NCBI GenBank assembly: GCA_025056215.1
Contig: JANWWC010000004.1
Location: 186,001 to 250,000 of the forward strand
Length of the DNA stretch: 64,000 nucleotides
Direction of reading: 5' to 3'
Source of the DNA: Cytophagales bacterium
GTDB taxonomy: Bacteria > Bacteroidota > Bacteroidia > Cytophagales > Flammeovirgaceae
The notes beneath the pieces are model-generated. The model had not been told where the DNA came from and made no database searches. It was given only the letters and a program-made list of their open reading frames with translations. The translations under genes and the position numbers were made by a program. Below are positions 1 through 64,000 of the stretch, in pieces (position 1 is the first letter of the stretch; each line of letters starts with the position of its first letter).

Positions 1-393
1 GCGCGGTGCGATGTTGCGTTCTTTGGGAAATATCCAAATTTGTAAAAACTGTCCTTCTCGGTGTGGATGAGGGTTCAATTCTGAGTGAAAGATTCCTTTG
101 CCTGCCGACATCACTTGTACGTCGCCTTTTGTGATAATCGCTTGATTTCCTAAGTTGTCTTGATGTTTGAGTTCTCCTGAAAGCGGAATAGAAATGATTT
201 CCATATTTTCATGAGGGTGCATTCCAAATCCAGCGCCTGGGGCGATGATGTCATCATTCAAAACTCGCAACATACCAAAGTGAATTCGCTCTGGGTTATA
301 ATAGTTTGCGAAGCTGAATGAGTAATAGCTTTTTAGCCAACTAATTCCTTGAGAAACTCCTCGAGTGGAAGATTTATGCAGAATTGTATTCAT
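1..393 (-). CDS. pirin family protein (3' part missing, runs off left edge)
   Basis: The reading frame opens at an ATG at 393 and stays open to the first base, giving the N-terminal 131 residues. It shows the pirin cupin motif HPHENMEI and, further on, the second half of the metal site in GIFHSEL. Those His and Glu residues match the iron-binding set known for pirins (bicupin proteins, some with quercetinase activity, others transcription cofactors). About half of a typical 230-290 residue pirin is present; the second cupin lies outside the window. It is divergent from the GH29-like gene at 561. Family assignment is firm; the biochemical role is not predictable. Confidence 0.9.
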   Translation of the reverse strand, partial: MNTILHKSSTRGVSQGISWLKSYYSFSFANYYNPERIHFGMLRVLNDDIIAPGAGFGMHPHENMEIISIPLSGELKHQDNLGNQAIITKGDVQVMSAGKGIFHSELNPHPHREGQFLQIWIFPKERNIAPR

Positions 394-560
394 AATTTGT
401 TGAATTTTTAAATTTTTGTAAAAATAATTTAAAAATAATAAGTAGGACTTTTAGTAGATAATTTGTTCTGATAGCTTAAAAACCGCTTTTAGAAATAAAT
501 CATAAGTTTTGTTTTCGTACTAAAAGGACTTGTTTGGCGTTTTAAAAAAAAATCTCAAAA

Positions 561-1862
561 ATGATTTTTCGCGTATTTATCTGTTTTTGGATTTCTTGTT
601 ATGCTTGGGCACAGTCTTCTAAAAATCTTCAGTGGTTTTCTGATGCGCGCTTCGGATTGTTTATCAACTGGACCCTCGATTACGAACCCCAAGATCCTGA
701 GTCTGTCGCACGTTCTTTGGAAAATGTTAAAAAAGAAGCTAATAAATTTGATGCATCTATGTTTCAGCCTAAAGAATGGGCAAAGACTTTTAAAGAATGG
801 GGAGTTCGGTATGTAATCATTACTGCTAAAAGCCGTGTGGGATTTACTCTCTTCGAAAGCCCTGTATTCGATTTAGATGCTAAGAAAGCTACACCTGCTC
901 GGCGAGATTTGTTGAAAGAGTTTACGGAAGCGATGCGCGCCGAAGGTATTAAAATAGGATTTCAATACAGTTTAGCAGATTATTCGCATCCTTTCTATCA
1001 TGCTGTTCGAAAAGAAGATGGAAAAGTAAAAGTAGATTACTTTAACTGGTCGCAATATTTAGAAAAACTTCAAGCTGAACTTAAACATTTGTGTACCGCT
1101 TATGGCAAAATAGATATTCTTTGGCTCGACGGGGCAGAAGAAAGACCTATTGGATTTTGGCAAAAAGAAGATATTTTGAGCATCGTTCAACAGCATCAAC
1201 CTCATTTGCTAATGAACAATCCTTTTAATCTTTCAGGATTTGGCGACTATAAAACTATTCGCGCAGGGGATTCGATTCGAGCTGTGCTTTCAGAGGGCGT
1301 TGTGTGGGAGTATTACTTTCCGCTAGGTTTTGCATGGCGAGGCGCCCAAGCTGAAACTCATATCAAACCTGCTTACGAATTGGTGCGTATTTTTGAAGAT
1401 GTGGCTAAGAGAGGAGGAAATTTGTTGATTAACATTTACGCAGATTATCATGGAAATATTAGTCAAGAACAAAGAAAATCAATTGCAGCATTTGCCTCTT
1501 GGATGAAACAAAATGAAGAAGCAGTTTATAACGTTACGCCTATTTCAGTAGCAGGAGTTTTTAATGGAAGCATCAATAAAAGAGGAAATATTTTATACTT
1601 GATTGCTTTTGAAAATTCTCGAAACGAGCTTCTTATAAAAGGACTTCAAAACGAAGTGGAGGAAATTGTTCATCTGAAAACAGGTCAAAAACTTTCTTGG
1701 AGGCAATCGGCTGATGTCACGCAGTTCAACCAAAAAGGTTGGATATATTTTAAGCTTCCTGCTGAGTTGGAAGATAGTATTGCTACAGTCGTAACAGTTA
1801 AACTAAAATCCTCTAAATTGATGATTCGAGGTCATGATGGGAAACTATATGAGTGGAATTGA
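561..1862 (+). CDS. GH29-like secreted protein with altered fucose-binding residues
   Basis: 433 residues with a signal peptide (cleavage near AWA-Q18). The fold markers of GH29 alpha-L-fucosidases are all recognisable: W/ARFGLF near 25-34, KEWAKTFKEWG at 71-81, TAK at 88-90, GFQYSL at 133-138, ILWLDG with the presumed nucleophile Asp190, VVWE with Glu250, and the C-terminal RGGNLLIN block. However, the IHWG motif reads INWT (His to Asn36) and the TAKHHDGF motif reads TAKSRVGF (both His replaced, Ser91 and Arg92). In known GH29 enzymes these three histidines contact fucose. It is therefore either a GH29 relative with another substrate or a non-catalytic binding protein. A monocistronic position between pirin and mutS2 gives no pathway hint. 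Confidence 0.8.
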   Translation: MIFRVFICFWISCYAWAQSSKNLQWFSDARFGLFINWTLDYEPQDPESVARSLENVKKEANKFDASMFQPKEWAKTFKEWGVRYVIITAKSRVGFTLFESPVFDLDAKKATPARRDLLKEFTEAMRAEGIKIGFQYSLADYSHPFYHAVRKEDGKVKVDYFNWSQYLEKLQAELKHLCTAYGKIDILWLDGAEERPIGFWQKEDILSIVQQHQPHLLMNNPFNLSGFGDYKTIRAGDSIRAVLSEGVVWEYYFPLGFAWRGAQAETHIKPAYELVRIFEDVAKRGGNLLINIYADYHGNISQEQRKSIAAFASWMKQNEEAVYNVTPISVAGVFNGSINKRGNILYLIAFENSRNELLIKGLQNEVEEIVHLKTGQKLSWRQSADVTQFNQKGWIYFKLPAELEDSIATVVTVKLKSSKLMIRGHDGKLYEWN

Positions 1863-1943
1863 GTTTGTTGGAAGGGATGCTGTTAGAAAAATGTCTAAAA
1901 TTTTTGCTAAAGCCTTTATATTCGCTTTTCCAATTCAAACGAT

Positions 1944-4370
1944 ATGGTGTATCCCAAAAATATCGAAGAAAAATTAGGTTTTGATAAAATCCGAGAGCTA
2001 CTTAAAGAACAATGCCAGTCTGATTTAGGAAAGCGTTTAGTAGAAAAAATGCGTTTTTCTACTAAATACGAAATCATTCAAAAATGGCTTTCTCAAACAG
2101 ACGAGTTTTTACAAATCTTACAAAGAAAAGAAAGTTATCCTTCCAGTTCTGTGTTTGATTTTTCGGAAAGCCTAAGAAAGGCTGCTGTGCTCAACAATTG
2201 GCTCGAGCCAGAAGAATTAGATTGCCTTTTGCGCACTCTCCAGACTCTCGATGCGATACTTACATTTTTTCAGAAGCAGCCTCCTGAGAGATATCCAGCT
2301 TTGCGAGAAGTGATAGGAAAGATTGATTTTGAAAAAAAACTGATTGTAGAAATTAGTCGAGTTATTGATGAACGTGGGCAGATTCGAAACGATGCTTCCT
2401 CAGCTCTTTTGCAAATACGAAAGCAACTCGTTCATCAGGAGTTAGTGCTTTCTCATCGTTTAGAAGAGCTTTTGAAAGACTATAAAAAACAAGGTTTTAC
2501 AAAAGAAGATGCCGAGATAACTATTCGAGAAGGCAGGCTCGTAGTGCCTATCAACGCCGAACACAAGCGAAGTATAAAAGGACTTATCCATGATACATCC
2601 AACAGCGGACAAACAATCTTTATAGAGCCTGAAGCTGTGGTTTTTTTGAATAATGAAGTAAGAGAACTTCAAATAGCTGAAAAACAAGAAATTATTAAAA
2701 TCCTAACTTTACTTACTGATAAAATTCGCCCTCATATTGAATCTCTGGAGAGAGCTAACGAGCTTTTAGGAGTATTAGACTTTATCGGAGCAAAGGCGCG
2801 CTTGGCGTTCATTTTGAACGCTTGCAAGCCTAATTTTGTCGATAAACCTTATGTCGAATGGTACGAAGCTTATCATCCTTTGTTACTATACCATTTTTCT
2901 AAGCAAGGGCGCAAGGTCGTTCCACAGACGATTTTACTCAATCAACAGCAGCGCATCTTAGTAATTTCAGGGCCTAATGCAGGGGGAAAATCTGTTTGTT
3001 TAAAAACTGTTGGTTTGCTGCAATACATGCTGCAATGTGGTTTGCTTATTCCGATGAAGTCCTCTTCTGTTGTCGGTTTGTTTGAAAATATTTTTCTTGA
3101 TATTGGAGATGACCAATCTTTGGACGATGATTTAAGTACTTATAGTTCGCACCTTCAGAACATGAAGTTCTTTTTGGCTCATGCAAACTCAAAAACACTT
3201 ATCTTGATCGATGAGTTTGGAAGCGGCACGGAGCCTTCTTTAGGCGGCGCGATTGCAGAATCTATTTTAGAACAGCTCAATCGTCAGAAGGCTTTTGGGG
3301 TAATTACTACTCATTACGCAAATCTGAAGTATTTTGCTCATCACACGGAAGGTGTTTTGAATGGTGCCATGCGATACGATATGCAACATCTTACTCCGCT
3401 TTATGAGCTTGAACTCGGGCAACCTGGAAGCTCTTTTGCACTCGAAATAGCTCAAAAAATTGGATTGCCTAAATCTATTCTTCAAAAAGCCAGAAAGAAG
3501 GTGGGAGACGATTACATCAGCATTGAACAACTTTTAAAAGAATTAGAAATTGAAAAAAGGACTTTTTCCCTTCGCAATCAGGAACTTGAGAAAAAAATTC
3601 AAGAAAATCAACAAACTTATGCTAAGTACAAAGCGCTAAAAGAAGAGCTAGAAGCAAAACAGAAAGAAATTCTGAACAGAGCAAAAGCGGAGGCGAGAGT
3701 GTTGTTGCAAGGTACAAATCGAAAAATAGAAAGAATTATTCGAGAGATTCGAGAAAGTCAAGCTAACAAAGAAACCGTAAAACAGTTGAGAGAAGAACTT
3801 GCTGACTTTGGTAAACTTATCGGAAACCCAGAGCCCATTCGCGCTTTAGAGCCTGAAGAAAAAATAGAAGTTACAGGCGGAGAATTAGAAATAGGCTGTG
3901 ATGTCCAAGTAAAAGATACAGGAGCTATTGGGGTGGTTGCCGAAATTCACAAGAAAGATGTAGTTGTTTTGTTTGGTGAAATTAAATCTACTATAAAGGC
4001 GGACCGCCTAGTGCGCATTTCTAAAAAAGAAGCCAAGAAAAACACCACGCCTTCAGAATTAAGTTCCCTCAATATTCGTTCTCACAAAGGAGGAAATGTA
4101 GATTTATATCAAAGACAAACAGAATTTTCTCCGATACTCGATATTCGCGGAAAGCGCGCGGAAGAAGTATTGGGCTTGTTAGATAATTTTATCAACGAAG
4201 CGCTTATGTTAGGGCATCATCAGCTTAAAATTATTCATGGAAAAGGTAACGGCATTTTAAGAGAAGTAGTAAGAAAACATCTCCGAAATTACCCTGAAGT
4301 ACAAGCTATGACCGATGAGCACGAAAATCAAGGAGAAAATGGTGTTACTTTTGTAAAACTAAGTTCTTAA
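1944..4370 (+). CDS. mutS2: MutS2 endonuclease/ATPase
   Basis: 808 residues, the usual length. Core and lever segments (about 1-330) lead into the ATPase domain with Walker A GPNAGGKS at 343-350, Walker B LILIDEFGSGT and the ITTHYANLK switch. A long charged coiled coil (about 510-620) and a C-terminal Smr nuclease domain with LDIRG (near 732) and HGKGNG follow. It lacks the mismatch-recognition domain of MutS1, which agrees with the MutS2 family: suppression of homologous recombination and, in some bacteria, rescue of collided ribosomes by Smr-linked splitting. The ATG at 1944 is the natural start, 81 bases after the preceding gene. rpoN follows after 68 bases. Confidence 0.96.
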   Translation: MVYPKNIEEKLGFDKIRELLKEQCQSDLGKRLVEKMRFSTKYEIIQKWLSQTDEFLQILQRKESYPSSSVFDFSESLRKAAVLNNWLEPEELDCLLRTLQTLDAILTFFQKQPPERYPALREVIGKIDFEKKLIVEISRVIDERGQIRNDASSALLQIRKQLVHQELVLSHRLEELLKDYKKQGFTKEDAEITIREGRLVVPINAEHKRSIKGLIHDTSNSGQTIFIEPEAVVFLNNEVRELQIAEKQEIIKILTLLTDKIRPHIESLERANELLGVLDFIGAKARLAFILNACKPNFVDKPYVEWYEAYHPLLLYHFSKQGRKVVPQTILLNQQQRILVISGPNAGGKSVCLKTVGLLQYMLQCGLLIPMKSSSVVGLFENIFLDIGDDQSLDDDLSTYSSHLQNMKFFLAHANSKTLILIDEFGSGTEPSLGGAIAESILEQLNRQKAFGVITTHYANLKYFAHHTEGVLNGAMRYDMQHLTPLYELELGQPGSSFALEIAQKIGLPKSILQKARKKVGDDYISIEQLLKELEIEKRTFSLRNQELEKKIQENQQTYAKYKALKEELEAKQKEILNRAKAEARVLLQGTNRKIERIIREIRESQANKETVKQLREELADFGKLIGNPEPIRALEPEEKIEVTGGELEIGCDVQVKDTGAIGVVAEIHKKDVVVLFGEIKSTIKADRLVRISKKEAKKNTTPSELSSLNIRSHKGGNVDLYQRQTEFSPILDIRGKRAEEVLGLLDNFINEALMLGHHQLKIIHGKGNGILREVVRKHLRNYPEVQAMTDEHENQGENGVTFVKLSS

Positions 4371-4438
4371 GCAAAAATCGTCCCAAACTGAAACTTTTTT
4401 TTATAAAAAAAGTAAATACTTTAAAAAATAGTAGAAAT

Positions 4439-5971
4439 ATGCAGCCACATAAATTATCGCAATCTCAGAAGCTTTCTTTGACGCAGACGCTTTCTCCTCT
4501 TCAAATCCAGTTTATTAGGTTATTGCAACTGCCTGTAACAGAGCTCGAAAAACGTATTGATGAAGAACTAGAAGCCAATCCTGCTTTAGAAGAAAATACA
4601 GAGTACGAAGAATATTCTTCTTCTAATGAAATGTTACTAGACGAAAATGACAACTTTTCTGAGAGCTCTGAGCATGAAGATTCTGATAAAGAGCTCTCTA
4701 ACAATACAAGTACAAATGAAGACGAAGAAATTAGTTGCTCTGATTTTTATATAAACGCTGACGAGCTAAGTGGTTATAAAATGCAAGGCGATGGAAATTA
4801 CTCTGAAGAAGACAAAGAGTTTCCTATTCCTTATCAAACTTCTCTTACAGATCGTTTGTTAGAACAACTTGGATTTCTTTCTTTAAATGAGAAGCAGCAT
4901 AAAATAGGAGTTCACATCATTGGAAGTTTGGATAGCGATGGATATTTAAGAAGACCCCTGCAATCTATTGTAAACGACTTGCTTCTTTCAAGTTATATCG
5001 AAACGAACGAAAAAGAAGTAAAAAGCGTTCTTGAAAAAATTCAAAGGTTTGACCCACCAGGTATTGCAGCTCAAACTCTACAAGAGTGCTTACTGCTTCA
5101 ATTGTATCGCATGCCTCAAAATAAACCAGAGATTCAACTTGCTATTCAGATTCTAGAAAATTCTTTTGAAGATTTTAGCAAGAAGCATTATGCGAAGATT
5201 CTTAAAAAATTTCACATTACCCAAGAACAGCTACTAGCCGCTCTTAAAGTGATTAAGCGTTTAAACCCTAAGCCTGGAGATGCTTCGTCTTCTCTTCAAG
5301 TACAAGAAACTTTAATTCCTGATTTTCAAGTTCGCGAAGTGAACGGCAAAATTGAAGTCCATCTCGATGCGCGAAATGCGCCAGAGTTGCGCATCAGCAA
5401 ATCTTACACTGAAATGGCGGAAGCGTACGAAAAACGCTCTAAGAAAGACAAATCATCGAGAGAGGCGCTTCGTTTTGTCAAACAAAAAATAGATTCTGCA
5501 AAGTGGTTTATCGATGCGCTTCGAGAAAGACAACGCACTCTTTTAAAAACAATGGAGGCGATTGTCAACCATCAGTATCAATTTTTTATGACGGGCGATG
5601 AAACCAAGCTCAAACCTATGGTTCTTAAGGATATTGCCAAAGAAATTGGAATGGACATTTCTACTGTTTCACGCGTAGCCAATAGCAAATATGTTCAAAC
5701 TGATTTTGGAATATATCCGCTTAAGTACTTTTTCTCAGAAAGCGTTTCGCATGAAGAAGGAGAAGACGTAAGCAGTCGAGAAGTTAAATCGGTAATGAAA
5801 GAAATTATTGCCCAAGAAGATAAAACTCGGCCACTTTCTGACGATGAATTAGTAGAGAAACTTCAAGAAAAAGGATACAACATTGCACGTCGTACGGTTG
5901 CCAAGTATCGAGAACAGTTAGATATTCCTGTAGCGCGTTTAAGGAAAGAAATTCAGGCAAAAATGATGTAA
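4439..5971 (+). CDS. rpoN: RNA polymerase sigma-54 factor
   Basis: 510 residues. Region I is a Gln/Leu-rich activator-interacting helix at 1-50 (KLSLTQTLSPLQIQ, LLQLP). Region II is a very acidic Ser/Glu/Asp linker at about 52-106. The core-binding domain is at about 125-330, and the DNA-binding part ends with the RpoN box ARRTVAKYRE at 483-492. The factor directs core RNA polymerase to -24/-12 promoters and needs an AAA+ activator; no such activator is encoded in this window. It starts at the first ATG, 68 bases after mutS2, and ends before a weak hairpin. Confidence 0.97.
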   Translation: MQPHKLSQSQKLSLTQTLSPLQIQFIRLLQLPVTELEKRIDEELEANPALEENTEYEEYSSSNEMLLDENDNFSESSEHEDSDKELSNNTSTNEDEEISCSDFYINADELSGYKMQGDGNYSEEDKEFPIPYQTSLTDRLLEQLGFLSLNEKQHKIGVHIIGSLDSDGYLRRPLQSIVNDLLLSSYIETNEKEVKSVLEKIQRFDPPGIAAQTLQECLLLQLYRMPQNKPEIQLAIQILENSFEDFSKKHYAKILKKFHITQEQLLAALKVIKRLNPKPGDASSSLQVQETLIPDFQVREVNGKIEVHLDARNAPELRISKSYTEMAEAYEKRSKKDKSSREALRFVKQKIDSAKWFIDALRERQRTLLKTMEAIVNHQYQFFMTGDETKLKPMVLKDIAKEIGMDISTVSRVANSKYVQTDFGIYPLKYFFSESVSHEEGEDVSSREVKSVMKEIIAQEDKTRPLSDDELVEKLQEKGYNIARRTVAKYREQLDIPVARLRKEIQAKMM

Positions 5972-5980
5972 GCACGTGTA

Positions 5981-6010
5981 TCCAATTTTAAAAAAAGATT
6001 GGAATACTTG
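5981..6010 (+). terminator. possible weak terminator after rpoN
   Basis: Nine-base stem (5981-5989 with 5995-6003, one G-U pair) closed by an A-rich loop. The downstream tract is only moderately T-rich, so termination is plausible but not certain. Confidence 0.35.
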
Positions 6011-6074
6011 TTTATTAAGATCTAATTCCTATTTTTGAACGTTAAAATAACATTTTTCCAAAACTTTTAGCCTT

Positions 6075-6944
6075 ATGGTAATATATAAAGCGCTGGCTTT
6101 ACTGGGATATGGAGGAATCATAGCTTTGTTTTTGGCTTTAATAGTAGCGATGGTTTTTCTGTTTCGCTACATTATCGAAAAAAAGTCAAACGAGTATCTT
6201 CAAGCTAAGGTAAAGGATCAATCGAATTTTACGCCTTTAGAGAAAAAGTTCTATGAAGTAGATGTTGATAAGTACTCTGGTTTGCTATCTAATGTAGGAC
6301 TTACATTGAGTTTAGCACTCGTATTGGCTGCATTTGAGATGCCCCAATTTGAAGAGAAAAAAATTGACGTTTTTATCACTATGGACGCAGCTCCAGAAGA
6401 AGTTATAGATGTACCTATTACGCAGGCACCCCCTCCTCCACCACCACAAATGATACAACCTGTTATTGTGGAAGTTCCTGATGAGCAAGAAATTAAAAAA
6501 GATGTTCAAGTAGAATTTAAAGAGCCAGAGCAAGAAACCGCTGTAACGGTGTATGAAGGACCAACAGGTCCTCCTGGTGATGGTCCTGTAGGTCCTCCTG
6601 CTCCAGTAATCATAGAAGAAGATGTAAATGAAATTTTTACTATTGTAGAAGAAAATGCTTCGCCACCAGGAGGAATGCAGGCTTTCTATGAATATTTGGC
6701 GCAGAATATTAAATACCCTAAATCTGCAAGAAAAATGGGTATTGAAGGAAAAGTATTCGTGCAGTTTGTAGTAGAGCGCGATGGCTCTTTGACGGATATT
6801 CAGGTGATGCGCAGTTTGCATCCTGACTGCGATGCAGAAGCTGTCCGCGTTCTCAAGGAAGCTCCAAAGTGGAAGCCTGGTAAGCAACGCGGACGTCCTG
6901 TAAGGCAAAAAATGACAATTCCTATAAACTTTAAGCTCAACTAA
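6075..6944 (+). CDS. TonB-family energy transducer with an extra N-terminal membrane helix
   Basis: 289 residues. There are two hydrophobic segments: residues 7-33 and about 70-88. Canonical TonB has one. A periplasmic linker follows with a poly-Pro run (APPPPPPQ), alternating acidic and Val residues, and a collagen-like stretch (GPTGPPGDGPVGPP). The C-terminal 85 residues are a TonB_C domain (YPKSARKMGIEGKVFVQF ... MTIPINFKL). The family transmits proton-motive force from ExbB/ExbD to outer-membrane receptors. No exbB, exbD or TonB-dependent receptor is nearby. The ATG at 6075 begins directly before the first helix. A strong terminator follows. The exact partner is unknown. Confidence 0.88.
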   Translation: MVIYKALALLGYGGIIALFLALIVAMVFLFRYIIEKKSNEYLQAKVKDQSNFTPLEKKFYEVDVDKYSGLLSNVGLTLSLALVLAAFEMPQFEEKKIDVFITMDAAPEEVIDVPITQAPPPPPPQMIQPVIVEVPDEQEIKKDVQVEFKEPEQETAVTVYEGPTGPPGDGPVGPPAPVIIEEDVNEIFTIVEENASPPGGMQAFYEYLAQNIKYPKSARKMGIEGKVFVQFVVERDGSLTDIQVMRSLHPDCDAEAVRVLKEAPKWKPGKQRGRPVRQKMTIPINFKLN

Positions 6945-6959
6945 GAAATAAGAACTGAA

Positions 6960-6986
6960 GCCTGCTTTAAAAAAGCGGGCTTTTTT
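6960..6986 (+). terminator. Rho-independent terminator of the tonB-like gene
   Basis: Nine-base stem (6960-6968 with 6972-6980, one G-U pair), short loop, then TTTTTT at 6981-6986. It lies 15 bases past the stop codon. Confidence 0.85.
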
Positions 6987-6987
6987 G

Positions 6988-7590
6988 TTTCAATAAGTTA
7001 GTACGAAACTTTGTATTTTGAGAAGTGTTGATTTTTTGAGGGTTGTATTTTTTAAATCTTTAAGTTTTGACTCAATTGTTAATTTTGTTTCGGTTTTGTA
7101 ACTAAAAGATAAGCATTTCCCTTCAGCGTCATGTGTTGGAAGCCCTTCTATTAGCGAAGGCAAATGCTTGGCACTTGTTTATTTCTAGCACAATTGAATA
7201 GAATAACTAAAAGTTATGAGAGTCTACCTCTCAAACAGATGTTTGAACGATGCAATCGTACGTTGTTATGACATCATATTGTCAAAAATTTCAAATAATT
7301 TCATTTCTTATTTCCATTTTTATGTCCAACGCTCGAACTCACATAAAAATAATTGATCGCTAAAGGTTTTCACAATTCTTTATTTTTCAAACTTTGAATT
7401 CGTGTACACAAATTATAAGTGCATGAAATCATAACCAAATAGGTTTACAGAGAGCGCGTGATGGAGGATTTTCTAATTTTGCTCAGAAACTTATCGAAGC
7501 TTTTCTGACAACTACAAAACTTAAAATAGTATTTTCTCCAAAAATAAACCTCATCTGTTTTTTGTTATCTGTTGCATTCATAGCTGATCA
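6988..7590. other. gene-free stretch between tonB-like gene and miaE
   Basis: About 600 bases with no ORF that resembles a known protein. On the minus strand a frame stays open for about 60 codons (about 7175 to 6990) but has no convincing start and no recognisable family. An imperfect inverted repeat sits at 7111-7169. It may be decayed coding sequence. Confidence 0.5.
7111..7169. repeat. imperfect inverted repeat, 14-base arms
   Basis: Arms 7111-7124 and 7156-7169 are complementary at 13 of 14 positions around a 31-base spacer. No T-tract follows, so it is not an obvious terminator. Its role is unknown. Confidence 0.6.
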
Positions 7591-8175
7591 TCAATGAATT
7601 TTATTATGAGTAGGTGGAATTTTTTGTAACACATCTATTTCGTAATAGAGTAATTCTTGCCAGCGTTTATCTACTTGGGCTCTTCCACCAATTTCGCGCG
7701 CCAGTTCGATGAAATTGACATAGTGTCCTGCCTCCGATACCATCAAATCATAATAAAAAGATTTTAGTTCCTCGTCTTTTAGGCCTTGCCATAAAAGTTT
7801 GAATCGCTCACAACTGCGCGCTTCAATAAGTGCACAAATCAGAAGCTTATCTATGAGGCTTTCTTTTCGACTGGCTCCCTTTCTTTTCCATTTAAGTAGT
7901 TCGTTCACATAAGCATCTTTGCGTTGCATACCGAGTTTGAGTCCTCTCTTTTTTAGTTCAGCATGTACGCGCGCAAAATGTTGCCATTCTTCAATCACTA
8001 CAGGAGTGAGCACCTCTACTACTTTTTCAAAATCTGGATAAGATTGAATGATCGAAATACAACTTGAGGCAGCTTTTTGTTCGCAATAAGCGTGGTCAGT
8101 AAGAATTTCCTCTAAGTTGCCTCTTTCTACCATTTCTACCCATTGAGGTTCAGTTGGTAACTTTAAATGTAACAT
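7591..8175 (-). CDS. miaE: tRNA-(ms2io6A)-hydroxylase
   Basis: 194 residues, ferritin-like four-helix diiron fold. The expected ligands are visible as Glu32 (YCEQKA), Glu63-x-x-His66 (EEWQHF), Glu118 (IEARSCERF) and Glu148-x-x-His151 (SEAGHY). MiaE hydroxylates the 2-methylthio-N6-isopentenyl adenosine at tRNA position 37, using oxygen. Length and motif spacing match the family. The downstream stop of the E2 gene lies 12 bases upstream on the same strand, so the two are probably co-transcribed, E2 first. miaA and miaB are not in the window. Confidence 0.93.
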   Translation of the reverse strand: MLHLKLPTEPQWVEMVERGNLEEILTDHAYCEQKAASSCISIIQSYPDFEKVVEVLTPVVIEEWQHFARVHAELKKRGLKLGMQRKDAYVNELLKWKRKGASRKESLIDKLLICALIEARSCERFKLLWQGLKDEELKSFYYDLMVSEAGHYVNFIELAREIGGRAQVDKRWQELLYYEIDVLQKIPPTHNKIH

Positions 8176-8187
8176 AACTTAAAAACG

Positions 8188-9477
8188 TTACAGAGGTGTA
8201 TTGACATCAAACTTTTCAAGAATATCTGATACTTTTTTCAAGAACATTCCTCCTAGTGCACCGTCGATGACGCGATGATCGTAAGAGTGCGAAATGAACA
8301 TCAGATAACGAATTCCAATAAAATCGCCTTGCGGTGTTTCGATAACAGCAGGTTTTTTCTTAATTGCACCAAAAGACATGATAGCTACTTGAGGTTGGAC
8401 AATGATAGGAGTCCCGAGCATATTGCCAAATGTGCCGATATTAGAAATAGTATAAGTGCCTCCTTGCAATTCATCAGGTTGCAATTTCCCAGCTCTTGCG
8501 CGCTTTGCTAAATCGTTTACAGCTAAAACCAATCCTGAAAGACTTAACTTGTCCGCATTCTTAATAACAGGCACGATAGTGTTTCCATCTGGCAACGCAA
8601 CTGCACAACCTACATGAATTTTTTTGTGGCGAATAATTTTTTCTCCTTCTACTGAAATGTTGATTTCTGGAAATTCTTTCAATGCTTGTACAACTGCTTG
8701 AATAAATACAGGAGTATATGTAAGAGCAGCGCCTTCGCGTTCGTGGAAAGTTCGCATCATAGCATTTTTCCACTTAACGAGGTTTGTTACATCGCTCTCG
8801 ATGAAAGTAGTTACATGGACTGATGTATTTTTAGATTCTATCATGCGCTGCGCAATAATTTTGCGCATTCTGTCCATTTCGATGATATCGGATTCTCCGC
8901 TTAACGAAGAGGTTTGCAAAATGTTAGGTGTGGCGATAGGTTTTTGGAAAGAGCTTTCTGAAATTGGCTCTTCTGTACGTTTTGACTGACGTTGTTCGAT
9001 GTATTCTAAAATATCTTTTTTGGTAACCCTTCCGTCTTTGCCAGTTCCTGGGATAGTTGCTAATTCTTGAAGAGAAATGTTTTCTTGTTGTGCAATGTTG
9101 CGCACTAAAGGGGAATAAAATCGCTCTTCATTTGAAGAAAAAGAAGAACTTTTAAGAGACTCAGTGATATTGTTAGGAAGAGGTTGAACTGATTTTTCTT
9201 GGAAAGAAACAGAAGACCCGTTGTTAGTTTCGCTTTCTAAGATTCGCAAAATTGCAATTGGCTTTCCAACGGGAACTACATCCCCGGGTTGAACTAAAAT
9301 TTTTTCAAGAATACCTGAAAAGGGAGCTGGAATATCCGTATCTACTTTATCTGTAGCTACCTCCAACACTGATTCATCTTGTTGTACAATATCGCCCACG
9401 TTTTTGAGCCACCTCAGAATAGTGCCCTCCATGACACTTTCTCCCATTCGAGGCATCGTCATTTCTATTGTGCGCAT
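8188..9477 (-). CDS. dihydrolipoamide acyltransferase, E2 of a 2-oxoacid dehydrogenase
   Basis: 429 residues with the classic E2 order: a single lipoyl domain (1-77, lipoyl-lysine Lys44 in ATDKVDT), a Ser/Asn-rich linker, a peripheral-subunit-binding domain (about 119-162, GTGKDGRVTKKDIL), a second linker and the catalytic domain ending in DHRVIDG (His401, Asp405). It transfers an acyl group from E1 to CoA. The single lipoyl domain and Bacteroidota context suggest the branched-chain or 2-oxoglutarate complex, but E1 and E3 are not adjacent, so the substrate is left open. The ATG at 9477 begins with MRTIEMTMPRMGESV, typical of the family. Confidence 0.93.
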   Translation of the reverse strand: MRTIEMTMPRMGESVMEGTILRWLKNVGDIVQQDESVLEVATDKVDTDIPAPFSGILEKILVQPGDVVPVGKPIAILRILESETNNGSSVSFQEKSVQPLPNNITESLKSSSFSSNEERFYSPLVRNIAQQENISLQELATIPGTGKDGRVTKKDILEYIEQRQSKRTEEPISESSFQKPIATPNILQTSSLSGESDIIEMDRMRKIIAQRMIESKNTSVHVTTFIESDVTNLVKWKNAMMRTFHEREGAALTYTPVFIQAVVQALKEFPEINISVEGEKIIRHKKIHVGCAVALPDGNTIVPVIKNADKLSLSGLVLAVNDLAKRARAGKLQPDELQGGTYTISNIGTFGNMLGTPIIVQPQVAIMSFGAIKKKPAVIETPQGDFIGIRYLMFISHSYDHRVIDGALGGMFLKKVSDILEKFDVNTPL

Positions 9478-9576
9478 AGGTACTCTTGTTTAGGGAGTCT
9501 CTCGAAAAAGATTTTCTTGCAAAGCTAATGAGTATTTTCATGATTTTTTTCACTATATTGAGAAAAATCATCTCTT

Positions 9577-10278
9577 ATGGAGCATTTATTTTTCGACTTA
9601 GATCATACTCTTTGGGATTTTGAACGTTGTGCTACCGAAACCCTCGAAGAATTGTACATAGAATTTCGTTTGCATAGGTTTCATTTTTCTTTAGAAGAAT
9701 TTCAAAGGAGTTTTAAGCGCATCAATGCGCGGCTGTGGGATTTGTACAACCGAAACCAAATTAATAAGGAGTACATTCAGAAAGAGAGATTTGCCCTTGT
9801 ATTTGAAGCATTGCAAGTAAGTCGGAAAGAAATTCCTTCTACCTTGCAAGAAGAGTATTCTTATCGTTGCCCTAGAAAAAAATATTTACAATCTCATGCA
9901 CTTGATGTATTAAAGTCGTTGTATTCTCATTACAAACTTCATGTTATTACTAATGGCTTTGAAGAAGTACAACGAGTTAAGATGGAATCTTCAGGCATTC
10001 TGCCTTATTTTGATGTAGTTGTTACCTCGCAATCGATAGAAGGTTATAAAAAGCCCGACCCACAAATTTTTTACTTTGCTCTTTCACGAGCGAAAACAAC
10101 CCCTCAGGCTTCTTGGATGATCGGAGATGACTTGCTTGCCGATATCCTTGGCGCTCAAAACGTAGGAATGAACACCATTTTTTATAATCCTTTAAGGCAT
10201 AAGCATAATTTGCGACCCTCTGTGGAAATTACTTCTTTGCGCGAAATCAAAAGTTTGTTTTTGAAAAATTCTTGCTAA
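9577..10278 (+). CDS. yjjG: YjjG-family HAD phosphatase (noncanonical pyrimidine nucleotidase)
   Basis: 233 residues. HAD motif I FDLDHT (Asp7, Asp9), motif II ITNGF, motif III lysine in EGYKKPDP, and motif IV MIGDDLLADILGA are all present. The YjjG subfamily is recognised by the N-terminal HLFFDLDHTLWDFE pattern and the TNGFEEVQ segment; characterised members dephosphorylate damaged or noncanonical nucleoside monophosphates (house-cleaning role). The gene is divergent from the E2 gene and is followed by DUF2252 after 29 bases, so the two may be co-transcribed. Confidence 0.88.
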   Translation: MEHLFFDLDHTLWDFERCATETLEELYIEFRLHRFHFSLEEFQRSFKRINARLWDLYNRNQINKEYIQKERFALVFEALQVSRKEIPSTLQEEYSYRCPRKKYLQSHALDVLKSLYSHYKLHVITNGFEEVQRVKMESSGILPYFDVVVTSQSIEGYKKPDPQIFYFALSRAKTTPQASWMIGDDLLADILGAQNVGMNTIFYNPLRHKHNLRPSVEITSLREIKSLFLKNSC

Positions 10279-10307
10279 ATCTCGTTAAACAACTAACTCT
10301 TACACCT

Positions 10308-11645
10308 ATGAAGATACTTTTCAAAGATAGTGTCAATAACCGCGCTCACGATGTATGGGAAGCAATTAAGCTTCATCATCTGCAAACAGACAAAAATCAG
10401 AAAGCTAAGCTTCAAAAAATGTTTGCTTCGCCGTATTTGTTTTTTCGCGGCACTAACCATTTGTTTTGGTATGACTTTGCAGGAGATTGGAGACTTAGCA
10501 AATTTGGTAACGAACGAACTATCACATGGCTTATTGGCGATGCGCATATCCATAATATTGGAGTATTTTCTAACCAAAAAAATGAAGTGGTGTTAGGCAT
10601 TAACGACTTTGATGATGCTATTCCCGAAGATTATCAATATGATTTGTGGCGGTTTGCTACGAGTATTGTTTTAGCTATGCAGGAATCAAATTTAGATATA
10701 AGAAAAGCAAAATCGGTAGTAAAACGATTGGCTGCAGGGTACTTAGAAACTATTATGCGTTATGAAGAGCAGGAACCAGTTTCTGTTTTTAATGAGCAGC
10801 GTCTTAAAGGGGCTTTAAAAAAATTTATTCATCGCACTAAAGATACACAAGGGACAGCCAAAATGCTATCTAAATATACCGTTCTTACAGAGAAAGGAAG
10901 AATGTTTTGCGAAAGTCATACCGATTTCGAACATCTTTCACAAGAAGAAGAAAATGAGTTCAGGCAAGCGTTTCTTTCTTATGTTCCTTATTGTTCTGAA
11001 GGTGCGAGTTCGAATATTTTACGATTGAAAGATGTAGTAAAACGATTAAATGCTGGAACAGGTTCTTTAGGTCTCAAACGTTATTTTGCGCTTATTGAAG
11101 TAGAAGAAGAGCAAGATGTAATTTTAGATATTAAAGAGATTCGAGCGCCTACCGCCTTTCCACATTTGAGTGCTTTGCGTCAGTTAGAGTATCGACAGAA
11201 TTTCTCTCATGAAGGAGAAAGATTTGTTACGGCTGCATATTCATTTGTTAGGTGTTACGATAAATATTTGGGATTTATTAAAATATCAAACGATTACTTT
11301 GCTGTGCGTTCTCGGTGTCCTTTTAAAAAGAGTTTTGATACGTCTAAGATTAAAAGCATAGAGAAATGGGAAAAAACAGCTGCGCAATGGGGAAAAATTT
11401 TGGCAAATGCTCATCGAAATGCGGCAGCGCATTATAATCATGCAAAAACACCTTTCTTATTTGAGCAAGAAATTTCTACACTTGTTGTAGGCAGAGAAGA
11501 TGACTTTGCAAAACTCGTATCGCAAACTGCTCTAAGCTATGCCGACCAAGTTATGCGCGACTGGGAATGTTTTGTAAAAGAATTTGAATTTCATTATCAA
11601 AAGATGTTTGCAAGCAACCAATCTGCTGAAATCGAAAATGGTTGA
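10308..11645 (+). CDS. DUF2252 family protein (kinase-like fold)
   Basis: 445 residues from the ATG at 10308. An upstream TTG at 10272 would overlap yjjG and add a poor N-terminus, so it was not used. DUF2252 hallmarks are FFRGTNHLFWYD near 45-56, GDAHIHN at 77-83 and INDFDDA at 98-104. The GDxHxxN/DFDD arrangement resembles the catalytic and metal-binding loops of aminoglycoside/choline kinase-like enzymes, but the substrate of this family is not known. The 3' end overlaps the convergent ABC ATPase gene by 49 bases. Confidence 0.87.
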   Translation: MKILFKDSVNNRAHDVWEAIKLHHLQTDKNQKAKLQKMFASPYLFFRGTNHLFWYDFAGDWRLSKFGNERTITWLIGDAHIHNIGVFSNQKNEVVLGINDFDDAIPEDYQYDLWRFATSIVLAMQESNLDIRKAKSVVKRLAAGYLETIMRYEEQEPVSVFNEQRLKGALKKFIHRTKDTQGTAKMLSKYTVLTEKGRMFCESHTDFEHLSQEEENEFRQAFLSYVPYCSEGASSNILRLKDVVKRLNAGTGSLGLKRYFALIEVEEEQDVILDIKEIRAPTAFPHLSALRQLEYRQNFSHEGERFVTAAYSFVRCYDKYLGFIKISNDYFAVRSRCPFKKSFDTSKIKSIEKWEKTAAQWGKILANAHRNAAAHYNHAKTPFLFEQEISTLVVGREDDFAKLVSQTALSYADQVMRDWECFVKEFEFHYQKMFASNQSAEIENG

Positions 11646-12286
11646 GAGTACACTCGTAGCTTTTTTTCTCGGTCGATTATCCAGACGTGAGTAGCGTAAG
11701 AAAAAGCAAATTCAATATCGTGTGTGATAAGCAAAATTCCTTTTTTTTTCTGAATAGAGAGTTGCTTTAGAAACTTAAAAACAAACAACTTTTGAGAAAT
11801 ATCCATAAAGGCAGTTGGCTCATCGAGAAATAGCAGAGGAGTATTCTGAGCAATTGCAGATGCTAACCATACTTTTTGGCGTTCTCCATCGCTCAAATGA
11901 CATAACTTGCGTTGTAACCATGCTTGGGTGCCAGTTTCTGATGCTATACTTAAGGGACTTATTCGTTGCTCAGAAGGCACAACGTATTGACGAATGTAAT
12001 ACAGTTCTTTTACAGTAAGAAAAGGAGAATACTCAGAACTTGTAAAATTAATAGCAATTTTGCGAGCAATTTCTAAGGTAGAAAAGTTAGAAATAGGGAT
12101 CTGGTCTAAAAGAATTTCTCCATCTAAAGCAGGATGAAAGCCTCCTAATGTTTGTAAAAGTGTAGACTTTCCCGAACCATTAGCACCCAATAATACGTGA
12201 AATTCTTCCTCTGAAATAGAAATGTTAATATGACTTAGCACTTTATTGCGACCATATCCTACGGATAAACCGCGAGCCACAAGCAT
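11597..12286 (-). CDS. ABC transporter ATP-binding protein, FecE/HmuV type, orphan
   Basis: 229 residues: Walker A GANGSGKST near 34-42, Q-loop region, signature LSDGERQKV, Walker B LLFLDEPT and H-loop THD. Sequence style matches ATPases of iron-siderophore, heme and cobalamin importers. No permease or binding protein is adjacent; the only FecCD permease seen is at 59474-60478. A match to the Bacteroidota promoter consensus lies upstream at 12322-12351. The gene overlaps the DUF2252 gene tail to tail. Confidence 0.88.
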   Translation of the reverse strand: MLVARGLSVGYGRNKVLSHINISISEEEFHVLLGANGSGKSTLLQTLGGFHPALDGEILLDQIPISNFSTLEIARKIAINFTSSEYSPFLTVKELYYIRQYVVPSEQRISPLSIASETGTQAWLQRKLCHLSDGERQKVWLASAIAQNTPLLFLDEPTAFMDISQKLFVFKFLKQLSIQKKKGILLITHDIEFAFSYATHVWIIDREKKLRVYSQPFSISADWLLANIF

Positions 12287-12321
12287 ATCTTTTTTGTAAC
12301 AATTTTGTAATCTTTTTATAT

Positions 12322-12351
12322 CAAAGTTACAGATTTTTAGTTACTTGCAAA
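12322..12351 (-). promoter_or_regulatory. Bacteroidota-type promoter for the ABC ATPase gene
   Basis: On the minus strand TTTG (12351-12348), an 18-base spacer, then TAACTTTG (12329-12322), an exact fit to TTTG-N19-TAnnTTTG allowing one base in spacing. The start codon is 36 bases downstream. Confidence 0.6.
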
Positions 12352-12364
12352 AAAAATTTAATAT

Positions 12365-13600
12365 ATGATTCATTTCCAAGAGTTTTTTCTTGATAATGGT
12401 TTGCATGTAATCGTTCATGAAGATAAAACCGTACCGATTGCAGTACTGAACCTAATGTACGACGTAGGCTCCCGCGATGAAGATGAAAATAAAACAGGCT
12501 TTGCTCATTTGTTCGAACATTTGATGTTTGGAGGCTCTCTTCATATTCCTTATTATGACCGAGAAGTACAGCGAGTCGGTGGAGAAAACAATGCTTTTAC
12601 GTCTCCTGATGTAACGAATTATTACATTATTCTGCCTGCCTCCAACATAGAGACCGCTTTTTGGTTGGAATCCGATAGGATGTTAGGGCTGAATTTTTTG
12701 CCTGAAGTGTTAGAGAGAGAAAAAAGTGTAGTTATTGAGGAGTTTAAACAGCGATATCTAAATCAGCCATATGGCGATGCTTGGCTAAAACTCAGGCCCT
12801 TGGCTTATCGAAAACATCCTTACCAGTGGGCAACGATCGGTAAAGAAATTGCTCATATTGAGCGCGCTACTATGCACGATGTGCAAGATTTTTTCTTTCA
12901 CCATTACGCGCCTAACAATGCTGTATTATGTGTAGCGGGGAATGTTACATTAGAGCAAATCAAGAGGTTATCCGAAAAGTGGTTTGGAGATATTCCACCC
13001 AGAGAAGTTCCTGCTCGAAAACTTCCTCAAGAACCTCCTCAAAAGGAAATGCGATTTTTAGAATTAAATACAAAAGTGCCTGTCGATATGATTTACATGG
13101 CATTTCATATGGTAGGCAAGAATCACCCTGATTTTTTTGCTACTGATTTGCTGAGCAATGTATTAGGAGGACGAGAGTCAAGTCGGTTATATCGAAAATT
13201 AGTGAAAGAACGAGAGTTATTTACTTATATTGACACTTATGTATTAGGTTCCTTTGACCCAGGATTGTTGGTCATCAATGGAAGAATAACTTCAAGAACT
13301 TCTTTTCAGACTGCTTTTCAAGCTATTCAAGAAATTATAGAAGAGCTTCTTCATGAGACCATTAGCGAAGAAGAACTTGAAAAAGTTAAAAACCAAGCAG
13401 AATCTTCTTTAATTTATGACGAAATGGAACTTCTGAATCGCGCCATGAACTTATGCTATGGAGCTTTAATGGGAAATGTAAATTTTATCAATGAAGAAAT
13501 AGATAGGTTTAAACAAGTTACTTCTACAGATATTCAAAGAGTAGCTCAGCAAGTACTTCCTTTACACAACTGTTCAGTTTTGTACTACAAAGCGGAATAA
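12365..13600 (+). CDS. M16 family zinc metallopeptidase (pitrilysin type), cytoplasmic
   Basis: 411 residues. The inverted zinc motif HLFEH is at 48-52, with downstream Glu125/126 (VVIEEFKQR) as third ligand. The middle part carries the R/Y-type C-terminal half-domain (GGRESSRLYRKLVKERELF). At about 45 kDa it is the single-unit (two-domain) form that normally dimerises, like the beta subunit of mitochondrial processing peptidase. No signal peptide is seen, so it should act in the cytoplasm. Divergent from the ABC ATPase; no M16 partner follows. Confidence 0.92.
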   Translation: MIHFQEFFLDNGLHVIVHEDKTVPIAVLNLMYDVGSRDEDENKTGFAHLFEHLMFGGSLHIPYYDREVQRVGGENNAFTSPDVTNYYIILPASNIETAFWLESDRMLGLNFLPEVLEREKSVVIEEFKQRYLNQPYGDAWLKLRPLAYRKHPYQWATIGKEIAHIERATMHDVQDFFFHHYAPNNAVLCVAGNVTLEQIKRLSEKWFGDIPPREVPARKLPQEPPQKEMRFLELNTKVPVDMIYMAFHMVGKNHPDFFATDLLSNVLGGRESSRLYRKLVKERELFTYIDTYVLGSFDPGLLVINGRITSRTSFQTAFQAIQEIIEELLHETISEEELEKVKNQAESSLIYDEMELLNRAMNLCYGALMGNVNFINEEIDRFKQVTSTDIQRVAQQVLPLHNCSVLYYKAE

Positions 13601-13622
13601 TTTCTTAATATTTTTTTATTTA

Positions 13623-13652
13623 ATTGATTTTCAAGGGTTATCGATAGCTTTG
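13623..13652 (+). promoter_or_regulatory. candidate promoter for nspC
   Basis: ATTG (one mismatch to TTTG) at 13623, an 18-base spacer, then an exact TAGCTTTG at 13645-13652. The ATG of nspC lies 108 bases downstream. Confidence 0.4.
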
Positions 13653-13760
13653 CTAAAAAGGTAAGATTCTCTTTCTTTTTAAAAATATTCGCCAACAGTT
13701 TTTTATGATACCAACCTCAAAGTTTTGCAACTTTCGGAAAAAATAAAAAAATTTTTGAAT

Positions 13761-14897
13761 ATGGTAGATCTTACTTCGGTCCCTTCTCCATGTTTTTTGT
13801 TAGAAGAAAAGTTATTGCGCAATAACTTAGAACTTTTGCATTATGTTCAGAAAGAAGCAGGCGTTAAAATTATTTTAGCCTTGAAAGGCTTTGCGATGTA
13901 CCACACTTTTGATTTGGTGCGTCAATACTTGCCAGGTACTACTGCCAGTTCTTTAAACGAAGCGCGTTTAGGTTTTGAAGAATTCGGTGGAGAAGTACAT
14001 GCTTATAGCCCTGCTTATCTCGAACGCGAGTTTGATGAACTGATGACTTATTGCGGGCATATTACTTTTAATTCCATTAATCAATATTTTCATTTTAAAC
14101 CTAGAATAGAGGCTTTTTCTAAAAAAATTTCATGCGGTTTAAGAATCAATCCTGAATATTCTCCCGTCAAGACAGATTTGTACAATCCTTGTGTAAAAGG
14201 CTCGCGTCTGGGAGTTACCTCTAAACAACTCAGCGACCGACTTCCTGAAGGCATCGAAGGATTGCATTCACACAATCTTTGTGAAAGTTCGGCAGAGGCT
14301 CTCGAAGAGACACTTCAGAATATTCGTGTTAAATTCGGAAAGTTTTTATCTCAAATTCAATGGTTGAACTTAGGAGGCGGACATGCTATCACGCGGAAAG
14401 GTTATAACATAGATTTATTGATTAAAACTTTAAAAAATTTTAAAAACGAATACTCGCATTTAGAAATCATCTTAGAGCCAGGAAGCGCTGTAGCTTGGGA
14501 AACAGGATACCTAGTAGCTACAGTATTAGATATTGTTGAAAACGATGGGGTTCTTTCTGCTATGCTCGATGTATCTTTTACATGTCATATGCCTGATACG
14601 CTTGAAATGCCTTATAAGCCTCGTATTCATGGCGCTTTCGAGCCTATAGAAGGCCTACCAACTTATAAGATGGGAGGACTTTCTTGTTTGGCAGGCGACG
14701 TTATGGGTGATTATAGCTTTCCCAAGCCCCTTCAAATAGGCGATAAGCTTATTTTTGACGATATGATTCATTATACAATGGTAAAAACTACAAACTTTAA
14801 TGGAGTACCTTTGCCCTATTTTGCAATTCGAAAAGAAAGCGGGGAACTGCAAATTGTTCGAGAACCGCGTTACGAACATTTTAAAGATAGATTGTAA
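13761..14897 (+). CDS. nspC: carboxynorspermidine decarboxylase
   Basis: 378 residues from the ATG at 13761; a TTG at 13725 would add 12 residues ahead of the conserved VPSPCF start and is less likely. It is a PLP enzyme of the alanine-racemase fold group: Lys42 in LALKGFAM binds PLP, and the family markers RINPEYSPV, NPCVKGSRLG, GLHSHNLCES, LNLGGGHAITR and EPGSAVAWETG are present. It decarboxylates carboxyspermidine or carboxynorspermidine in the alternative polyamine pathway common in Bacteroidota. The partner dehydrogenase is not in the window. The convergent thioesterase gene begins at the next base. Confidence 0.94.
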   Translation: MVDLTSVPSPCFLLEEKLLRNNLELLHYVQKEAGVKIILALKGFAMYHTFDLVRQYLPGTTASSLNEARLGFEEFGGEVHAYSPAYLEREFDELMTYCGHITFNSINQYFHFKPRIEAFSKKISCGLRINPEYSPVKTDLYNPCVKGSRLGVTSKQLSDRLPEGIEGLHSHNLCESSAEALEETLQNIRVKFGKFLSQIQWLNLGGGHAITRKGYNIDLLIKTLKNFKNEYSHLEIILEPGSAVAWETGYLVATVLDIVENDGVLSAMLDVSFTCHMPDTLEMPYKPRIHGAFEPIEGLPTYKMGGLSCLAGDVMGDYSFPKPLQIGDKLIFDDMIHYTMVKTTNFNGVPLPYFAIRKESGELQIVREPRYEHFKDRL

Positions 14898-15362
14898 TCA
14901 TGAATGATGGTGTTTTAACCTTGATTGCCGGCGTTGAAGAGCAGTTTCGTATAGGTATTTTTCTTCTTCAGTTTGTGGAATCAATTCGGGTACTTCTGTA
15001 GGAATACCTTTTTCATTAAGTGCTACGTAAGTAAAAAACGCTTGATTCGCTAATAAATGCTTGCCTGTCACATGATTTTCTGCCCATACTTTGATATGGA
15101 CTTCCATAGAAGTGCGAAAAGCTCGTGTTACCTTAGCTTCTAAAGTGATGATATCGCCAAGAATAATGGGGTGGCGAAATGAAATTTGATCGGCTGAAGC
15201 TGTTACTACAGTGCGACGCGCATGTTTTTGCGCTGCAATGGCGCCTGTCATATCCATCATCATCATGAGTTTGCCTCCAAACATATTACCTAGCGTGTTG
15301 GTATCGTTAGGCAAAAGCATTTCTGAACAAACTGTATAAGAATCAGATGGTTTTTTTGCCAT
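14898..15362 (-). CDS. acyl-CoA thioesterase, hotdog fold (YciA/cytosolic type)
   Basis: 154 residues, one hotdog domain. The LPNDTNTLGNMFGGKLM motif with Asn and Asp near 19-20, and the A/SFRHPI and VTRAFRTSMEV strands, match acyl-CoA hydrolases of the cytosolic/YciA group, which act as hexamers. It would release CoA from short or medium acyl-CoA. The chain-length preference cannot be read from sequence. The stop codon abuts that of nspC with no spacer. Confidence 0.9.
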   Translation of the reverse strand: MAKKPSDSYTVCSEMLLPNDTNTLGNMFGGKLMMMMDMTGAIAAQKHARRTVVTASADQISFRHPIILGDIITLEAKVTRAFRTSMEVHIKVWAENHVTGKHLLANQAFFTYVALNEKGIPTEVPELIPQTEEEKYLYETALQRRQSRLKHHHS

Positions 15363-15371
15363 ACTACTTAA

Positions 15372-16178
15372 TTATTTGGTGGAAAGATTACTTGCTTTTT
15401 TTTCGTTGTTGATGAGAAAAGGAGTTTTACCATCTGTAATGATAATTTGGGTAGAAGGAGAATTAGCTAATGCTCGAAATACATCAAGAGACTTCCATTC
15501 TATATAAAGAGGTGTCAGACCGTCCGCAATGATTTTTTGTGCATCGCGAATTCCCTCTGCTTCAATTCTTTTTCTTTCTGCCTCCAAGCGCTCTCGTTGG
15601 AGTACAAACTCCATGCGTTGTGCTTCTTGTTCTGCTTCAAGTTTGGCTTCTATAGCGTCTGCTAAACCCTCGGGAAGTTTGATAGTCTTGAGAAGAACTG
15701 CTTCTACTACAAAGCCTCTATCCGCAACTAACGATTTGAGTTTTTCCGTAAGATGTGCTTCAATATTAGCTCTTTCTTTCGTATGAACATCTTTAGCAAA
15801 AAATGAAGAAGTAACATTTGCTACTGCTGAGCGCAAAACACTTCTTAAAAGCACTTCCTCATAATCTCTTACACCAATATTAGAGATAATATCGTATACT
15901 TTTTCTTGTTGAATGCGGTAGAGAAGCGTTACGCTAATGTTGATATTTAACCCTTCTTTGGAAGGGAAATTATCATTCATAGTAAGATTTTGTGTGCGTG
16001 TAGAGATTTTAATGATTTTGGTAAAAAAAGGATTATAAAAATAGAGATTCGGATACAATATTTTATCTTTTAATTTTCCGAATTTTCGTTTGACTCCAAC
16101 CTCCCCTTGGCGAACAGTACGTGGCATGCAAGCCGAAAGAAAAAAAATAATATACAAAATGAAAAAGTATTTTCTCAT
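15372..16178 (-). CDS. prohibitin/SPFH-domain lipoprotein
   Basis: 268 residues from the ATG at 16178; a TTG start at 16199 would add seven residues. The N-terminus MRKYFFILYIIFFLSAC is a lipoprotein signal with Cys17. An SPFH domain follows (VRQGEVGVKRKFGKL to about 190), then a charged coiled coil rich in EAE and LEAERKRIEAEG, as in prohibitins. SPFH proteins form large membrane-bound rings. A lipid anchor instead of a transmembrane helix places this one outside the cytoplasm. It lies 30 bases behind mrdA on the same strand, so a link to cell-wall elongation is possible but only inferred. Confidence 0.88.
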   Translation of the reverse strand: MRKYFFILYIIFFLSACMPRTVRQGEVGVKRKFGKLKDKILYPNLYFYNPFFTKIIKISTRTQNLTMNDNFPSKEGLNINISVTLLYRIQQEKVYDIISNIGVRDYEEVLLRSVLRSAVANVTSSFFAKDVHTKERANIEAHLTEKLKSLVADRGFVVEAVLLKTIKLPEGLADAIEAKLEAEQEAQRMEFVLQRERLEAERKRIEAEGIRDAQKIIADGLTPLYIEWKSLDVFRALANSPSTQIIITDGKTPFLINNEKKASNLSTK

Positions 16179-16208
16179 GAGAAAAATATGTTTTATCAAA
16201 TGTATTTA

Positions 16209-18086
16209 CTAAAGGGTGTTTTTCCAAATATTAGTAGGCTTTTTCTTTGTTTTAGCTTTTTCTGGTTTTTTCTTTACATTAAGCAAATTGCCCTCTAAGA
16301 CATATTTTTCTAAATATTTTCGATTTTCAGGGATAAACCCGCGGATATACCTTTCAATCATGAGTGATGCAATAGGAGCTGCCCAAGTTCCTCCAAATCC
16401 TGCGTTTTCTACATATACAGCGATGGCAATTTTAGGTTTGTATAAAGGAGCAAACGCTAGAAAGATAGAATGATCTTCTCCATGCGGGTTTTGTGCTGTT
16501 CCTGTTTTTCCACAAATCGGAATATCTGGAATAAAGGCGCGGCGTGCTGTTCCAGCTGCTACTACGTCGCGCATGGCTCTGGCAACAAAATCAAACCATC
16601 TGGGTTCGATAGTAGAGTAATGTTTTTCTTTGAATTGTGGTAAAGGTTCTCCATCTCGTCCGATGCTTTTGATAAGGTGTGGTGTAATGTACCAGCCTCG
16701 GTTAGCAATGACAGCAGCCAAATTTGCCATTTGAATCGGGAGTACGCCTATTTCTCCTTGACCAATAGCAATTGAAATTACATTAGGGAGTTTCCAATCT
16801 TTTCCTTTGCGTTTTTTATAATAAGCGTCATCAGGAATTAAGCCTGGTTTCTCAAAGGGCAAGTCAATTCCTAGTCGTTTTCCAAGCCCTAAGCTCAAAA
16901 GGTGTTCGCGCCAATGGTTGAGAGCAGGTCCAGGATTATCCCAAGAATTTTCGAAAGAATTGCTGAAAATAATTTTTCGAAATGCTTGATAATAAAATGG
17001 ATTACAAGAATACTGTATAGAGCGATATACGTTGAGCGGAGAAGGGTGAGCATGGCATCCTACCAAACTTTGAATGCAGCCGTAGGAAGTATAAATCGTA
17101 TCAAGAGCGCGCTCATGTAAACCGATAAGAGCTTGTGCTACTTTAAACGTTGAACCTGGTGGATATTGTGCCATAATAGCCCGATTAAATAGCGGCTTAT
17201 CAGGATGGTTCAACAACCGATAGTAATTATCCGATACAATGCGGCTATCTCCTGAAAGCATGCTCGGGTTATAAGAAGGAGCTGAAACCATACACAGAAT
17301 TTCACCTGTTTCTGGTTCAATGGCTACAATAGAACCTCGTTTGTTGTGCATAAGTTGCTCGCCATAGCGTTGTAGTTCGATGTCTACAGAAGAAACTAGT
17401 GTTTGCCCTACCACAGGTAAAGTGTCAAACTTGCCATTTTGAAAAGAGCCTTTAATAACTCCTTTTACGTTAGTCATAACGTATCTTACTCCGCGTTGTC
17501 CGCGCAAATAAGGTTCGTAGTAGGCTTCAATTCCACTTTTTCCGATAAGGTCGCCTTGGCGGTAGTAATGACTTGTATCTTTTTCGAGAAAAGTTTTGTC
17601 TACTTCGCGCACATACCCTAAAGCGTTTGCCATACTTTCATATGGATATTCTCGCACTGTGCGCACTTGTGGATAGATTCCTGGAAATTCATTGAGACGG
17701 TCTTGAATTTTAGCGTAGCTTTCAACGCTCAATTGTTTGAGAAAGATCGAGGGTTTGTAGCGCGAATAGTTTTTAGCATTTTGAAGAATGATTCTGACCT
17801 CCTCTGGTTTAACATTAAAAAATTTACTAAAAGCGATAGTATCTTCAATTTTGAGGTCTTTAGGTACGACCATGAGATCGAATACAGGTCGATTGGCTAC
17901 AATAAGTTTTCCGTTTCTGTCTAAAATACTTCCGCGCAGCGGATAATCGACTATTCGATGAATAATATTGTTGTCCGCTGCGATTTTGAGTTCATTATCA
18001 AAAAGTTGAATGTATAAAAGCCGTCCTGCAAAAATCACCGCAATAAGTGCAATGAAAATTTGGATATGTAGTTTGCGCTTTTCCAC
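16209..18086 (-). CDS. mrdA: penicillin-binding protein 2 (elongasome transpeptidase)
   Basis: 625 residues starting at GTG. One N-terminal membrane helix (about 9-28), the PBP dimerisation region with RGSILDRNG at 51-59, and a transpeptidase domain with Ser312-x-x-Lys315 (GSTFK), SCN at 360-362 and KTGT at 527-530. It cross-links peptidoglycan during rod elongation, normally with RodA and MreBCD, which are not adjacent here. Upstream lies the purU pseudogene; downstream is the SPFH lipoprotein gene. The basic C-terminal tail (KKPEKAKTKKKP) is typical of Bacteroidota PBP2. Confidence 0.95.
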   Translation of the reverse strand: MEKRKLHIQIFIALIAVIFAGRLLYIQLFDNELKIAADNNIIHRIVDYPLRGSILDRNGKLIVANRPVFDLMVVPKDLKIEDTIAFSKFFNVKPEEVRIILQNAKNYSRYKPSIFLKQLSVESYAKIQDRLNEFPGIYPQVRTVREYPYESMANALGYVREVDKTFLEKDTSHYYRQGDLIGKSGIEAYYEPYLRGQRGVRYVMTNVKGVIKGSFQNGKFDTLPVVGQTLVSSVDIELQRYGEQLMHNKRGSIVAIEPETGEILCMVSAPSYNPSMLSGDSRIVSDNYYRLLNHPDKPLFNRAIMAQYPPGSTFKVAQALIGLHERALDTIYTSYGCIQSLVGCHAHPSPLNVYRSIQYSCNPFYYQAFRKIIFSNSFENSWDNPGPALNHWREHLLSLGLGKRLGIDLPFEKPGLIPDDAYYKKRKGKDWKLPNVISIAIGQGEIGVLPIQMANLAAVIANRGWYITPHLIKSIGRDGEPLPQFKEKHYSTIEPRWFDFVARAMRDVVAAGTARRAFIPDIPICGKTGTAQNPHGEDHSIFLAFAPLYKPKIAIAVYVENAGFGGTWAAPIASLMIERYIRGFIPENRKYLEKYVLEGNLLNVKKKPEKAKTKKKPTNIWKNTL

Positions 18087-18135
18087 TGAAATCTTGACTC
18101 AAGGTTTTTCTCGGACTATTAGAGAACCCAAATTT

Positions 18136-18931
18136 TTATTCAAAAATAATAGTCTTATTGTGATGAACAAATACTTGATTGTTGAGAACTAATTTAATGG
18201 CTTTGATAGAATGAGTTTTTCGATATCTTTACCTGCTTGCTCCATATCGCGCCAATTAAGTTAGGTGTTGTTAATCGGAATTACATCTTGAACGATGCTA
18301 GGTTCTTCTTTTGTAACAAATTAGACAGTAGCTCCTATGATTTTAACTTCTCTTTCGAAAGCTTACTAGGGATTAGCGCCTATAAAATCAGGAAAAACGA
18401 ATGGTGAATGTTGATAATTCGATAAGAAAACCTACTGAAAGATGATAGAATGCGCATATGTTTTGCTAAAATTTAAGTATTCAAGTTTGAGAGATTCGCA
18501 CACCTCTCGATAGACCTTGATGCGAAATAGAGTGAAAAAGGCATGCCAAATTTGTTAGTAGGTTCTTCTACATCAGGATGATAGGCAACAACACCCAAAA
18601 TTTGAGCATTTAGTTCATCATACAGATGTTTTAGCAACAAATCGCTTCCAGCGCGATATGCTTTAGTAGTTAAGTAGCAGCTCACTTTTTATGGAGGCGC
18701 ACTAAGCGAATGTGAGCCTTAGCAGGCAGTATGTTTCGCAAGCGCAACATAATTTTTTTCAAATTAATATCTTAAGTAGTTCTCATAAAAAACGAGAACT
18801 ACGTTTTTTTACAAACTCATCATTTTTGAGGATATTCAAATCATTCTCGTACAGCAACCTGTAATGTTGTGCACCAATTCTTTTTCATCAGAGCAGTTTA
18901 TCAAAATACGGGCTTAAGAATGATTATCTAT
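18136..18931 (-). pseudogene. purU: decayed formyltetrahydrofolate deformylase gene
   Basis: Reading the minus strand and switching frame recovers a full-length PurU. In order: an N-terminal ACT segment (ILINCSDEKELVHNITG, LYENDLNI), ILPAKAHIRLV, SDLLLKHLYDELNAQI, YHPDVEE, FGMPF, LAKHMRILS, IINIHHSF, FIGANP, VKIIGAT, QDVIPINNT, DMEQAGKDIEKLILS and the tail VLNNQVFVHHNKTIIFE. At least five in-frame stops and four frameshifts interrupt it. PurU hydrolyses 10-formyl-THF to formate and THF, feeding PurT and balancing folates. The extent (about 265 codons) matches the 280-residue enzyme, so decay was by point changes and small indels, not deletion. Confidence 0.9.
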
Positions 18932-18956
18932 ATTTCAAAATTCTCTTGGCTCAATC

Positions 18957-19757
18957 TTAATCGAGTTCTATTTCGGGAGTTGATTTAATGCTTTTTTTGA
19001 GAATAGATTTTTTAGCCGGCTTGGTTTCTTCTACAACATCAATTACATCGGCTAAAATCCTTCCGCAATGTTCACAGACAATAATTTTTTTCTTTTCTTT
19101 AATATCTGCCTGACGCTGAGGGGGAACCATATTAAAACAACCTCCACAAGCGTTTCTCGTCACAACTACGACAGCTAATCCGTTAGAAGAATTTTTGCGG
19201 ATGCGCATATAAGAAGTATAAAGGCGCTCATCAATTTGTTTCACGCGTTTTTCGCGCTCTTTAAAGAGTTTATCGGCTTCTACTTGGTTTTCTTCTAAAA
19301 TAGCTTTGAGTTCTTTTTGTTTTAGGTCAAGGTCTTTTCGACGTTCCTCGATTTGAGCAGTAAGGCTCTCGATTTGAGTTTTTTTGGCTTCAATCTGATT
19401 GCGGTCTTCTTTTATTTTTTTGTTATAAAGTTCTATATCGAGTTTTTGAGATTCTATTTCTTTGTTGATGGCATCGTACTCTCGGTTATTTTTTACATCC
19501 ATTAACTGGGTTTCATACTTTTTGATGAGCTGTTCGGCGTATTTTATGCCTTCTTTGCGGTCGCTGATGTTCTTTTCTAAATGAGCAATTTCATCTTGGA
19601 AGCGCTTTAAGCGTGTTTCTAATTGAACTATACTATCTTCTAGGTCGCGTACTTCTTCGGGTAAATCTCCTTTTATTTTTTCAATTTCGTCCAACTTACT
19701 ATCAATCTGTTGGAGTTTCATCAGAGCATCTAACTTTTGAGCAATTGTTGTTTCCAT
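18957..19757 (-). CDS. coiled-coil protein with C-terminal C4 zinc ribbon
   Basis: 266 residues. Residues 10-180 form an almost unbroken charged coiled coil. The C-terminal zinc ribbon has Cys204-x-x-Cys207 and Cys228-x-x-Cys231. The TRNACGGCFNMVPPQ pattern is the signature of the C4-type zinc-ribbon family (DUF164, CT398-like). Structures of relatives show a long helical hairpin with the ribbon at one end; the function is unsettled, with links to flagellar/secretion or RNA-associated complexes in other bacteria. Monocistronic here, directly upstream (in map order) of the purU remnant. Confidence 0.9.
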   Translation of the reverse strand: METTIAQKLDALMKLQQIDSKLDEIEKIKGDLPEEVRDLEDSIVQLETRLKRFQDEIAHLEKNISDRKEGIKYAEQLIKKYETQLMDVKNNREYDAINKEIESQKLDIELYNKKIKEDRNQIEAKKTQIESLTAQIEERRKDLDLKQKELKAILEENQVEADKLFKEREKRVKQIDERLYTSYMRIRKNSSNGLAVVVVTRNACGGCFNMVPPQRQADIKEKKKIIVCEHCGRILADVIDVVEETKPAKKSILKKSIKSTPEIELD

Positions 19758-19847
19758 GAAACGATTGAATTTATTGTAACAAAACTCAAAAATACAATCG
19801 AGCTATTTAAAATTCAAAATCTAAAAGAAGAATATTGTCCGAAAACG

Positions 19848-19877
19848 TTTGAAATGCAAAAAAACTATGTATTTTTG
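19848..19877 (+). promoter_or_regulatory. Bacteroidota-type promoter for the PAS kinase gene
   Basis: TTTG at 19848-19851, an 18-base spacer, and TATTTTTG at 19870-19877 fit the consensus. The ATG is 39 bases downstream. Confidence 0.6.
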
Positions 19878-19916
19878 TAAAACTGCATTGCATGAATTTG
19901 AAAAAATTGCTCTTTT

Positions 19917-21695
19917 ATGCTGCTTGACATTCTCAACAGTTTGGATGAAGGCATTTTGGTATACGATAAAGACCTTTGCGTTATTTTCATGAATAAGTCT
20001 GCAAAGCAAATGTTGAATGTTTCTGAAGAAGGATTATCGAATGTTCCAGGGTTATTTCCTTACTTTTCTTTAGAGGGGAAACGCGAATGGTTACTTAAAG
20101 GGTTGAAGGGTAAACCACATTATATGCTTGTTCCTTTTGTTCATAATTGCGCGGAGTGTCGTGCAGAAATACAAATTTTACCTGTAGAACCTCACGTGAG
20201 TGCGATGTTAAAAATAAAACCCATTACGCCTCATTCTGTTACGAATTCGCTAATTGAGAAATTGAAGCAAACAGACGAGCGGCTTCGTTGTGCTCAGAAG
20301 CTCATCAAAATAGGCACATGGATATACGATCCTTCTACAGGAAACGGAGAATGGTCAGAAGAATCATATGAAATTTTTGGACTCAACCCCGCAGAAGGCG
20401 TACCTACTTTGGAAGAACAACTCAAGTTGGTGCATCCTGCCGACCGTTATCGCGTTTTTCAGGCATTTAAGCGTGCTATCCGATGTTTTGAATCTTATGA
20501 CATAGATTTTCGCGTCGTTCACCCGAATGGAGAAATTATGCATGTTCATTCCAAAGGAGAGCCTATTTGCGATGTGAACAAAAAAATTCTATACGTCAGA
20601 GGAACTTTTGCTAATATTACAGAAAAAAAACGCTTAGAAGACTATTTTAATCATTTCTTTACTATTGTTCCTGATTTGCTGTGCCTTACAACGATGGAAG
20701 GCAATTTTTTACGCGTCAATCCAGCATGCGAAAAAATTTTAGGTTACTGCGAAAAAGAAATAATCGATAAGTCTATTGGATTGTTTCTTCATCCAAAGGA
20801 GCGCGAGCAAATAGCGAATATTTTTGCCAAAACTATTCGCGGGCAGCAAGTTGCCTCTTTTGAATTGCGCTTTCGCACTAAAAAAGGAGATTACAAATGG
20901 TTGCATTGTTCTGCCTCTGCCATGCCTGATGCTAAATTAGTTTTTATTGCAGCGCACGATATTTCGTATCGCTATCATCTTATAGAAGAGCTCCAGCAGC
21001 ATAGCCTTGCGTTAGAAGAGTTTATTACCCAAATCAATCACGAACTTTTTGAATCACAAGAGCAAATTAAGAATGCAAATATATTGCTTACAAACGGATT
21101 TGTAGGAAGTTCTGTAGTAGATAAACTTTCAAATGCTTATTCTAATATCAAACGAACTTTAGAATACATTGAAAGTACGCTGAGTTTAGTGAAAAATTGG
21201 AATAAACCTCTGAAAATTACTTCTATAAATTTAAAAGAATTGTTAGGAGAGTTGATACTTTCTTTCGAAGAAAAAACAGAAGTTCCGATTCGACATGTGA
21301 TTCATTCAGAGGGTAAAAAATTTTACTCTGATGCATTATTGTTGCAAGAACTTTTTAAGCAACTCATTCAGCTTTCTATTCAGTGGCGCAAGGTTCATAT
21401 TCCTATTCTAGGTATTTGGATTAATGCTGACATTACTCAAGAAAAGGCTATTATTACCTATCAAGATAATAGCAACGGAATTCCAGAAGAATTCCAAGAG
21501 TGTTTCAATAATTTTAAAACTTACCCTAGAGATAGCACTCAGTTAGGTCTTTATATTGTGCATCAAATTGTAGAAAAGTTGCAAGGCAATATTGAAGTAC
21601 ATTCTACACATCGCCGAAATATTAGGTTTGTTATCCAAATTAGCAATCTCAAAAATTTGTTTTTATACAAAAAAAATGGCGTAATTATTGCGTGA
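19917..21695 (+). CDS. triple-PAS sensor protein with degenerate histidine-kinase module
   Basis: 592 residues, no membrane helix. PAS1 spans about 3-100, PAS2 about 128-238 (with a clear PAC segment), and PAS3 about 243-352. A dimerisation helix follows with His375 in QINHELFE, then an ATPase-like domain (about 440-580). The N-box region (about 478-490) has no asparagine, the G1 box reads DNSNGIP (517-522) instead of DxGxG, and the G2 box reads STQLGLYIV instead of GTGLGL. The protein may bind ATP poorly or act as a pseudokinase or scaffold. No response regulator is nearby. It converges with the NTT fusion gene, leaving two bases between stops. Confidence 0.85.
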   Translation: MLLDILNSLDEGILVYDKDLCVIFMNKSAKQMLNVSEEGLSNVPGLFPYFSLEGKREWLLKGLKGKPHYMLVPFVHNCAECRAEIQILPVEPHVSAMLKIKPITPHSVTNSLIEKLKQTDERLRCAQKLIKIGTWIYDPSTGNGEWSEESYEIFGLNPAEGVPTLEEQLKLVHPADRYRVFQAFKRAIRCFESYDIDFRVVHPNGEIMHVHSKGEPICDVNKKILYVRGTFANITEKKRLEDYFNHFFTIVPDLLCLTTMEGNFLRVNPACEKILGYCEKEIIDKSIGLFLHPKEREQIANIFAKTIRGQQVASFELRFRTKKGDYKWLHCSASAMPDAKLVFIAAHDISYRYHLIEELQQHSLALEEFITQINHELFESQEQIKNANILLTNGFVGSSVVDKLSNAYSNIKRTLEYIESTLSLVKNWNKPLKITSINLKELLGELILSFEEKTEVPIRHVIHSEGKKFYSDALLLQELFKQLIQLSIQWRKVHIPILGIWINADITQEKAIITYQDNSNGIPEEFQECFNNFKTYPRDSTQLGLYIVHQIVEKLQGNIEVHSTHRRNIRFVIQISNLKNLFLYKKNGVIIA

Positions 21696-21697
21696 TT

Positions 21698-24600
21698 CTA
21701 TGCGACCATAAAAATTGTCTGTGCCATCGGATGAGAGATAAGAATTTCTTCAGGAAGAATGTTCCATCTTATCATAATATCAAAAAAATGGAAGCGCTCT
21801 ATGGAAAGTATGGTAGAAGCTTGTGAGGCTACTATTCTTTTAAACTGAAAATCTAAATCATACTGAAAAATGTCATTCACTATATCCCCCACTAAAAATT
21901 CTTTAACAAGAGTTTTAGGTGCTTGCAAGAGATGTAATGTTCCTTCAATTACTAAAAATATAGGCATTTCGCTAACTTTTCCGTCCCAAACGACTTGTCT
22001 TTTTTCAACTATTTGAATAGTTGCTTTTTCAGCAACTTCTAGTAATGGTTCCATTGGAAAATGCTTTGAAAAAAACGATACTTTTTGAAGAATCAAAAAA
22101 CGCTCATAAATATTTTTTAAGGAAGTTTCAGTACGTAATTCATCGGAAATGGAGGGGGGCAGTCTTTTTAAAATGTCTTTAAAAGCGTTTATATTAAGTT
22201 GTTGAAGTCTCAAGGAGGCTGTTTGACGAAGTATTTTTTGAGGGTGAAATAACAAAGCACACAAAACTTGTTGAAGATTGTTTGCTGATAAAGGAAGCAA
22301 TATAACGGCGCAAGCTTTTGTCCAAGTAGAAATTTGGTTTGCGTCTCGGTGAACGATTTGCATTAAGACCTGGGAAGAAGTATATCTATCGCGAGAAAAA
22401 TAGGTTTCAAGTTTTGAAAGTTTTTCTGTAGGGCTAATATCTTCTAATATTGGGAGCAAAATAGGCTTCAAATTATCGTCAAGAAAAATATCCAAGAGTT
22501 CGAGTGCGTAGCCAATGCTTTCAGAAGTTCCCAAACGAATATGGTGTGCAACCAAATTCACAGAGTTTTTATCGTAAATCAAAGAAAGATATAAGAAAAT
22601 TTCCTCTTTTTTTTGCGCGATTTCTTCTTCTAAAGCAGAAAGAAGAGTCTGGTAAATCTCATGTTTAGGAATTTCGTAAAGAGCAAGTTCGTTCCAAAGC
22701 AGGGTTTCAATAGCCTCTTCAATAAAGGTTTTGAAAAACGGAAAGAACGATTTATCAGCTTTCCACCCTTGTTTTTGCAAACTTCTTAGCACTGCTAAAC
22801 GTATTTTTTTTTCAGGATGATTGAACTTCTTAACTAAGTACTGTACGCTTCTAGGAGATGAAATGCGGGAAAAAACGTAAATTATTCTAAGAAGATTATC
22901 CGTAGATTGTCCCGTTTTATAAAACCATTCGTCTAAAATTGGCAACGCATCTTCTCCGTATTGAATTACAGAGGCTGTAGCCCACGGAGCATACTCTGGT
23001 AAAGAAAAATTCGATAGAAGTAAAGGTAGGTTTTCTAATAAACGCAATTTGCCAGCCGTGAAAATGGCGGCTCTCCTGAGTTCTGAATCTGCTTCTCGTA
23101 AAAAAGAACTTAAAACTGGATGAGTTGGAGCAAAAGATTCATAGCTTAAAAGGAAAATGGCTACTCTCTTTTCAGAATTTTTTTTAGAATACAACCATGA
23201 TGTGAGTTCAGCAGCATTATGAGGCTGATACGATTGAAAATATTCTATTAATTGCAAGGCTTCAGATTGGATAACTTCTGGAATTTGAGAAGTTAACATA
23301 AACTTTTTTAAGTGAGAAACTGCTTGAAAAAGATGCAAACTTTTGATGACATGAAAAGCAGCACGTTTTGAAGGCACATCTTCAGAATCTAAATGACTGT
23401 AAACATTTGCTACGTTAAATGGATTGACTTCAAGAGTGAATCGGAGTCGAAATGCTTTGTGGGTCCATTCGCTTTCAGTTTTCAGATTGTTGCTTTGCAA
23501 TGAATGAATAGAATGACTTTCTCTAAGAGTTTGAATGAGTTTGTAGTAATAATAGCGGTACAGTTTTAGAATGACTATTACCCAAAATGCTATAATCAAA
23601 AAAATAACGTAATGAATATGAAGGAGCTCTAAAAAAGGAAGACTTCCTAAGCCTAATAACACAACTCCCCCTAACAAGTTTGCACTTTCTTTGATAGTTC
23701 CTTCTACAAAGGTTTGAATTTCAAAGCGGCTATAGATAGGCAGCGGAAAAAAAAACATTTTAAAAATAGGATTTTCTAATGAGTCGCGAAGGGCGTCTGT
23801 AAACAATTTGCTGACTGAAACTACTACAAAAAAAATAAGAAAAAGTTCACTTGTTGGAGAATATCCGAATAGGTGGCCACACAGAACAGTTAAGGTTGTA
23901 AAAAAAAGTAATAAAGAAGGTAGTAAAAGCAGCGAGTTTCTCGTCCCAAACATTTCTACGATGCGGTCGTTTAAAAAAGTTTGGATAAGAAAGGAGACAA
24001 TCATCACTGTTCCATTAAAAAAAGAAAGAAAGCTTGCTAAATCCTTTTCTTGTTCTGTAAATTTAGACTCTACAGTATGCAAAAACGAATATTCTACAAA
24101 TCCTGCAGCAAGCATCGAACACACTACAAACCAAGACATCAATGCGACGTAGCGCCCCTTATATGGATTTCCTTTCGCAATAGATTGCACCTTTTGTGAT
24201 ATCTTAATCGATTCAGAAAATTGAAATCGGCGATTCATGTAAACAATCGTAACGCTTGCGCCTATTAAAGCAATTCCCGCAATGAGCATCATATCCGATG
24301 TTTTTCTTAAAAATGATTGAATAAACGGAATGGCAAAGAAGGCAGCAATTGTAGCAAATGAAGAACCTGTGTCTATTCCGCTCGCAAGGCGTTTGACTTG
24401 GCGAATATCAAACAAGCGACCAAAACTGAGCCAGAACAAGAGAGTAATAAGCGCGGTTAAAGGAGTTTGTACTACATAAGCAAAAAATACTAACCCTTCA
24501 TGCTGAGAATAATGAAGAGTGAAGCTTAAAACCAACACAACTGTTGTAATAAAGAAGTAGGTGGCATAAGTCAGTAATTTATAACGAACCCACTTTTGAA

Positions 24601-24823
24601 GCTTGCCGAACAAGAAAGTGGTGACGATTCCTAAAACGCCTGAAGCTATAAAAGCGCGAGGGATGTATTCTTTAGCGGAGAAAGTATTCAAAAAAATTGT
24701 TTCTGTACCTACCGAAAAAGTAGCAATAAACACACTTCCGAAGAAACCTAATAACAAAAGCGCCGCAATTTGAGACCATTCATCTTCAAATCCGTTCACT
24801 AGTCGTAAAATAATGCGCTTCAT
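21698..24823 (-). CDS. ATP/ADP-translocase-like (NTT) membrane protein fused to HEAT-like repeats and a cyclic-nucleotide-binding-like domain
   Basis: 1041 residues. Residues 1-440 hold about 12 hydrophobic helices in the pattern of the TLC/NTT nucleotide transporter family (MFS-related). Residues about 455-880 are helical pairs with regular spacing, HEAT-like (VPSKRAAFHVIKSL, DSELRRAAIFTAGKL, EKKIRLAVLRSLQKQG, HPQKILRQTASLRLQQL). Residues about 935-1030 resemble a cNMP-binding beta roll (FLVIEGTLHLLQ, VGDIVND, ASTILSIERFHFFDIM). NTT proteins are best known from intracellular bacteria and plastids, but NTT-HEAT fusions occur in free-living bacteria with unknown substrate. The ligand of the sensor-like domain is also unknown. 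Confidence 0.85.
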   Translation of the reverse strand: MKRIILRLVNGFEDEWSQIAALLLLGFFGSVFIATFSVGTETIFLNTFSAKEYIPRAFIASGVLGIVTTFLFGKLQKWVRYKLLTYATYFFITTVVLVLSFTLHYSQHEGLVFFAYVVQTPLTALITLLFWLSFGRLFDIRQVKRLASGIDTGSSFATIAAFFAIPFIQSFLRKTSDMMLIAGIALIGASVTIVYMNRRFQFSESIKISQKVQSIAKGNPYKGRYVALMSWFVVCSMLAAGFVEYSFLHTVESKFTEQEKDLASFLSFFNGTVMIVSFLIQTFLNDRIVEMFGTRNSLLLLPSLLLFFTTLTVLCGHLFGYSPTSELFLIFFVVVSVSKLFTDALRDSLENPIFKMFFFPLPIYSRFEIQTFVEGTIKESANLLGGVVLLGLGSLPFLELLHIHYVIFLIIAFWVIVILKLYRYYYYKLIQTLRESHSIHSLQSNNLKTESEWTHKAFRLRFTLEVNPFNVANVYSHLDSEDVPSKRAAFHVIKSLHLFQAVSHLKKFMLTSQIPEVIQSEALQLIEYFQSYQPHNAAELTSWLYSKKNSEKRVAIFLLSYESFAPTHPVLSSFLREADSELRRAAIFTAGKLRLLENLPLLLSNFSLPEYAPWATASVIQYGEDALPILDEWFYKTGQSTDNLLRIIYVFSRISSPRSVQYLVKKFNHPEKKIRLAVLRSLQKQGWKADKSFFPFFKTFIEEAIETLLWNELALYEIPKHEIYQTLLSALEEEIAQKKEEIFLYLSLIYDKNSVNLVAHHIRLGTSESIGYALELLDIFLDDNLKPILLPILEDISPTEKLSKLETYFSRDRYTSSQVLMQIVHRDANQISTWTKACAVILLPLSANNLQQVLCALLFHPQKILRQTASLRLQQLNINAFKDILKRLPPSISDELRTETSLKNIYERFLILQKVSFFSKHFPMEPLLEVAEKATIQIVEKRQVVWDGKVSEMPIFLVIEGTLHLLQAPKTLVKEFLVGDIVNDIFQYDLDFQFKRIVASQASTILSIERFHFFDIMIRWNILPEEILISHPMAQTIFMVA

Positions 24824-24946
24824 AACGAACTCAGTAAGAAAATTTGATTTACCCTTTATTTCGAGCGCTTTTTTTGCAATCTACACAATTTTTCAAAACA
24901 AAACCTTATTCAGATTGTTCTTTTAAAAATAAAAAGTTATGTTAGT

Positions 24947-25132
24947 ATGATAAAGTGGTTTACCAAAAGAACTCAAAAAGAGAAACTGCAAGAAAAATAT
25001 GAAAAACTACTCGCGGAATCTTACAAACTTTCGACTATCGACCGAAAAGCCTCTGATTTGAAGCGTGCAGAGGCAGAAGAAGTAGCGCGTCAGATTGAGC
25101 AACTTACAGGCAATCAATCTCCTAAGCGTTGA
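24947..25132 (+). CDS. small Lacal_2735-family protein
   Basis: 61 residues: MIKWFTKRT at the N-terminus, then an amphipathic, highly charged helix (KLQEKYEKLLAESYKLS, TIDRKASDLKRAEAEEV). This is the conserved pattern of the Lacal_2735 family, which is small and largely confined to Bacteroidota; no function is known. The gene is divergent from the NTT fusion and its last 19 bases overlap the 3' end of the M28 peptidase gene on the other strand. Confidence 0.82.
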   Translation: MIKWFTKRTQKEKLQEKYEKLLAESYKLSTIDRKASDLKRAEAEEVARQIEQLTGNQSPKR

Positions 25133-26253
25133 GCGAAGGTTTTAATAAGTTGAAAAGCGCTCTGAAAGCCAGAAAGTGGAAGTGGAGGTTTATCATCAAT
25201 ATGATGATAATGCTTCCAGCTATCTCCTTGTAAATATAAAAAGAAAGATTTTACTCCCTTTTCCGAGAAATAATAATGATCAGAATTGGGAGCCTTTCCT
25301 CGGGCTCCGATATAAGTTAGGTAGTTGTACTCGTTGTTGATATGGTGCAAGAGTTGGAATTCTTCCGTAAATACTAAACCATTGACAGCGGTAGTACCTC
25401 CTTCTCCTGTTCCAAATAAATCCAAATTGAGTAAAAATCGAATATTTTGCAAAGGGAAGTAAGGGTTTTCTGTGTAAAAAAGTGAGCCCAAAAGTCCGAT
25501 TTCTTCTGCTCCGAAAGCCATAAATGCTACAGAGTAGCGCATCGGGTTTTGGGCGAAGTAATAAGCTAGTTCTAAAAGCATAGCTACACCGCTTGCATTG
25601 TCATTTGCGCCTGCAAAATAAACTTTTCCTAGGTCTCCTAAATGGTCGTAATGGGCTGTGAAAACTAAGAAGGAATCTGGCACCTCTTTTCCGCGTACAT
25701 ATCCGATAACGTTTTGGGTGATGTAGTCTTTTTGTAGCTTAGGTTGTATTTTAAAAGAAAATTTTTTACTTTTCTGAACTGCCTCCCAAAATATATCTTT
25801 TCGAATGATAAAACGAGGAGCATCGTTTTGCTCGTCTTCTAGGCGATGAACTAATTTATCTGTCAACCAAATTTCGCCTTTAGGGTGATACAACACTAAT
25901 GAATCTTTGATAAGAAGAACAAATTTGCCTTTCCCAGCAGGACAAGCTGGGTGAGGCAAATAGTCAATTCCTTCGCGCAAGAGCTGTTTGCCGATTTTTA
26001 ATCGCATTGGTCTTGCAAACGTATTTACTGTGATAGGAAATTCTTGAAAATAATTTTTCTGAAAGGGCAACAAACCTGCTTTCTGAAAATGGCTTGCGAT
26101 AAATTTTGCTGCTTTTTTATCTCCCGCGTGCGTATAGCCTCTTCCGTGCATCTGAGAAGAGCACAATGAGTCAATCACATGAAGCACGCGCTCCATATTC
26201 TGAGCAAGTGATTTGGTGTAACAAAAGAATGCTATTATTATAACGTATTTCAT
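25114..26253 (-). CDS. secreted M28 family aminopeptidase
   Basis: 379 residues with a signal peptide (cleavage near SLA-Q). The co-catalytic two-zinc site of M28 is visible: His201 in TAHYDHLG, Asp218 in GANDNASG, Glu250/251 in GAEEIG, then LNLDLFG and SDHYYF for the last ligands. It should remove N-terminal residues from peptides in the periplasm or at the surface. The ATG overlaps the dprA stop by four bases (ATGA), so the two genes are translationally coupled. Confidence 0.92.
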   Translation of the reverse strand: MKYVIIIAFFCYTKSLAQNMERVLHVIDSLCSSQMHGRGYTHAGDKKAAKFIASHFQKAGLLPFQKNYFQEFPITVNTFARPMRLKIGKQLLREGIDYLPHPACPAGKGKFVLLIKDSLVLYHPKGEIWLTDKLVHRLEDEQNDAPRFIIRKDIFWEAVQKSKKFSFKIQPKLQKDYITQNVIGYVRGKEVPDSFLVFTAHYDHLGDLGKVYFAGANDNASGVAMLLELAYYFAQNPMRYSVAFMAFGAEEIGLLGSLFYTENPYFPLQNIRFLLNLDLFGTGEGGTTAVNGLVFTEEFQLLHHINNEYNYLTYIGARGKAPNSDHYYFSEKGVKSFFLYLQGDSWKHYHHIDDKPPLPLSGFQSAFQLIKTFAQRLGD

Positions 26254-27365
26254 AGGCGAGACTGGTTAAGAGCGAATTTTTTACCAGGCAAAGCTTTAAT
26301 CCAACCATCCATTTCCAAAGAAAGTAAAATAGAAGCTAATCGGTTTATGGAAATTTGAGTTCTTACGCTTAGTTCGTCGATGTGCAAATCTTTGGATTGT
26401 AGTTGGATAAGAATTTGCCTTTCTTCTTCAGAGAAATTTGAAAGTTCAATTTTAAGAGTACTTTTCGAAGTTTTATGAGTTGTATTCCATTGCATGATTT
26501 CTAAAAATTGTTTTATTCCTGAAAAAATATGTGCTTTTTGAGAGGAAATAAGCAAATGGCATCCCTCGGAATATGTGCTTAAAAGGCTACCAGGGCATGC
26601 AAACACTTCCCGATTGTATTCAAAGGCTAGGTTAGCTGTGATGAGTGCTCCTCCATTTTTTGCAGCTTCTACTACTATTATTGCATCTGACATTCCTGCT
26701 ATAATGCGGTTGCGCACTGGAAAATGAGAAGCCTCCGGCGGAGTTCTTAAAGGAAGTTCAGAGAGAAGTCCACCTTTTTGAAGCATTTCATCAGCAATTG
26801 GTTTATGAGCGGGTGGGTAAATCACATCTAAACCGCTTCCCAATACGCCGATAGTGGGCAAATCGTATTCGAGACACGCTTTGTGAGCAGCTATATCAAT
26901 TCCGTAAGCTAACCCGCTTATAACAATTATATCGGAAATTTGAGAAAGTTCTGAAATCAAATGTTTTACTATCTCTTTTCCATATGAAGTAGCGCTTCGC
27001 GTTCCTACGATGGCAATAACTTTTTTAGCATTTAGACACGCATTTCCTTTGTAGTACAAAAGGGTAGGAGCATCTGGAATTTGTTTAAGGCGAAAAGGAT
27101 ACGCATCATCTGTATAAGAAAGGAGTTGGATGGAGTATTTTTCGAGAAGCAGTAGTTCCTTTTCTATAGCATTCCAATCCTGAAACTTTTGTATTTCTGA
27201 CGCAATTTTATCTCCAATATTAGGTACTTTAAGAAGCTTCCCTTTAGGCAATTTAAAAATAGTTTCTGCTGAGCCACAGTAGCTTATAAGCTGTTTGGAG
27301 AGCACAGGACCTATACCGGCTATTTTAGAAAGTGCTAATTCATATTTTTTTTGATGTAAATTCAT
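26250..27365 (-). CDS. dprA: DNA-processing protein DprA
   Basis: 371 residues: a helix-hairpin-helix/SAM-like N-terminus (IAGIGPVLSKQLI, VPNIGDKIASEI), the Rossmann-like DprA/Smf core (IVGTRSATSYGKEI, SGLAYGIDIAAHKA, GSGLDVIYPPAH, PVRNRIIAGMSD, GGALITANLA) and a C-terminal winged helix (about 305-370). DprA loads RecA on incoming single-stranded DNA in natural transformation. It overlaps the M28 peptidase by four bases. A promoter-like match lies just upstream. Confidence 0.95.
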   Translation of the reverse strand: MNLHQKKYELALSKIAGIGPVLSKQLISYCGSAETIFKLPKGKLLKVPNIGDKIASEIQKFQDWNAIEKELLLLEKYSIQLLSYTDDAYPFRLKQIPDAPTLLYYKGNACLNAKKVIAIVGTRSATSYGKEIVKHLISELSQISDIIVISGLAYGIDIAAHKACLEYDLPTIGVLGSGLDVIYPPAHKPIADEMLQKGGLLSELPLRTPPEASHFPVRNRIIAGMSDAIIVVEAAKNGGALITANLAFEYNREVFACPGSLLSTYSEGCHLLISSQKAHIFSGIKQFLEIMQWNTTHKTSKSTLKIELSNFSEEERQILIQLQSKDLHIDELSVRTQISINRLASILLSLEMDGWIKALPGKKFALNQSRL

Positions 27366-27404
27366 TGCAAATCAGCCTTATAAACTTTTCAAAAGAATTT
27401 AAAC

Positions 27405-27434
27405 TAAAAGTAAGGAAAAGAAACTTTTTGCAAA
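27405..27434 (-). promoter_or_regulatory. candidate promoter for dprA
   Basis: Minus-strand TTTG (27434-27431), an 18-base spacer, and TACTTTTA (27412-27405), one mismatch to TAnnTTTG. The start codon is 40 bases away. Confidence 0.45.
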
Positions 27435-27910
27435 ACTGGTTGTAAAATTTTTAGGATTTTTAGAATAGATAATCCACTCAGTTCCCTTTCTTTTTCTCGT
27501 TTGTGAACTTGAAAAGCTAAGTTTTGTTTTATGCGTTGTATCGGTTTAGTTTGAATGCAATTTTTCCTATGAGTGTGCTTCATATTGCTTTTACTATACT
27601 TTTTTCATGTTAAGGAATTGCTGATAGGATTTATTCCGATTGATTTTGTAGGAAGGTTGGGTGTTGGAGTCTCGAAATAAACGCTTATGGGAATGTATTG
27701 CAATATGGATGTTTTAAAAACGCTAGAAGCACTTTTTTCTCAAAGGTCAAAGTTGGCGCTGTATAATCTCAGAGTGTACGAGATTGTTCATTAATAAACA
27801 CCTTTGGAAATTTAATAACAGAAACTAATTAATATTTGCGCTATTAAACAATTTTAGGAGCGATTTGCTTACATGATTTTGTGCAATTATACGCTTTTGG
27901 GATAAGAGCT
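27435..27910. other. gene-free stretch between dprA and yhcH
   Basis: About 475 bases without an intact gene. Plus-strand fragments look coding-like (a hydrophobic run near 27530-27610, then short open pieces to 27795) but are broken by stops and match no family I know. It could be gene decay; nothing else is visible. Confidence 0.45.
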
Positions 27911-28384
27911 TTAGAGCAAATCAATAGCAATTTTTACTACTGCCTTTCTTACATTTGAAATTTTGTGCCATATACAACCAGGGCGATGAATATCAGTAGG
28001 AAATAAAATCACAAACGTTCCGCTATACATCGGAATATCTATTTCGTTTGCAAGTTCTTTATAGTTCCATTTATCTTTCTCTTCCTGATAGCCTTCGTCT
28101 GTAAAAACGTTAGATTTATGTGGAAAAGCTACGCGTATAATTTCATTTCCCTCTATGATATATTGAATGTCAATATATTTTTTGTGAGATTCTGCTTTTA
28201 TATTTTCAGGATTTGCAGTAGTATAGCTTTGAAGAATGACAAACATCTTCTTTCCATCGATTTCATAGGTTCCGTCTTTCATTTCAGAGAAATTTGTGGT
28301 GCGAAGGTAGTGAAGCGCTTTTTGGATGGCTTTTGGGAGCAACTCGAATTCCTTACCTTCTTGAAAAAGGTTTGATAAAATCAT
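27911..28384 (-). CDS. YhcH/YjgK/YiaL family protein
   Basis: 157 residues from the ATG at 28384; a TTG at 28408 would add eight basic residues and is less likely. The family (DUF386) is a cupin-like beta sandwich; conserved HKKYIDIQY and the late HRPG motif (DIHRPGCIWH) supply the presumed metal ligands. Relatives sit in sialic-acid or sugar operons and may be epimerases or hydrolases, but no sugar genes are adjacent here. It is divergent from metG. Confidence 0.87.
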   Translation of the reverse strand: MILSNLFQEGKEFELLPKAIQKALHYLRTTNFSEMKDGTYEIDGKKMFVILQSYTTANPENIKAESHKKYIDIQYIIEGNEIIRVAFPHKSNVFTDEGYQEEKDKWNYKELANEIDIPMYSGTFVILFPTDIHRPGCIWHKISNVRKAVVKIAIDLL

Positions 28385-28487
28385 ACTTCTTCGTTTAGAT
28401 CTAAGCAAACATCAAAAGTTTTTTCTTAATATAAAAGCTATCATGCAAAAAATTAGTTTATTTGAGCATTTAAAACAATAAATATTC

Positions 28488-30560
28488 ATGAGTAAATTTC
28501 AGCGTTATACTGTAACGGCAGCACTTCCTTATGCGAATGGTCCGTTGCATATTGGTCATATAGCAGGTGCTTATCTACCAGCGGATATTTACGTTCGTTG
28601 GCTGCGCATGAAAGGCGAGGATGTTGTATTTATTTGCGGAAGCGACGAACATGGAGCAGCTATCACAGTAAAAGCTCGAAAAGAAGGGCTTACTCCTCAG
28701 GCAGTAGTGGACAAATACCATGAGCATATTCAAAAAACATTTGAACGTTTTGGAATCAGTTTTGACATCTATTATAGAACCTCTGACAAGCTGCATTATC
28801 AGATTTCGCAAGAGTTTTTTCTTAAACTTTATGAAAAAGGGCATTTTATAGAAGAAGAAACAGAACAATACTATGACGAAGAAGCAAAACAATTTTTAGC
28901 AGACAGATATATTATCGGTACTTGTCCAAAATGTAGTTATGAAAATGCATATGGCGACCAATGTGAGCGATGTGGAGCTTCTTTAAGTCCGTCGGAACTG
29001 CTCAATCCGCGCTCTGCGTTATCGGGCAGTACACCTGTTTTAAGGAAAACCAAACACTGGTATCTTCCTCTAAATTTACACGAAAAGTGGATTAGAACTT
29101 GGATTGAAAACGGTACTTTAGAAGGAGAACAGCATCACGATCCTGAGGAATGGAAAAATCATGTATTAGGTCAGTGTAAATCGTGGTTAGATGCAGGACT
29201 TCAGCCTCGCGCCATGACGCGCGACTTAGATTGGGGAGTTCCCGTGCCACTTCCAGAAGCAGAGGGGAAAGTACTTTATGTGTGGCTTGATGCACCTATT
29301 GGATATATTTCGGCTACACAGGCGTGGGCCATGCAAAAAAATAAAGATTGGAAGCCTTATTGGCAAGCAGAAGATACCAAACTTGTTCATTTTATTGGAA
29401 AAGACAATATCGTATTTCATTGCATTATTTTTCCTATTCTATTGAAGTTACATGGCGACTATATTTTGCCTCACAACGTGCCTGCTAATGAATTTTTAAA
29501 CCTTGAAGGCAATAAAATTTCTACCTCTCGCAATTGGGCTGTGTGGTTGCATGAATATTTAGATGAATTCCCCGATAAACGAGACGTTTTGAAGTATGTG
29601 CTTACTTCTATTCTGCCTGAAACCAAGGATAGCGAGTTTACATGGAAGGATTTTCAACAGCGCAATAACAACGAATTAGCTGATATTTTAGGAAATTTTG
29701 TAAATCGCGTGATTGTGCTCACTAACAAGTACTATAACGGCTATGCTCCCGCACCTGATAAATATTACGATAACGACAAAGAAACCATTTCTGAGATTAT
29801 TAGAATTGTACGACGCGTCGACGAATTGATTGGAGAGTACAAGTTCAAGGAAGCGCAGTTTGAGGTCATGAATCTGGCGCGGTTGGGAAATCGATACTTG
29901 GCTGATAATGCGCCCTGGAACTTAGCCAAAGACCCTAACAATTCTTCTCGCATCAGAACTATTATGCATGTAGCTTTGCAAATTACAGCAAATTTGAGTA
30001 TCATCTTATATCCTTTTCTTCCAGATACAGCTGCTAAAATTCAGCGAATGTTGCGCATTGATATTGCTACTTGGATTGAAGCAGGAAGAATGAATTTGAT
30101 TCCTGAGAATCACAGAATCTCGCCCAATGCTGAAATTTTATTTCAAAAAATAGAAGATAGCGTTATTGAAAAACAATTAGCTAAATTAGAAACTGCCAAA
30201 CTTTCTGTTAATGATTCTGTAGCGCCCATCAAAGAAAACATTTCTTACGAAGATTTTAGCAAATTGGATTTGCGCATTGCTACTATTACTCACGCAGAGA
30301 AAATTCCTAAGACTCAAAAATTGCTCAAACTTACTTTAGCAGTAGGAACAGATACCAGAACAGTAGTAAGCGGAATTGCTGAGCATTATACACCCGAACA
30401 GATTGTGGGCAAACAAGTAGTGTTATTGGCTAATTTAGCGCCTAAAGTGATTAAAGGAATTGAGTCGAAAGGGATGATATTAATGGCACAAAATCGAAAT
30501 GGAACATTAGCCTTTTTGCAACCTGATAAGGTGATTGAAAATGGTGGTATAGTTAGCTAG
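28488..30560 (+). CDS. metG: methionyl-tRNA synthetase
   Basis: 690 residues. Class I synthetase with HIGH at 21-24, a CxxC-CxxC zinc knuckle ([17 protein letters not shown]), and the second signature as KISTS at 343-347, a variant seen in this MetRS subgroup. The anticodon-binding helical domain is followed by a C-terminal tRNA-binding domain of the EMAPII/Trbp111 type (about 585-690, [27 protein letters not shown]). Start and length agree with Bacteroidota homologues. glnN follows after 20 bases, so the two could share a transcript. Confidence 0.97.
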
Positions 30561-30580
30561 GTTCATTAAAATCTTTTAGC

Positions 30581-32746
30581 ATGATGAAAAACCTTCGATT
30601 TGAGGCATTATCAAAGTTGCAAAATAAAAAGGTAATTCCTGTTAAGGTGCCTGCTTCTAAGATTTCTGAGTATTTTGGGCAGGATGCTTTTGGAATGAAA
30701 GAAATGGAAGAGACCCTTTCTCCAGATACTTTTAAAAAATTGAAACGCGCCATCGAAAAAGGAGAAAAAATTGACGAAGATACGGCTAACGCAATTGCAC
30801 AAGCAGTTAAGTCTTGGGCAATGAGTAAAGGAATTACACATTACGCCCATTGGTTTCAACCTCTTACAGGCAACACTGCCGAAAAGCATGATACATTTTT
30901 TGACATACATTCGGGCATTGAAAAATTTAAAGGCTCTTCTTTGGTTCAGCAAGAACCTGACGGATCTTCATTTCCTAGCGGAGGAATTCGAAGTACTTTC
31001 GAAGCGAGAGGCTATACTGCTTGGGACCCAAGTTCTCCTATGTTTCGCATTGGGCACACGCTTTGTATTCCAAGTATTTTTGTATCTTATACAGGAGAAT
31101 CGCTCGATTACAAAACACCTCTGCTCAAATCTATCGAAGTGATTGATAAAGCTGCTACCGCTGTTTGTCGATTTTTTGACAAAGATGTTTCTTTCGTAAA
31201 GCCAATGTTAGGAATTGAGCAAGAGTATTTCGTAGTAGATAAAGGATTGGCAAATGCCCGACCCGATTTGGTAATGTGTGGCAAAACGGTATTCGGTCAT
31301 ATTCCTGCACGCGGACAACAACTTGAAGATCATTATTTCGGTTCTATTCCTTCTCGTATATTCGCATTTATGCAAGATTTTGAAATTGAAGCTCTTAAAC
31401 TCGGCATACCTGTGAGTACGCGCCACAATGAAGTAGCACCAGGGCAATTTGAAGTAGTTCAACAGTACGAAGAACTTAACATAGCGATTGACCACAATCA
31501 ACTCTTACGAAATGTGATGAGGCGAGTCGCTGACAAGCACGATTTAGAAGTATTATTTCATGAGAAACCTTTTAACAATTTGAATGGCAGCGGAAAGCAC
31601 TGTAATTGGTCTTTGCAAACCAGCGCAGGAGTCAATGTATTTCAACCTACGAGTTCAGCTCGAGAAAATTTGTTATTTCTTACTTTTTTAGTGACTACTG
31701 TTAAAGCCGTATGGGAATATGCTCCACTTTTGCGCGCTAGTGTCGCTTCTGCTGGCAATGAAGACCGGTTAGGTGGGTTTGAAGCGCCTCCTACTATTGT
31801 TTCTGTTTTTTTAGGTGCTCAGCTTAATGCTGTACTTGATGAACTCGAAACAAACGGAAATGTTACGCTCGAAAAAGGCGATAACATGTACATGAAACTA
31901 GGCATCGATAAAATTCCTGAGATTATTTTAGACAATACTGACCGCAATCGAACGTCGCCTTTTGCTTTTACAGGAAACAAGTTTGAGTTTCGAATGACAG
32001 GTGCTGATGCTAATGTAGCATTCTCAATGACTGTTCTTAATTTGATGGTAGCTGACCAATTATTTATTTTATCTGAAAAAGTAGAAAAACAAATCGAAAA
32101 AGGTGTTGAAAAGCGCTTAGCTATAGTCAATGTGTTGCGAGAGTTTATCAAAGCTTCTAAGTTGATTCGTTTCGATGGAGATAGTTATTCTGAAGAATGG
32201 ATCAAAGAAGCAAAAAAAAGAGGACTACCTAACATTACTAACACTCCTGAAGCATTAGACGAATATATTGCTGAAAAAAATGTGAAACTTTTCAAAAGGT
32301 ACAAAGTTTGTTCCGAACGCGAACTAACAGCTCGGTACGAAATTTTATTAGAAAACTACATCAAAAAACTTCAAATTGAAGCTCGCATCATGGAAGATTT
32401 AGCGCTCAACCATATTTTGCCTGTAGCAATTGAGTATCAGAATGAACTACTTCAGAATGCGTCATCTCTCAAAGCTTTAGGGCTTGAGAATAAGTCTACG
32501 CTCCAAATGATAAATGAAATTTCTCATTATATAGCTGAGCTAAAGCAGAACGTTACTGCTATGAACGAAGAGCGCAAAAAAGTGAATAAAACTGCGGATT
32601 TGCGTCAGAAGGCAGAAGAGTATTATAGAAATATTAAAATAAAGTATTTTTCAGCGATACGCCGTGCAGCCGATAAACTTGAAATATTTGTTAGCAACGA
32701 ACGATGGACTTTGCCTAAATATAGAGAATTATTATTTTTAAGATAG
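30581..32746 (+). CDS. glnN: glutamine synthetase type III
   Basis: 721 residues, much longer than type I (about 470), as usual for GSIII. Markers include the N-terminal KVIPVKVPASKISEYFG region, HYAHWFQPLTG, EKHDTFF, the catalytic core GIEQEYF, HNEVAPGQFE, the N-NGSGKHCNWS loop and RTSPFAFTGNKFEFR. It makes glutamine from glutamate, ammonia and ATP as a dodecamer. A second start codon follows at once (MM). No amtB/glnB or PII genes are beside it. A 229-base gap without a visible gene separates it from pbpC. Confidence 0.97.
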   Translation: MMKNLRFEALSKLQNKKVIPVKVPASKISEYFGQDAFGMKEMEETLSPDTFKKLKRAIEKGEKIDEDTANAIAQAVKSWAMSKGITHYAHWFQPLTGNTAEKHDTFFDIHSGIEKFKGSSLVQQEPDGSSFPSGGIRSTFEARGYTAWDPSSPMFRIGHTLCIPSIFVSYTGESLDYKTPLLKSIEVIDKAATAVCRFFDKDVSFVKPMLGIEQEYFVVDKGLANARPDLVMCGKTVFGHIPARGQQLEDHYFGSIPSRIFAFMQDFEIEALKLGIPVSTRHNEVAPGQFEVVQQYEELNIAIDHNQLLRNVMRRVADKHDLEVLFHEKPFNNLNGSGKHCNWSLQTSAGVNVFQPTSSARENLLFLTFLVTTVKAVWEYAPLLRASVASAGNEDRLGGFEAPPTIVSVFLGAQLNAVLDELETNGNVTLEKGDNMYMKLGIDKIPEIILDNTDRNRTSPFAFTGNKFEFRMTGADANVAFSMTVLNLMVADQLFILSEKVEKQIEKGVEKRLAIVNVLREFIKASKLIRFDGDSYSEEWIKEAKKRGLPNITNTPEALDEYIAEKNVKLFKRYKVCSERELTARYEILLENYIKKLQIEARIMEDLALNHILPVAIEYQNELLQNASSLKALGLENKSTLQMINEISHYIAELKQNVTAMNEERKKVNKTADLRQKAEEYYRNIKIKYFSAIRRAADKLEIFVSNERWTLPKYRELLFLR

Positions 32747-32975
32747 AGATTGAGCGTTCGGGAAGGATCTACAGAAGGGTTAAATGCAAGCCATACCATT
32801 ATTAGGTTCATCGCTATCTTTCTGACGAAGGTCATAGCACAAAAAACTAAGTAGGGGAAGCCAAGTTTATCCTAGTTTGAAAAGAATTACTTGTTAAAAT
32901 TTATTCGATGTCTACGAAAAAAATTTCTTAAAATTGTATGAAGCATTTTTAAAGTAAAACCAAAAGAAATAAAGC

Positions 32976-35291
32976 TTGAAAAATAACAAGTTCGCTTTCG
33001 GGGCAAAATTGTATGCTTGGGTAGTACGAAGTAGTTATATTTTAGCCCTTTTATTGGGTTTGTTTATGCTTTTAGATGCTCTTTTCCCTATTTCTGTTCG
33101 AATTCCTTATTCTACGGTTGTGCTTTCTTCAGAAGGAGAGATATTAGCTGCATATTTGAGCCGAGATGACAAATGGCGCCTGCATGTTACCCTCGATGAA
33201 ATAGCGCCCGAGTTTCTACAAACAATCTTATATAAGGAAGATAAGTATTTTTATTATCACTTTGGAGTAAACCCAATATCGATAGGGAGAGCAGCGCTCA
33301 AGAATATTTTGCAAATGCGCATTACGTCAGGTGCTTCTACTATTACAATGCAAGTGGCTCGTTTGCTCGAACCCAAGCCTAGAACTTTTCTTTCTAAACT
33401 TATCGAGATATTTAGAGCGTTTCAATTAGAATGGCATTATTCCAAACAAGAAATTTTAACGTTTTATGTTAATTTATTGCCTTACGGAGGAAATATAGAA
33501 GGAATTAAGGCGGCTTCGTGGTTATATTTAGGAAAATCACCCAAGCAATTGACTTGGTCAGAAGCAACTTTATTAGCTGCGATTCCTAATCGTCCTACTT
33601 CTCTTGCTATTACTAAACGAGCTCAATGGACACAAGCGCGCAATCAACTGCTTCAAAAGCTTTATTTTCAAAAAATGCTTTCTTTTGATGAGTATGAAAC
33701 TGCTTTGCAAGAGCCTATCTCATTCCAACGTCGGTCGCTCCCGCAACATGCGCCTCATTTGACTCAAAGACTTCGCCAAATGTATCCTCATAAAGCAATA
33801 ATTCGCTCTTCTATTTCTCTTTCGTTTCAAGAGAAGATAAGTACTCTTGTTAAAAAGTATATAAATGCTCTTTCGCGGTATGGAATTTTTAATGCAGCAG
33901 TGTTGGTAGTGGACAACAACACCGGATACGTAGTAGCTTATATCGGTTCTCCTTGCTTTGATGATTTTCAGCATGCAGGGCAGGTAGATGCAGTTCGAAC
34001 ATTGCGTTCACCAGGTAGTACGCTTAAACCTTTTATTTATGGAATAGCGTTCGAAAGAGGGATTTGCACTCCTAAAACTGTTTTAACTGACGTTCCAGTC
34101 GATTTTGACGGATACCGACCAGAAAATTTCAATATGAAGTTTCATGGGAAAGTAACAGTAGAACAAGCTCTCACTCATTCTTTAAATGTAGTAGCTGTAA
34201 AGGTTCTCGACCAAATTGGTGTGGAAACATTTTTAAATTTCTTAGAAAAAGCTGGTTTTTATAGTATTGCCAAACAACACAAGCGATTAGGGCTTTCGGT
34301 AGCTTTAGGAGGTTGTGGGGTTACTTTAGAAGAACTAACAGCTTTGTATGTAGCTTTGGCGCGTCAAGGGGAGTATATTTCTCTGAAATATTTGTTAGAA
34401 GAAGTTGCTGAAAGAAAAACGCGCTTATTTTCATTAGAAACTGCTTTTATTCTGACGGATATTCTTTCTCAGATTGAACGTCCGGATCTTCCTAACAATG
34501 CGGAAGCAGCTGTAGAAGCACCTCAAATTGCTTGGAAAACAGGTACTTCCTACGGTAGACGCGATGCTTGGAGTATTGGCTACAGTAAAAAATATACTGT
34601 AGGCGTTTGGTTAGGAAACCATGATGCCAAAGGAATCCAAGAACTGACTGGAGCAGGTTTAGCAACTCCTTTGTTGTTTAAGGTGTTTAGAGCTATAGAA
34701 AACAATGCACAACTTTTTAGAATACCTCCTACTCATCTTAAGACGCGTGTAGTTTGTACTGAAACAGGACTCCCTCCAGCTGAAACCTGCGAAAACTTAA
34801 CTCCTGATTGGTTTATTCCAGGAATTTCTCCTTCCCAAATTTGTTCTCATCAGCGTTATTTTTTTGTTGATACTAACGAAAGATATCATTTCTGTTCTGA
34901 TTGCTTGCCAGAGAACGGATTTCAAAAAAAATTGTATCCTAATTACTCTCCTGAATTAATTGCTTTTTTTGAAAAAGAAAAAATTCCTTATTTAAGAGTT
35001 CCACCTCATTACGAGAAATGTCAGCGTTTTAAGTCAGATGGAAAAGGTCCTTTGATTGTATCGCCTGTTGATGGGAGAGAATATTTTCTGACTCATCAGC
35101 AGGTAGAAGTAGCTCTAAAGTGCCAAACTGCCAACCACATCAATACAGTCTATTGGTACGTAAATGATGAACTTTCACAAATAGCTTCTCCTTTTCAAGC
35201 CGTTTTTGTGAAACTGCCGAAAGGAAATGTTAAAATTTCTTGTACTGATGATTTAGGAAGAACTTCTCATATTCGCGTTGTGGTGAAATAG
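32976..35291 (+). CDS. pbpC: penicillin-binding protein 1C (bifunctional)
   Basis: 771 residues, TTG start: an in-frame stop lies two codons upstream and no ATG or GTG occurs before the membrane helix (about 15-35). The glycosyltransferase domain has EDKYFYYHFG, GASTITMQVARL and IPNRPTS. The transpeptidase has SPGSTLKP, SLN and KTGTSYGRRDAW. A C-terminal BiPBP_C beta domain (about 680-771, LIVSPVDGREYFL) closes it. PbpC adds and cross-links glycan strands; in E. coli it is accessory. The alpha-2-macroglobulin gene often found next to pbpC is absent here. Confidence 0.95.
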   Translation: MKNNKFAFGAKLYAWVVRSSYILALLLGLFMLLDALFPISVRIPYSTVVLSSEGEILAAYLSRDDKWRLHVTLDEIAPEFLQTILYKEDKYFYYHFGVNPISIGRAALKNILQMRITSGASTITMQVARLLEPKPRTFLSKLIEIFRAFQLEWHYSKQEILTFYVNLLPYGGNIEGIKAASWLYLGKSPKQLTWSEATLLAAIPNRPTSLAITKRAQWTQARNQLLQKLYFQKMLSFDEYETALQEPISFQRRSLPQHAPHLTQRLRQMYPHKAIIRSSISLSFQEKISTLVKKYINALSRYGIFNAAVLVVDNNTGYVVAYIGSPCFDDFQHAGQVDAVRTLRSPGSTLKPFIYGIAFERGICTPKTVLTDVPVDFDGYRPENFNMKFHGKVTVEQALTHSLNVVAVKVLDQIGVETFLNFLEKAGFYSIAKQHKRLGLSVALGGCGVTLEELTALYVALARQGEYISLKYLLEEVAERKTRLFSLETAFILTDILSQIERPDLPNNAEAAVEAPQIAWKTGTSYGRRDAWSIGYSKKYTVGVWLGNHDAKGIQELTGAGLATPLLFKVFRAIENNAQLFRIPPTHLKTRVVCTETGLPPAETCENLTPDWFIPGISPSQICSHQRYFFVDTNERYHFCSDCLPENGFQKKLYPNYSPELIAFFEKEKIPYLRVPPHYEKCQRFKSDGKGPLIVSPVDGREYFLTHQQVEVALKCQTANHINTVYWYVNDELSQIASPFQAVFVKLPKGNVKISCTDDLGRTSHIRVVVK

Positions 35292-35377
35292 AACAAAAAA
35301 ATTATACAAAATAAGTAAAAATTTGTAGTATTTTCAATTTCCATGTTTATATTAGCAACTGAAAACCACAACATCAT

Positions 35378-35407
35378 AAAAATAAAAAGTCAGTTCAAAG
35401 AACTGAC
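35378..35407 (-). terminator. Rho-independent terminator (minus strand)
   Basis: Perfect 8-base stem (35389-35396 with 35400-35407) with a 3-base loop. On the minus strand it is followed by TTTTTATTTTT (35388-35378). It is 167 bases past the stop of the small protein at 35574; the plus strand has no T-tract after it. Confidence 0.75.
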
Positions 35408-35573
35408 CCTTTACAAACCACAAAATTTAAACTACAACAATCAAATATAGGCTTATTAACGTATTTTCTTGTTAAAAAGTTTTACAATTGCTTTTCTAGT
35501 TTCAGGACAATTATTACAACGCGCCTGTCAATTTGTTGTTTCTAAAAAAAAAATTTTAACAAAATTTAATGTT

Positions 35574-35990
35574 TCATCTCTTGTTGTGAAGCCACACTCT
35601 TGCATATCCTGCATTGGTAAAAAATTTAGCGGGCGTTTCAGCAACAAAAATTTCCTGATTCTTGAGTTCAGAAAAAATGCGCGCTGTAACTACTAACGCA
35701 ATGTATTTGATGCCTATCCGTGTAAAAGGACGCAAAAACTCATCATCTACCCAATGTCCATCGTAGCGGAAAGGACCTTTCATTTCTGTGCTATCTAAAA
35801 GTAAACGACTTATTGCACCTCCTTGTGGTTTGAGAATTTCGAATGATTTAGAATATGCATTTGTAATATCGTTCAAAGATTGATAACCTAAGAAAGAAAT
35901 GATAGCAAGCTTATCTTCTGTTTGAATATCAATTTCAGCATGAATTCTACCTGTTTCATTCTGAATTGCAATTTTTTCCAAAGTTGTCAT
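35574..35990 (-). CDS. small protein with STAS/SpoIIAA-like layout
   Basis: 138 residues, no signal peptide. I do not recognise a named family. The strand-strand-helix-strand-helix pattern, with a LLLDSTEMKG segment at the position of the central strand and then an ALVVTARIFSEL strand-helix, resembles STAS or SpoIIAA-like folds. It has a well-formed promoter of its own and a distant terminator, so it is probably a real, monocistronic gene. A protein of similar size and layout is at 49504-49896. Function unknown. Confidence 0.7.
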   Translation of the reverse strand: MTTLEKIAIQNETGRIHAEIDIQTEDKLAIISFLGYQSLNDITNAYSKSFEILKPQGGAISRLLLDSTEMKGPFRYDGHWVDDEFLRPFTRIGIKYIALVVTARIFSELKNQEIFVAETPAKFFTNAGYARVWLHNKR

Positions 35991-36036
35991 AATTCACTTG
36001 CTTTTTGAGATGTGTTGCTTAGTTTATTTTACGAAA

Positions 36037-36067
36037 CAAATTTAACAAAGGTTATACTAATTGCAAA
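36037..36067 (-). promoter_or_regulatory. Bacteroidota-type promoter for the STAS-like gene
   Basis: Minus-strand TTTG (36067-36064), a 19-base spacer and TAAATTTG (36044-36037): exact match to consensus. The start codon is 47 bases downstream. Confidence 0.65.
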
Positions 36068-36104
36068 CGATTGCAAAAAATAAAATAGGTATTAGTTTGA
36101 TTTA

Positions 36105-37868
36105 TTATAGTTCAAAATCTTCTGTTAGCGATGTATTTTCCCAAGGAATTTGACTTTTCCCCATTTGTCGAATGTTATTGCGAACACGCTTAAACGCATC
36201 TTCAATTTTAATACCATTCATGCGCATCACCTTCAAAAGTTCTTGTGTATAAAGTCCATTTTTACCGTCTCCATCTTCTGCTACTGCCCCAGGAGAAGTA
36301 GAGTAGGCAATAAGGAATCCTGGAGCATCTTTTGGTAGCTGAGGAGGAGGGGCTAGCCCTACCGCTTCATCAGGATCTTGTTGCTGAGGAGCTGATACAT
36401 TTTGTTCTTCTCCTTTTACAACCGTAAAACCGCGTGTAGTTGATTTCTTAAACGGGTCGTCTCTACATGCATCTAATACTACGATATTTAGAAGATTGCG
36501 AGCGCTGGACATTTTTTCGAGCACTACGTTAAGAGAAACTGCATTTTGAACTACCTCTGCTCGAGAATTAGCTGTAATATCTATAGGAAGCAAATAGTTT
36601 GACGATTGAAATTGCACGCCGTGACCTGCATAGTAAAAGAACCCTATACCTTTTCCCACGCGTAGCTTGCTTATAAAAATATCGAGAGATTCATCCATTT
36701 TGCGTTTATCGCAATCGATACATTCTATTACATCGAATCCTTTTTCACGCAACACAACGGCAATATCTCTTGCATCGTTTTGAGGGTTTCTTAGTTGTCC
36801 GATTTTTTTGTAAGTAGAATTGCCAATTACAAGTGCATAGCGGTTGATTTTCTCTTGTTTGACTTCAATAGCTGAAATAGTGGGAGCAATTTCAGTAGAT
36901 TGTATTTCAATGCGAAGCTCGTTTTTGCCCGGGTTTAATTTTATTTGCTTTTGATAGCGATAAGTACAGTTTTCTTCGTAGTTTAAAGTGTTTCCTAAAA
37001 AGCTATCTTCCAAGGGATGGTCTTGTATTAATTTATCGTTCACAAATAGGCTAATATCACTTCGACTAATGCGGCTTTGGGCTCTAATGCAAACATCTAC
37101 GTTGTATTGAGTAGAAGAACTAATAGTAGAACTTTTCCACAACACTTCAGCGCGCGTCCCTTTACTTAAAGAAACATTAGAGTAAGGACAAAAATTCATG
37201 GGATTAACCGAAAAATAATCCATTCCGTTTGTTCTGGCTACTTTATAACCTTTGCGATCGAACATATAAAAATTGACGTCCAAATTTTTGCGTTGATTGC
37301 ATAACTTAAAAGCATCTAAATAATCTATTTGAATACGTCCCGAAGCGTCTGTAGAAAAACGATGCTCTAAACTACCGTCTTTTGTTTTGAGAATAAAAGT
37401 TTCGCCTTTATCGGCATATCGCTCTTGAGTCTCTACTACGTAACCTCCTGTAAGGGAGGTTTTTTTAACTGTTTTATAGTTAGGTAAGAAATTATTTACT
37501 AAAAACAAAACGCTACTCAATGCCATTGAAGCAATGCCAGGCACTAAATTATCGTTAGCAAATAATTGCATTCCTCCTACTATTCCGCAGGCACCCACTA
37601 CGATAGGGAGCTTTCCTAAAAAGTTTTTTTTCTGGTATTCCTGAATTGTGCGTTGAGTAGGATACTGCATACTTGAAATGCGGGTTACCTGAAGTTCAGT
37701 GTAGGGTGCAGTTTGCGATGGATAGGAGAGCACATCATACTGAAAAACGACATCTACTTCTTTCCCACGGCTTTCTTTTTTAGTATCAGAGAGTACACTT
37801 ATCTGTTGAGTAGAGTAGCATCCACTTAACAAAAGAAAAAAAATAATCAAAAAATATATAGGTTTCAT
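36105..37868 (-). CDS. caspase-family (C14) lipoprotein
   Basis: 587 residues. Lipoprotein signal LLLLSGC (Cys17). A membrane-proximal region includes a hydrophobic hairpin at about 85-130, then beta-rich domains (about 140-335), and a C14 caspase/metacaspase p20-like domain from about 341 (YALVIGNSTYKKIGQLRNP). The dyad is His416 in YAGHGVQ and Cys468 in LDACRDDPF. Proteases of this clan usually cut after Arg/Lys or Asp. Being a lipoprotein, the catalytic domain should face the periplasm or outside. It is 23 bases behind the FadL/PorV-like gene on the same strand, likely one operon. Confidence 0.88.
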   Translation of the reverse strand: MKPIYFLIIFFLLLSGCYSTQQISVLSDTKKESRGKEVDVVFQYDVLSYPSQTAPYTELQVTRISSMQYPTQRTIQEYQKKNFLGKLPIVVGACGIVGGMQLFANDNLVPGIASMALSSVLFLVNNFLPNYKTVKKTSLTGGYVVETQERYADKGETFILKTKDGSLEHRFSTDASGRIQIDYLDAFKLCNQRKNLDVNFYMFDRKGYKVARTNGMDYFSVNPMNFCPYSNVSLSKGTRAEVLWKSSTISSSTQYNVDVCIRAQSRISRSDISLFVNDKLIQDHPLEDSFLGNTLNYEENCTYRYQKQIKLNPGKNELRIEIQSTEIAPTISAIEVKQEKINRYALVIGNSTYKKIGQLRNPQNDARDIAVVLREKGFDVIECIDCDKRKMDESLDIFISKLRVGKGIGFFYYAGHGVQFQSSNYLLPIDITANSRAEVVQNAVSLNVVLEKMSSARNLLNIVVLDACRDDPFKKSTTRGFTVVKGEEQNVSAPQQQDPDEAVGLAPPPQLPKDAPGFLIAYSTSPGAVAEDGDGKNGLYTQELLKVMRMNGIKIEDAFKRVRNNIRQMGKSQIPWENTSLTEDFEL

Positions 37869-37891
37869 ATATTCAAAAACTTGTTTTTAAA

Positions 37892-39151
37892 TTATTGCCA
37901 GTTTTCGTCTTCATTATTTTTTCCTCCAATGGTGAAGCCCGTGTTAATTAAAAAAGAAATGACTTGTTGATGCATTTTATGATGCAGATTAGTTGAAACG
38001 GTGTGCTCTGGAATGTATTCTACCTCCATACATAATTTAAATTTAGAGGCAGATTTTGACATGACTCCCAAAGCGATCGTATGGGTAGCAATTTCTTTTC
38101 CATTAGCGTCTTTATAGAAGAGAGGCTTATAGCGATATCCGAAGATTCCTACTCCCACATGGACACCTATACTTCCATAATGTAGGGTACGAAAATTAGG
38201 GTTGTTGATTTTAAGTTTGTCACTTCCACTCATTTGCCTTACATTAGTCCAGTTTTCCTGACGATAATCGACTGTAATAGCTAAGTTTTTTTTAGGTTTC
38301 CCTGCAATTCCTACTGAAAAAAAATTAGGCATTTGATAAGTTACAGATTGAGAAAAACTAGTATTGTTGTTAATCGTATCTGTAGAGAGCTGATAAGGAG
38401 CACGCCATCTGACTCCTAAAGAAATGTATTTGATAGGATGAAACATCATTCCAAATTCCGTATAACGTCCTGAAAGTTTAATATCCCTAGAACGATTATA
38501 ATTAGTATCTGCAAAAACTAAACCATTAAGATTAGTAGTAATTTCTTGGGTAGTTTTTCCGCCTATAATGTTATAAGTTAATCCGAAAGAAAAGCCATAA
38601 AATGAACGCATGGCAAAACCGAAAGAATTCAAATTAGGATTGTTTTTATTGATGTAGTTGTAATCGAATCGGGGAGGAGTAGTTCCCGGAGTAGCAGGTT
38701 TGAGTTCCTCTGTATCTACGAATTTACCTGCCCAACTTGTAAGTTGTCGGTAGCCGTATCCAAATGTCATCGTTACCTGCTCATCATTCCCCAAATGAAG
38801 TGGAAAGGCAGTAGCGAATTGATTCAAAGTAAAGCTACTACCTCCTATTTGGCTTCGATAGCTTTTTAACGAGGTAAGAGTATCGTATCGAAATTCTGGT
38901 TGTGTGTATTTAAAATTAAAAGAGGTGGTAATATCAGTTTTTTGGATATAAGTCATTCCAGCAGGGTTGTAGTAAATAGCATCTGCTCCGCGAATGTAGC
39001 CAGTTACTGCTTGTGCCATGCCTATAGCTTGGGTGCCAGATCCTACTTCATCTATGCTTAAAAATTCCAAGCGTCTTCCCATGACTGGACGCTGAGCCAT
39101 CGTAACGTGATGAAGTATTAGAAGGATTAGAATTAAAAAATATTTTACCAT
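37892..39151 (-). CDS. outer-membrane beta-barrel protein, FadL/PorV-like
   Basis: 419 residues with a signal peptide (cleavage after MAQ). The N-terminal part carries the pattern typical of OmpP1/FadL/PorV barrels: FLSIDEVGSGTQAIGMAQA, then GADAIYYNPAGMTY. The rest is a regular alternation of amphipathic strands (FGYGYRQL, SFGLTYNI, SLGVRWRAP, AITVDYRQE). Such proteins are 14-stranded channels or, for PorV, shuttle type IX secretion substrates. Which of these applies is not clear. It is upstream of, and probably co-transcribed with, the caspase lipoprotein. Confidence 0.82.
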   Translation of the reverse strand: MVKYFLILILLILHHVTMAQRPVMGRRLEFLSIDEVGSGTQAIGMAQAVTGYIRGADAIYYNPAGMTYIQKTDITTSFNFKYTQPEFRYDTLTSLKSYRSQIGGSSFTLNQFATAFPLHLGNDEQVTMTFGYGYRQLTSWAGKFVDTEELKPATPGTTPPRFDYNYINKNNPNLNSFGFAMRSFYGFSFGLTYNIIGGKTTQEITTNLNGLVFADTNYNRSRDIKLSGRYTEFGMMFHPIKYISLGVRWRAPYQLSTDTINNNTSFSQSVTYQMPNFFSVGIAGKPKKNLAITVDYRQENWTNVRQMSGSDKLKINNPNFRTLHYGSIGVHVGVGIFGYRYKPLFYKDANGKEIATHTIALGVMSKSASKFKLCMEVEYIPEHTVSTNLHHKMHQQVISFLINTGFTIGGKNNEDENWQ

Positions 39152-39265
39152 GTTAAAGAAATTTAAGCAAATCTAAAAAAAACGCTCAAAAATTTTAACC
39201 AGAATACCAAGTTATTTTTCATGAAAATACCCTAAAGTACTGATTGCTATTTTTTCTTTTTTAAA

Positions 39266-39297
39266 TTTGCCAAATTAGTGTTAGTAAAATAATTTTG
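39266..39297 (+). promoter_or_regulatory. Bacteroidota-type promoter for rpoZ
   Basis: TTTG at 39266-39269, a 20-base spacer, TAATTTTG at 39290-39297. The ATG chosen for rpoZ is 24 bases downstream, which leaves a short leader and argues against the TTG at 39295. Confidence 0.62.
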
Positions 39298-39321
39298 CTG
39301 ATTAACTTAATTGTAAAACAT

Positions 39322-39642
39322 ATGGCAATTAGTGCATCATTAGAAACGCGCAATTTCGATACATTATGCGCTCCTACTGGAAATATTTATGAGTCTGTCA
39401 GTATTATGGGGCGCCGTGCAAGGCAAATCGCTGTAAAGGTAAAAGAAGAACTTACGCAAAAATTGGCTGAATTTGCTAGTAATGTGGACAACCTAGAAGA
39501 AATTTTTGAAAACAAAGAGCAAATCGAAATTTCTAAATTTTACGAGCGAATGCCTAAACCTACTCAAGTCGCTATTGACGAGTTTCAAAACGGAAAGCTT
39601 ATTTTTTACTATGTCGAAAATCAAACTGATACTCAAGAATAA
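39322..39642 (+). CDS. rpoZ: RNA polymerase omega subunit (Bacteroidota type)
   Basis: 106 residues from the ATG at 39322. The segment TGNIYESVSIMGRRARQIAVKVKEEL corresponds to the conserved omega/Rpb6 helices (key residues Y, R-A-R-Q-I). Omega assists assembly of the beta-prime subunit. The C-terminal extension PTQVAIDEFQNGKLIFYY is typical for Bacteroidota homologues. It has its own promoter and a perfect hairpin terminator, so it is monocistronic. In many Bacteroidota, bamD and coaBC flank this gene; they are not here. Confidence 0.88.
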   Translation: MAISASLETRNFDTLCAPTGNIYESVSIMGRRARQIAVKVKEELTQKLAEFASNVDNLEEIFENKEQIEISKFYERMPKPTQVAIDEFQNGKLIFYYVENQTDTQE

Positions 39643-39644
39643 GC

Positions 39645-39673
39645 AAAAAGAGAATCTAAAAGATTCTCTTTTT
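39645..39673 (+). terminator. Rho-independent terminator after rpoZ
   Basis: Perfect 13-base stem (39645-39657 with 39661-39673), three-base loop. A-rich on one side and T-rich on the other, so it could work on both strands. Confidence 0.85.
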
Positions 39674-39760
39674 AACAACAAATACAACTTATAAACCATA
39701 AAGAACAACGCACACGAAAATAGTTTATTGTACAAATGCCGAAAAATTTTTTGTTTTTTT

Positions 39761-40477
39761 ATGCCTTACGAGCGCCCTCACAAATCAATTGAAGTGTTCG
39801 ATTGGGGATTAATATCATTTCAGAAAGCATGGGAACGACAAACCACTCTTTTTGAACAAATCGTTTCTCAAAAACTTGAAAATAGAAAAAGGCAAGAAGA
39901 AAATTTGCCACTTGTTCCTACTAGCAATTATTTAGTTTTTTGTCAACATCCTCACGTTTATACGCTTGGAAAAAGCGGTAAGGAAACTAATTTGTTGCTA
40001 AAAGAGGAAGAATTAGAACAAAAGCAAATTGATTTTTATCACATCAATCGCGGAGGGGATATTACATACCATGGACCGGGTCAACTGGTAGGATATCCGA
40101 TTTTGGATTTAGAAAATTTTTTTACTGATATTCATCGATATATGCGTTCTCTGGAGGAAGTAATAATTCGCACTTTGGCAGATTTTGGCATATTAGCAGA
40201 ACGCTATGAAGGTTTAACGGGAGTGTGGATCGGAGTGCATTCTGATGCACCTCGTAAAATTTGTGCGATGGGAGTGAAAACAAGTCGTTGGGTTACGATG
40301 CACGGATTTGCTCTTAACATCAACCCTAATTTGGATTACTTTCGTTATATTATTCCGTGTGGAATTAAAGACAAGGCAGTTACTTCTATGGCGCTGGAGT
40401 TGGGGAAGGTGCCACCTTTTCAAGAGGTACAACATTCTATAGAATACCATTTCAGAGAAGTTTTCGAAATTAGATAG
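39761..40477 (+). CDS. lipB: octanoyltransferase LipB
   Basis: 238 residues from the ATG at 39761; the frame also opens at a TTG at 39728, but homologues begin near the chosen site. The family signature RGGDITYHGPGQ is at 97-108. The catalytic Cys200 (IIPCGI) and Lys166 (RKICAMG) pair is intact. LipB moves octanoyl from acyl-carrier protein to the lipoyl domains of 2-oxoacid dehydrogenases and GcvH; one such target, the E2 protein, is encoded at 8188-9477. lipA is not in the window. Confidence 0.95.
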   Translation: MPYERPHKSIEVFDWGLISFQKAWERQTTLFEQIVSQKLENRKRQEENLPLVPTSNYLVFCQHPHVYTLGKSGKETNLLLKEEELEQKQIDFYHINRGGDITYHGPGQLVGYPILDLENFFTDIHRYMRSLEEVIIRTLADFGILAERYEGLTGVWIGVHSDAPRKICAMGVKTSRWVTMHGFALNINPNLDYFRYIIPCGIKDKAVTSMALELGKVPPFQEVQHSIEYHFREVFEIR

Positions 40478-40478
40478 C

Positions 40479-41528
40479 CTAGAAAATTCTAGAAGGTAGT
40501 GTCATGGTATTAGGGACGGCTCGCCATGGAAGGAATCCTAAATACATCAAAGAAATTTCAAAAGCGCCCACGATAGCATTTTTTTGCCCTACTACGTTTC
40601 GATTGATGTTGCGCAATGTTGGATTTGTAGTGATTTCATAGCTAAACTGCAGGCGATAATTATCGTAGCCAAGTCCGCTTTGGATTACTGCAGCGCCGTA
40701 TCCTCTGTACCAACTGCCTAAAGTTATATGCGTATTATGTTCTTCATCGGAAGAATAAAGGTTATATTTGGTTTGTACGCCTAAATTATAGATTGTTGCG
40801 CTTCCTTGAAAAGCGAGCAGCGCTTGAGGTTCTACATAGAATTGAGGAGTAAAGTTATAAACTACACCAGGGTGTAACATCCACAAGCGAGGCAATCGGT
40901 TGTGATGTCCTAAAAAGCTTTCGCGCGGCTGCGTAAGATTGAAACCAGAAGTTCCTAAAAAAATATCTACTTTGTCGTTTACGACAAATTCCCAAAATAA
41001 ACCTGCATTCAGATTAAAATACTGATAGCGAAATGTGCTAAGATTTTCATTAGAAGCAATTGAGAAGTTGGGTTGAAAATTGTTGTCAATTTGGTTTGCA
41101 AAATAGAAATTAGTGTTAGGCATGTTTTTGTACCACATTCCGCCTTGTATTCCGAAAGAGAGAGAATGTCTACGCCGCATATCTAGTATTTTTTGGAGTG
41201 CGGTTGAAAACATAAAAGCGTTATTCACAAAAATTCCATTTTCTCCGAGTTCATCTCTTAGAAAGGTAGTGCCGATTCCGATTTTGTCAAAAGTGCCAAC
41301 TTGATAAAAGTTGACATCAGCCATCGCACCTGTAGTGTAAAAAGGTACGTTTGTGCTTCTCCATTGACTTCGATGAATGGCTAACAAACGCAAGTCTTCA
41401 TTCATTTTTCCTGTTAAAGCCGGATTAATAAATAGAGCTGTGGTAGTAAATTGGTTAAACTGAAATTCTTGTCCAAACAAAGGGATTCTTAATAAGCTAA
41501 TAGCAACAATCCAAATCAGTGTTTTCAT
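40479..41528 (-). CDS. PorP/SprF family outer-membrane protein
   Basis: 349 residues with a signal peptide (cleavage near LFG-Q). Family hallmarks: the N-terminal FNQFTTTALFINPALTG, then the HRSQWR motif, and repeated barrel strands to a C-terminal aromatic residue (Phe349). PorP/SprF proteins are 14-stranded barrels; the prototypes anchor gliding adhesins or type IX secretion parts, while many paralogues of unknown role occur per genome. No sprE, gld or peptidoglycan-binding OmpA partner lies next to it. The stop is one base from lipB, tail to tail. Confidence 0.9.
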   Translation of the reverse strand: MKTLIWIVAISLLRIPLFGQEFQFNQFTTTALFINPALTGKMNEDLRLLAIHRSQWRSTNVPFYTTGAMADVNFYQVGTFDKIGIGTTFLRDELGENGIFVNNAFMFSTALQKILDMRRRHSLSFGIQGGMWYKNMPNTNFYFANQIDNNFQPNFSIASNENLSTFRYQYFNLNAGLFWEFVVNDKVDIFLGTSGFNLTQPRESFLGHHNRLPRLWMLHPGVVYNFTPQFYVEPQALLAFQGSATIYNLGVQTKYNLYSSDEEHNTHITLGSWYRGYGAAVIQSGLGYDNYRLQFSYEITTNPTLRNINRNVVGQKNAIVGAFEISLMYLGFLPWRAVPNTMTLPSRIF

Positions 41529-41544
41529 ATATTGTACATTTTTT

Positions 41545-41575
41545 CAAAGATAAATAGCAAGGGTAAAAAACGAAA
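41545..41575 (-). promoter_or_regulatory. candidate promoter for the PorP/SprF gene
   Basis: Minus-strand TATCTTTG (41552-41545) is an exact -7 element. The -33 element is TTTC (one mismatch) at a 19-base spacing. The start codon is 17 bases downstream. Confidence 0.45.
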
Positions 41576-41586
41576 AAGATTAGGAT

Positions 41587-41620
41587 TTTGTCCATTTTTC
41601 AGAACCAAGAATTATTTTTG
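41587..41620 (+). promoter_or_regulatory. candidate promoter for recN
   Basis: TTTG at 41587-41590 and TATTTTTG at 41613-41620 with a rather long 22-base spacer. Its position inside the TTG-initiated extension supports the ATG at 41639 as the true recN start. Confidence 0.4.
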
Positions 41621-41638
41621 AAGACAAAAAGAACGCTT

Positions 41639-43294
41639 ATGTTGCGCCATCTTCTGATTAAGAATTATGTCCTTATTGAACAACTGGAAATAGAGCCGTC
41701 GCCTTCTTTTAATATTATTACAGGAGAAACAGGTGCAGGAAAGTCGATTATGTTAGGCGCAGTCGGATTGTTAATGGGAAACCGCGCTGAAACCAAAGTG
41801 ATGTATCATGAAAATGAAAAATGCATAATAGAAGGCACATTCGATATTTCTTCTTATGATTTGCAACCTTTGTTTCAAGAATACGAGTTGGATTACGAAT
41901 CTGTTTCAGTGATTCGAAGAGAAATTAGTCCTGGTGGAAAGTCGCGCGCTTTTATTAACGATACGCCTGTGAACTTAGAAACTCTAAAAACAATTACTTC
42001 CAAATTGATAGATATTCATTCCCAGCATGATACTTTGCAATTAGTATCTGATAGTTTTCAGTTAGCTATTGTCGATACTTTTGCACAAAACCAACATTTA
42101 AAGGAAGATTATTTACAAAAGTATCATTTGTTTAAAACTCTTGAAAAAAGGTTTGAACAGCTGTGCACTGAAAGCCAAACTCTTAAAACTGAGTTGGATT
42201 ATCTTCAGTTTCAATTCGAAGAACTTCAAAAGGCTAAATTAGAAGAAATTCAACAGCAGGCTCTCGAAAGCGAATTGAAGCGTCTTGAAAATGCAGAACA
42301 AATCAAAACTAGTTTATTGGGAGTATGTGAGTATTTGTCTAATGCAGAATTTTCAGCTATTTCGGGGATTAAGCTAGCTATTCAGGCACTCGGACCAATC
42401 GCTAAATTTTCTCCTCAAATTCAAGAATTGCGCCAGAGATTAGATTCTTGCCGCATCGAAATTCAGGATATTGCATCTGAAGCCGAACAACTCAACGAAG
42501 AGTTGCTTTACGATGCCGAACGCATTGAGACAATTAAAAATATCTTAAACCATTTGTATACACTTCAGCAAAAACATCGCGCGGGAAGTGTTCAGGAGTT
42601 GATAGGGATTCGCAATGAATTACAAAAAAAGCTATCTCGAGCACTAAATTACGACGAAGAAATCGCTCAGCTTCAAAAAGACTTGCAAAAAGCCCTAAAT
42701 GAGCTAGAAACTGCCGCAACTTCTTTAAGCCAAAGTCGCAAAAAGGTACTAGAAGAACTGAGTACTCAAATCAACGATTTATTAAAATCTGTCGGAATGC
42801 CGAATTCTCAATTTTATATTTTACACAACGAAGCTAATGCTCTTACGCCCTCTGGTAAAGATGAAATAAAGATGATGTTTAGTGCCAATAAAGGAATAAA
42901 GCCGCAAGAACTCAAAAATGTTGCTTCTGGAGGTGAGTTTTCGCGGCTGATGCTTTGCATAAAGTACCTCTTGGCGCAAAAAACTGCACTTCCTACTATT
43001 ATCTTCGACGAAATAGATACGGGAATTTCTGGAGAAATTGCCCTGAAAATGGGAAACATGGTGAAAGAAATGAGCAAAAAGCATCAAGTAATTGTTATTA
43101 CTCATTTGCCTCAAATGGCTGCCAAAGGTGATAAACATTTTTACGTTTATAAGGAGAGTTCTTCAGAAAGAACTGTCAGCTTAGTGCGTGAACTCACTCA
43201 AGAAGAAAGAGTTTATGAAATTGCTCAAATGATTGGAGGAGCAGCTCCAAGTTCTACCGCTTTTGAAAGTGCACGCGAGCTGATGAAAATGTAA
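41639..43294 (+). CDS. recN: DNA repair protein RecN
   Basis: 551 residues from the ATG at 41639. SMC-like: Walker A GETGAGKS at 29-36, two long coiled-coil arms (about 155-370), signature ASGGEFSRLML, Walker B IIFDEIDTGISGE and the VITHLPQMA switch. RecN holds DNA ends together for recombinational repair of double-strand breaks. Length is normal. It is divergent from the PorP/SprF gene; a 178-base gap without a gene follows. Confidence 0.96.
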   Translation: MLRHLLIKNYVLIEQLEIEPSPSFNIITGETGAGKSIMLGAVGLLMGNRAETKVMYHENEKCIIEGTFDISSYDLQPLFQEYELDYESVSVIRREISPGGKSRAFINDTPVNLETLKTITSKLIDIHSQHDTLQLVSDSFQLAIVDTFAQNQHLKEDYLQKYHLFKTLEKRFEQLCTESQTLKTELDYLQFQFEELQKAKLEEIQQQALESELKRLENAEQIKTSLLGVCEYLSNAEFSAISGIKLAIQALGPIAKFSPQIQELRQRLDSCRIEIQDIASEAEQLNEELLYDAERIETIKNILNHLYTLQQKHRAGSVQELIGIRNELQKKLSRALNYDEEIAQLQKDLQKALNELETAATSLSQSRKKVLEELSTQINDLLKSVGMPNSQFYILHNEANALTPSGKDEIKMMFSANKGIKPQELKNVASGGEFSRLMLCIKYLLAQKTALPTIIFDEIDTGISGEIALKMGNMVKEMSKKHQVIVITHLPQMAAKGDKHFYVYKESSSERTVSLVRELTQEERVYEIAQMIGGAAPSSTAFESARELMKM

Positions 43295-43472
43295 GTTGAG
43301 ATTTTTTTTAATTTATGATATTCTGTTAGGTTTTGTTTGATGTTAAATAAAAAAAGCAATCGTTTGTGAATATTTTACGAAAAAAAAATTACTATCTAAG
43401 CACTTTTTTGTAGAAGTATTAAGAAGACTTGCTTTTTATAATTATATTTGGACAATTTGAAATCGAAAGACG

Positions 43473-45128
43473 ATGAAAAATCTATGGGAATTGGGGTTAT
43501 TAGGAGGTTTTGCTCTCATGGTAGGTTGTATTCCTATTCAAGATGCAGTCAATCCAAGACTTTTTCCACGGTTAGAAACACGCAATTCTCGTTTTTTGCC
43601 TGATACTGTTTACGAATATTTCGATACAATACAGTTCGAGGTAGAAATTGCAGATAATAGTGCCTTGGATAGTGCTGTATTGTACGTTCGAAAGCGAGCT
43701 GGAGAGATAATCACTCCTCAAGATTGGAACTATCAGCAAATTCTCATTCCTTATTGGGATAGCGCTTCCAATACTCAAATTCGCGGAATGAGAATGTTTA
43801 AGCGCCCTGTTAGTATTACAGTTCCTAATCGAATTACGCCTGGAAATTATCAGTTTGTGTTAGAATCTTATGATTTTGCTAAAAATGGGGACCAAATTGC
43901 AAGTCCGTTTCGCCTTGTTCCAGATATAACTCCTCCTGTCTTAGAAAATTTTTCTTTTAATCTTCCAAGATTACCAGATGGAAGGTATGTAGTTTGCCGC
44001 AATACCAGGTTCGATTTTACAGGAAGAGCGTACGATAAAAATAAGATTATAAGAGTAGGTTACGCTTTGATCGAAAATCAAGAAAACTTATTAGCAGTTA
44101 AAGCTGATACTTTCGATTTTGGTAGTAAATTTAGCAATAAAATTCTCATTCCTTCATCTTCTTTCGATAATCAGGAGTTCAATTTAACTTTTGTAGCAGT
44201 AGATACTTTTGAAAACGTGGCGCGCCAAAGTTTTAGGTTGGTAGTCATATGCGACGATTTGCCTCCTGTAGTAAGCATAACCCGAACCGTTCCTCAAATG
44301 AATCAGTTGCGCCAAATTCTTTTGCTTTCAAAAGAAACTTCTTTTTCTGTTCTTGATGCTGAAGTGCGCGATAATAAAGGAATTAGTAGAATTGGTATGT
44401 CAATTCGAAAAGGAAATCAAATTCTTTCGCCACAGTTCTACAAGACTTTTTCAGGAAGAGATACGCTTATTAGAATTGCTGATCATTTGGATTCTTTGCG
44501 CACAGTTTTCAACCTGCAAACCTTTGATCCTTTAGCAAGGGTAGGCGATGAATATGAATTAATGATTTTTGCTACGGATATAAGCGGACTTACAAATGAC
44601 CCTTTCATCATTAAAGTGACTCTCAAAGAAGATGAACTACCTACAATTGAAATGTTTGATCCTACTTTGCCTCATATCCAGAACTTCAGAAGAGATAATT
44701 TAGCATCTACCAACGATACTACTGTTTACACGGCTTCTATTAACATGAATTGTTTCAATACGAGTTCTATTCGCTTAGGAGTGAATGGAAAAATTGAAGA
44801 CGATTTAGGAATCCGACAAATACGGTTTGAATGGACAAGAAATCGCAACGGCAATACTCAAGTAATTATTCCTGAATTTACAGTTAATTATACAGGCATA
44901 CTTCCTGTGTTTCGTTCTTTTGCTGACCCTGATTTAAACTTTACAGAAGGTGGAATCATTACAGATCCTAACATTCGACTCACTTTTGGAGAACGTCCGC
45001 AAAACTTTTTTCAACTCAACGATATACTGGAGCTGAAAATGCGCGTAATTGATAGCAGAACTGATAATACAAACAATGCAAAGTTTTTGCGCTATACGTT
45101 GGTGGTGGTACAACAGCCAGGGTGTTAA
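43473..45128 (+). CDS. large lipoprotein with Ig-like repeats, unknown function
   Basis: 551 residues. The N-terminus ends in LMVGC (Cys19), a lipoprotein signal. The mature part is beta-rich and shows at least three similar units of the sort D-x-x-PPV plus a strand (DITPPVLENF near 150, DDLPPVVSITRT near 265, EDELPTIEMFDP near 385), suggesting a chain of Ig-like domains. I recognise no named family. It overlaps the following barrel gene if that starts at 45076, so the pair probably forms an operon and an outer-membrane unit. Confidence 0.72.
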   Translation: MKNLWELGLLGGFALMVGCIPIQDAVNPRLFPRLETRNSRFLPDTVYEYFDTIQFEVEIADNSALDSAVLYVRKRAGEIITPQDWNYQQILIPYWDSASNTQIRGMRMFKRPVSITVPNRITPGNYQFVLESYDFAKNGDQIASPFRLVPDITPPVLENFSFNLPRLPDGRYVVCRNTRFDFTGRAYDKNKIIRVGYALIENQENLLAVKADTFDFGSKFSNKILIPSSSFDNQEFNLTFVAVDTFENVARQSFRLVVICDDLPPVVSITRTVPQMNQLRQILLLSKETSFSVLDAEVRDNKGISRIGMSIRKGNQILSPQFYKTFSGRDTLIRIADHLDSLRTVFNLQTFDPLARVGDEYELMIFATDISGLTNDPFIIKVTLKEDELPTIEMFDPTLPHIQNFRRDNLASTNDTTVYTASINMNCFNTSSIRLGVNGKIEDDLGIRQIRFEWTRNRNGNTQVIIPEFTVNYTGILPVFRSFADPDLNFTEGGIITDPNIRLTFGERPQNFFQLNDILELKMRVIDSRTDNTNNAKFLRYTLVVVQQPGC

Positions 45129-45762
45129 GAAATTAATATCAAGAGCTTGGATTGTTTTTGTAGTATTGTTTTGTCATTCATGGCTGATGGCTCAGGAGAC
45201 TTTTGAAGGTGAAGTAGATAGCGTAGACATGGAAGTCTTATTTTTTCAATTTCAAACAGCTAAAAAGAAGGTATTATTAGCTGGGCATGCCGGAATGGGA
45301 CTCGGCTTCAGAAATTTGCAATTCACGTTAGAGAACAGTACTGCATTGCTCGATGGTTATTTTTCGCCTCGTATAGGATATTTTTGGGCAAATCGTTGGG
45401 TAGCAGGTCTGAATTTTGAATTTACAACATCGATAATTAGTTTCAATTATTACAATCTTTACTCTTTTAACAGTAATACATTTGGAATTTTTGGGCGCTA
45501 TTATTTTCCATCGGCATTTTTTTTGGAAGCAGATTACGGACGAGGAATAATGAAAGAAAAGAGCTATCAATACCAACTGCTCACACAACATTCATTTTGT
45601 GCCGAAAGAATAGGAGTAGGAATAGGAATAGGAAACTTTTGGTTCAAAAAGTTCGCTTTTGAGCTTTTATGTAAGTTTAATAATTTAATAAGTCATAACA
45701 AACTCCACTTTCATAACTTGAGTATTACAGCAGGGCTTGCTTATTCAATAGGAAGAAAATAA
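45076..45762 (+). CDS. small outer-membrane beta-barrel protein, start uncertain
   Basis: About 200-230 residues. A clear signal peptide KKLISRAWIVFVVLFCHSW-LMAQ precedes a barrel of short amphipathic strands (GMGLGFRNLQF, FSPRIGYFW, AGLNFEF, FGIFGRYYF, SITAGLAYSIG), of the kind seen in OmpW/OprF-sized eight-stranded proteins. The codon just before the KK is GTT (45124), not a normal start. The nearest usable starts are ATG 45076 (chosen) and TTG 45049, both inside the preceding lipoprotein gene and giving an unusually long n-region. Confidence 0.65.
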   Translation: MQSFCAIRWWWYNSQGVKKLISRAWIVFVVLFCHSWLMAQETFEGEVDSVDMEVLFFQFQTAKKKVLLAGHAGMGLGFRNLQFTLENSTALLDGYFSPRIGYFWANRWVAGLNFEFTTSIISFNYYNLYSFNSNTFGIFGRYYFPSAFFLEADYGRGIMKEKSYQYQLLTQHSFCAERIGVGIGIGNFWFKKFAFELLCKFNNLISHNKLHFHNLSITAGLAYSIGRK

Positions 45763-45766
45763 GGAA

Positions 45767-45790
45767 GCCCCTGCTTGTAATGGCAGGAGC
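45767..45790 (-). terminator. probable terminator of rpmI-rplT
   Basis: On the minus strand an 8-base stem (45790-45783 with 45774-45767, one G-U pair) and an 8-base loop, followed by a moderately T-rich stretch. It lies 15 bases beyond the rplT stop codon. It may also stop the convergent barrel gene. Confidence 0.5.
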
Positions 45791-45804
45791 AAGAGATTTC
45801 AGGT

Positions 45805-46149
45805 TTATTTTACCTTTTCTACGACAGCTTTAAAAGCGTCAGGGTGATTCATAGCTAAGTCAGCCAATACTTTGCGGTTGAGTGCTATGTCAGCTTTGCG
45901 CAATTTTCCCATGAAAACCGAATAAGATAGACCGTATTGGCGAGCAGCAGCATTGATACGTTGAATCCAAAGGGAGCGAAAATCTCTTTTTTTGAGTTTT
46001 CTACCTACATAGGCATGAGTAAGGCTTTTTTCTACGGCATTTTTGGCGACAGTCCAAACGTTCTTTCTTCTGCCAAAATACCCCTTGGCGAGCTTTAAAA
46101 TTCTTTTTCGCTTAGCTCGCGATGCGACATGGTTGACTGACCTTGGCAT
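45805..46149 (-). CDS. rplT: 50S ribosomal protein L20
   Basis: 114 residues, the usual size. N-terminal [29 protein letters not shown] is the extended rRNA-binding tail; the globular part has [23 protein letters not shown]. Binds 23S rRNA early in large-subunit assembly. It follows rpmI after 34 bases on the minus strand. infC, the usual first gene of this operon, is absent. Confidence 0.98.
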
Positions 46150-46183
46150 CTTTGTTCAAATTTAATGTTAAACAATTCATATC

Positions 46184-46378
46184 TTAGGCTAAAAGCATAG
46201 CCTTAACAGTTTTTTCGTTCGTTTTATCAACATAAGTAGTATGTACGAGTCTACGTTTGCGTTTGGTAGATTTTTTTGTCAGGATATGGTTTTTGTAAGC
46301 ATGTTTTCTTTTTACTCGTCCTGTTGCAGTAATTCCAAAACGTTTTTTTGCGGACGATTTTGTTTTCATCTTAGGCAT
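46184..46378 (-). CDS. rpmI: 50S ribosomal protein L35
   Basis: 64 residues, highly basic: [20 protein letters not shown] and the late [15 protein letters not shown] segment are diagnostic of L35. First gene of the rpmI-rplT pair. Upstream comes the ssrA terminator rather than infC, so the pair must start from a promoter in 46379-46475 or by read-through. No leader structure was worked out. Confidence 0.97.
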
Positions 46379-46475
46379 TTCTGAAACGCTTTTAGTGTTA
46401 AATATTCTTTTAAGAGATGAGCCACAAAGCTATCTGATTCAATAGAAAAACTCAAATAATACTCAACTTTCTTTT

Positions 46476-46520
46476 GCAAAAACAAAAACGTCAGATTTGT
46501 TACACAACAAATCCGACGCT
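46476..46520 (-). terminator. Rho-independent terminator of ssrA
   Basis: Perfectly paired 15-base stem (46520-46506 with 46501-46487, two G-U pairs), four-base loop, followed on the minus strand by a T-rich run (46486-46476). It is ten bases beyond the tmRNA 3' end. Confidence 0.88.
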
Positions 46521-46529
46521 AAAAATTTG

Positions 46530-46927
46530 TGGAGTCGCGGGGAATTGAACCCCGGTCCGGAGAAGGAAACTGAAAAGCCTTCTACATGCTTAGTTTCCGC
46601 TTCATTGTCGGGCTAGACAGGAGGGAAACGTCCAATCTTCGCCTTAGCTCGCGCTAGTACTTGCTGCCGACTTGCGAGCGCTGTGACAGCAGACCTGATC
46701 AATTCGACACCGCTGAACCTTGCTGCATCAGGTAACAACAAGAGCGATGTGGCTGTGGAATATCTTTTTATTCCATTAGCAATTTCCCCTCTCTAGGCGG
46801 AAATTACGCAGCCATGGCGTATGATTCTTCGCCATTTATTGTTGAGCGCAGTTTTCAAAGGTGTAGCACTCCTCACCTTGCATGCTTACGCTTCCAATCT
46901 CTCAACCCGTCAAATCCGGTCGACCCC
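46530..46927 (-). ncRNA. ssrA: transfer-messenger RNA (tmRNA)
   Basis: About 398 bases. The 5' end GGGGTCGACCGGATTTGACGG and the 3' end with a T-arm (GGGGTTCAATTCCCC) and CGACTCC form the tRNA-like acceptor: GGGGTCG pairs with CGACTCC, one G-U pair. CCA is not encoded. The mRNA-like part, minus strand 46833-46807, reads GEESYAMAA and ends at TAA (46806-46804); the codon before the Gly is Asn. With SmpB it frees stalled ribosomes and tags the product. The tag ending AA is normal, and its sequence fits Cytophagales relatives from memory. A strong terminator follows. Confidence 0.95.
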
Positions 46928-46970
46928 AGATTTTGTTGCGAATATAAAAACGGTATTTAAAAATGAAAGG

Positions 46971-48362
46971 TTACATTCTTGTGTTCAAAATTTTTCTTTT
47001 CAAATACCATTCTCGAAAACTTTCGGCAGGTGGTTCAGGAAAGTCTCTTTGTTTTGTCCACGAGTTAAATTTGTTGTTTATAAGAGCCTTAGGCATGATT
47101 TTTAAAAGCCGTCGTCCTATTTTCCCACTCCATTGATAGAGAAAAGGAGAAGCAAAAATAAAAGCAGCTATTCGCATGCTGAAAGTTTTTCCCGTAGAAA
47201 CGAGTCCTTTTTGTCCTATTTTTTGTCTCCATTTGTAGAGTTGTTCGTGAATATCAATTTTTACGGGACAAACGTCTGAGCAGGAACCGCATAGAGTGGA
47301 GGCAAATGGGAGAGATGCGTACTTATTCATGTCAACTCCTGGCGAAAGAATAGCACCAATAGGTCCTGGAACGGTGTAACCATAGCTATGTCCACCGCTT
47401 CTCCGATAAACAGGGCAAGTATTCATACAAGCGCCGCAGCGAATGCAATACAAAGATTTTCGAAAATCTTCTCTTCCTAGTTGCTCTGTTCGTCCCATAT
47501 CTACGATGATGATATGCATTTCTGCTCCTTTTCGAGGGGTGTGATAGTGCGCTGTGTAAGCAGTTGAAGGCTGTCCTGTAGCGCTGCGCGCTAATAGGCG
47601 AATAAAAACTCCTAGATGTTCGGCTTTAGGAATGATTTTTTCGATTCCCATGCTAAAAATATGCGTGGGAGCAAGAGCGTTAGCTAAATCAGCGTTTCCT
47701 TCGTTTGTACAAATTACTACTCCGCCTGTTTCTGCAATGGCAAAATTTACTCCAGAAAGCGCTACAGGAGCTGTTATGAATTGTTCTCTTAAATGTTTGC
47801 GCGCTGCCTCTGCTAAGTATTTTGGTTCTTTTGCACCTTTTTGTGTACCTAAATGGCGATGAAATGTTTCTCCTACGTCTTCTTTTTTTAGATGAATGGC
47901 GGGCAATACGATGTGGGAAGGGGGTTCGTTGCGCAGTTGTACGATTCTTTCTCCTAAGTCAGTATCTATTACTTCAATGCCTCGCTTCTGCAGGTATTGA
48001 TTCAAATGGCAATCTTCTGTAAGCATTGATTTGCTTTTTACCATTTTGGTAGCGCCTTTCTGTTGCAAGATATTGTAAACAATTTGGTTGTGCTCTTCTG
48101 CATCTTTTGCCCAATGTACTTTTACACCATTTTGAAGCGCATTTTTTTCAAATTCCTCTAAGTACACATCGAGGTGAGAGAGTACGTTTGCCTTGATTTG
48201 AGAAGCTAATTCTCGGAGAGTTTCCCACTCGGGAACAGATTTTGTTGCTGCATCCCGCTTCGAGCGAATCCACCATAAAGTTTCATCGTGCCAGTTAGTC
48301 CGAGCTTCGTTAGAAATAAATTTTTCAGCAGCTTTAGAGTGCTGAATTTCAGTAGCAGACAT
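46971..48362 (-). CDS. lutB: L-lactate oxidation iron-sulfur protein LutB
   Basis: 463 residues. The LUD domain (about 60-290, with ETGGVVICTNEGNADL) is followed by two 4Fe-4S motifs: Cys306-x2-Cys309-x2-Cys312-x3-Cys316 and Cys358-x2-Cys361-x3-Cys365. A C-terminal DUF3390-like part ends the protein. LutABC oxidises L-lactate to pyruvate. lutA and lutC are not adjacent, although they usually are. It lies 12 bases behind the ftsB/divIC gene and ends 43 bases before the tmRNA. Confidence 0.92.
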   Translation of the reverse strand: MSATEIQHSKAAEKFISNEARTNWHDETLWWIRSKRDAATKSVPEWETLRELASQIKANVLSHLDVYLEEFEKNALQNGVKVHWAKDAEEHNQIVYNILQQKGATKMVKSKSMLTEDCHLNQYLQKRGIEVIDTDLGERIVQLRNEPPSHIVLPAIHLKKEDVGETFHRHLGTQKGAKEPKYLAEAARKHLREQFITAPVALSGVNFAIAETGGVVICTNEGNADLANALAPTHIFSMGIEKIIPKAEHLGVFIRLLARSATGQPSTAYTAHYHTPRKGAEMHIIIVDMGRTEQLGREDFRKSLYCIRCGACMNTCPVYRRSGGHSYGYTVPGPIGAILSPGVDMNKYASLPFASTLCGSCSDVCPVKIDIHEQLYKWRQKIGQKGLVSTGKTFSMRIAAFIFASPFLYQWSGKIGRRLLKIMPKALINNKFNSWTKQRDFPEPPAESFREWYLKRKILNTRM

Positions 48363-48374
48363 AGCTTAATAAAT

Positions 48375-48743
48375 TTAGTCTTCTTTTATGTAATAAATAT
48401 CCTCGCCTCGACGCTTGAAAAAGTACTTTTCGCGGGCAAATTTTTCCATCTTTTCAGGATTGCCCGTAAGTTCTTGAAGTTCTATTTCCAGTTTTTGGAT
48501 TTCACGTTTATAGAATTCTTCTTGTTGCTGAAGCTCTTTGAATTTTTGTGTCATCTGATACTGAGAAATAAGGTTGTTGCTATCAATGAACGTCATCCAA
48601 ATAATAAACAAAATGCCCGTAATCAGATAGAATTGCCAAGAAGAATTTTTGACAGCCTCCCGCATTTTTTTTATTTCAATGCGATAGGCTATAAAGCGAA
48701 ACAAGCTTTTTATCTGTTGTAAAACTTTTGGAGACTGTTCCAT
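48375..48743 (-). CDS. septum formation initiator, FtsB/DivIC family
   Basis: 122 residues from the ATG at 48743; an upstream start at 48827 would add 28 residues without conservation. One membrane helix (about 36-58, FYLITGILFIIWMTF), then a coiled coil (QKFKELQQQEEFYKREIQKLEIELQEL) and the family end motif EKFAREKYFFKRRGEDIYYI. It bridges FtsL and FtsQ in the divisome. Lies between queE and lutB on the minus strand, with 84 and 12 bases of spacing. Confidence 0.88.
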   Translation of the reverse strand: MEQSPKVLQQIKSLFRFIAYRIEIKKMREAVKNSSWQFYLITGILFIIWMTFIDSNNLISQYQMTQKFKELQQQEEFYKREIQKLEIELQELTGNPEKMEKFAREKYFFKRRGEDIYYIKED

Positions 48744-48827
48744 TTGAAAAAAATTATTGCCTTTCAAAGATAACAAACTGTTCAAATTAGTGTTAGAAAT
48801 GTTGCGCAGATAAATTTTTGTGAACAA

Positions 48828-49424
48828 TCAGGGAATATGCAAATATTTATGAGTTTGCAAGGAAATTTTCCATTGAGGGTTTTGCTTAATAAATTCGATT
48901 ATCAAAGGAGTTACAATATTTCTTTTATCCCATTCGGGTTGCAAGAGTAAAGCGCAAGTTGGTTTTACGTGAGAAGCTAATTCTGTTGCCCAGGTAAGAT
49001 CAGATTTATGAAAGACTACTATTTTTAATTCATGTGCTATTTCAAAATACTCCGCAAGAGGAGCTTTAAATTTTTTAGGAGATAAACAAATCCAGTCTGG
49101 ACACCCTTGCAAAGGATAAGCACCAGAGGTTTCTAGATGACATCGAAAACCAACTCTTTGGAGTTCATAAATTAATGGATTCAAATTATACATAACTGGC
49201 TCTCCTCCTGTGATCACTGCTATGCGCGCAGGGTATTGCAACGCTTGAAAAACTATTTGTTCGACCGTTTTTATAGGATGTCGAGAAGCGTTCCAAGATT
49301 CTTTTACATCGCACCAAACACAGCCTACATCGCAGCCTGCTAATCTGATGAAATATGCCGCATGCCCACTCCAAACACCTTCTCCCTGAAGCGTGTAGAA
49401 CGCTTCCATTACTGGGTATTCCAT
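48828..49424 (-). CDS. queE: 7-carboxy-7-deazaguanine synthase (radical SAM)
   Basis: 198 residues. TLQGEG at 11-16 is the QueE hallmark. The radical-SAM cluster is Cys31-x3-Cys35-x2-Cys38, and the SAM-binding GGEP is present in VITGGEPVMY. It makes CDG from carboxy-tetrahydropterin for queuosine or deazapurine synthesis. The small 198-residue form is common outside Firmicutes. queD and queC are not in the window. It heads the run queE-ftsB/divIC-lutB. Confidence 0.94.
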   Translation of the reverse strand: MEYPVMEAFYTLQGEGVWSGHAAYFIRLAGCDVGCVWCDVKESWNASRHPIKTVEQIVFQALQYPARIAVITGGEPVMYNLNPLIYELQRVGFRCHLETSGAYPLQGCPDWICLSPKKFKAPLAEYFEIAHELKIVVFHKSDLTWATELASHVKPTCALLLQPEWDKRNIVTPLIIEFIKQNPQWKISLQTHKYLHIP

Positions 49425-49503
49425 AAAAGAAGCATTTGTTTCTCAAAAATACGCTTCAGAAAGAATTTTAGAAAGGCATAACTTTTCTCTTGTTTGTGAA
49501 CCT

Positions 49504-49896
49504 TTATGCAACATTTATAACTTTTTCAAGTGGATTCCCAGATACAAAACGAATGCAAATGAATGCTTTTGCATCGTAGTGAGAAATAGTAGACATATAA
49601 TATCCTACTTTATGTTGCTCTTTCATTAGCTCATTTTTCCAGCATGATAATATAAAAGCAAGAGACTCTTTGTTGATAGCACGTAAAAATTGGCTATCTA
49701 AGAATACTGATGTGATGTCTTGGTACAATTGAAATGCTTTTGAGCAGGAATCCAGCAATTCTTGCAAAGTTTTCATACTTGTCTTATCATGATGTTCAAG
49801 GTGCACAAAAAGACGATCTTGCGCTCTTACGACACTTCCACATTGGTTTTGAAAGAGCACAATTCTTTCTGAAAGATAAGGCGGAATGATATCCAT
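49504..49896 (-). CDS. small protein of unknown function, possibly STAS-like
   Basis: 130 residues, soluble. No named family recognised. A strand-rich N-terminus (SERIVLFQNQCG, DRLFVHLEH), a central helix, a SVFLDSQFL strand and then alternating helices and strands give the same overall plan as the protein at 35574-35990, with the LDS triplet in the equivalent place. The level of identity is low and the relation is inferred. The gene is alone, 79 bases upstream of queE on the same strand. Confidence 0.6.
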   Translation of the reverse strand: MDIIPPYLSERIVLFQNQCGSVVRAQDRLFVHLEHHDKTSMKTLQELLDSCSKAFQLYQDITSVFLDSQFLRAINKESLAFILSCWKNELMKEQHKVGYYMSTISHYDAKAFICIRFVSGNPLEKVINVA

Positions 49897-50050
49897 GGTA
49901 AATAAAAGATGCTTTAATAAGTTAAAAAAATATTACTCTCGTATACTTGAAAAGTTAAAAAAAGTTTCTTTTTTTTCTAAAAAAATGTAAAAAATAAGTT
50001 TTGTTGATGTCTGCCAAGTTTTTCTTATTATTTTTTCATTAGAAGAAACA

Positions 50051-50082
50051 TTTGGAATTTTCTTTTTGAAATTATATGTTTG
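50051..50082 (+). promoter_or_regulatory. Bacteroidota-type promoter for the SNF2 helicase gene
   Basis: TTTG at 50051-50054, a 20-base spacer and TATGTTTG at 50075-50082, both elements exact. The start codon is 72 bases downstream. Confidence 0.6.
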
Positions 50083-50154
50083 AACTTATGATTTTTTTAA
50101 AGAAAGAACCTTTCTAGGGAGAAGAGTACGAAGTTTCGAGAGCCATCCAAATTT

Positions 50155-53094
50155 ATGAGGAGAGTTGATAAGGAGAAGCCTTTTAAGATAGTTTATTCAA
50201 TCTATCAACATCAGTACTTAGGGTATTTGTTCGACGCCAATGTAGTGCAAGTGGATGAAAATGGGAAATTGACTTATCTATATCAGAATATTTCATCAGC
50301 AAACGCTTCGGAGTTTTCTAAAGCACTAAATTCTATTGATTTTGAACTTATTAAACTCATCGATTCTATTCAGCAGGAATACGTAGTGAAAGCACACTGC
50401 AATAAAAAAATAACTGCAGTTCAGTTTTTTTTAAGTGTTTACGATAAAGAAAAAGGAAACAAAGAACTACAAGAGTGTATCCACCATTATTTAGAAAGTA
50501 AACGCGCAAGAATCTTACAACTGTTAAGCAGCGAACCGAAGCTCTTGTTCGAGATGGGAACAGACGGCCTTCCTATCTACAAACCTATTCGGATAGCCCC
50601 TCAAGCTGCTAGCGTATTGTTTCACGTATTCAAAAACGAGCACGAAATTCATTATTTTCCTACTATTAAATACAACGGTCATAAGGTAGATTTCGCTCAA
50701 AAAGGAGATAAAGTTCGAATCTTATGCCAAAATCCGGCTTGGCTTGTAGTAGATGGAACTTTGTATCATTTTAAAGACAAAGTGGACGGCAAAAAATTTA
50801 TGCCTTTTTTGCATAAGAAGTACATTAGCATTCCTCCTCAGCGCGAAGAAGAGTTTTGTTCAAAGTTTTTAGTTTCACTCTTAGAACAACACGAAGTGCA
50901 TGCAGAGGGTATCAAAATTATCATTGAAAAACAACCACTTTCTGCAGTGTTGCAAATAGAAGAGTTGTCTTGTTTTAAATCCGTTACCTTGTTTGGAGAG
51001 GCTATTGAAGCCATGGAAGAAGACAAGATTTTGTTTAAATTAGAGTTTTTTTATGGAAGGTTTCAAGTTCCAGTTTCTCATCTTCCACCTTCTTATTCCA
51101 TAAAATTTGAAAAAAATGAAGAAACAGGAAAGTACGTTTTTCATAAAATTATCAGAGATACGCAGCGCGAAAAATTGATTATAGAAAAGTTGCAAGAGAG
51201 CGGTATAGAAGTTCGCACGCATCGGACTGGAATGCCCAAATCGAAAGCGTTTGATTGGTTGAATTGCAATCTTCCGCTTTTACAATCATTTAACATCGAA
51301 GTAAGGCAGAATTTCAAATTAGGGAAACGCTATTTTATCGGTGAACAACGCATTAATTTGGAAATTAGGGAAAATCAAGACTGGTTTGATATTCATGCTG
51401 AAATACGATTTGGCGAATATAAAATTTCTTTTGCTACGCTCCGCAAATACATCTTGGCTAATCAACGCGAGTTTCCTCTTCCTAACGGAGAAATTGCAGT
51501 AATTCCTGATACGTGGTTTGTTAGATATAGCGAACTTTTTCATTTTGCTACAGAAGAAAATCGTAAGAGTGTTCTTCCTAAACATCATCTGGCTCTTTTG
51601 TTTGAGTTGCGCACAGGTAACTATGCTCACGTAGTGATGAGCCGCAAATTAGAAAGTTTGCGCAATTTTGAGGAAATTGGCGATTATGAAATTCCTTCAG
51701 AATTTCGAGGAGCTCTAAGACCCTATCAAAAAGCAGGATACAACTGGATGAATTTTTTAGATGAATTCAATTTTGGAGGCATCCTAGCAGACGATATGGG
51801 TTTAGGAAAAACAGTTCAAACTTTGGCTTTGTTAGTGCGTCAGAAGATGCTTCACCCAGGAATGCCTTCTTTGTTGGTAATGCCTACTTCTTTGCTATAC
51901 AATTGGGAAAAAGAAGCGCAACGTTTTGCTCCAACTCTCAAAGTATTGAATTATACGGGTACTTCTCGCTTAAAAGATATTTCACAATTTCGATTGTATG
52001 ATTTGATTCTTACTTCGTATGGAGTTCTTAGGTTAGATGTCGATATTTTGAAAGATTATTACTTTAATTACATTATTTTAGATGAATCGCAAGCGATTAA
52101 AAATCCGCAGTCGCACATTTCAAAAGCAGTGATGTCTCTTAAGTCGAGGCGCAAATTAGCTCTCACAGGCACTCCTGTTGAAAATTCAACTCTCGATTTG
52201 TGGTCTCAAATGAGTTTTGTAAATCCTGGTTTGTTGGGTAGTCAGGGCTATTTTAAAAAAGTGTATCAATCAGAAATAGAGCGAAAAAACAACGACGAAC
52301 AAACTCAAAGATTATACGCTATTATTAAGCCTTTTATTTTGCGCCGCCACAAATCGCAAGTAGCTCAAGATTTGCCAGAAAAGACAGAGTACATACAATA
52401 CGTGAACATGACAGCGGAACAAGAAAAACTATATGAAGAAACTAAAAACTCTTTTCGTCATCTGATTTTAAGCAATGTAGAAAACTACGGAATGGCAAAA
52501 TCGTCGATTGTGATTTTGCGAGGTCTTACAATGCTCAGGCAAATCGCCAATCACCCTAAAATGGTAAAGGAAGATTACAATGCTTCTTCAGGGAAACTCG
52601 AAGATGTAACGTATAAGCTTCAGTCGATTATCGGAATGGGTCATAAAGTATTGATTTTTAGTCAGTTTGTAAAACATCTTCACCTTTTGAGAGATTATTT
52701 AAGGCGCGAGCATATTCCGTTTGCTTATTTAGATGGCTCTACTACAGATCGTCAATCAGAAGTGATCCGCTTTCAACAAAATCCGCAAGTGTGTGCTTTT
52801 TTGATTTCTCTTAAAGCGGGCGGAGTAGGATTAAATCTGACTGCAGCAGATTACGTATTTTTACTAGATCCTTGGTGGAACCCTGCAGTAGAAAACCAAG
52901 CTATTGACCGTGCTCACCGCATTGGTCAGCAAAATAAAGTAATTATTTATAAGTTTATTACTAAAAATACTGTGGAAGAAAAAATTTTAGAGCTTCAGCG
53001 CTACAAACTTCAACTTGCAGAATCTTTAATTGTGCAAGAAGAATCGTTTATGAAGAACCTAACAAAGGAAGACATAGAGATATTGTTAGGATAA
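50155..53094 (+). CDS. SNF2-family DEAD/DEAH-box helicase
   Basis: 979 residues. The first 500 are a poorly conserved N-terminal region without a recognised zinc-finger SWIM cluster. The SNF2 core begins with Walker A DDMGLGKT near 547-554, motif II DESQ, motif III LTGTPVEN. The second RecA-like lobe has ISLKAGGVGLNLT, the DPWWNPAVENQAIDRAHRIGQ motif and an EEKI tail. Bacterial SNF2 proteins of this type (HepA-like/Snf2 type) are dsDNA translocases that remodel protein-DNA complexes; no restriction, methylase or defence gene flanks it, so a phage-defence role is not supported. The gene is convergent with the TlpA-like gene, two bases apart. Confidence 0.92.
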   Translation: MRRVDKEKPFKIVYSIYQHQYLGYLFDANVVQVDENGKLTYLYQNISSANASEFSKALNSIDFELIKLIDSIQQEYVVKAHCNKKITAVQFFLSVYDKEKGNKELQECIHHYLESKRARILQLLSSEPKLLFEMGTDGLPIYKPIRIAPQAASVLFHVFKNEHEIHYFPTIKYNGHKVDFAQKGDKVRILCQNPAWLVVDGTLYHFKDKVDGKKFMPFLHKKYISIPPQREEEFCSKFLVSLLEQHEVHAEGIKIIIEKQPLSAVLQIEELSCFKSVTLFGEAIEAMEEDKILFKLEFFYGRFQVPVSHLPPSYSIKFEKNEETGKYVFHKIIRDTQREKLIIEKLQESGIEVRTHRTGMPKSKAFDWLNCNLPLLQSFNIEVRQNFKLGKRYFIGEQRINLEIRENQDWFDIHAEIRFGEYKISFATLRKYILANQREFPLPNGEIAVIPDTWFVRYSELFHFATEENRKSVLPKHHLALLFELRTGNYAHVVMSRKLESLRNFEEIGDYEIPSEFRGALRPYQKAGYNWMNFLDEFNFGGILADDMGLGKTVQTLALLVRQKMLHPGMPSLLVMPTSLLYNWEKEAQRFAPTLKVLNYTGTSRLKDISQFRLYDLILTSYGVLRLDVDILKDYYFNYIILDESQAIKNPQSHISKAVMSLKSRRKLALTGTPVENSTLDLWSQMSFVNPGLLGSQGYFKKVYQSEIERKNNDEQTQRLYAIIKPFILRRHKSQVAQDLPEKTEYIQYVNMTAEQEKLYEETKNSFRHLILSNVENYGMAKSSIVILRGLTMLRQIANHPKMVKEDYNASSGKLEDVTYKLQSIIGMGHKVLIFSQFVKHLHLLRDYLRREHIPFAYLDGSTTDRQSEVIRFQQNPQVCAFLISLKAGGVGLNLTAADYVFLLDPWWNPAVENQAIDRAHRIGQQNKVIIYKFITKNTVEEKILELQRYKLQLAESLIVQEESFMKNLTKEDIEILLG

Positions 53095-53096
53095 GA

Positions 53097-54527
53097 TTAA
53101 TTAGAATGCCGTCTTTCTTCGAATTCGATGAAGCCTACGAGGTTTTGAGGTTCTAACCGCCTTCCGATAATTTTTTGGTTTTTATCTAGTAAATAAATCA
53201 TAGGAGTAGTGCGCACGTCGTATTTTTCTTTAGGACGGTCTTGATAATAAGGGTCAGAAAGATTGATAAAAGCCCCAAAGTTATACTCACGCACAAATTT
53301 TTTCCACTCTTCTACATCTAAAATTGTAGAAATGGCAAGTACTTTTATGTCGTAACCTTTTAAGATAAGCTCGTCATAAGCTTTTTTGAGCTCGGGAGCA
53401 GCTTTTCGGCAGTGTCCGCATCCTGGGTCATAAAAGAAAAGAATTATATATTTTGCTTTTACATCTCTTAAAGAAACTCTTCTAAGCAAAGTGTCGTACA
53501 ACACCATTTGAGGTGCAAACTTGCCAATCAGATTGGGCTTTAATTCTTCTACGCGCTTTCGCAAATTAGCAAGCAAAGTGGAATCAGCCCATGTAGCCAT
53601 TCCGCTTAAGTAATATTTTTCGGCCAAATGAACAAATACATTTTCCATTCCCATAATATTAGAGCGCTCGTAGTGATTAGTAAGCGTGACTAAAAAATAG
53701 CGAAACATATCTTTGTTTGCTCTTGCCTTTTCAATGATGAAAGTAGCAGATTCGATGGCAGAATCAGGGACGGCAGGTGTTAGCTTTTCGATGTATTCCA
53801 TAACGCGCTCGTGCATGAAAGGAGAGCGCAAATAAGTAAGATCTCCAAAATTGATATTATCAAAAAAATGCTTTTTGTAGTAAAGATAAGCGTAGTTTTC
53901 TGGGTCGTTAGGTTGTTTGGGAGGAATATCTTCATCAGTCATTCGCTCCATGAGCCAAATATTTTTAGCTAATACAGTAGTAGGATTTTTTTCGGCTAAC
54001 TTGCGGCGATATTGTCTTACTTCACGGTCCAGTGCTCTCATTTTCTCCAAAATGGTAGCAGAGTCAGCCGGATTGCTCTTAGAAATTTCGTAAGCGCGAT
54101 TCAATTCGTTAAATTCTTTTTGTTTTCCCTCCATATATCGCTGAAAATCAAAAAATAACTGATTTTCGAATGAGCCTTTCACTTTCATCTTAGTAATAAG
54201 AGCGCTCGTGTCAGATTCCATCGTAAATTTTTGTTCTGTATCGTTTACAATAAAATCGAAGTATAAATTGCTTGGGCAATAGAGAAAGTACATTCCCGCT
54301 TCTAACTTGGAGTTTCCATCGAATACAAAAACTCCTCCCTTTTGCACTTTCGCAGTATCTTTTGCGTACTTCTGATTTCCATAGTGGTACCCTAAATAAG
54401 CAATTGTGTCGCGCGTATTAGGAATTTTGATTTCGATGCGATAGCTTTCTATGGAATTACTCTTTTTTTGCGCTTGTACGGAGTAAATCAGAAGAAAACT
54501 GCTGAAAAGGTATATGATTTTTTTCAT
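53097..54527 (-). CDS. secreted TlpA-like thioredoxin with DUF4369/DUF5106-type N-terminal region
   Basis: 476 residues from the ATG at 54527, where a signal peptide begins (MKKIIYLFSSFLLIYSVQAQ). A candidate promoter just upstream rules out the longer frame from 54623. The N-terminal half is of the beta-sandwich DUF4369 type (strands at about 30-120), then helical, and the C-terminal 140 residues are thioredoxin-like, with Cys370-x-x-Cys373 (DPGCGHC) and a TTPMIYLLD cis-Pro segment. Such Bacteroidota proteins act as periplasmic thiol-disulfide oxidoreductases. The substrate is not known. Confidence 0.86.
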   Translation of the reverse strand: MKKIIYLFSSFLLIYSVQAQKKSNSIESYRIEIKIPNTRDTIAYLGYHYGNQKYAKDTAKVQKGGVFVFDGNSKLEAGMYFLYCPSNLYFDFIVNDTEQKFTMESDTSALITKMKVKGSFENQLFFDFQRYMEGKQKEFNELNRAYEISKSNPADSATILEKMRALDREVRQYRRKLAEKNPTTVLAKNIWLMERMTDEDIPPKQPNDPENYAYLYYKKHFFDNINFGDLTYLRSPFMHERVMEYIEKLTPAVPDSAIESATFIIEKARANKDMFRYFLVTLTNHYERSNIMGMENVFVHLAEKYYLSGMATWADSTLLANLRKRVEELKPNLIGKFAPQMVLYDTLLRRVSLRDVKAKYIILFFYDPGCGHCRKAAPELKKAYDELILKGYDIKVLAISTILDVEEWKKFVREYNFGAFINLSDPYYQDRPKEKYDVRTTPMIYLLDKNQKIIGRRLEPQNLVGFIEFEERRHSN

Positions 54528-54550
54528 ACTCTGCTCGAGATTAATAAAAC

Positions 54551-54603
54551 ATTTAGCGAACATCTTTTTATTTTCTATCGCTAAATTTTTACTCAAATTT
54601 AGC
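54551..54603. repeat. three ATTTAGC half-sites around the TlpA promoter
   Basis: ATTTAGCGA (54551-54559) and its complement TCGCTAAAT (54578-54586) form a 9-base inverted pair. The second site also pairs perfectly with AAATTTAGC (54595-54603), giving a 9-base palindrome 54580-54603 that overlaps the -7 element. This resembles an operator, but AT-rich chance is possible. Confidence 0.4.
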
Positions 54604-54626
54604 AATAGGCTATCACAATCCACAAA
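54594..54626 (-). promoter_or_regulatory. candidate promoter for the TlpA-like gene
   Basis: Minus-strand TTTG (54626-54623), 21-base spacer, TAAATTTG (54601-54594), the latter exact. The start codon is 67 bases downstream. Confidence 0.5.
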
Positions 54627-54677
54627 CGAGGAATAAATTTTTGATGCAAAGCTATTGAAGAAAACTTATTTAGCCGA

Positions 54678-57107
54678 TTACCATTCGATTTTTATTTCTT
54701 TATCTTGTAGTTCGAATTCTATAAAAGAAAGATTTTGTACTCTTCCGTACACATCATTGATGTCGTAGAACGGGTCGAAAGCAGAAATAGGGGTAAAAAA
54801 GCTAAAATCAACAGATTGAGCTTTTATTTTTTGTTTGTTCACTTCTGCTTTGTGAATAGATTCGAATCCGTGAAAGTATAGGCGCGCTTTTTCGTAAGAA
54901 CAAATAAAACTTCCTTCTTTTTCTTTAAGGATAAGTTCGCTTTTTTCTGCTTTGTATTTAATTTTTCGCTTGTAGTAATTTCCTTCTCGATATTCGTAGC
55001 TAATTCCATCGTCTTCATAAAACACAAATTCGCAGTCTTCTTTTCCTTTGTATAAGTGAATATGAAGAATACTATCAGGCACTTCGTAATAATGATTTCC
55101 AGCCTTTTGAGTTAGAAAAATGCTTCCTGCTTTTACGAAAACAGGCAATTTTTCTTTAGGGGTTTCGACAAAAATTTCTTGTTTTCCAGCATAATGCGTA
55201 TCATCATAAAGGCTGTACCAGTTTCCTTTGGGTAAGTATACTTTAGAAATCGCTTGCCCACTCTCGATAGGACACACCAAAAGCGCTTCTCCAAACATAA
55301 ATTCATTTTGATAAGAAGGCTGATAAATCATTTCGTCGTAAGGATATTCGATAGCTAAACTTCTAGCAATCGGCAAGCCACTTTGAGTAGCCTGGTAAAA
55401 CGTTGAATATAGATAAGGTTTCATTTGGTAGCGAAACTTGATGTAGTTTCTGCTGATTTCTTCTACTTCTTCTCCATAGCTCCAAGGTTCAGAATCTCTG
55501 TCGTTAATCATGGTATGAGTTCTGAAGAAAGGAGCAAATGTTGCAATCGAAATCCAGCGAGCAAAAAGTTGAGGAGAGCAAGTTCCTACAAATCCCCCGA
55601 CATCGTATCCCACAAAAGGCATTCCGCTGATACCTAAGCTATTAACTAATCTCACTCCTACTAGCATGCTTTCATCGTTGCTGACATTATCGCCTGTCCA
55701 TAACGCTGCATATCTTTGAGCGCCAGCATAAGCAGCACGCGTCAGCACAAGAGAGCGTTCGTGTGGGCGAAACTTTTTTAAGCCCTCTGAGGTAGCGCGC
55801 GCCATTTGCATGCCGTATACGTTGCGGGCTTTCTTGTGAGTAGCTAAATGTCCTTCGTAGTTGAATTCTATTAGGTCTGGAATGTTTTGCCCCCAGCAAG
55901 CGGGTTCATTCATGTCGTTCCAAAAACCTGCAATACCTTCTTGAATATAATTTTGATGTAAAGAAGCCCACCATTCTCTTGTTTTAGGTTTGGTAAAATC
56001 TGGAAAATAACACCAGCCTGGCCATACTTGAGCAGCGTACGGCGTTCCATCTGGATATTTCACAAATACATCTTTTTCGATGCCTTGCTGATACACTTCA
56101 TATCCTTCTTCTATTTTAACTCCTGGGTCGATGATTACAATGACATGAAAGCCCATTTCTTTGAGTTTGCGCAACATTTCGGCAGGTTGGGGGAACCGCT
56201 TTTTGTCCCACGTAAACACTTTGTATTTTTCCATGTAATGAATATCCAAATAAAGCACATCGGCAGGAATATCGCGGTTGCGGAAGTTTTGAGCTAAATA
56301 GATAACTTCATAATCAGGATAATAACTATAACGGCATTGTTGATAGCCTAAACTCCATAAAGGTGGGAGCTCCATTCTTCCTGTAAGTGATGTATAATGC
56401 TCAATGATTTGGGCTACATTTTTTCCAGCGATGAAGTAGTAATTCATTTCTCCGTCTTCTGCCTTGAAAAAACTAAAGCGATTATTCGAAGCACCAAAAT
56501 TGAAAGTAGTTTTGTAGGTGTTGTCAAAAAAGATTCCATAAATTCCATTCTCATGGATGCCAATGTAAAACGGAATAGAAGCATACAGCGGGTCCGTTTG
56601 AGCTCCATAAGCGAAGGCATCTGTATTCCAATTTGTATAAGCGCTTCCTCGCCGATTGAGATTTCCTGTTTTTTCGCCTAATCCTATAAATTTTTCATTA
56701 GGTTGTAATGTTTTATAGCAAGCTACTTCGTTTCCTATCCAAGAAATTCCGAAAGCCTCGTCGTCTTGGCATAAGATGTTGCCCTTTGAATCTTCAAATG
56801 TAAGTCTTACTGGTTTTTGGCTAATTTTGAGCACAATAGATTTTGTAGACAACTCAATAACATCTTTGGACGGCTTTACTTGAAAAGCATTTGAAACAGG
56901 GCTGCCAATTACCGCATATGAAAAATCTCTTCTGTCAGAGTCTTTTCGAATGGCTCTGACGCGAATGATGTTTTCGCTGTAAACGCTAATAAACACAAGA
57001 GCATTTTCTACTTCCATTTCAAGTCCGTGCTCTGTTATATTGTATTCGAGAAGTTTTCCTAGACTTTCGTTGAGATGCCCAAAAATAGGTTTGTGAGTGT
57101 ATTTCAT
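54678..57107 (-). CDS. GH31 family alpha-glucosidase
   Basis: 809 residues from the ATG at 57107; the frame is open to 57158 but a promoter match lies inside that extension. GH31 layout: an N-terminal beta sandwich (about 1-225), the TIM barrel with nucleophile Asp398 in FWNDMNEP and acid/base Asp473 in WTGDN, and two C-terminal beta domains. No signal peptide, so it should be cytoplasmic and act on imported malto- or isomalto-oligosaccharides, or similar alpha-glucosides. No SusC/SusD genes occur nearby. Confidence 0.93.
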   Translation of the reverse strand: MKYTHKPIFGHLNESLGKLLEYNITEHGLEMEVENALVFISVYSENIIRVRAIRKDSDRRDFSYAVIGSPVSNAFQVKPSKDVIELSTKSIVLKISQKPVRLTFEDSKGNILCQDDEAFGISWIGNEVACYKTLQPNEKFIGLGEKTGNLNRRGSAYTNWNTDAFAYGAQTDPLYASIPFYIGIHENGIYGIFFDNTYKTTFNFGASNNRFSFFKAEDGEMNYYFIAGKNVAQIIEHYTSLTGRMELPPLWSLGYQQCRYSYYPDYEVIYLAQNFRNRDIPADVLYLDIHYMEKYKVFTWDKKRFPQPAEMLRKLKEMGFHVIVIIDPGVKIEEGYEVYQQGIEKDVFVKYPDGTPYAAQVWPGWCYFPDFTKPKTREWWASLHQNYIQEGIAGFWNDMNEPACWGQNIPDLIEFNYEGHLATHKKARNVYGMQMARATSEGLKKFRPHERSLVLTRAAYAGAQRYAALWTGDNVSNDESMLVGVRLVNSLGISGMPFVGYDVGGFVGTCSPQLFARWISIATFAPFFRTHTMINDRDSEPWSYGEEVEEISRNYIKFRYQMKPYLYSTFYQATQSGLPIARSLAIEYPYDEMIYQPSYQNEFMFGEALLVCPIESGQAISKVYLPKGNWYSLYDDTHYAGKQEIFVETPKEKLPVFVKAGSIFLTQKAGNHYYEVPDSILHIHLYKGKEDCEFVFYEDDGISYEYREGNYYKRKIKYKAEKSELILKEKEGSFICSYEKARLYFHGFESIHKAEVNKQKIKAQSVDFSFFTPISAFDPFYDINDVYGRVQNLSFIEFELQDKEIKIEW

Positions 57108-57128
57108 GTTACTAAGATTTACTATATA

Positions 57129-57159
57129 CAAACCTAAGTTTCTCAAACAGAAATTCAAA
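57129..57159 (-). promoter_or_regulatory. Bacteroidota-type promoter for the GH31 gene
   Basis: Minus-strand TTTG (57159-57156), a 19-base spacer and TAGGTTTG (57136-57129): exact match. The start at 57107 is 21 bases downstream. Confidence 0.65.
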
Positions 57160-57214
57160 TTATGAAAATTTGTTTTCAGAACTTTCTTTTGTATGAAAGG
57201 TTTACGTGAACAAA

Positions 57215-58555
57215 ATGGAGTTTTTTCAAATCGATGAAAGACTTTTTCCCATTTCTCTTCGCTACTTGTTAGCAGTAAGTGGCGGCATAGATTCTATGGT
57301 TTTATGGCATTATTGGCATACCAAAGGTTATACGTATGGTGTTGTGCATTGTAACTTTGGTTTGCGCGGAGAGGAATCTCTTCAAGAAGAGGAGTTGGTT
57401 CTTCAGACAGCCCAAGCAAGAAATGTTCCGATTTGGGTGAAGCGGTTTGAGACTCTTGAGTACGCCCAGCGCGAACGCCTTTCGATACAAGAAGCAGCTC
57501 GCCAATTGCGATACGCTTACTTCGAAGAAATTAGAAGATCTTACGGGTTTGATTATGTTCTCACAGCGCATCAGGCTAATGATCAACTTGAAACTGTTTT
57601 GTATCATCTTATCAAAGGAACGAGCCTTATTGGAATGAGAGGAATGAAGTTTCAAAATGGGTCAGTTCTCCGACCTTTTTTGCATCTCACGCGCCAGGAG
57701 TTAATGAGTTACGCTCAGGCTCATCAGGTTGAATGGAAAGAAGATAGTTCTAATACTACTGATAAGTACGCTCGCAATTTTATTCGCCATCATATTATTC
57801 CGTTAGGGAAGCAGATAAATCCTAAATGGGAAAAAACTTTTGTAAGAACGTCTCAAAAACTTTCTGCCGCTGAAAATCTTTTGAACGAGTATCTTCAGAT
57901 AATTCAAAATCGATACGTTTCTCAGCAAGAAGAGAAAATTATTATCGACAAATCGATTTTAGAAATTTGCGAGCCTGCTTTTGTGTTGTATGAGATATTA
58001 AAAAAATACAACTTTCACTATGACCAGTTATGCGTTTTGGGGCGAGACACTCCAAGAACAGGTAAAACTTTATTCTCGCATTCTCATGTCTTGCAAGTAG
58101 ATAGAAATGTTTGGGTAGTTTCTCCCCTCAAGGAAGAGCAGCGAACAGAAGTTCTTATTTTTGAGCATGATACATCAGTAGTGATAAAAAATTCTCGCTT
58201 TTTGATTGAGTATTTTTCGAATGAACAGCAAGGAAGAGCTTCTTTTGAAGAATACCTTCAAAATCCGAATCCTTTTCAAGCGTATTTTGATATTGAGCGC
58301 TTAGAATTTCCTTTGATAGTTCGTTATTGGCAAAAAGGAGACCGCATGCGCGTGTTAGGACTCAAAGGTTCTAAAAAAATTTCTGATATTTTGACCGACG
58401 AAAAAGTTTCTCCCGCTAAAAAATCGCATATTTTTGTCGTACTTTCAGGCAAAGAGATTATTTGGTTAGTAGGGTTTCGGGTTTCGGAATGCGCTAAAAT
58501 TACTCATCAAACGCGTTTTTTTGGAAAGATTTCATTTGAAAATTATGAGAATTAG
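57215..58555 (+). CDS. tilS: tRNA(Ile)-lysidine synthase
   Basis: 446 residues from the ATG at 57215; a GTG at 57206 is also possible. The PP-loop SGGIDS is at 22-27 and the LTAHQANDQLET motif follows in the N-terminal ATPase domain. The central TilS domain and a C-terminal domain (about 355-445, VRYWQKGDRM, GSKKISDILTDEKV) are present, as in full-length enzymes. It turns the CAU anticodon of a minor tRNA-Ile into LAU with lysine and ATP, an essential step. hemC overlaps its end by 11 bases. Confidence 0.95.
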   Translation: MEFFQIDERLFPISLRYLLAVSGGIDSMVLWHYWHTKGYTYGVVHCNFGLRGEESLQEEELVLQTAQARNVPIWVKRFETLEYAQRERLSIQEAARQLRYAYFEEIRRSYGFDYVLTAHQANDQLETVLYHLIKGTSLIGMRGMKFQNGSVLRPFLHLTRQELMSYAQAHQVEWKEDSSNTTDKYARNFIRHHIIPLGKQINPKWEKTFVRTSQKLSAAENLLNEYLQIIQNRYVSQQEEKIIIDKSILEICEPAFVLYEILKKYNFHYDQLCVLGRDTPRTGKTLFSHSHVLQVDRNVWVVSPLKEEQRTEVLIFEHDTSVVIKNSRFLIEYFSNEQQGRASFEEYLQNPNPFQAYFDIERLEFPLIVRYWQKGDRMRVLGLKGSKKISDILTDEKVSPAKKSHIFVVLSGKEIIWLVGFRVSECAKITHQTRFFGKISFENYEN

Positions 58556-59471
58556 AATAGGGACGCGCAATAGTCCGTTAGCATTATGGCAAGCTCAATG
58601 CGTAGCCGATTTACTTCGGTATCATGGTGCAGAAACAGAACTTATTCCCATCGAGACTAAAGGTGATAAAGTTCTTCATACTTCAATCGCTAAAATAGGG
58701 AGCAAAGGTGTTTTTACTGAAGAACTCGAAGAAAAACTCAGAAATAAAGAAATAGATATCGCAGTACATAGCGCTAAAGATTTGCCTTCTGCTCTTGCGG
58801 AAGACCTGGAAATCATTGCTTTTACTGAGCGAGAGCAAGTGAACGATGTTGTGATAAGTTTTCAACCGCACAATACGTTAGAAAGCAAAAAGCCATTAAA
58901 GATAGGCACTTCCTCTACTCGAAGAACGGCTTTGTTGCGCCGATTTTATCCTCATCATTTGGTTACCGATATGCGTGGAAATTTGCAAACACGCTTACGC
59001 AAATTACAAGAAGGAGCTTGTGACGCAATTTTATTGGCTTATGCAGGTGTTCATCGCATGAATTATCACCATTTAATAGTGCAACATTTATCGACAGATT
59101 GTTTTACGCCTGCTGTAGGGCAAGGAAGTATTGCAGTAGAAGCTTCAGTTAGTATTCCTTTGAGAATGAGAGCTTTGGTTCGTGCGGCCGTCAATCACGT
59201 TCCTACCGAGATCTGTTTGAAAACAGAAAGAGCATTTTTGCGCGCTATGAATGGCGGTTGCAGTGTTCCTGTATTCGGGTTCGCGCATTTTACACATCAG
59301 CAGTTAAATATGGTTGGAGGAATTGTCAGTTTAGATGGTTCTGAGCTTATAAAATCGTCTTTTGAATCCCCCGCATTAGAAGCATTCGAAAAAGCTACTG
59401 AGCTTGCACAACGCATTTTAGAAAATGGAGGTGCGCAAATTTTAGCTCGAATCAAAAGTGTCGGACTTTAA
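58545..59471 (+). CDS. hemC: hydroxymethylbilane synthase
   Basis: 308 residues from the ATG at 58545. The N-terminal IRIGTRNSPLALWQAQ, the SAKDLP motif (Asp79), the TSSTRRTALLRRFYP segment and Cys239 in NGGCSVP, which carries the dipyrromethane cofactor, identify it without doubt. It joins four porphobilinogens into the linear tetrapyrrole. The rest of the hem pathway is not in the window. The FecCD permease gene begins two bases after the stop, so tilS-hemC-permease is an operon; the combination suggests a heme or iron link for the permease. Confidence 0.96.
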   Translation: MRIRIGTRNSPLALWQAQCVADLLRYHGAETELIPIETKGDKVLHTSIAKIGSKGVFTEELEEKLRNKEIDIAVHSAKDLPSALAEDLEIIAFTEREQVNDVVISFQPHNTLESKKPLKIGTSSTRRTALLRRFYPHHLVTDMRGNLQTRLRKLQEGACDAILLAYAGVHRMNYHHLIVQHLSTDCFTPAVGQGSIAVEASVSIPLRMRALVRAAVNHVPTEICLKTERAFLRAMNGGCSVPVFGFAHFTHQQLNMVGGIVSLDGSELIKSSFESPALEAFEKATELAQRILENGGAQILARIKSVGL

Positions 59472-59473
59472 AA

Positions 59474-60478
59474 ATGATGAACAAAAAGTGTATTTTTTTA
59501 TTCGGATTAGGAATTTTGTTTCTTATAGGAATGTCGTTGTGGAGTTTGTTGGTAGGCAGCTATCAAATACAGTTTGACAATTTTTTCGAAGATAATACAT
59601 CTTCTCTTGTGTTTTGGCAAATTCGATTGCCTCGCATGCTAACGGCTATTGCTGCAGGTGCGGGTCTTTCTGTAGTAGGATTAGTACTTCAAACGTTTTT
59701 TCGAAATCCGTTAGCAGATGCCTCTGTATTAGGTATCGTACAAGGTTCTTCTTTAGGAGTGGCAGTTGTTTTATTGGGCTTTTATGAGAAGTCTTTTAGC
59801 GGAATAGCAGGAGAGCTTTTGGAATTCACAGGCTGGCTGGTGTTGCCTGCTGCTGCAGGTGCGTGGCTTATTATGCTACTCCTAAGCATAGTGGCTCTCA
59901 AAATGAAAAATATAAGCTATTTATTGATTACAGGTTTGATGATAGGTAGTTTGACAACTGCAATCATTGCTATATGGCAATATCAAAGTAAACCTGAGCA
60001 ATTGCAAAGCCTTTTATTTTGGTCTTTAGGAAATCTCTCAGGAACGACATTTGCAAATGCGGTTTTGTTGTTGGTAGTGAATACTATCGGAATTGGGTGG
60101 GTACTTTCGAATTACACGTCTTTTGATAAACTATCGCTCGGCGAAAAATACGCACAGCAATTAGGGGTAAACTTGAGAACTCTTAAAATGAAAATAATTT
60201 TTGTTTGCGGCATGATGGTAGGAAGCATTACAGCCTTTTGCGGACCAATAAGTTTCATAGGAATAGCAGTTCCGTTCATGGTGCGCAATACTATAAAAAC
60301 AGCGCTTTTTTTTCCTACTGCAATAGGAACCATTTTAGTGGGAAGCGGCGTGCTGCTCTTGGCAGATAATGTTTTAAAAATTTTTTCACAAAATGGATAT
60401 TTTTATCCATTGAATGCTTTACTAACCCTTTTAGGTGCTCCAATAGTGATTCAAATTTTATTTCAATATAAAACTTAA
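59474..60478 (+). CDS. FecCD-family ABC importer permease, orphan
   Basis: 334 residues with about nine or ten hydrophobic helices. The family signature is present: IRLPRMLTAIAAGAGLSVVG, then FRNPLADASVLGIVQGSSLG, and FCGPISFIGIAVP with VPF. FecCD/BtuC permeases carry siderophores, heme or cobalamin through the inner membrane as dimers, together with a periplasmic binding protein and an ATPase. Neither is adjacent. The FecE/HmuV-type ATPase at 11597-12286 is the only one in the window and likewise lacks partners. Confidence 0.93.
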   Translation: MMNKKCIFLFGLGILFLIGMSLWSLLVGSYQIQFDNFFEDNTSSLVFWQIRLPRMLTAIAAGAGLSVVGLVLQTFFRNPLADASVLGIVQGSSLGVAVVLLGFYEKSFSGIAGELLEFTGWLVLPAAAGAWLIMLLLSIVALKMKNISYLLITGLMIGSLTTAIIAIWQYQSKPEQLQSLLFWSLGNLSGTTFANAVLLLVVNTIGIGWVLSNYTSFDKLSLGEKYAQQLGVNLRTLKMKIIFVCGMMVGSITAFCGPISFIGIAVPFMVRNTIKTALFFPTAIGTILVGSGVLLLADNVLKIFSQNGYFYPLNALLTLLGAPIVIQILFQYKT

Positions 60479-61372
60479 GGAAAGCAGATTTTTTGGTTAA
60501 TTACATTTTTTCTCTTATCAAGAATGCTTATTTATAAAACTTCCTTATGATTCAGATTTTTTAGTAGGCACATCACAACTTCAAATCAATGCAGCCCGAT
60601 TTTGTTTCTTTTCTTAGTGTAATGAATCAAAGGCTTTTTTGATTTACTAAAAATGGCTTCAATCGTTAATTTGAAAATCATCGGGTTTGAAAAACATTTC
60701 TTTTTGGCAAAAAAATTAATCGAACAACTTCCAGACAAAATTTTCGCGGTCGTTTGTAAAGAAATGGCTTTAATTTTAATTCTGTCTATCTTTGTTCTGA
60801 AATCAAATCCGGGGCAGGTCAAGTATATAGCGGTTTTCAAAAGGTTTAAGTTGGGTATGTTTTAAATTCTTATTTTTTTGATTACGAACAACCTATTTAC
60901 GCTTGCAAAATTATAATCGATGTTTCATCGCTATTTGTATGATTTTTCGAAGCGTTTTTCTTTTTTCTTTATTTTTCTTTTCTGTTCATAATAACTTTGT
61001 ATTTTCATAAGGATAGATTTAGCGAAATTTTTCTTTCGTTACAAAGAGAATCTTTGGTTTTTGAGTTGTTCTGCTGTAGGAAACTCTTTTTCTCGATATT
61101 TAGAACACCAAAACAGCACAATTGAATTTTTTCCAATTAACAAATTAGACAAATGAATTTTATGATTTTTGACAAGTTTCTTTGCTTCTCTGGCTAAATT
61201 GGTAGCTTTGGAAATCGAAAAGAAGTAACTTTATTCCTCCAAAAATGTCTATTTTTTTCGCTGCAGTAAGTTCATCGTTTAAATGAATTGTTTGCAAATT
61301 CAATTGAAAATTCCATTTTTTCGAAGAATTATCACCACCTGCATAATGATTTGAAGATTATTGATGCATTCA
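60479..61372. other. gene-free stretch with coding-like remnants
   Basis: About 890 bases without an intact gene. On the plus strand, 60653-60865 is open for 70 codons and its middle (FLAKKLIEQLPDKIFAVV) vaguely recalls the L7/L12 C-terminal helices, though this is weak. On the minus strand, about 61330-61050, short open pieces in different frames (HYAGGDNSSKKWNFQL, then NLAREAKKLVKNH and GKNSIVLFWCSKYREKEF) read like decayed protein. None could be identified. Confidence 0.4.
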
Positions 61373-61804
61373 TTACCAATATTTTAGTTCCATTGTAATT
61401 TTTACGTTGCTGTTGAGAAAAATTTTAGCATCTTGAAACGAGGGAGGTCCTAAGATTGCCTTTGCATTATTAGAGAATCCGTAACCTTCTTTAGGAACTC
61501 CAATCAGATTCAAATCAAAACGATTGTTGCTGTTTTCATCGTGAAAAATAGCGATAGCGTAATTATCTTCTGGAAGTTCTGGTAGCTCTATAAGAATAGA
61601 AGAAGACTTTACGGCGTAGCTCTCTGCAAAGACTGCTTTTTGATAATCGCTTGGGAAGCCGTTAGGTGAGTTAAAAACAATAAGCCTTAGATATCCTCTT
61701 GCAGAGGAGAGATTGGGAATGTAAATTGAAAGTTTGTGCTTGGGCGGATTTGCTTTTATTGACCAACAGAACAATACAAACAATATTGATAATATTTTTC
61801 TCAT
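61373..61804 (-). CDS. secreted DUF2141 protein
   Basis: 143 residues with a signal peptide (cleavage near IKA-N). The DUF2141 signature is clear: ARGYLRLIVFN, the AIAIFHDENSNNRFDLN segment, GVPKEGYGFSNN and LGPPSFQDA. The family is a small beta-sandwich, periplasmic or secreted, common in Bacteroidota and Proteobacteria, and without assigned function. It lies 36 bases behind the SpoIIE phosphatase gene on the same strand and could be co-transcribed. Confidence 0.9.
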   Translation of the reverse strand: MRKILSILFVLFCWSIKANPPKHKLSIYIPNLSSARGYLRLIVFNSPNGFPSDYQKAVFAESYAVKSSSILIELPELPEDNYAIAIFHDENSNNRFDLNLIGVPKEGYGFSNNAKAILGPPSFQDAKIFLNSNVKITMELKYW

Positions 61805-61840
61805 CTTTTTTGTTCTACTTTGTTGTTCAAAGATATCATT

Positions 61841-64000
61841 TTACAAAGAAAAGCCTATTACAGTAATATCATCGGTTTGTTTGATATTGCCTTTCCAATC
61901 GTTGATAGTATTTTGTAAGATAAATGCTTGTTCATCAGGTGTTTCAGAAGTGATAGAGAGTAACAATTCTTTGAAGCGCAATAAATTGAATTTTTCTGGA
62001 ATTTCTTCGCCAAATTGGTCGATGTATCCGTCAGTAGCTAAGAAATAGTGAGCTTTTTGGATTGGTAGTTCATGTTGGGTAAAAGATATTTCGTTAGAAT
62101 CTGCATTTGCTCCAATTCTGTATTTGTCACCTTTGATTTGGGTAAGAGTGTTTTCTGTAATATAAAAAAGGTCCATTTTGGCACCCGCGTATGATATTTT
62201 GCGATAGCTTCCAAAGATTCCCCTTTCTAATACACAGATGCCAATTTCTATGCTGTCTTGATGTTCGGTTTTATGTTGTTGTAAGAGAATTTTGAGTTCT
62301 TGATGAAGTTTTCTTAAAATAATATTTGGCTGATAAGTTTGATGTTGAACAATAATTTCGTTAAGAAGGTTATGCCCGATTAAGCTCATGAAAGCACCTG
62401 GTACGCCGTGTCCTGTACAGTCAGCCAAGGCGATACAAGTGGTTTGACTCCCATCGGCATGCAACTCGTGATGAAACCAATAAAAATCACCGCCTACAAC
62501 GTCGCGCGGCTGAAAAAAAGCGAAATAAGAGGGTAATACTTTACGAATTTGTGCTACCTGTGGCAAAATGGCTTGTTGAACGCGTTGAGCGTAATAAATA
62601 CTCTGTTGGATGTGGCGCAAGGTAGCTTTTATTTGTTTTTTTTGATTTTCAATTTGCTCGATGTAATGTTTTTGTTTTTCTGTTTCTTCTAAGAGTTCTT
62701 TTAAATGCTGATGAGCTTTCGCGAGTTTCTCGCGTTGATTTTCAATTTCGAGGTGTTGCGCATGAAGCGTTTTTGCCATATTGTTGAAGGCTTTTGCTAA
62801 GTTATGGATTTCATGTTGGTCATTTTCTGGTACGCTGATGTGGAAATTTCCTTGAGCTATCGCTCTTACTCCCTCTGAAAGTTGGCGAATAGGCTGGGTA
62901 ACATTCTGAGCAAGTAAGACTATAGCGCCTATCATGGCTGCAAATAAGGCTACAATCCAAATGATCCATCGTTTTTGTAAAGTTTCTAAGTAAGAGAATA
63001 TTTCATCTATGTGTATTTGGGCTACCACTACCCAATCTACATCAGGAATTTTTAAAAATGTAGAAGACATCAACACTGATTTTCCGCGATAATCTACTCC
63101 CAGTCTTACAGTATCATTGAGGAGATCATGCGCAAAAGGTAGCAGTCGAATGCACGTTTTATGGAGTTGAATAGTGCGGATAGTAGTTTCAGGCAATCGC
63201 TGTTGTCGGAGAGTTTCTAAAAATTTTTGAGGATGCTCTAAAAATAATCTCGCATCGCTGCGAAAGGTACCATCATTTCCTACTAAGAATACTTCTCCAG
63301 TGAGTCCCATGCCTTGTTGTTGCCATTCCATGTTTCCTGTAAGTACAGCATTGATTTCATCTGGCGAGAGTTGCAGCACAAGGGTAGCTATTTTTACATT
63401 TTCATCGTAAATGGGAGCAGCCAAAAAAGCTGCAGGTGCGTCAAAAGAAGGCAGGTATAATTGAAAATCTGTCATTTTGACAGCTTCGCGCGTATGAGTT
63501 TGTTGGATTTCGCGCCACACCTGGGCGAGATGCGTATCTTGAAAATTTCCTTTTACCAAATTAGTAGCATAGTCGATTTCTTTGGTGAGCGAGTAGACAA
63601 TGTATCCTGTTTGATTATCGATAATGTACAAATCGTAATATCCGAAATGGTCGAGTAAACGTGCAAATTCTGCTTGGTATTTGTCGTGTACTGCTTTGTA
63701 GCGCGATGCATCTACTGCATTTTTTCGATTAGTTTTGTAATAGTATTGAAAATAAATGGTTTTGAAGTCTGTAGGAATAGCTGCCAGAAGTTCATTAGAT
63801 TGTGTTTGATAGATTTGTATTTTTTGTAGATTTTGTTTATAGAAATTTTCAATGCTCTGCCACATCTCGGCCGATACATCAGCATTTGTGATTGTATGAA
63901 AACTACTAATCAGTTCTTTTGCAGCAGTTTTTATTAATTCGGATTGAGCCAAATAAGAAATTTCACTTCTGCAATTTAAAAAGTAGTTTTGTAGTCGTTC
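61841..64000 (-). CDS. SpoIIE-type serine phosphatase with Cache sensor and HAMP (5' end off right edge)
   Basis: The frame is open past a TTG at 63952 up to the window edge, so the start lies outside; 719 residues are visible. In order: an extracytoplasmic double-Cache-like sensor (about 20-320), a membrane helix (WIIWIVALFAAMIGAIVLLA), a HAMP domain, a coiled coil, and a PP2C/SpoIIE domain with the metal aspartates in VVGGDFYWF and ADCTGHGVPGAFMS. Such proteins dephosphorylate anti-sigma-antagonist or STAS-type partners in reply to an outside signal. A first membrane helix is expected upstream. The two STAS-like small proteins in this window are possible but unproven partners. Confidence 0.92.
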   Translation of the reverse strand, partial: ERLQNYFLNCRSEISYLAQSELIKTAAKELISSFHTITNADVSAEMWQSIENFYKQNLQKIQIYQTQSNELLAAIPTDFKTIYFQYYYKTNRKNAVDASRYKAVHDKYQAEFARLLDHFGYYDLYIIDNQTGYIVYSLTKEIDYATNLVKGNFQDTHLAQVWREIQQTHTREAVKMTDFQLYLPSFDAPAAFLAAPIYDENVKIATLVLQLSPDEINAVLTGNMEWQQQGMGLTGEVFLVGNDGTFRSDARLFLEHPQKFLETLRQQRLPETTIRTIQLHKTCIRLLPFAHDLLNDTVRLGVDYRGKSVLMSSTFLKIPDVDWVVVAQIHIDEIFSYLETLQKRWIIWIVALFAAMIGAIVLLAQNVTQPIRQLSEGVRAIAQGNFHISVPENDQHEIHNLAKAFNNMAKTLHAQHLEIENQREKLAKAHQHLKELLEETEKQKHYIEQIENQKKQIKATLRHIQQSIYYAQRVQQAILPQVAQIRKVLPSYFAFFQPRDVVGGDFYWFHHELHADGSQTTCIALADCTGHGVPGAFMSLIGHNLLNEIIVQHQTYQPNIILRKLHQELKILLQQHKTEHQDSIEIGICVLERGIFGSYRKISYAGAKMDLFYITENTLTQIKGDKYRIGANADSNEISFTQHELPIQKAHYFLATDGYIDQFGEEIPEKFNLLRFKELLLSITSETPDEQAFILQNTINDWKGNIKQTDDITVIGFSL

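Follow-up and report, generated by a model that had tools for sequence, protein, structure and literature searches.

A decayed formyltetrahydrofolate deformylase gene (purU) between a zinc-ribbon gene and mrdA in a Cytophagales bacterium

The DNA between mrdA and a zinc-ribbon gene in this genome is almost certainly a dead purU, the middle member of a minus-strand run of zinc-ribbon gene, purU and mrdA, which has lost its function and drifted since. The run lies within a 64,000-nucleotide window (C12:186001–250000; positions below count from its first base) of a draft assembly of 2,828,928 bases in 17 contigs, 99.52% complete. The zinc-ribbon gene is the upstream neighbour of the remnant, and mrdA the downstream one, 52 bases from the remnant's end. 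The longest minus-strand frame listed in the gap between them has 70 codons; the remnant spans ~96% of normal PurU length, with stops and frameshifts throughout (Table 1).

Table 1. The purU remnant, its neighbours and genes recognised in other gaps of the window
Feature	Position	Strand	Basis and remarks
Decayed purU (formyltetrahydrofolate deformylase), type 2 branch	18139..18907	-	frameshift-aware profile alignment, HMM pieces
mrdA (penicillin-binding protein 2), open, 625 codons	16209..18086	-	TIGR03423 468.4 bits, over cut-off
Coiled-coil zinc-ribbon protein, open, 266 codons	18957..19757	-	CdsZ-like; NF047363 80.8 bits, under cut-off of 275
Small open gene, Lacal_2735 family (DUF6435)	24947-25113	+	gap 24824-25113
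Ribosomal protein L35 frame, beside tmRNA	within 46150-46525	-	Pfam scan
tmRNA gene, tag peptide ending AMAA	46527-46927	-	gap 46150-46970

Homology was measured with two profiles, one of the 27 intact PurU proteins over cut-off from 57 relatives (290 positions) and one of the 13 closest of these, all of type 2 (283 positions). The frameshift-aware search that the initial annotation had proposed gave a PurU match over nearly the whole length: against the 27-protein profile the minus strand of 18090–18957 scored 312.7. Controls scored far lower, at 27.2 for the plus strand of the same interval, at a mean of 24.6 (sd 3.0, maximum 37.1) for 200 dinucleotide-preserving shuffles, and at 37.2 for the best tile of the window without overlap with the purU locus. 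The path through this profile takes in positions 12–290 of 290, over the coordinates in Table 1, and that through the type-2 profile positions 11–283 of 283, PurU N-terminal part included. The initial annotation's account of a near full-length purU pseudogene on the minus strand, its blocks in order, is thus confirmed; its coordinates (18136–18931) were right within ~25 bases, and its length estimate of about 95% was of the right size.

In-frame aligned codons number 244 (86% of the type-2 profile), and 129 of them (53%) are identical to the intact PurU L018; intact type-2 proteins share 53–98% identity with L018. The PurU family model TIGR00655 matched two separate pieces of the locus (E 3.8e-15 and 2.3e-13), both with stops inside. 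Two of the three read-through frames matched TIGR00655 and PRK06027, the best single frame reaching at most 74.4 bits against a TIGR00655 cut-off of 285.95. Cas2 matches in one frame (E 0.0063 and 0.0097) were under cut-off and are taken as chance. The search for near-DNA relatives of the remnant returned one plasmid record only, a Mesorhizobium purU aligned over 96 query bases at 75% identity, which was of no use.

The remnant shares with PurU (TIGR00655, EC 3.5.1.10) the order of conserved blocks, the length, the C-terminal motif and the INIHHS active-site segment, but unlike PurU it is untranslatable and has lost its catalytic aspartate segment. A formyltransferase segment is common to PurU and PurN, the GAR formyltransferase (TIGR00639); the remnant differs from PurN in also carrying the PurU N-terminal part, and an open PurN-like gene lies elsewhere in the genome.

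The remnant scores 350–506 against each of the 13 type 2 PurU and 190–264 against each of the 14 of type 1, and the tree places it inside the type-2 branch, with support of 1.000 for the split between types; its sister within that branch is weakly supported (0.775). Because the tree took in PurU sequences only, it tells the type and not the family. Two PurU types are present within this one order, and even within the family: among 17 same-family relatives, 12 have type 1, two have type 2 (G004, G009) and three have none over cut-off (G003, G006, G007).

The 27-protein profile at a shift penalty of 10 gave six in-frame stops and eight shifts, the type-2 profile at a penalty of 8 two stops and twelve shifts; lesions total 14 under either setting, the split between stops and shifts depending on profile and penalty. 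The initial annotation's count, at least five stops and four frameshifts, was therefore of the right size. With 2–6 stops and 8–12 shifts, no open reading frame for a functional enzyme is left. The catalytic residues of PurU are an asparagine, a histidine and an aspartate. The remnant keeps the INIHHS segment. Intact PurU carries its catalytic aspartate in L-D-E-G-P; the stretch of the remnant that aligns there is shortened and contains no aspartate. PMC3261824 also names the histidine and the aspartate as catalytic. The final dozen codons are free of stops and shifts.

Sequence constraint on the remnant is relaxed. Of 77 aligned columns invariant in the 13 intact type-2 relatives, it keeps 61 and changes 16. 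In a leave-one-out control each intact type-2 protein kept 96–100% of invariant positions, the 100% rows being flattered by several relatives that are near-duplicates. On the assumption that the 16 changes are neutral and that a single change alters the residue in three cases out of four, they correspond to ~0.10 neutral substitutions per site (0.06–0.17 for rough hand-set bounds of 0.13 and 0.31). The remnant's tree branch is 0.74 long, against 0.42 for the nearest tip. Its G+C at codon positions 1–3 (0.46, 0.29, 0.31) still resembles that of mrdA (0.52, 0.37, 0.32) and of the zinc-ribbon gene (0.52, 0.25, 0.32); since, in addition, an identity of 53% still matches the lowest values among intact proteins, the remnant is probably not ancient. 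That inactivation was fairly recent, as first proposed from the length, is unproven in view of the changed invariant positions, the substitution estimate and the 14 lesions; near full length means merely that there has been no large deletion so far.

We considered whether a non-coding function preserves the remnant, part of it, particularly the 3' end, serving as promoter or leader of mrdA. One match to TTG-N19-TAnnTTTG, a Bacteroidota promoter consensus, lies on the minus strand at 18170–18141, 55 bases before mrdA; mononucleotide shuffles of the gap lead one to expect 0.06 matches each. However, the match lies within codons of the conserved C-terminal motif, and among the ends of 27 intact purU genes two carry the motif's second half, one of these the full motif. 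The motif also occurs nine times per strand in the window, a sigma-70-type scan gave four sites against 3.0 expected, and terminator-like sites numbered one against 0.6 expected. A regulatory role is accordingly unlikely; were it true, a cell-shape gene would be regulated from within a fossil gene. Less plausible still, and very doubtful, is that a shortened product is made and used, such as that of the 70-codon GTG frame at 18473–18685: this frame is open, but it stops short of the INIHHS active-site segment, the rest of PurU has to be read in other frames, and decayed genes are expected to retain open stretches as long as this. That the gene is in truth intact and was missequenced or misassembled is scarcely credible, though the assembly is a draft: 14 lesions within 770 bases would all have to be errors, both neighbours are open, and errors would account neither for the 16 changed residues among the 77 invariant ones nor for the missing catalytic aspartate segment.

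The arrangement of zinc-ribbon gene, purU and mrdA is not shared by the 27 relatives that have purU, and the neighbourhood lends no extra support to a dead purU. Searching by tblastn with the mrdA, zinc-ribbon, PAS and thioesterase proteins matched none of the 27 intact purU loci within up to 1.5 kb on each side (less at L007, L016 and L024). A separate contig scan with mrdA returned ten loci, at 44–45% identity. The zinc-ribbon protein itself was matched in 57 of the 58 genomes searched, own included, and its smallest distance from purU among relatives, by coordinates, is 5.7 kb (G025).

No intact purU was found elsewhere in the genome with TIGR00655, in agreement with the loss of a single-copy gene; the two other matches are the PurN-like gene and Fmt. 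The PurN-like gene is open and scores 138.1 bits against TIGR00639, under the cut-off of 150.1, and this is its best family, the next being Fmt at 72.2. Fmt itself is present (243.8 bits, over cut-off), as are GcvT and FolD, both over cut-off. No PurT was over cut-off in the genome; of the sub-cut-off purT matches the best, the only one typed, is PurK (TIGR01161, 366.6 bits, over cut-off). Formate-THF ligase had no match in the genome. Thus, of the three genes besides purU for which the initial annotation had suggested a search, a PurN-like one was found; no PurT reached its cut-off, and formate-THF ligase gave no match. Its proposal that loss of PurU affects formate supply finds no backing here, those last two being the formate users searched for. 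In E. coli PurU supplies formate to PurT, as described in PMC3261824, which also mentions a role for E. coli PurU in regulating folate levels and suggests one for archaea; PMC10197868 ties PurU to folate pool homeostasis.

A survey of the order covered 58 genomes, 57 relatives (G001–G057) and our own, with no same-genus genome among them. PurU was over cut-off in 27 of the 57 relatives and absent at that level from 30, a few of these less than 90% complete. Sub-cut-off TIGR00655 matches in G033, G047 and others have stops inside, and may be either PurN read through upstream or remnants. PurT was over cut-off in just one of the 58 genomes (G021), itself without PurU over cut-off. Dependence on PurN is therefore probably of long standing and not a consequence of purU loss, and the initial annotation's suggestion that the loss could imply reliance on PurN or on imported purines is not supported. 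PurN dependence seems to be the rule in the order, with or without PurU. Formate-THF ligase was over cut-off in 21 of the 57 relatives: in none of the 13 type-2 genomes, in 10 of the 14 type-1 genomes (nine of the 10 from one genus, a comparison confounded by relatedness) and in 11 of the 30 without PurU over cut-off. The genome studied here is 2.83 Mb, against 5.4–9.5 Mb in 16 of the 17 same-family genomes and 3.0 Mb in the exception; its small size may point to genome reduction in the lineage.

These observations suggest how the gene could have been lost. With GcvT and FolD present and formate-THF ligase not found, methylene-THF can serve as the source of 10-formyl-THF, which PurN and Fmt would then consume. 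Because no PurT that needs formate was found, PurU would have done no more than act as a valve for the folate pool, and the cell could have managed without it; its loss was presumably tolerated for that reason. The gene would then have decayed in place, and the remnant probably persists solely because deletion has yet to remove it.

We asked whether other gaps in the window also hold decaying genes, as the initial annotation had generalised. An ORF-based list gave nine gaps of at least 180 bases, the purU gap included, and the read-through frames of gaps other than 32747–32975, 35292–35573 and 49897–50154 were scanned with Pfam and NCBIfam. Coverage was the minus strand with Pfam only for 46150–46526, six frames with Pfam and five with NCBIfam for 27366–27910, and six frames with Pfam and the small open frame alone with NCBIfam for 24824–25113. 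No second case emerged from three further gaps: 6945–7590, 27366–27910 and 60479–61372 contain no convincing decayed gene by Pfam and NCBIfam. This test is of limited sensitivity: the purU remnant was seen by NCBIfam at 1.1e-20 and by Pfam only at E 0.0086, and remnants of greater age or lower conservation may therefore have escaped it.

The 646-base gap at 6945–7590 gave two weak and mutually inconsistent family matches, probably by chance. A decayed MNIO/HvfB-type gene (E 0.0017) was rejected there, as its frame also gave a match to an unrelated family (E 0.0028); the MNIO/HvfB-type family was matched in only two of 38 genomes, and not in our own. No recognised protein or RNA family was found in 60479–61372 (894 bases), and an adjoining 143-codon gene (61373–61804, minus strand) had matches in 12 of the 18 genomes examined for it, ours among them. 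Further gaps contain recognised genes (Table 1), among them the Lacal_2735-family gene, of a kind easily overlooked by ORF length filters.

Dead purU resembles other unitary bacterial pseudogenes, in which a single-copy gene decays between intact neighbours, and we saw nothing unusual about it; none of the results spoke against its being a pseudogene. Since many related bacteria also seem to be without purU, it is a genuine fossil gene of an ordinary sort, and not a sign of unusual metabolism. Among the papers listed on formyltetrahydrofolate deformylase and pseudogenes, none appears to concern such a loss, and a whole-word search found none on a purU pseudogene in Bacteroidetes. It is a new case of a well-known kind, the pseudogene itself being ordinary. 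The remnant fills an annotation gap, and shows that decay was how this lineage lost purU. Because none of the 27 genomes with PurU has PurT over cut-off, PurU is unlikely to act as a supplier of formate for PurT in this order, in keeping with the part in folate-level regulation raised in PMC3261824.
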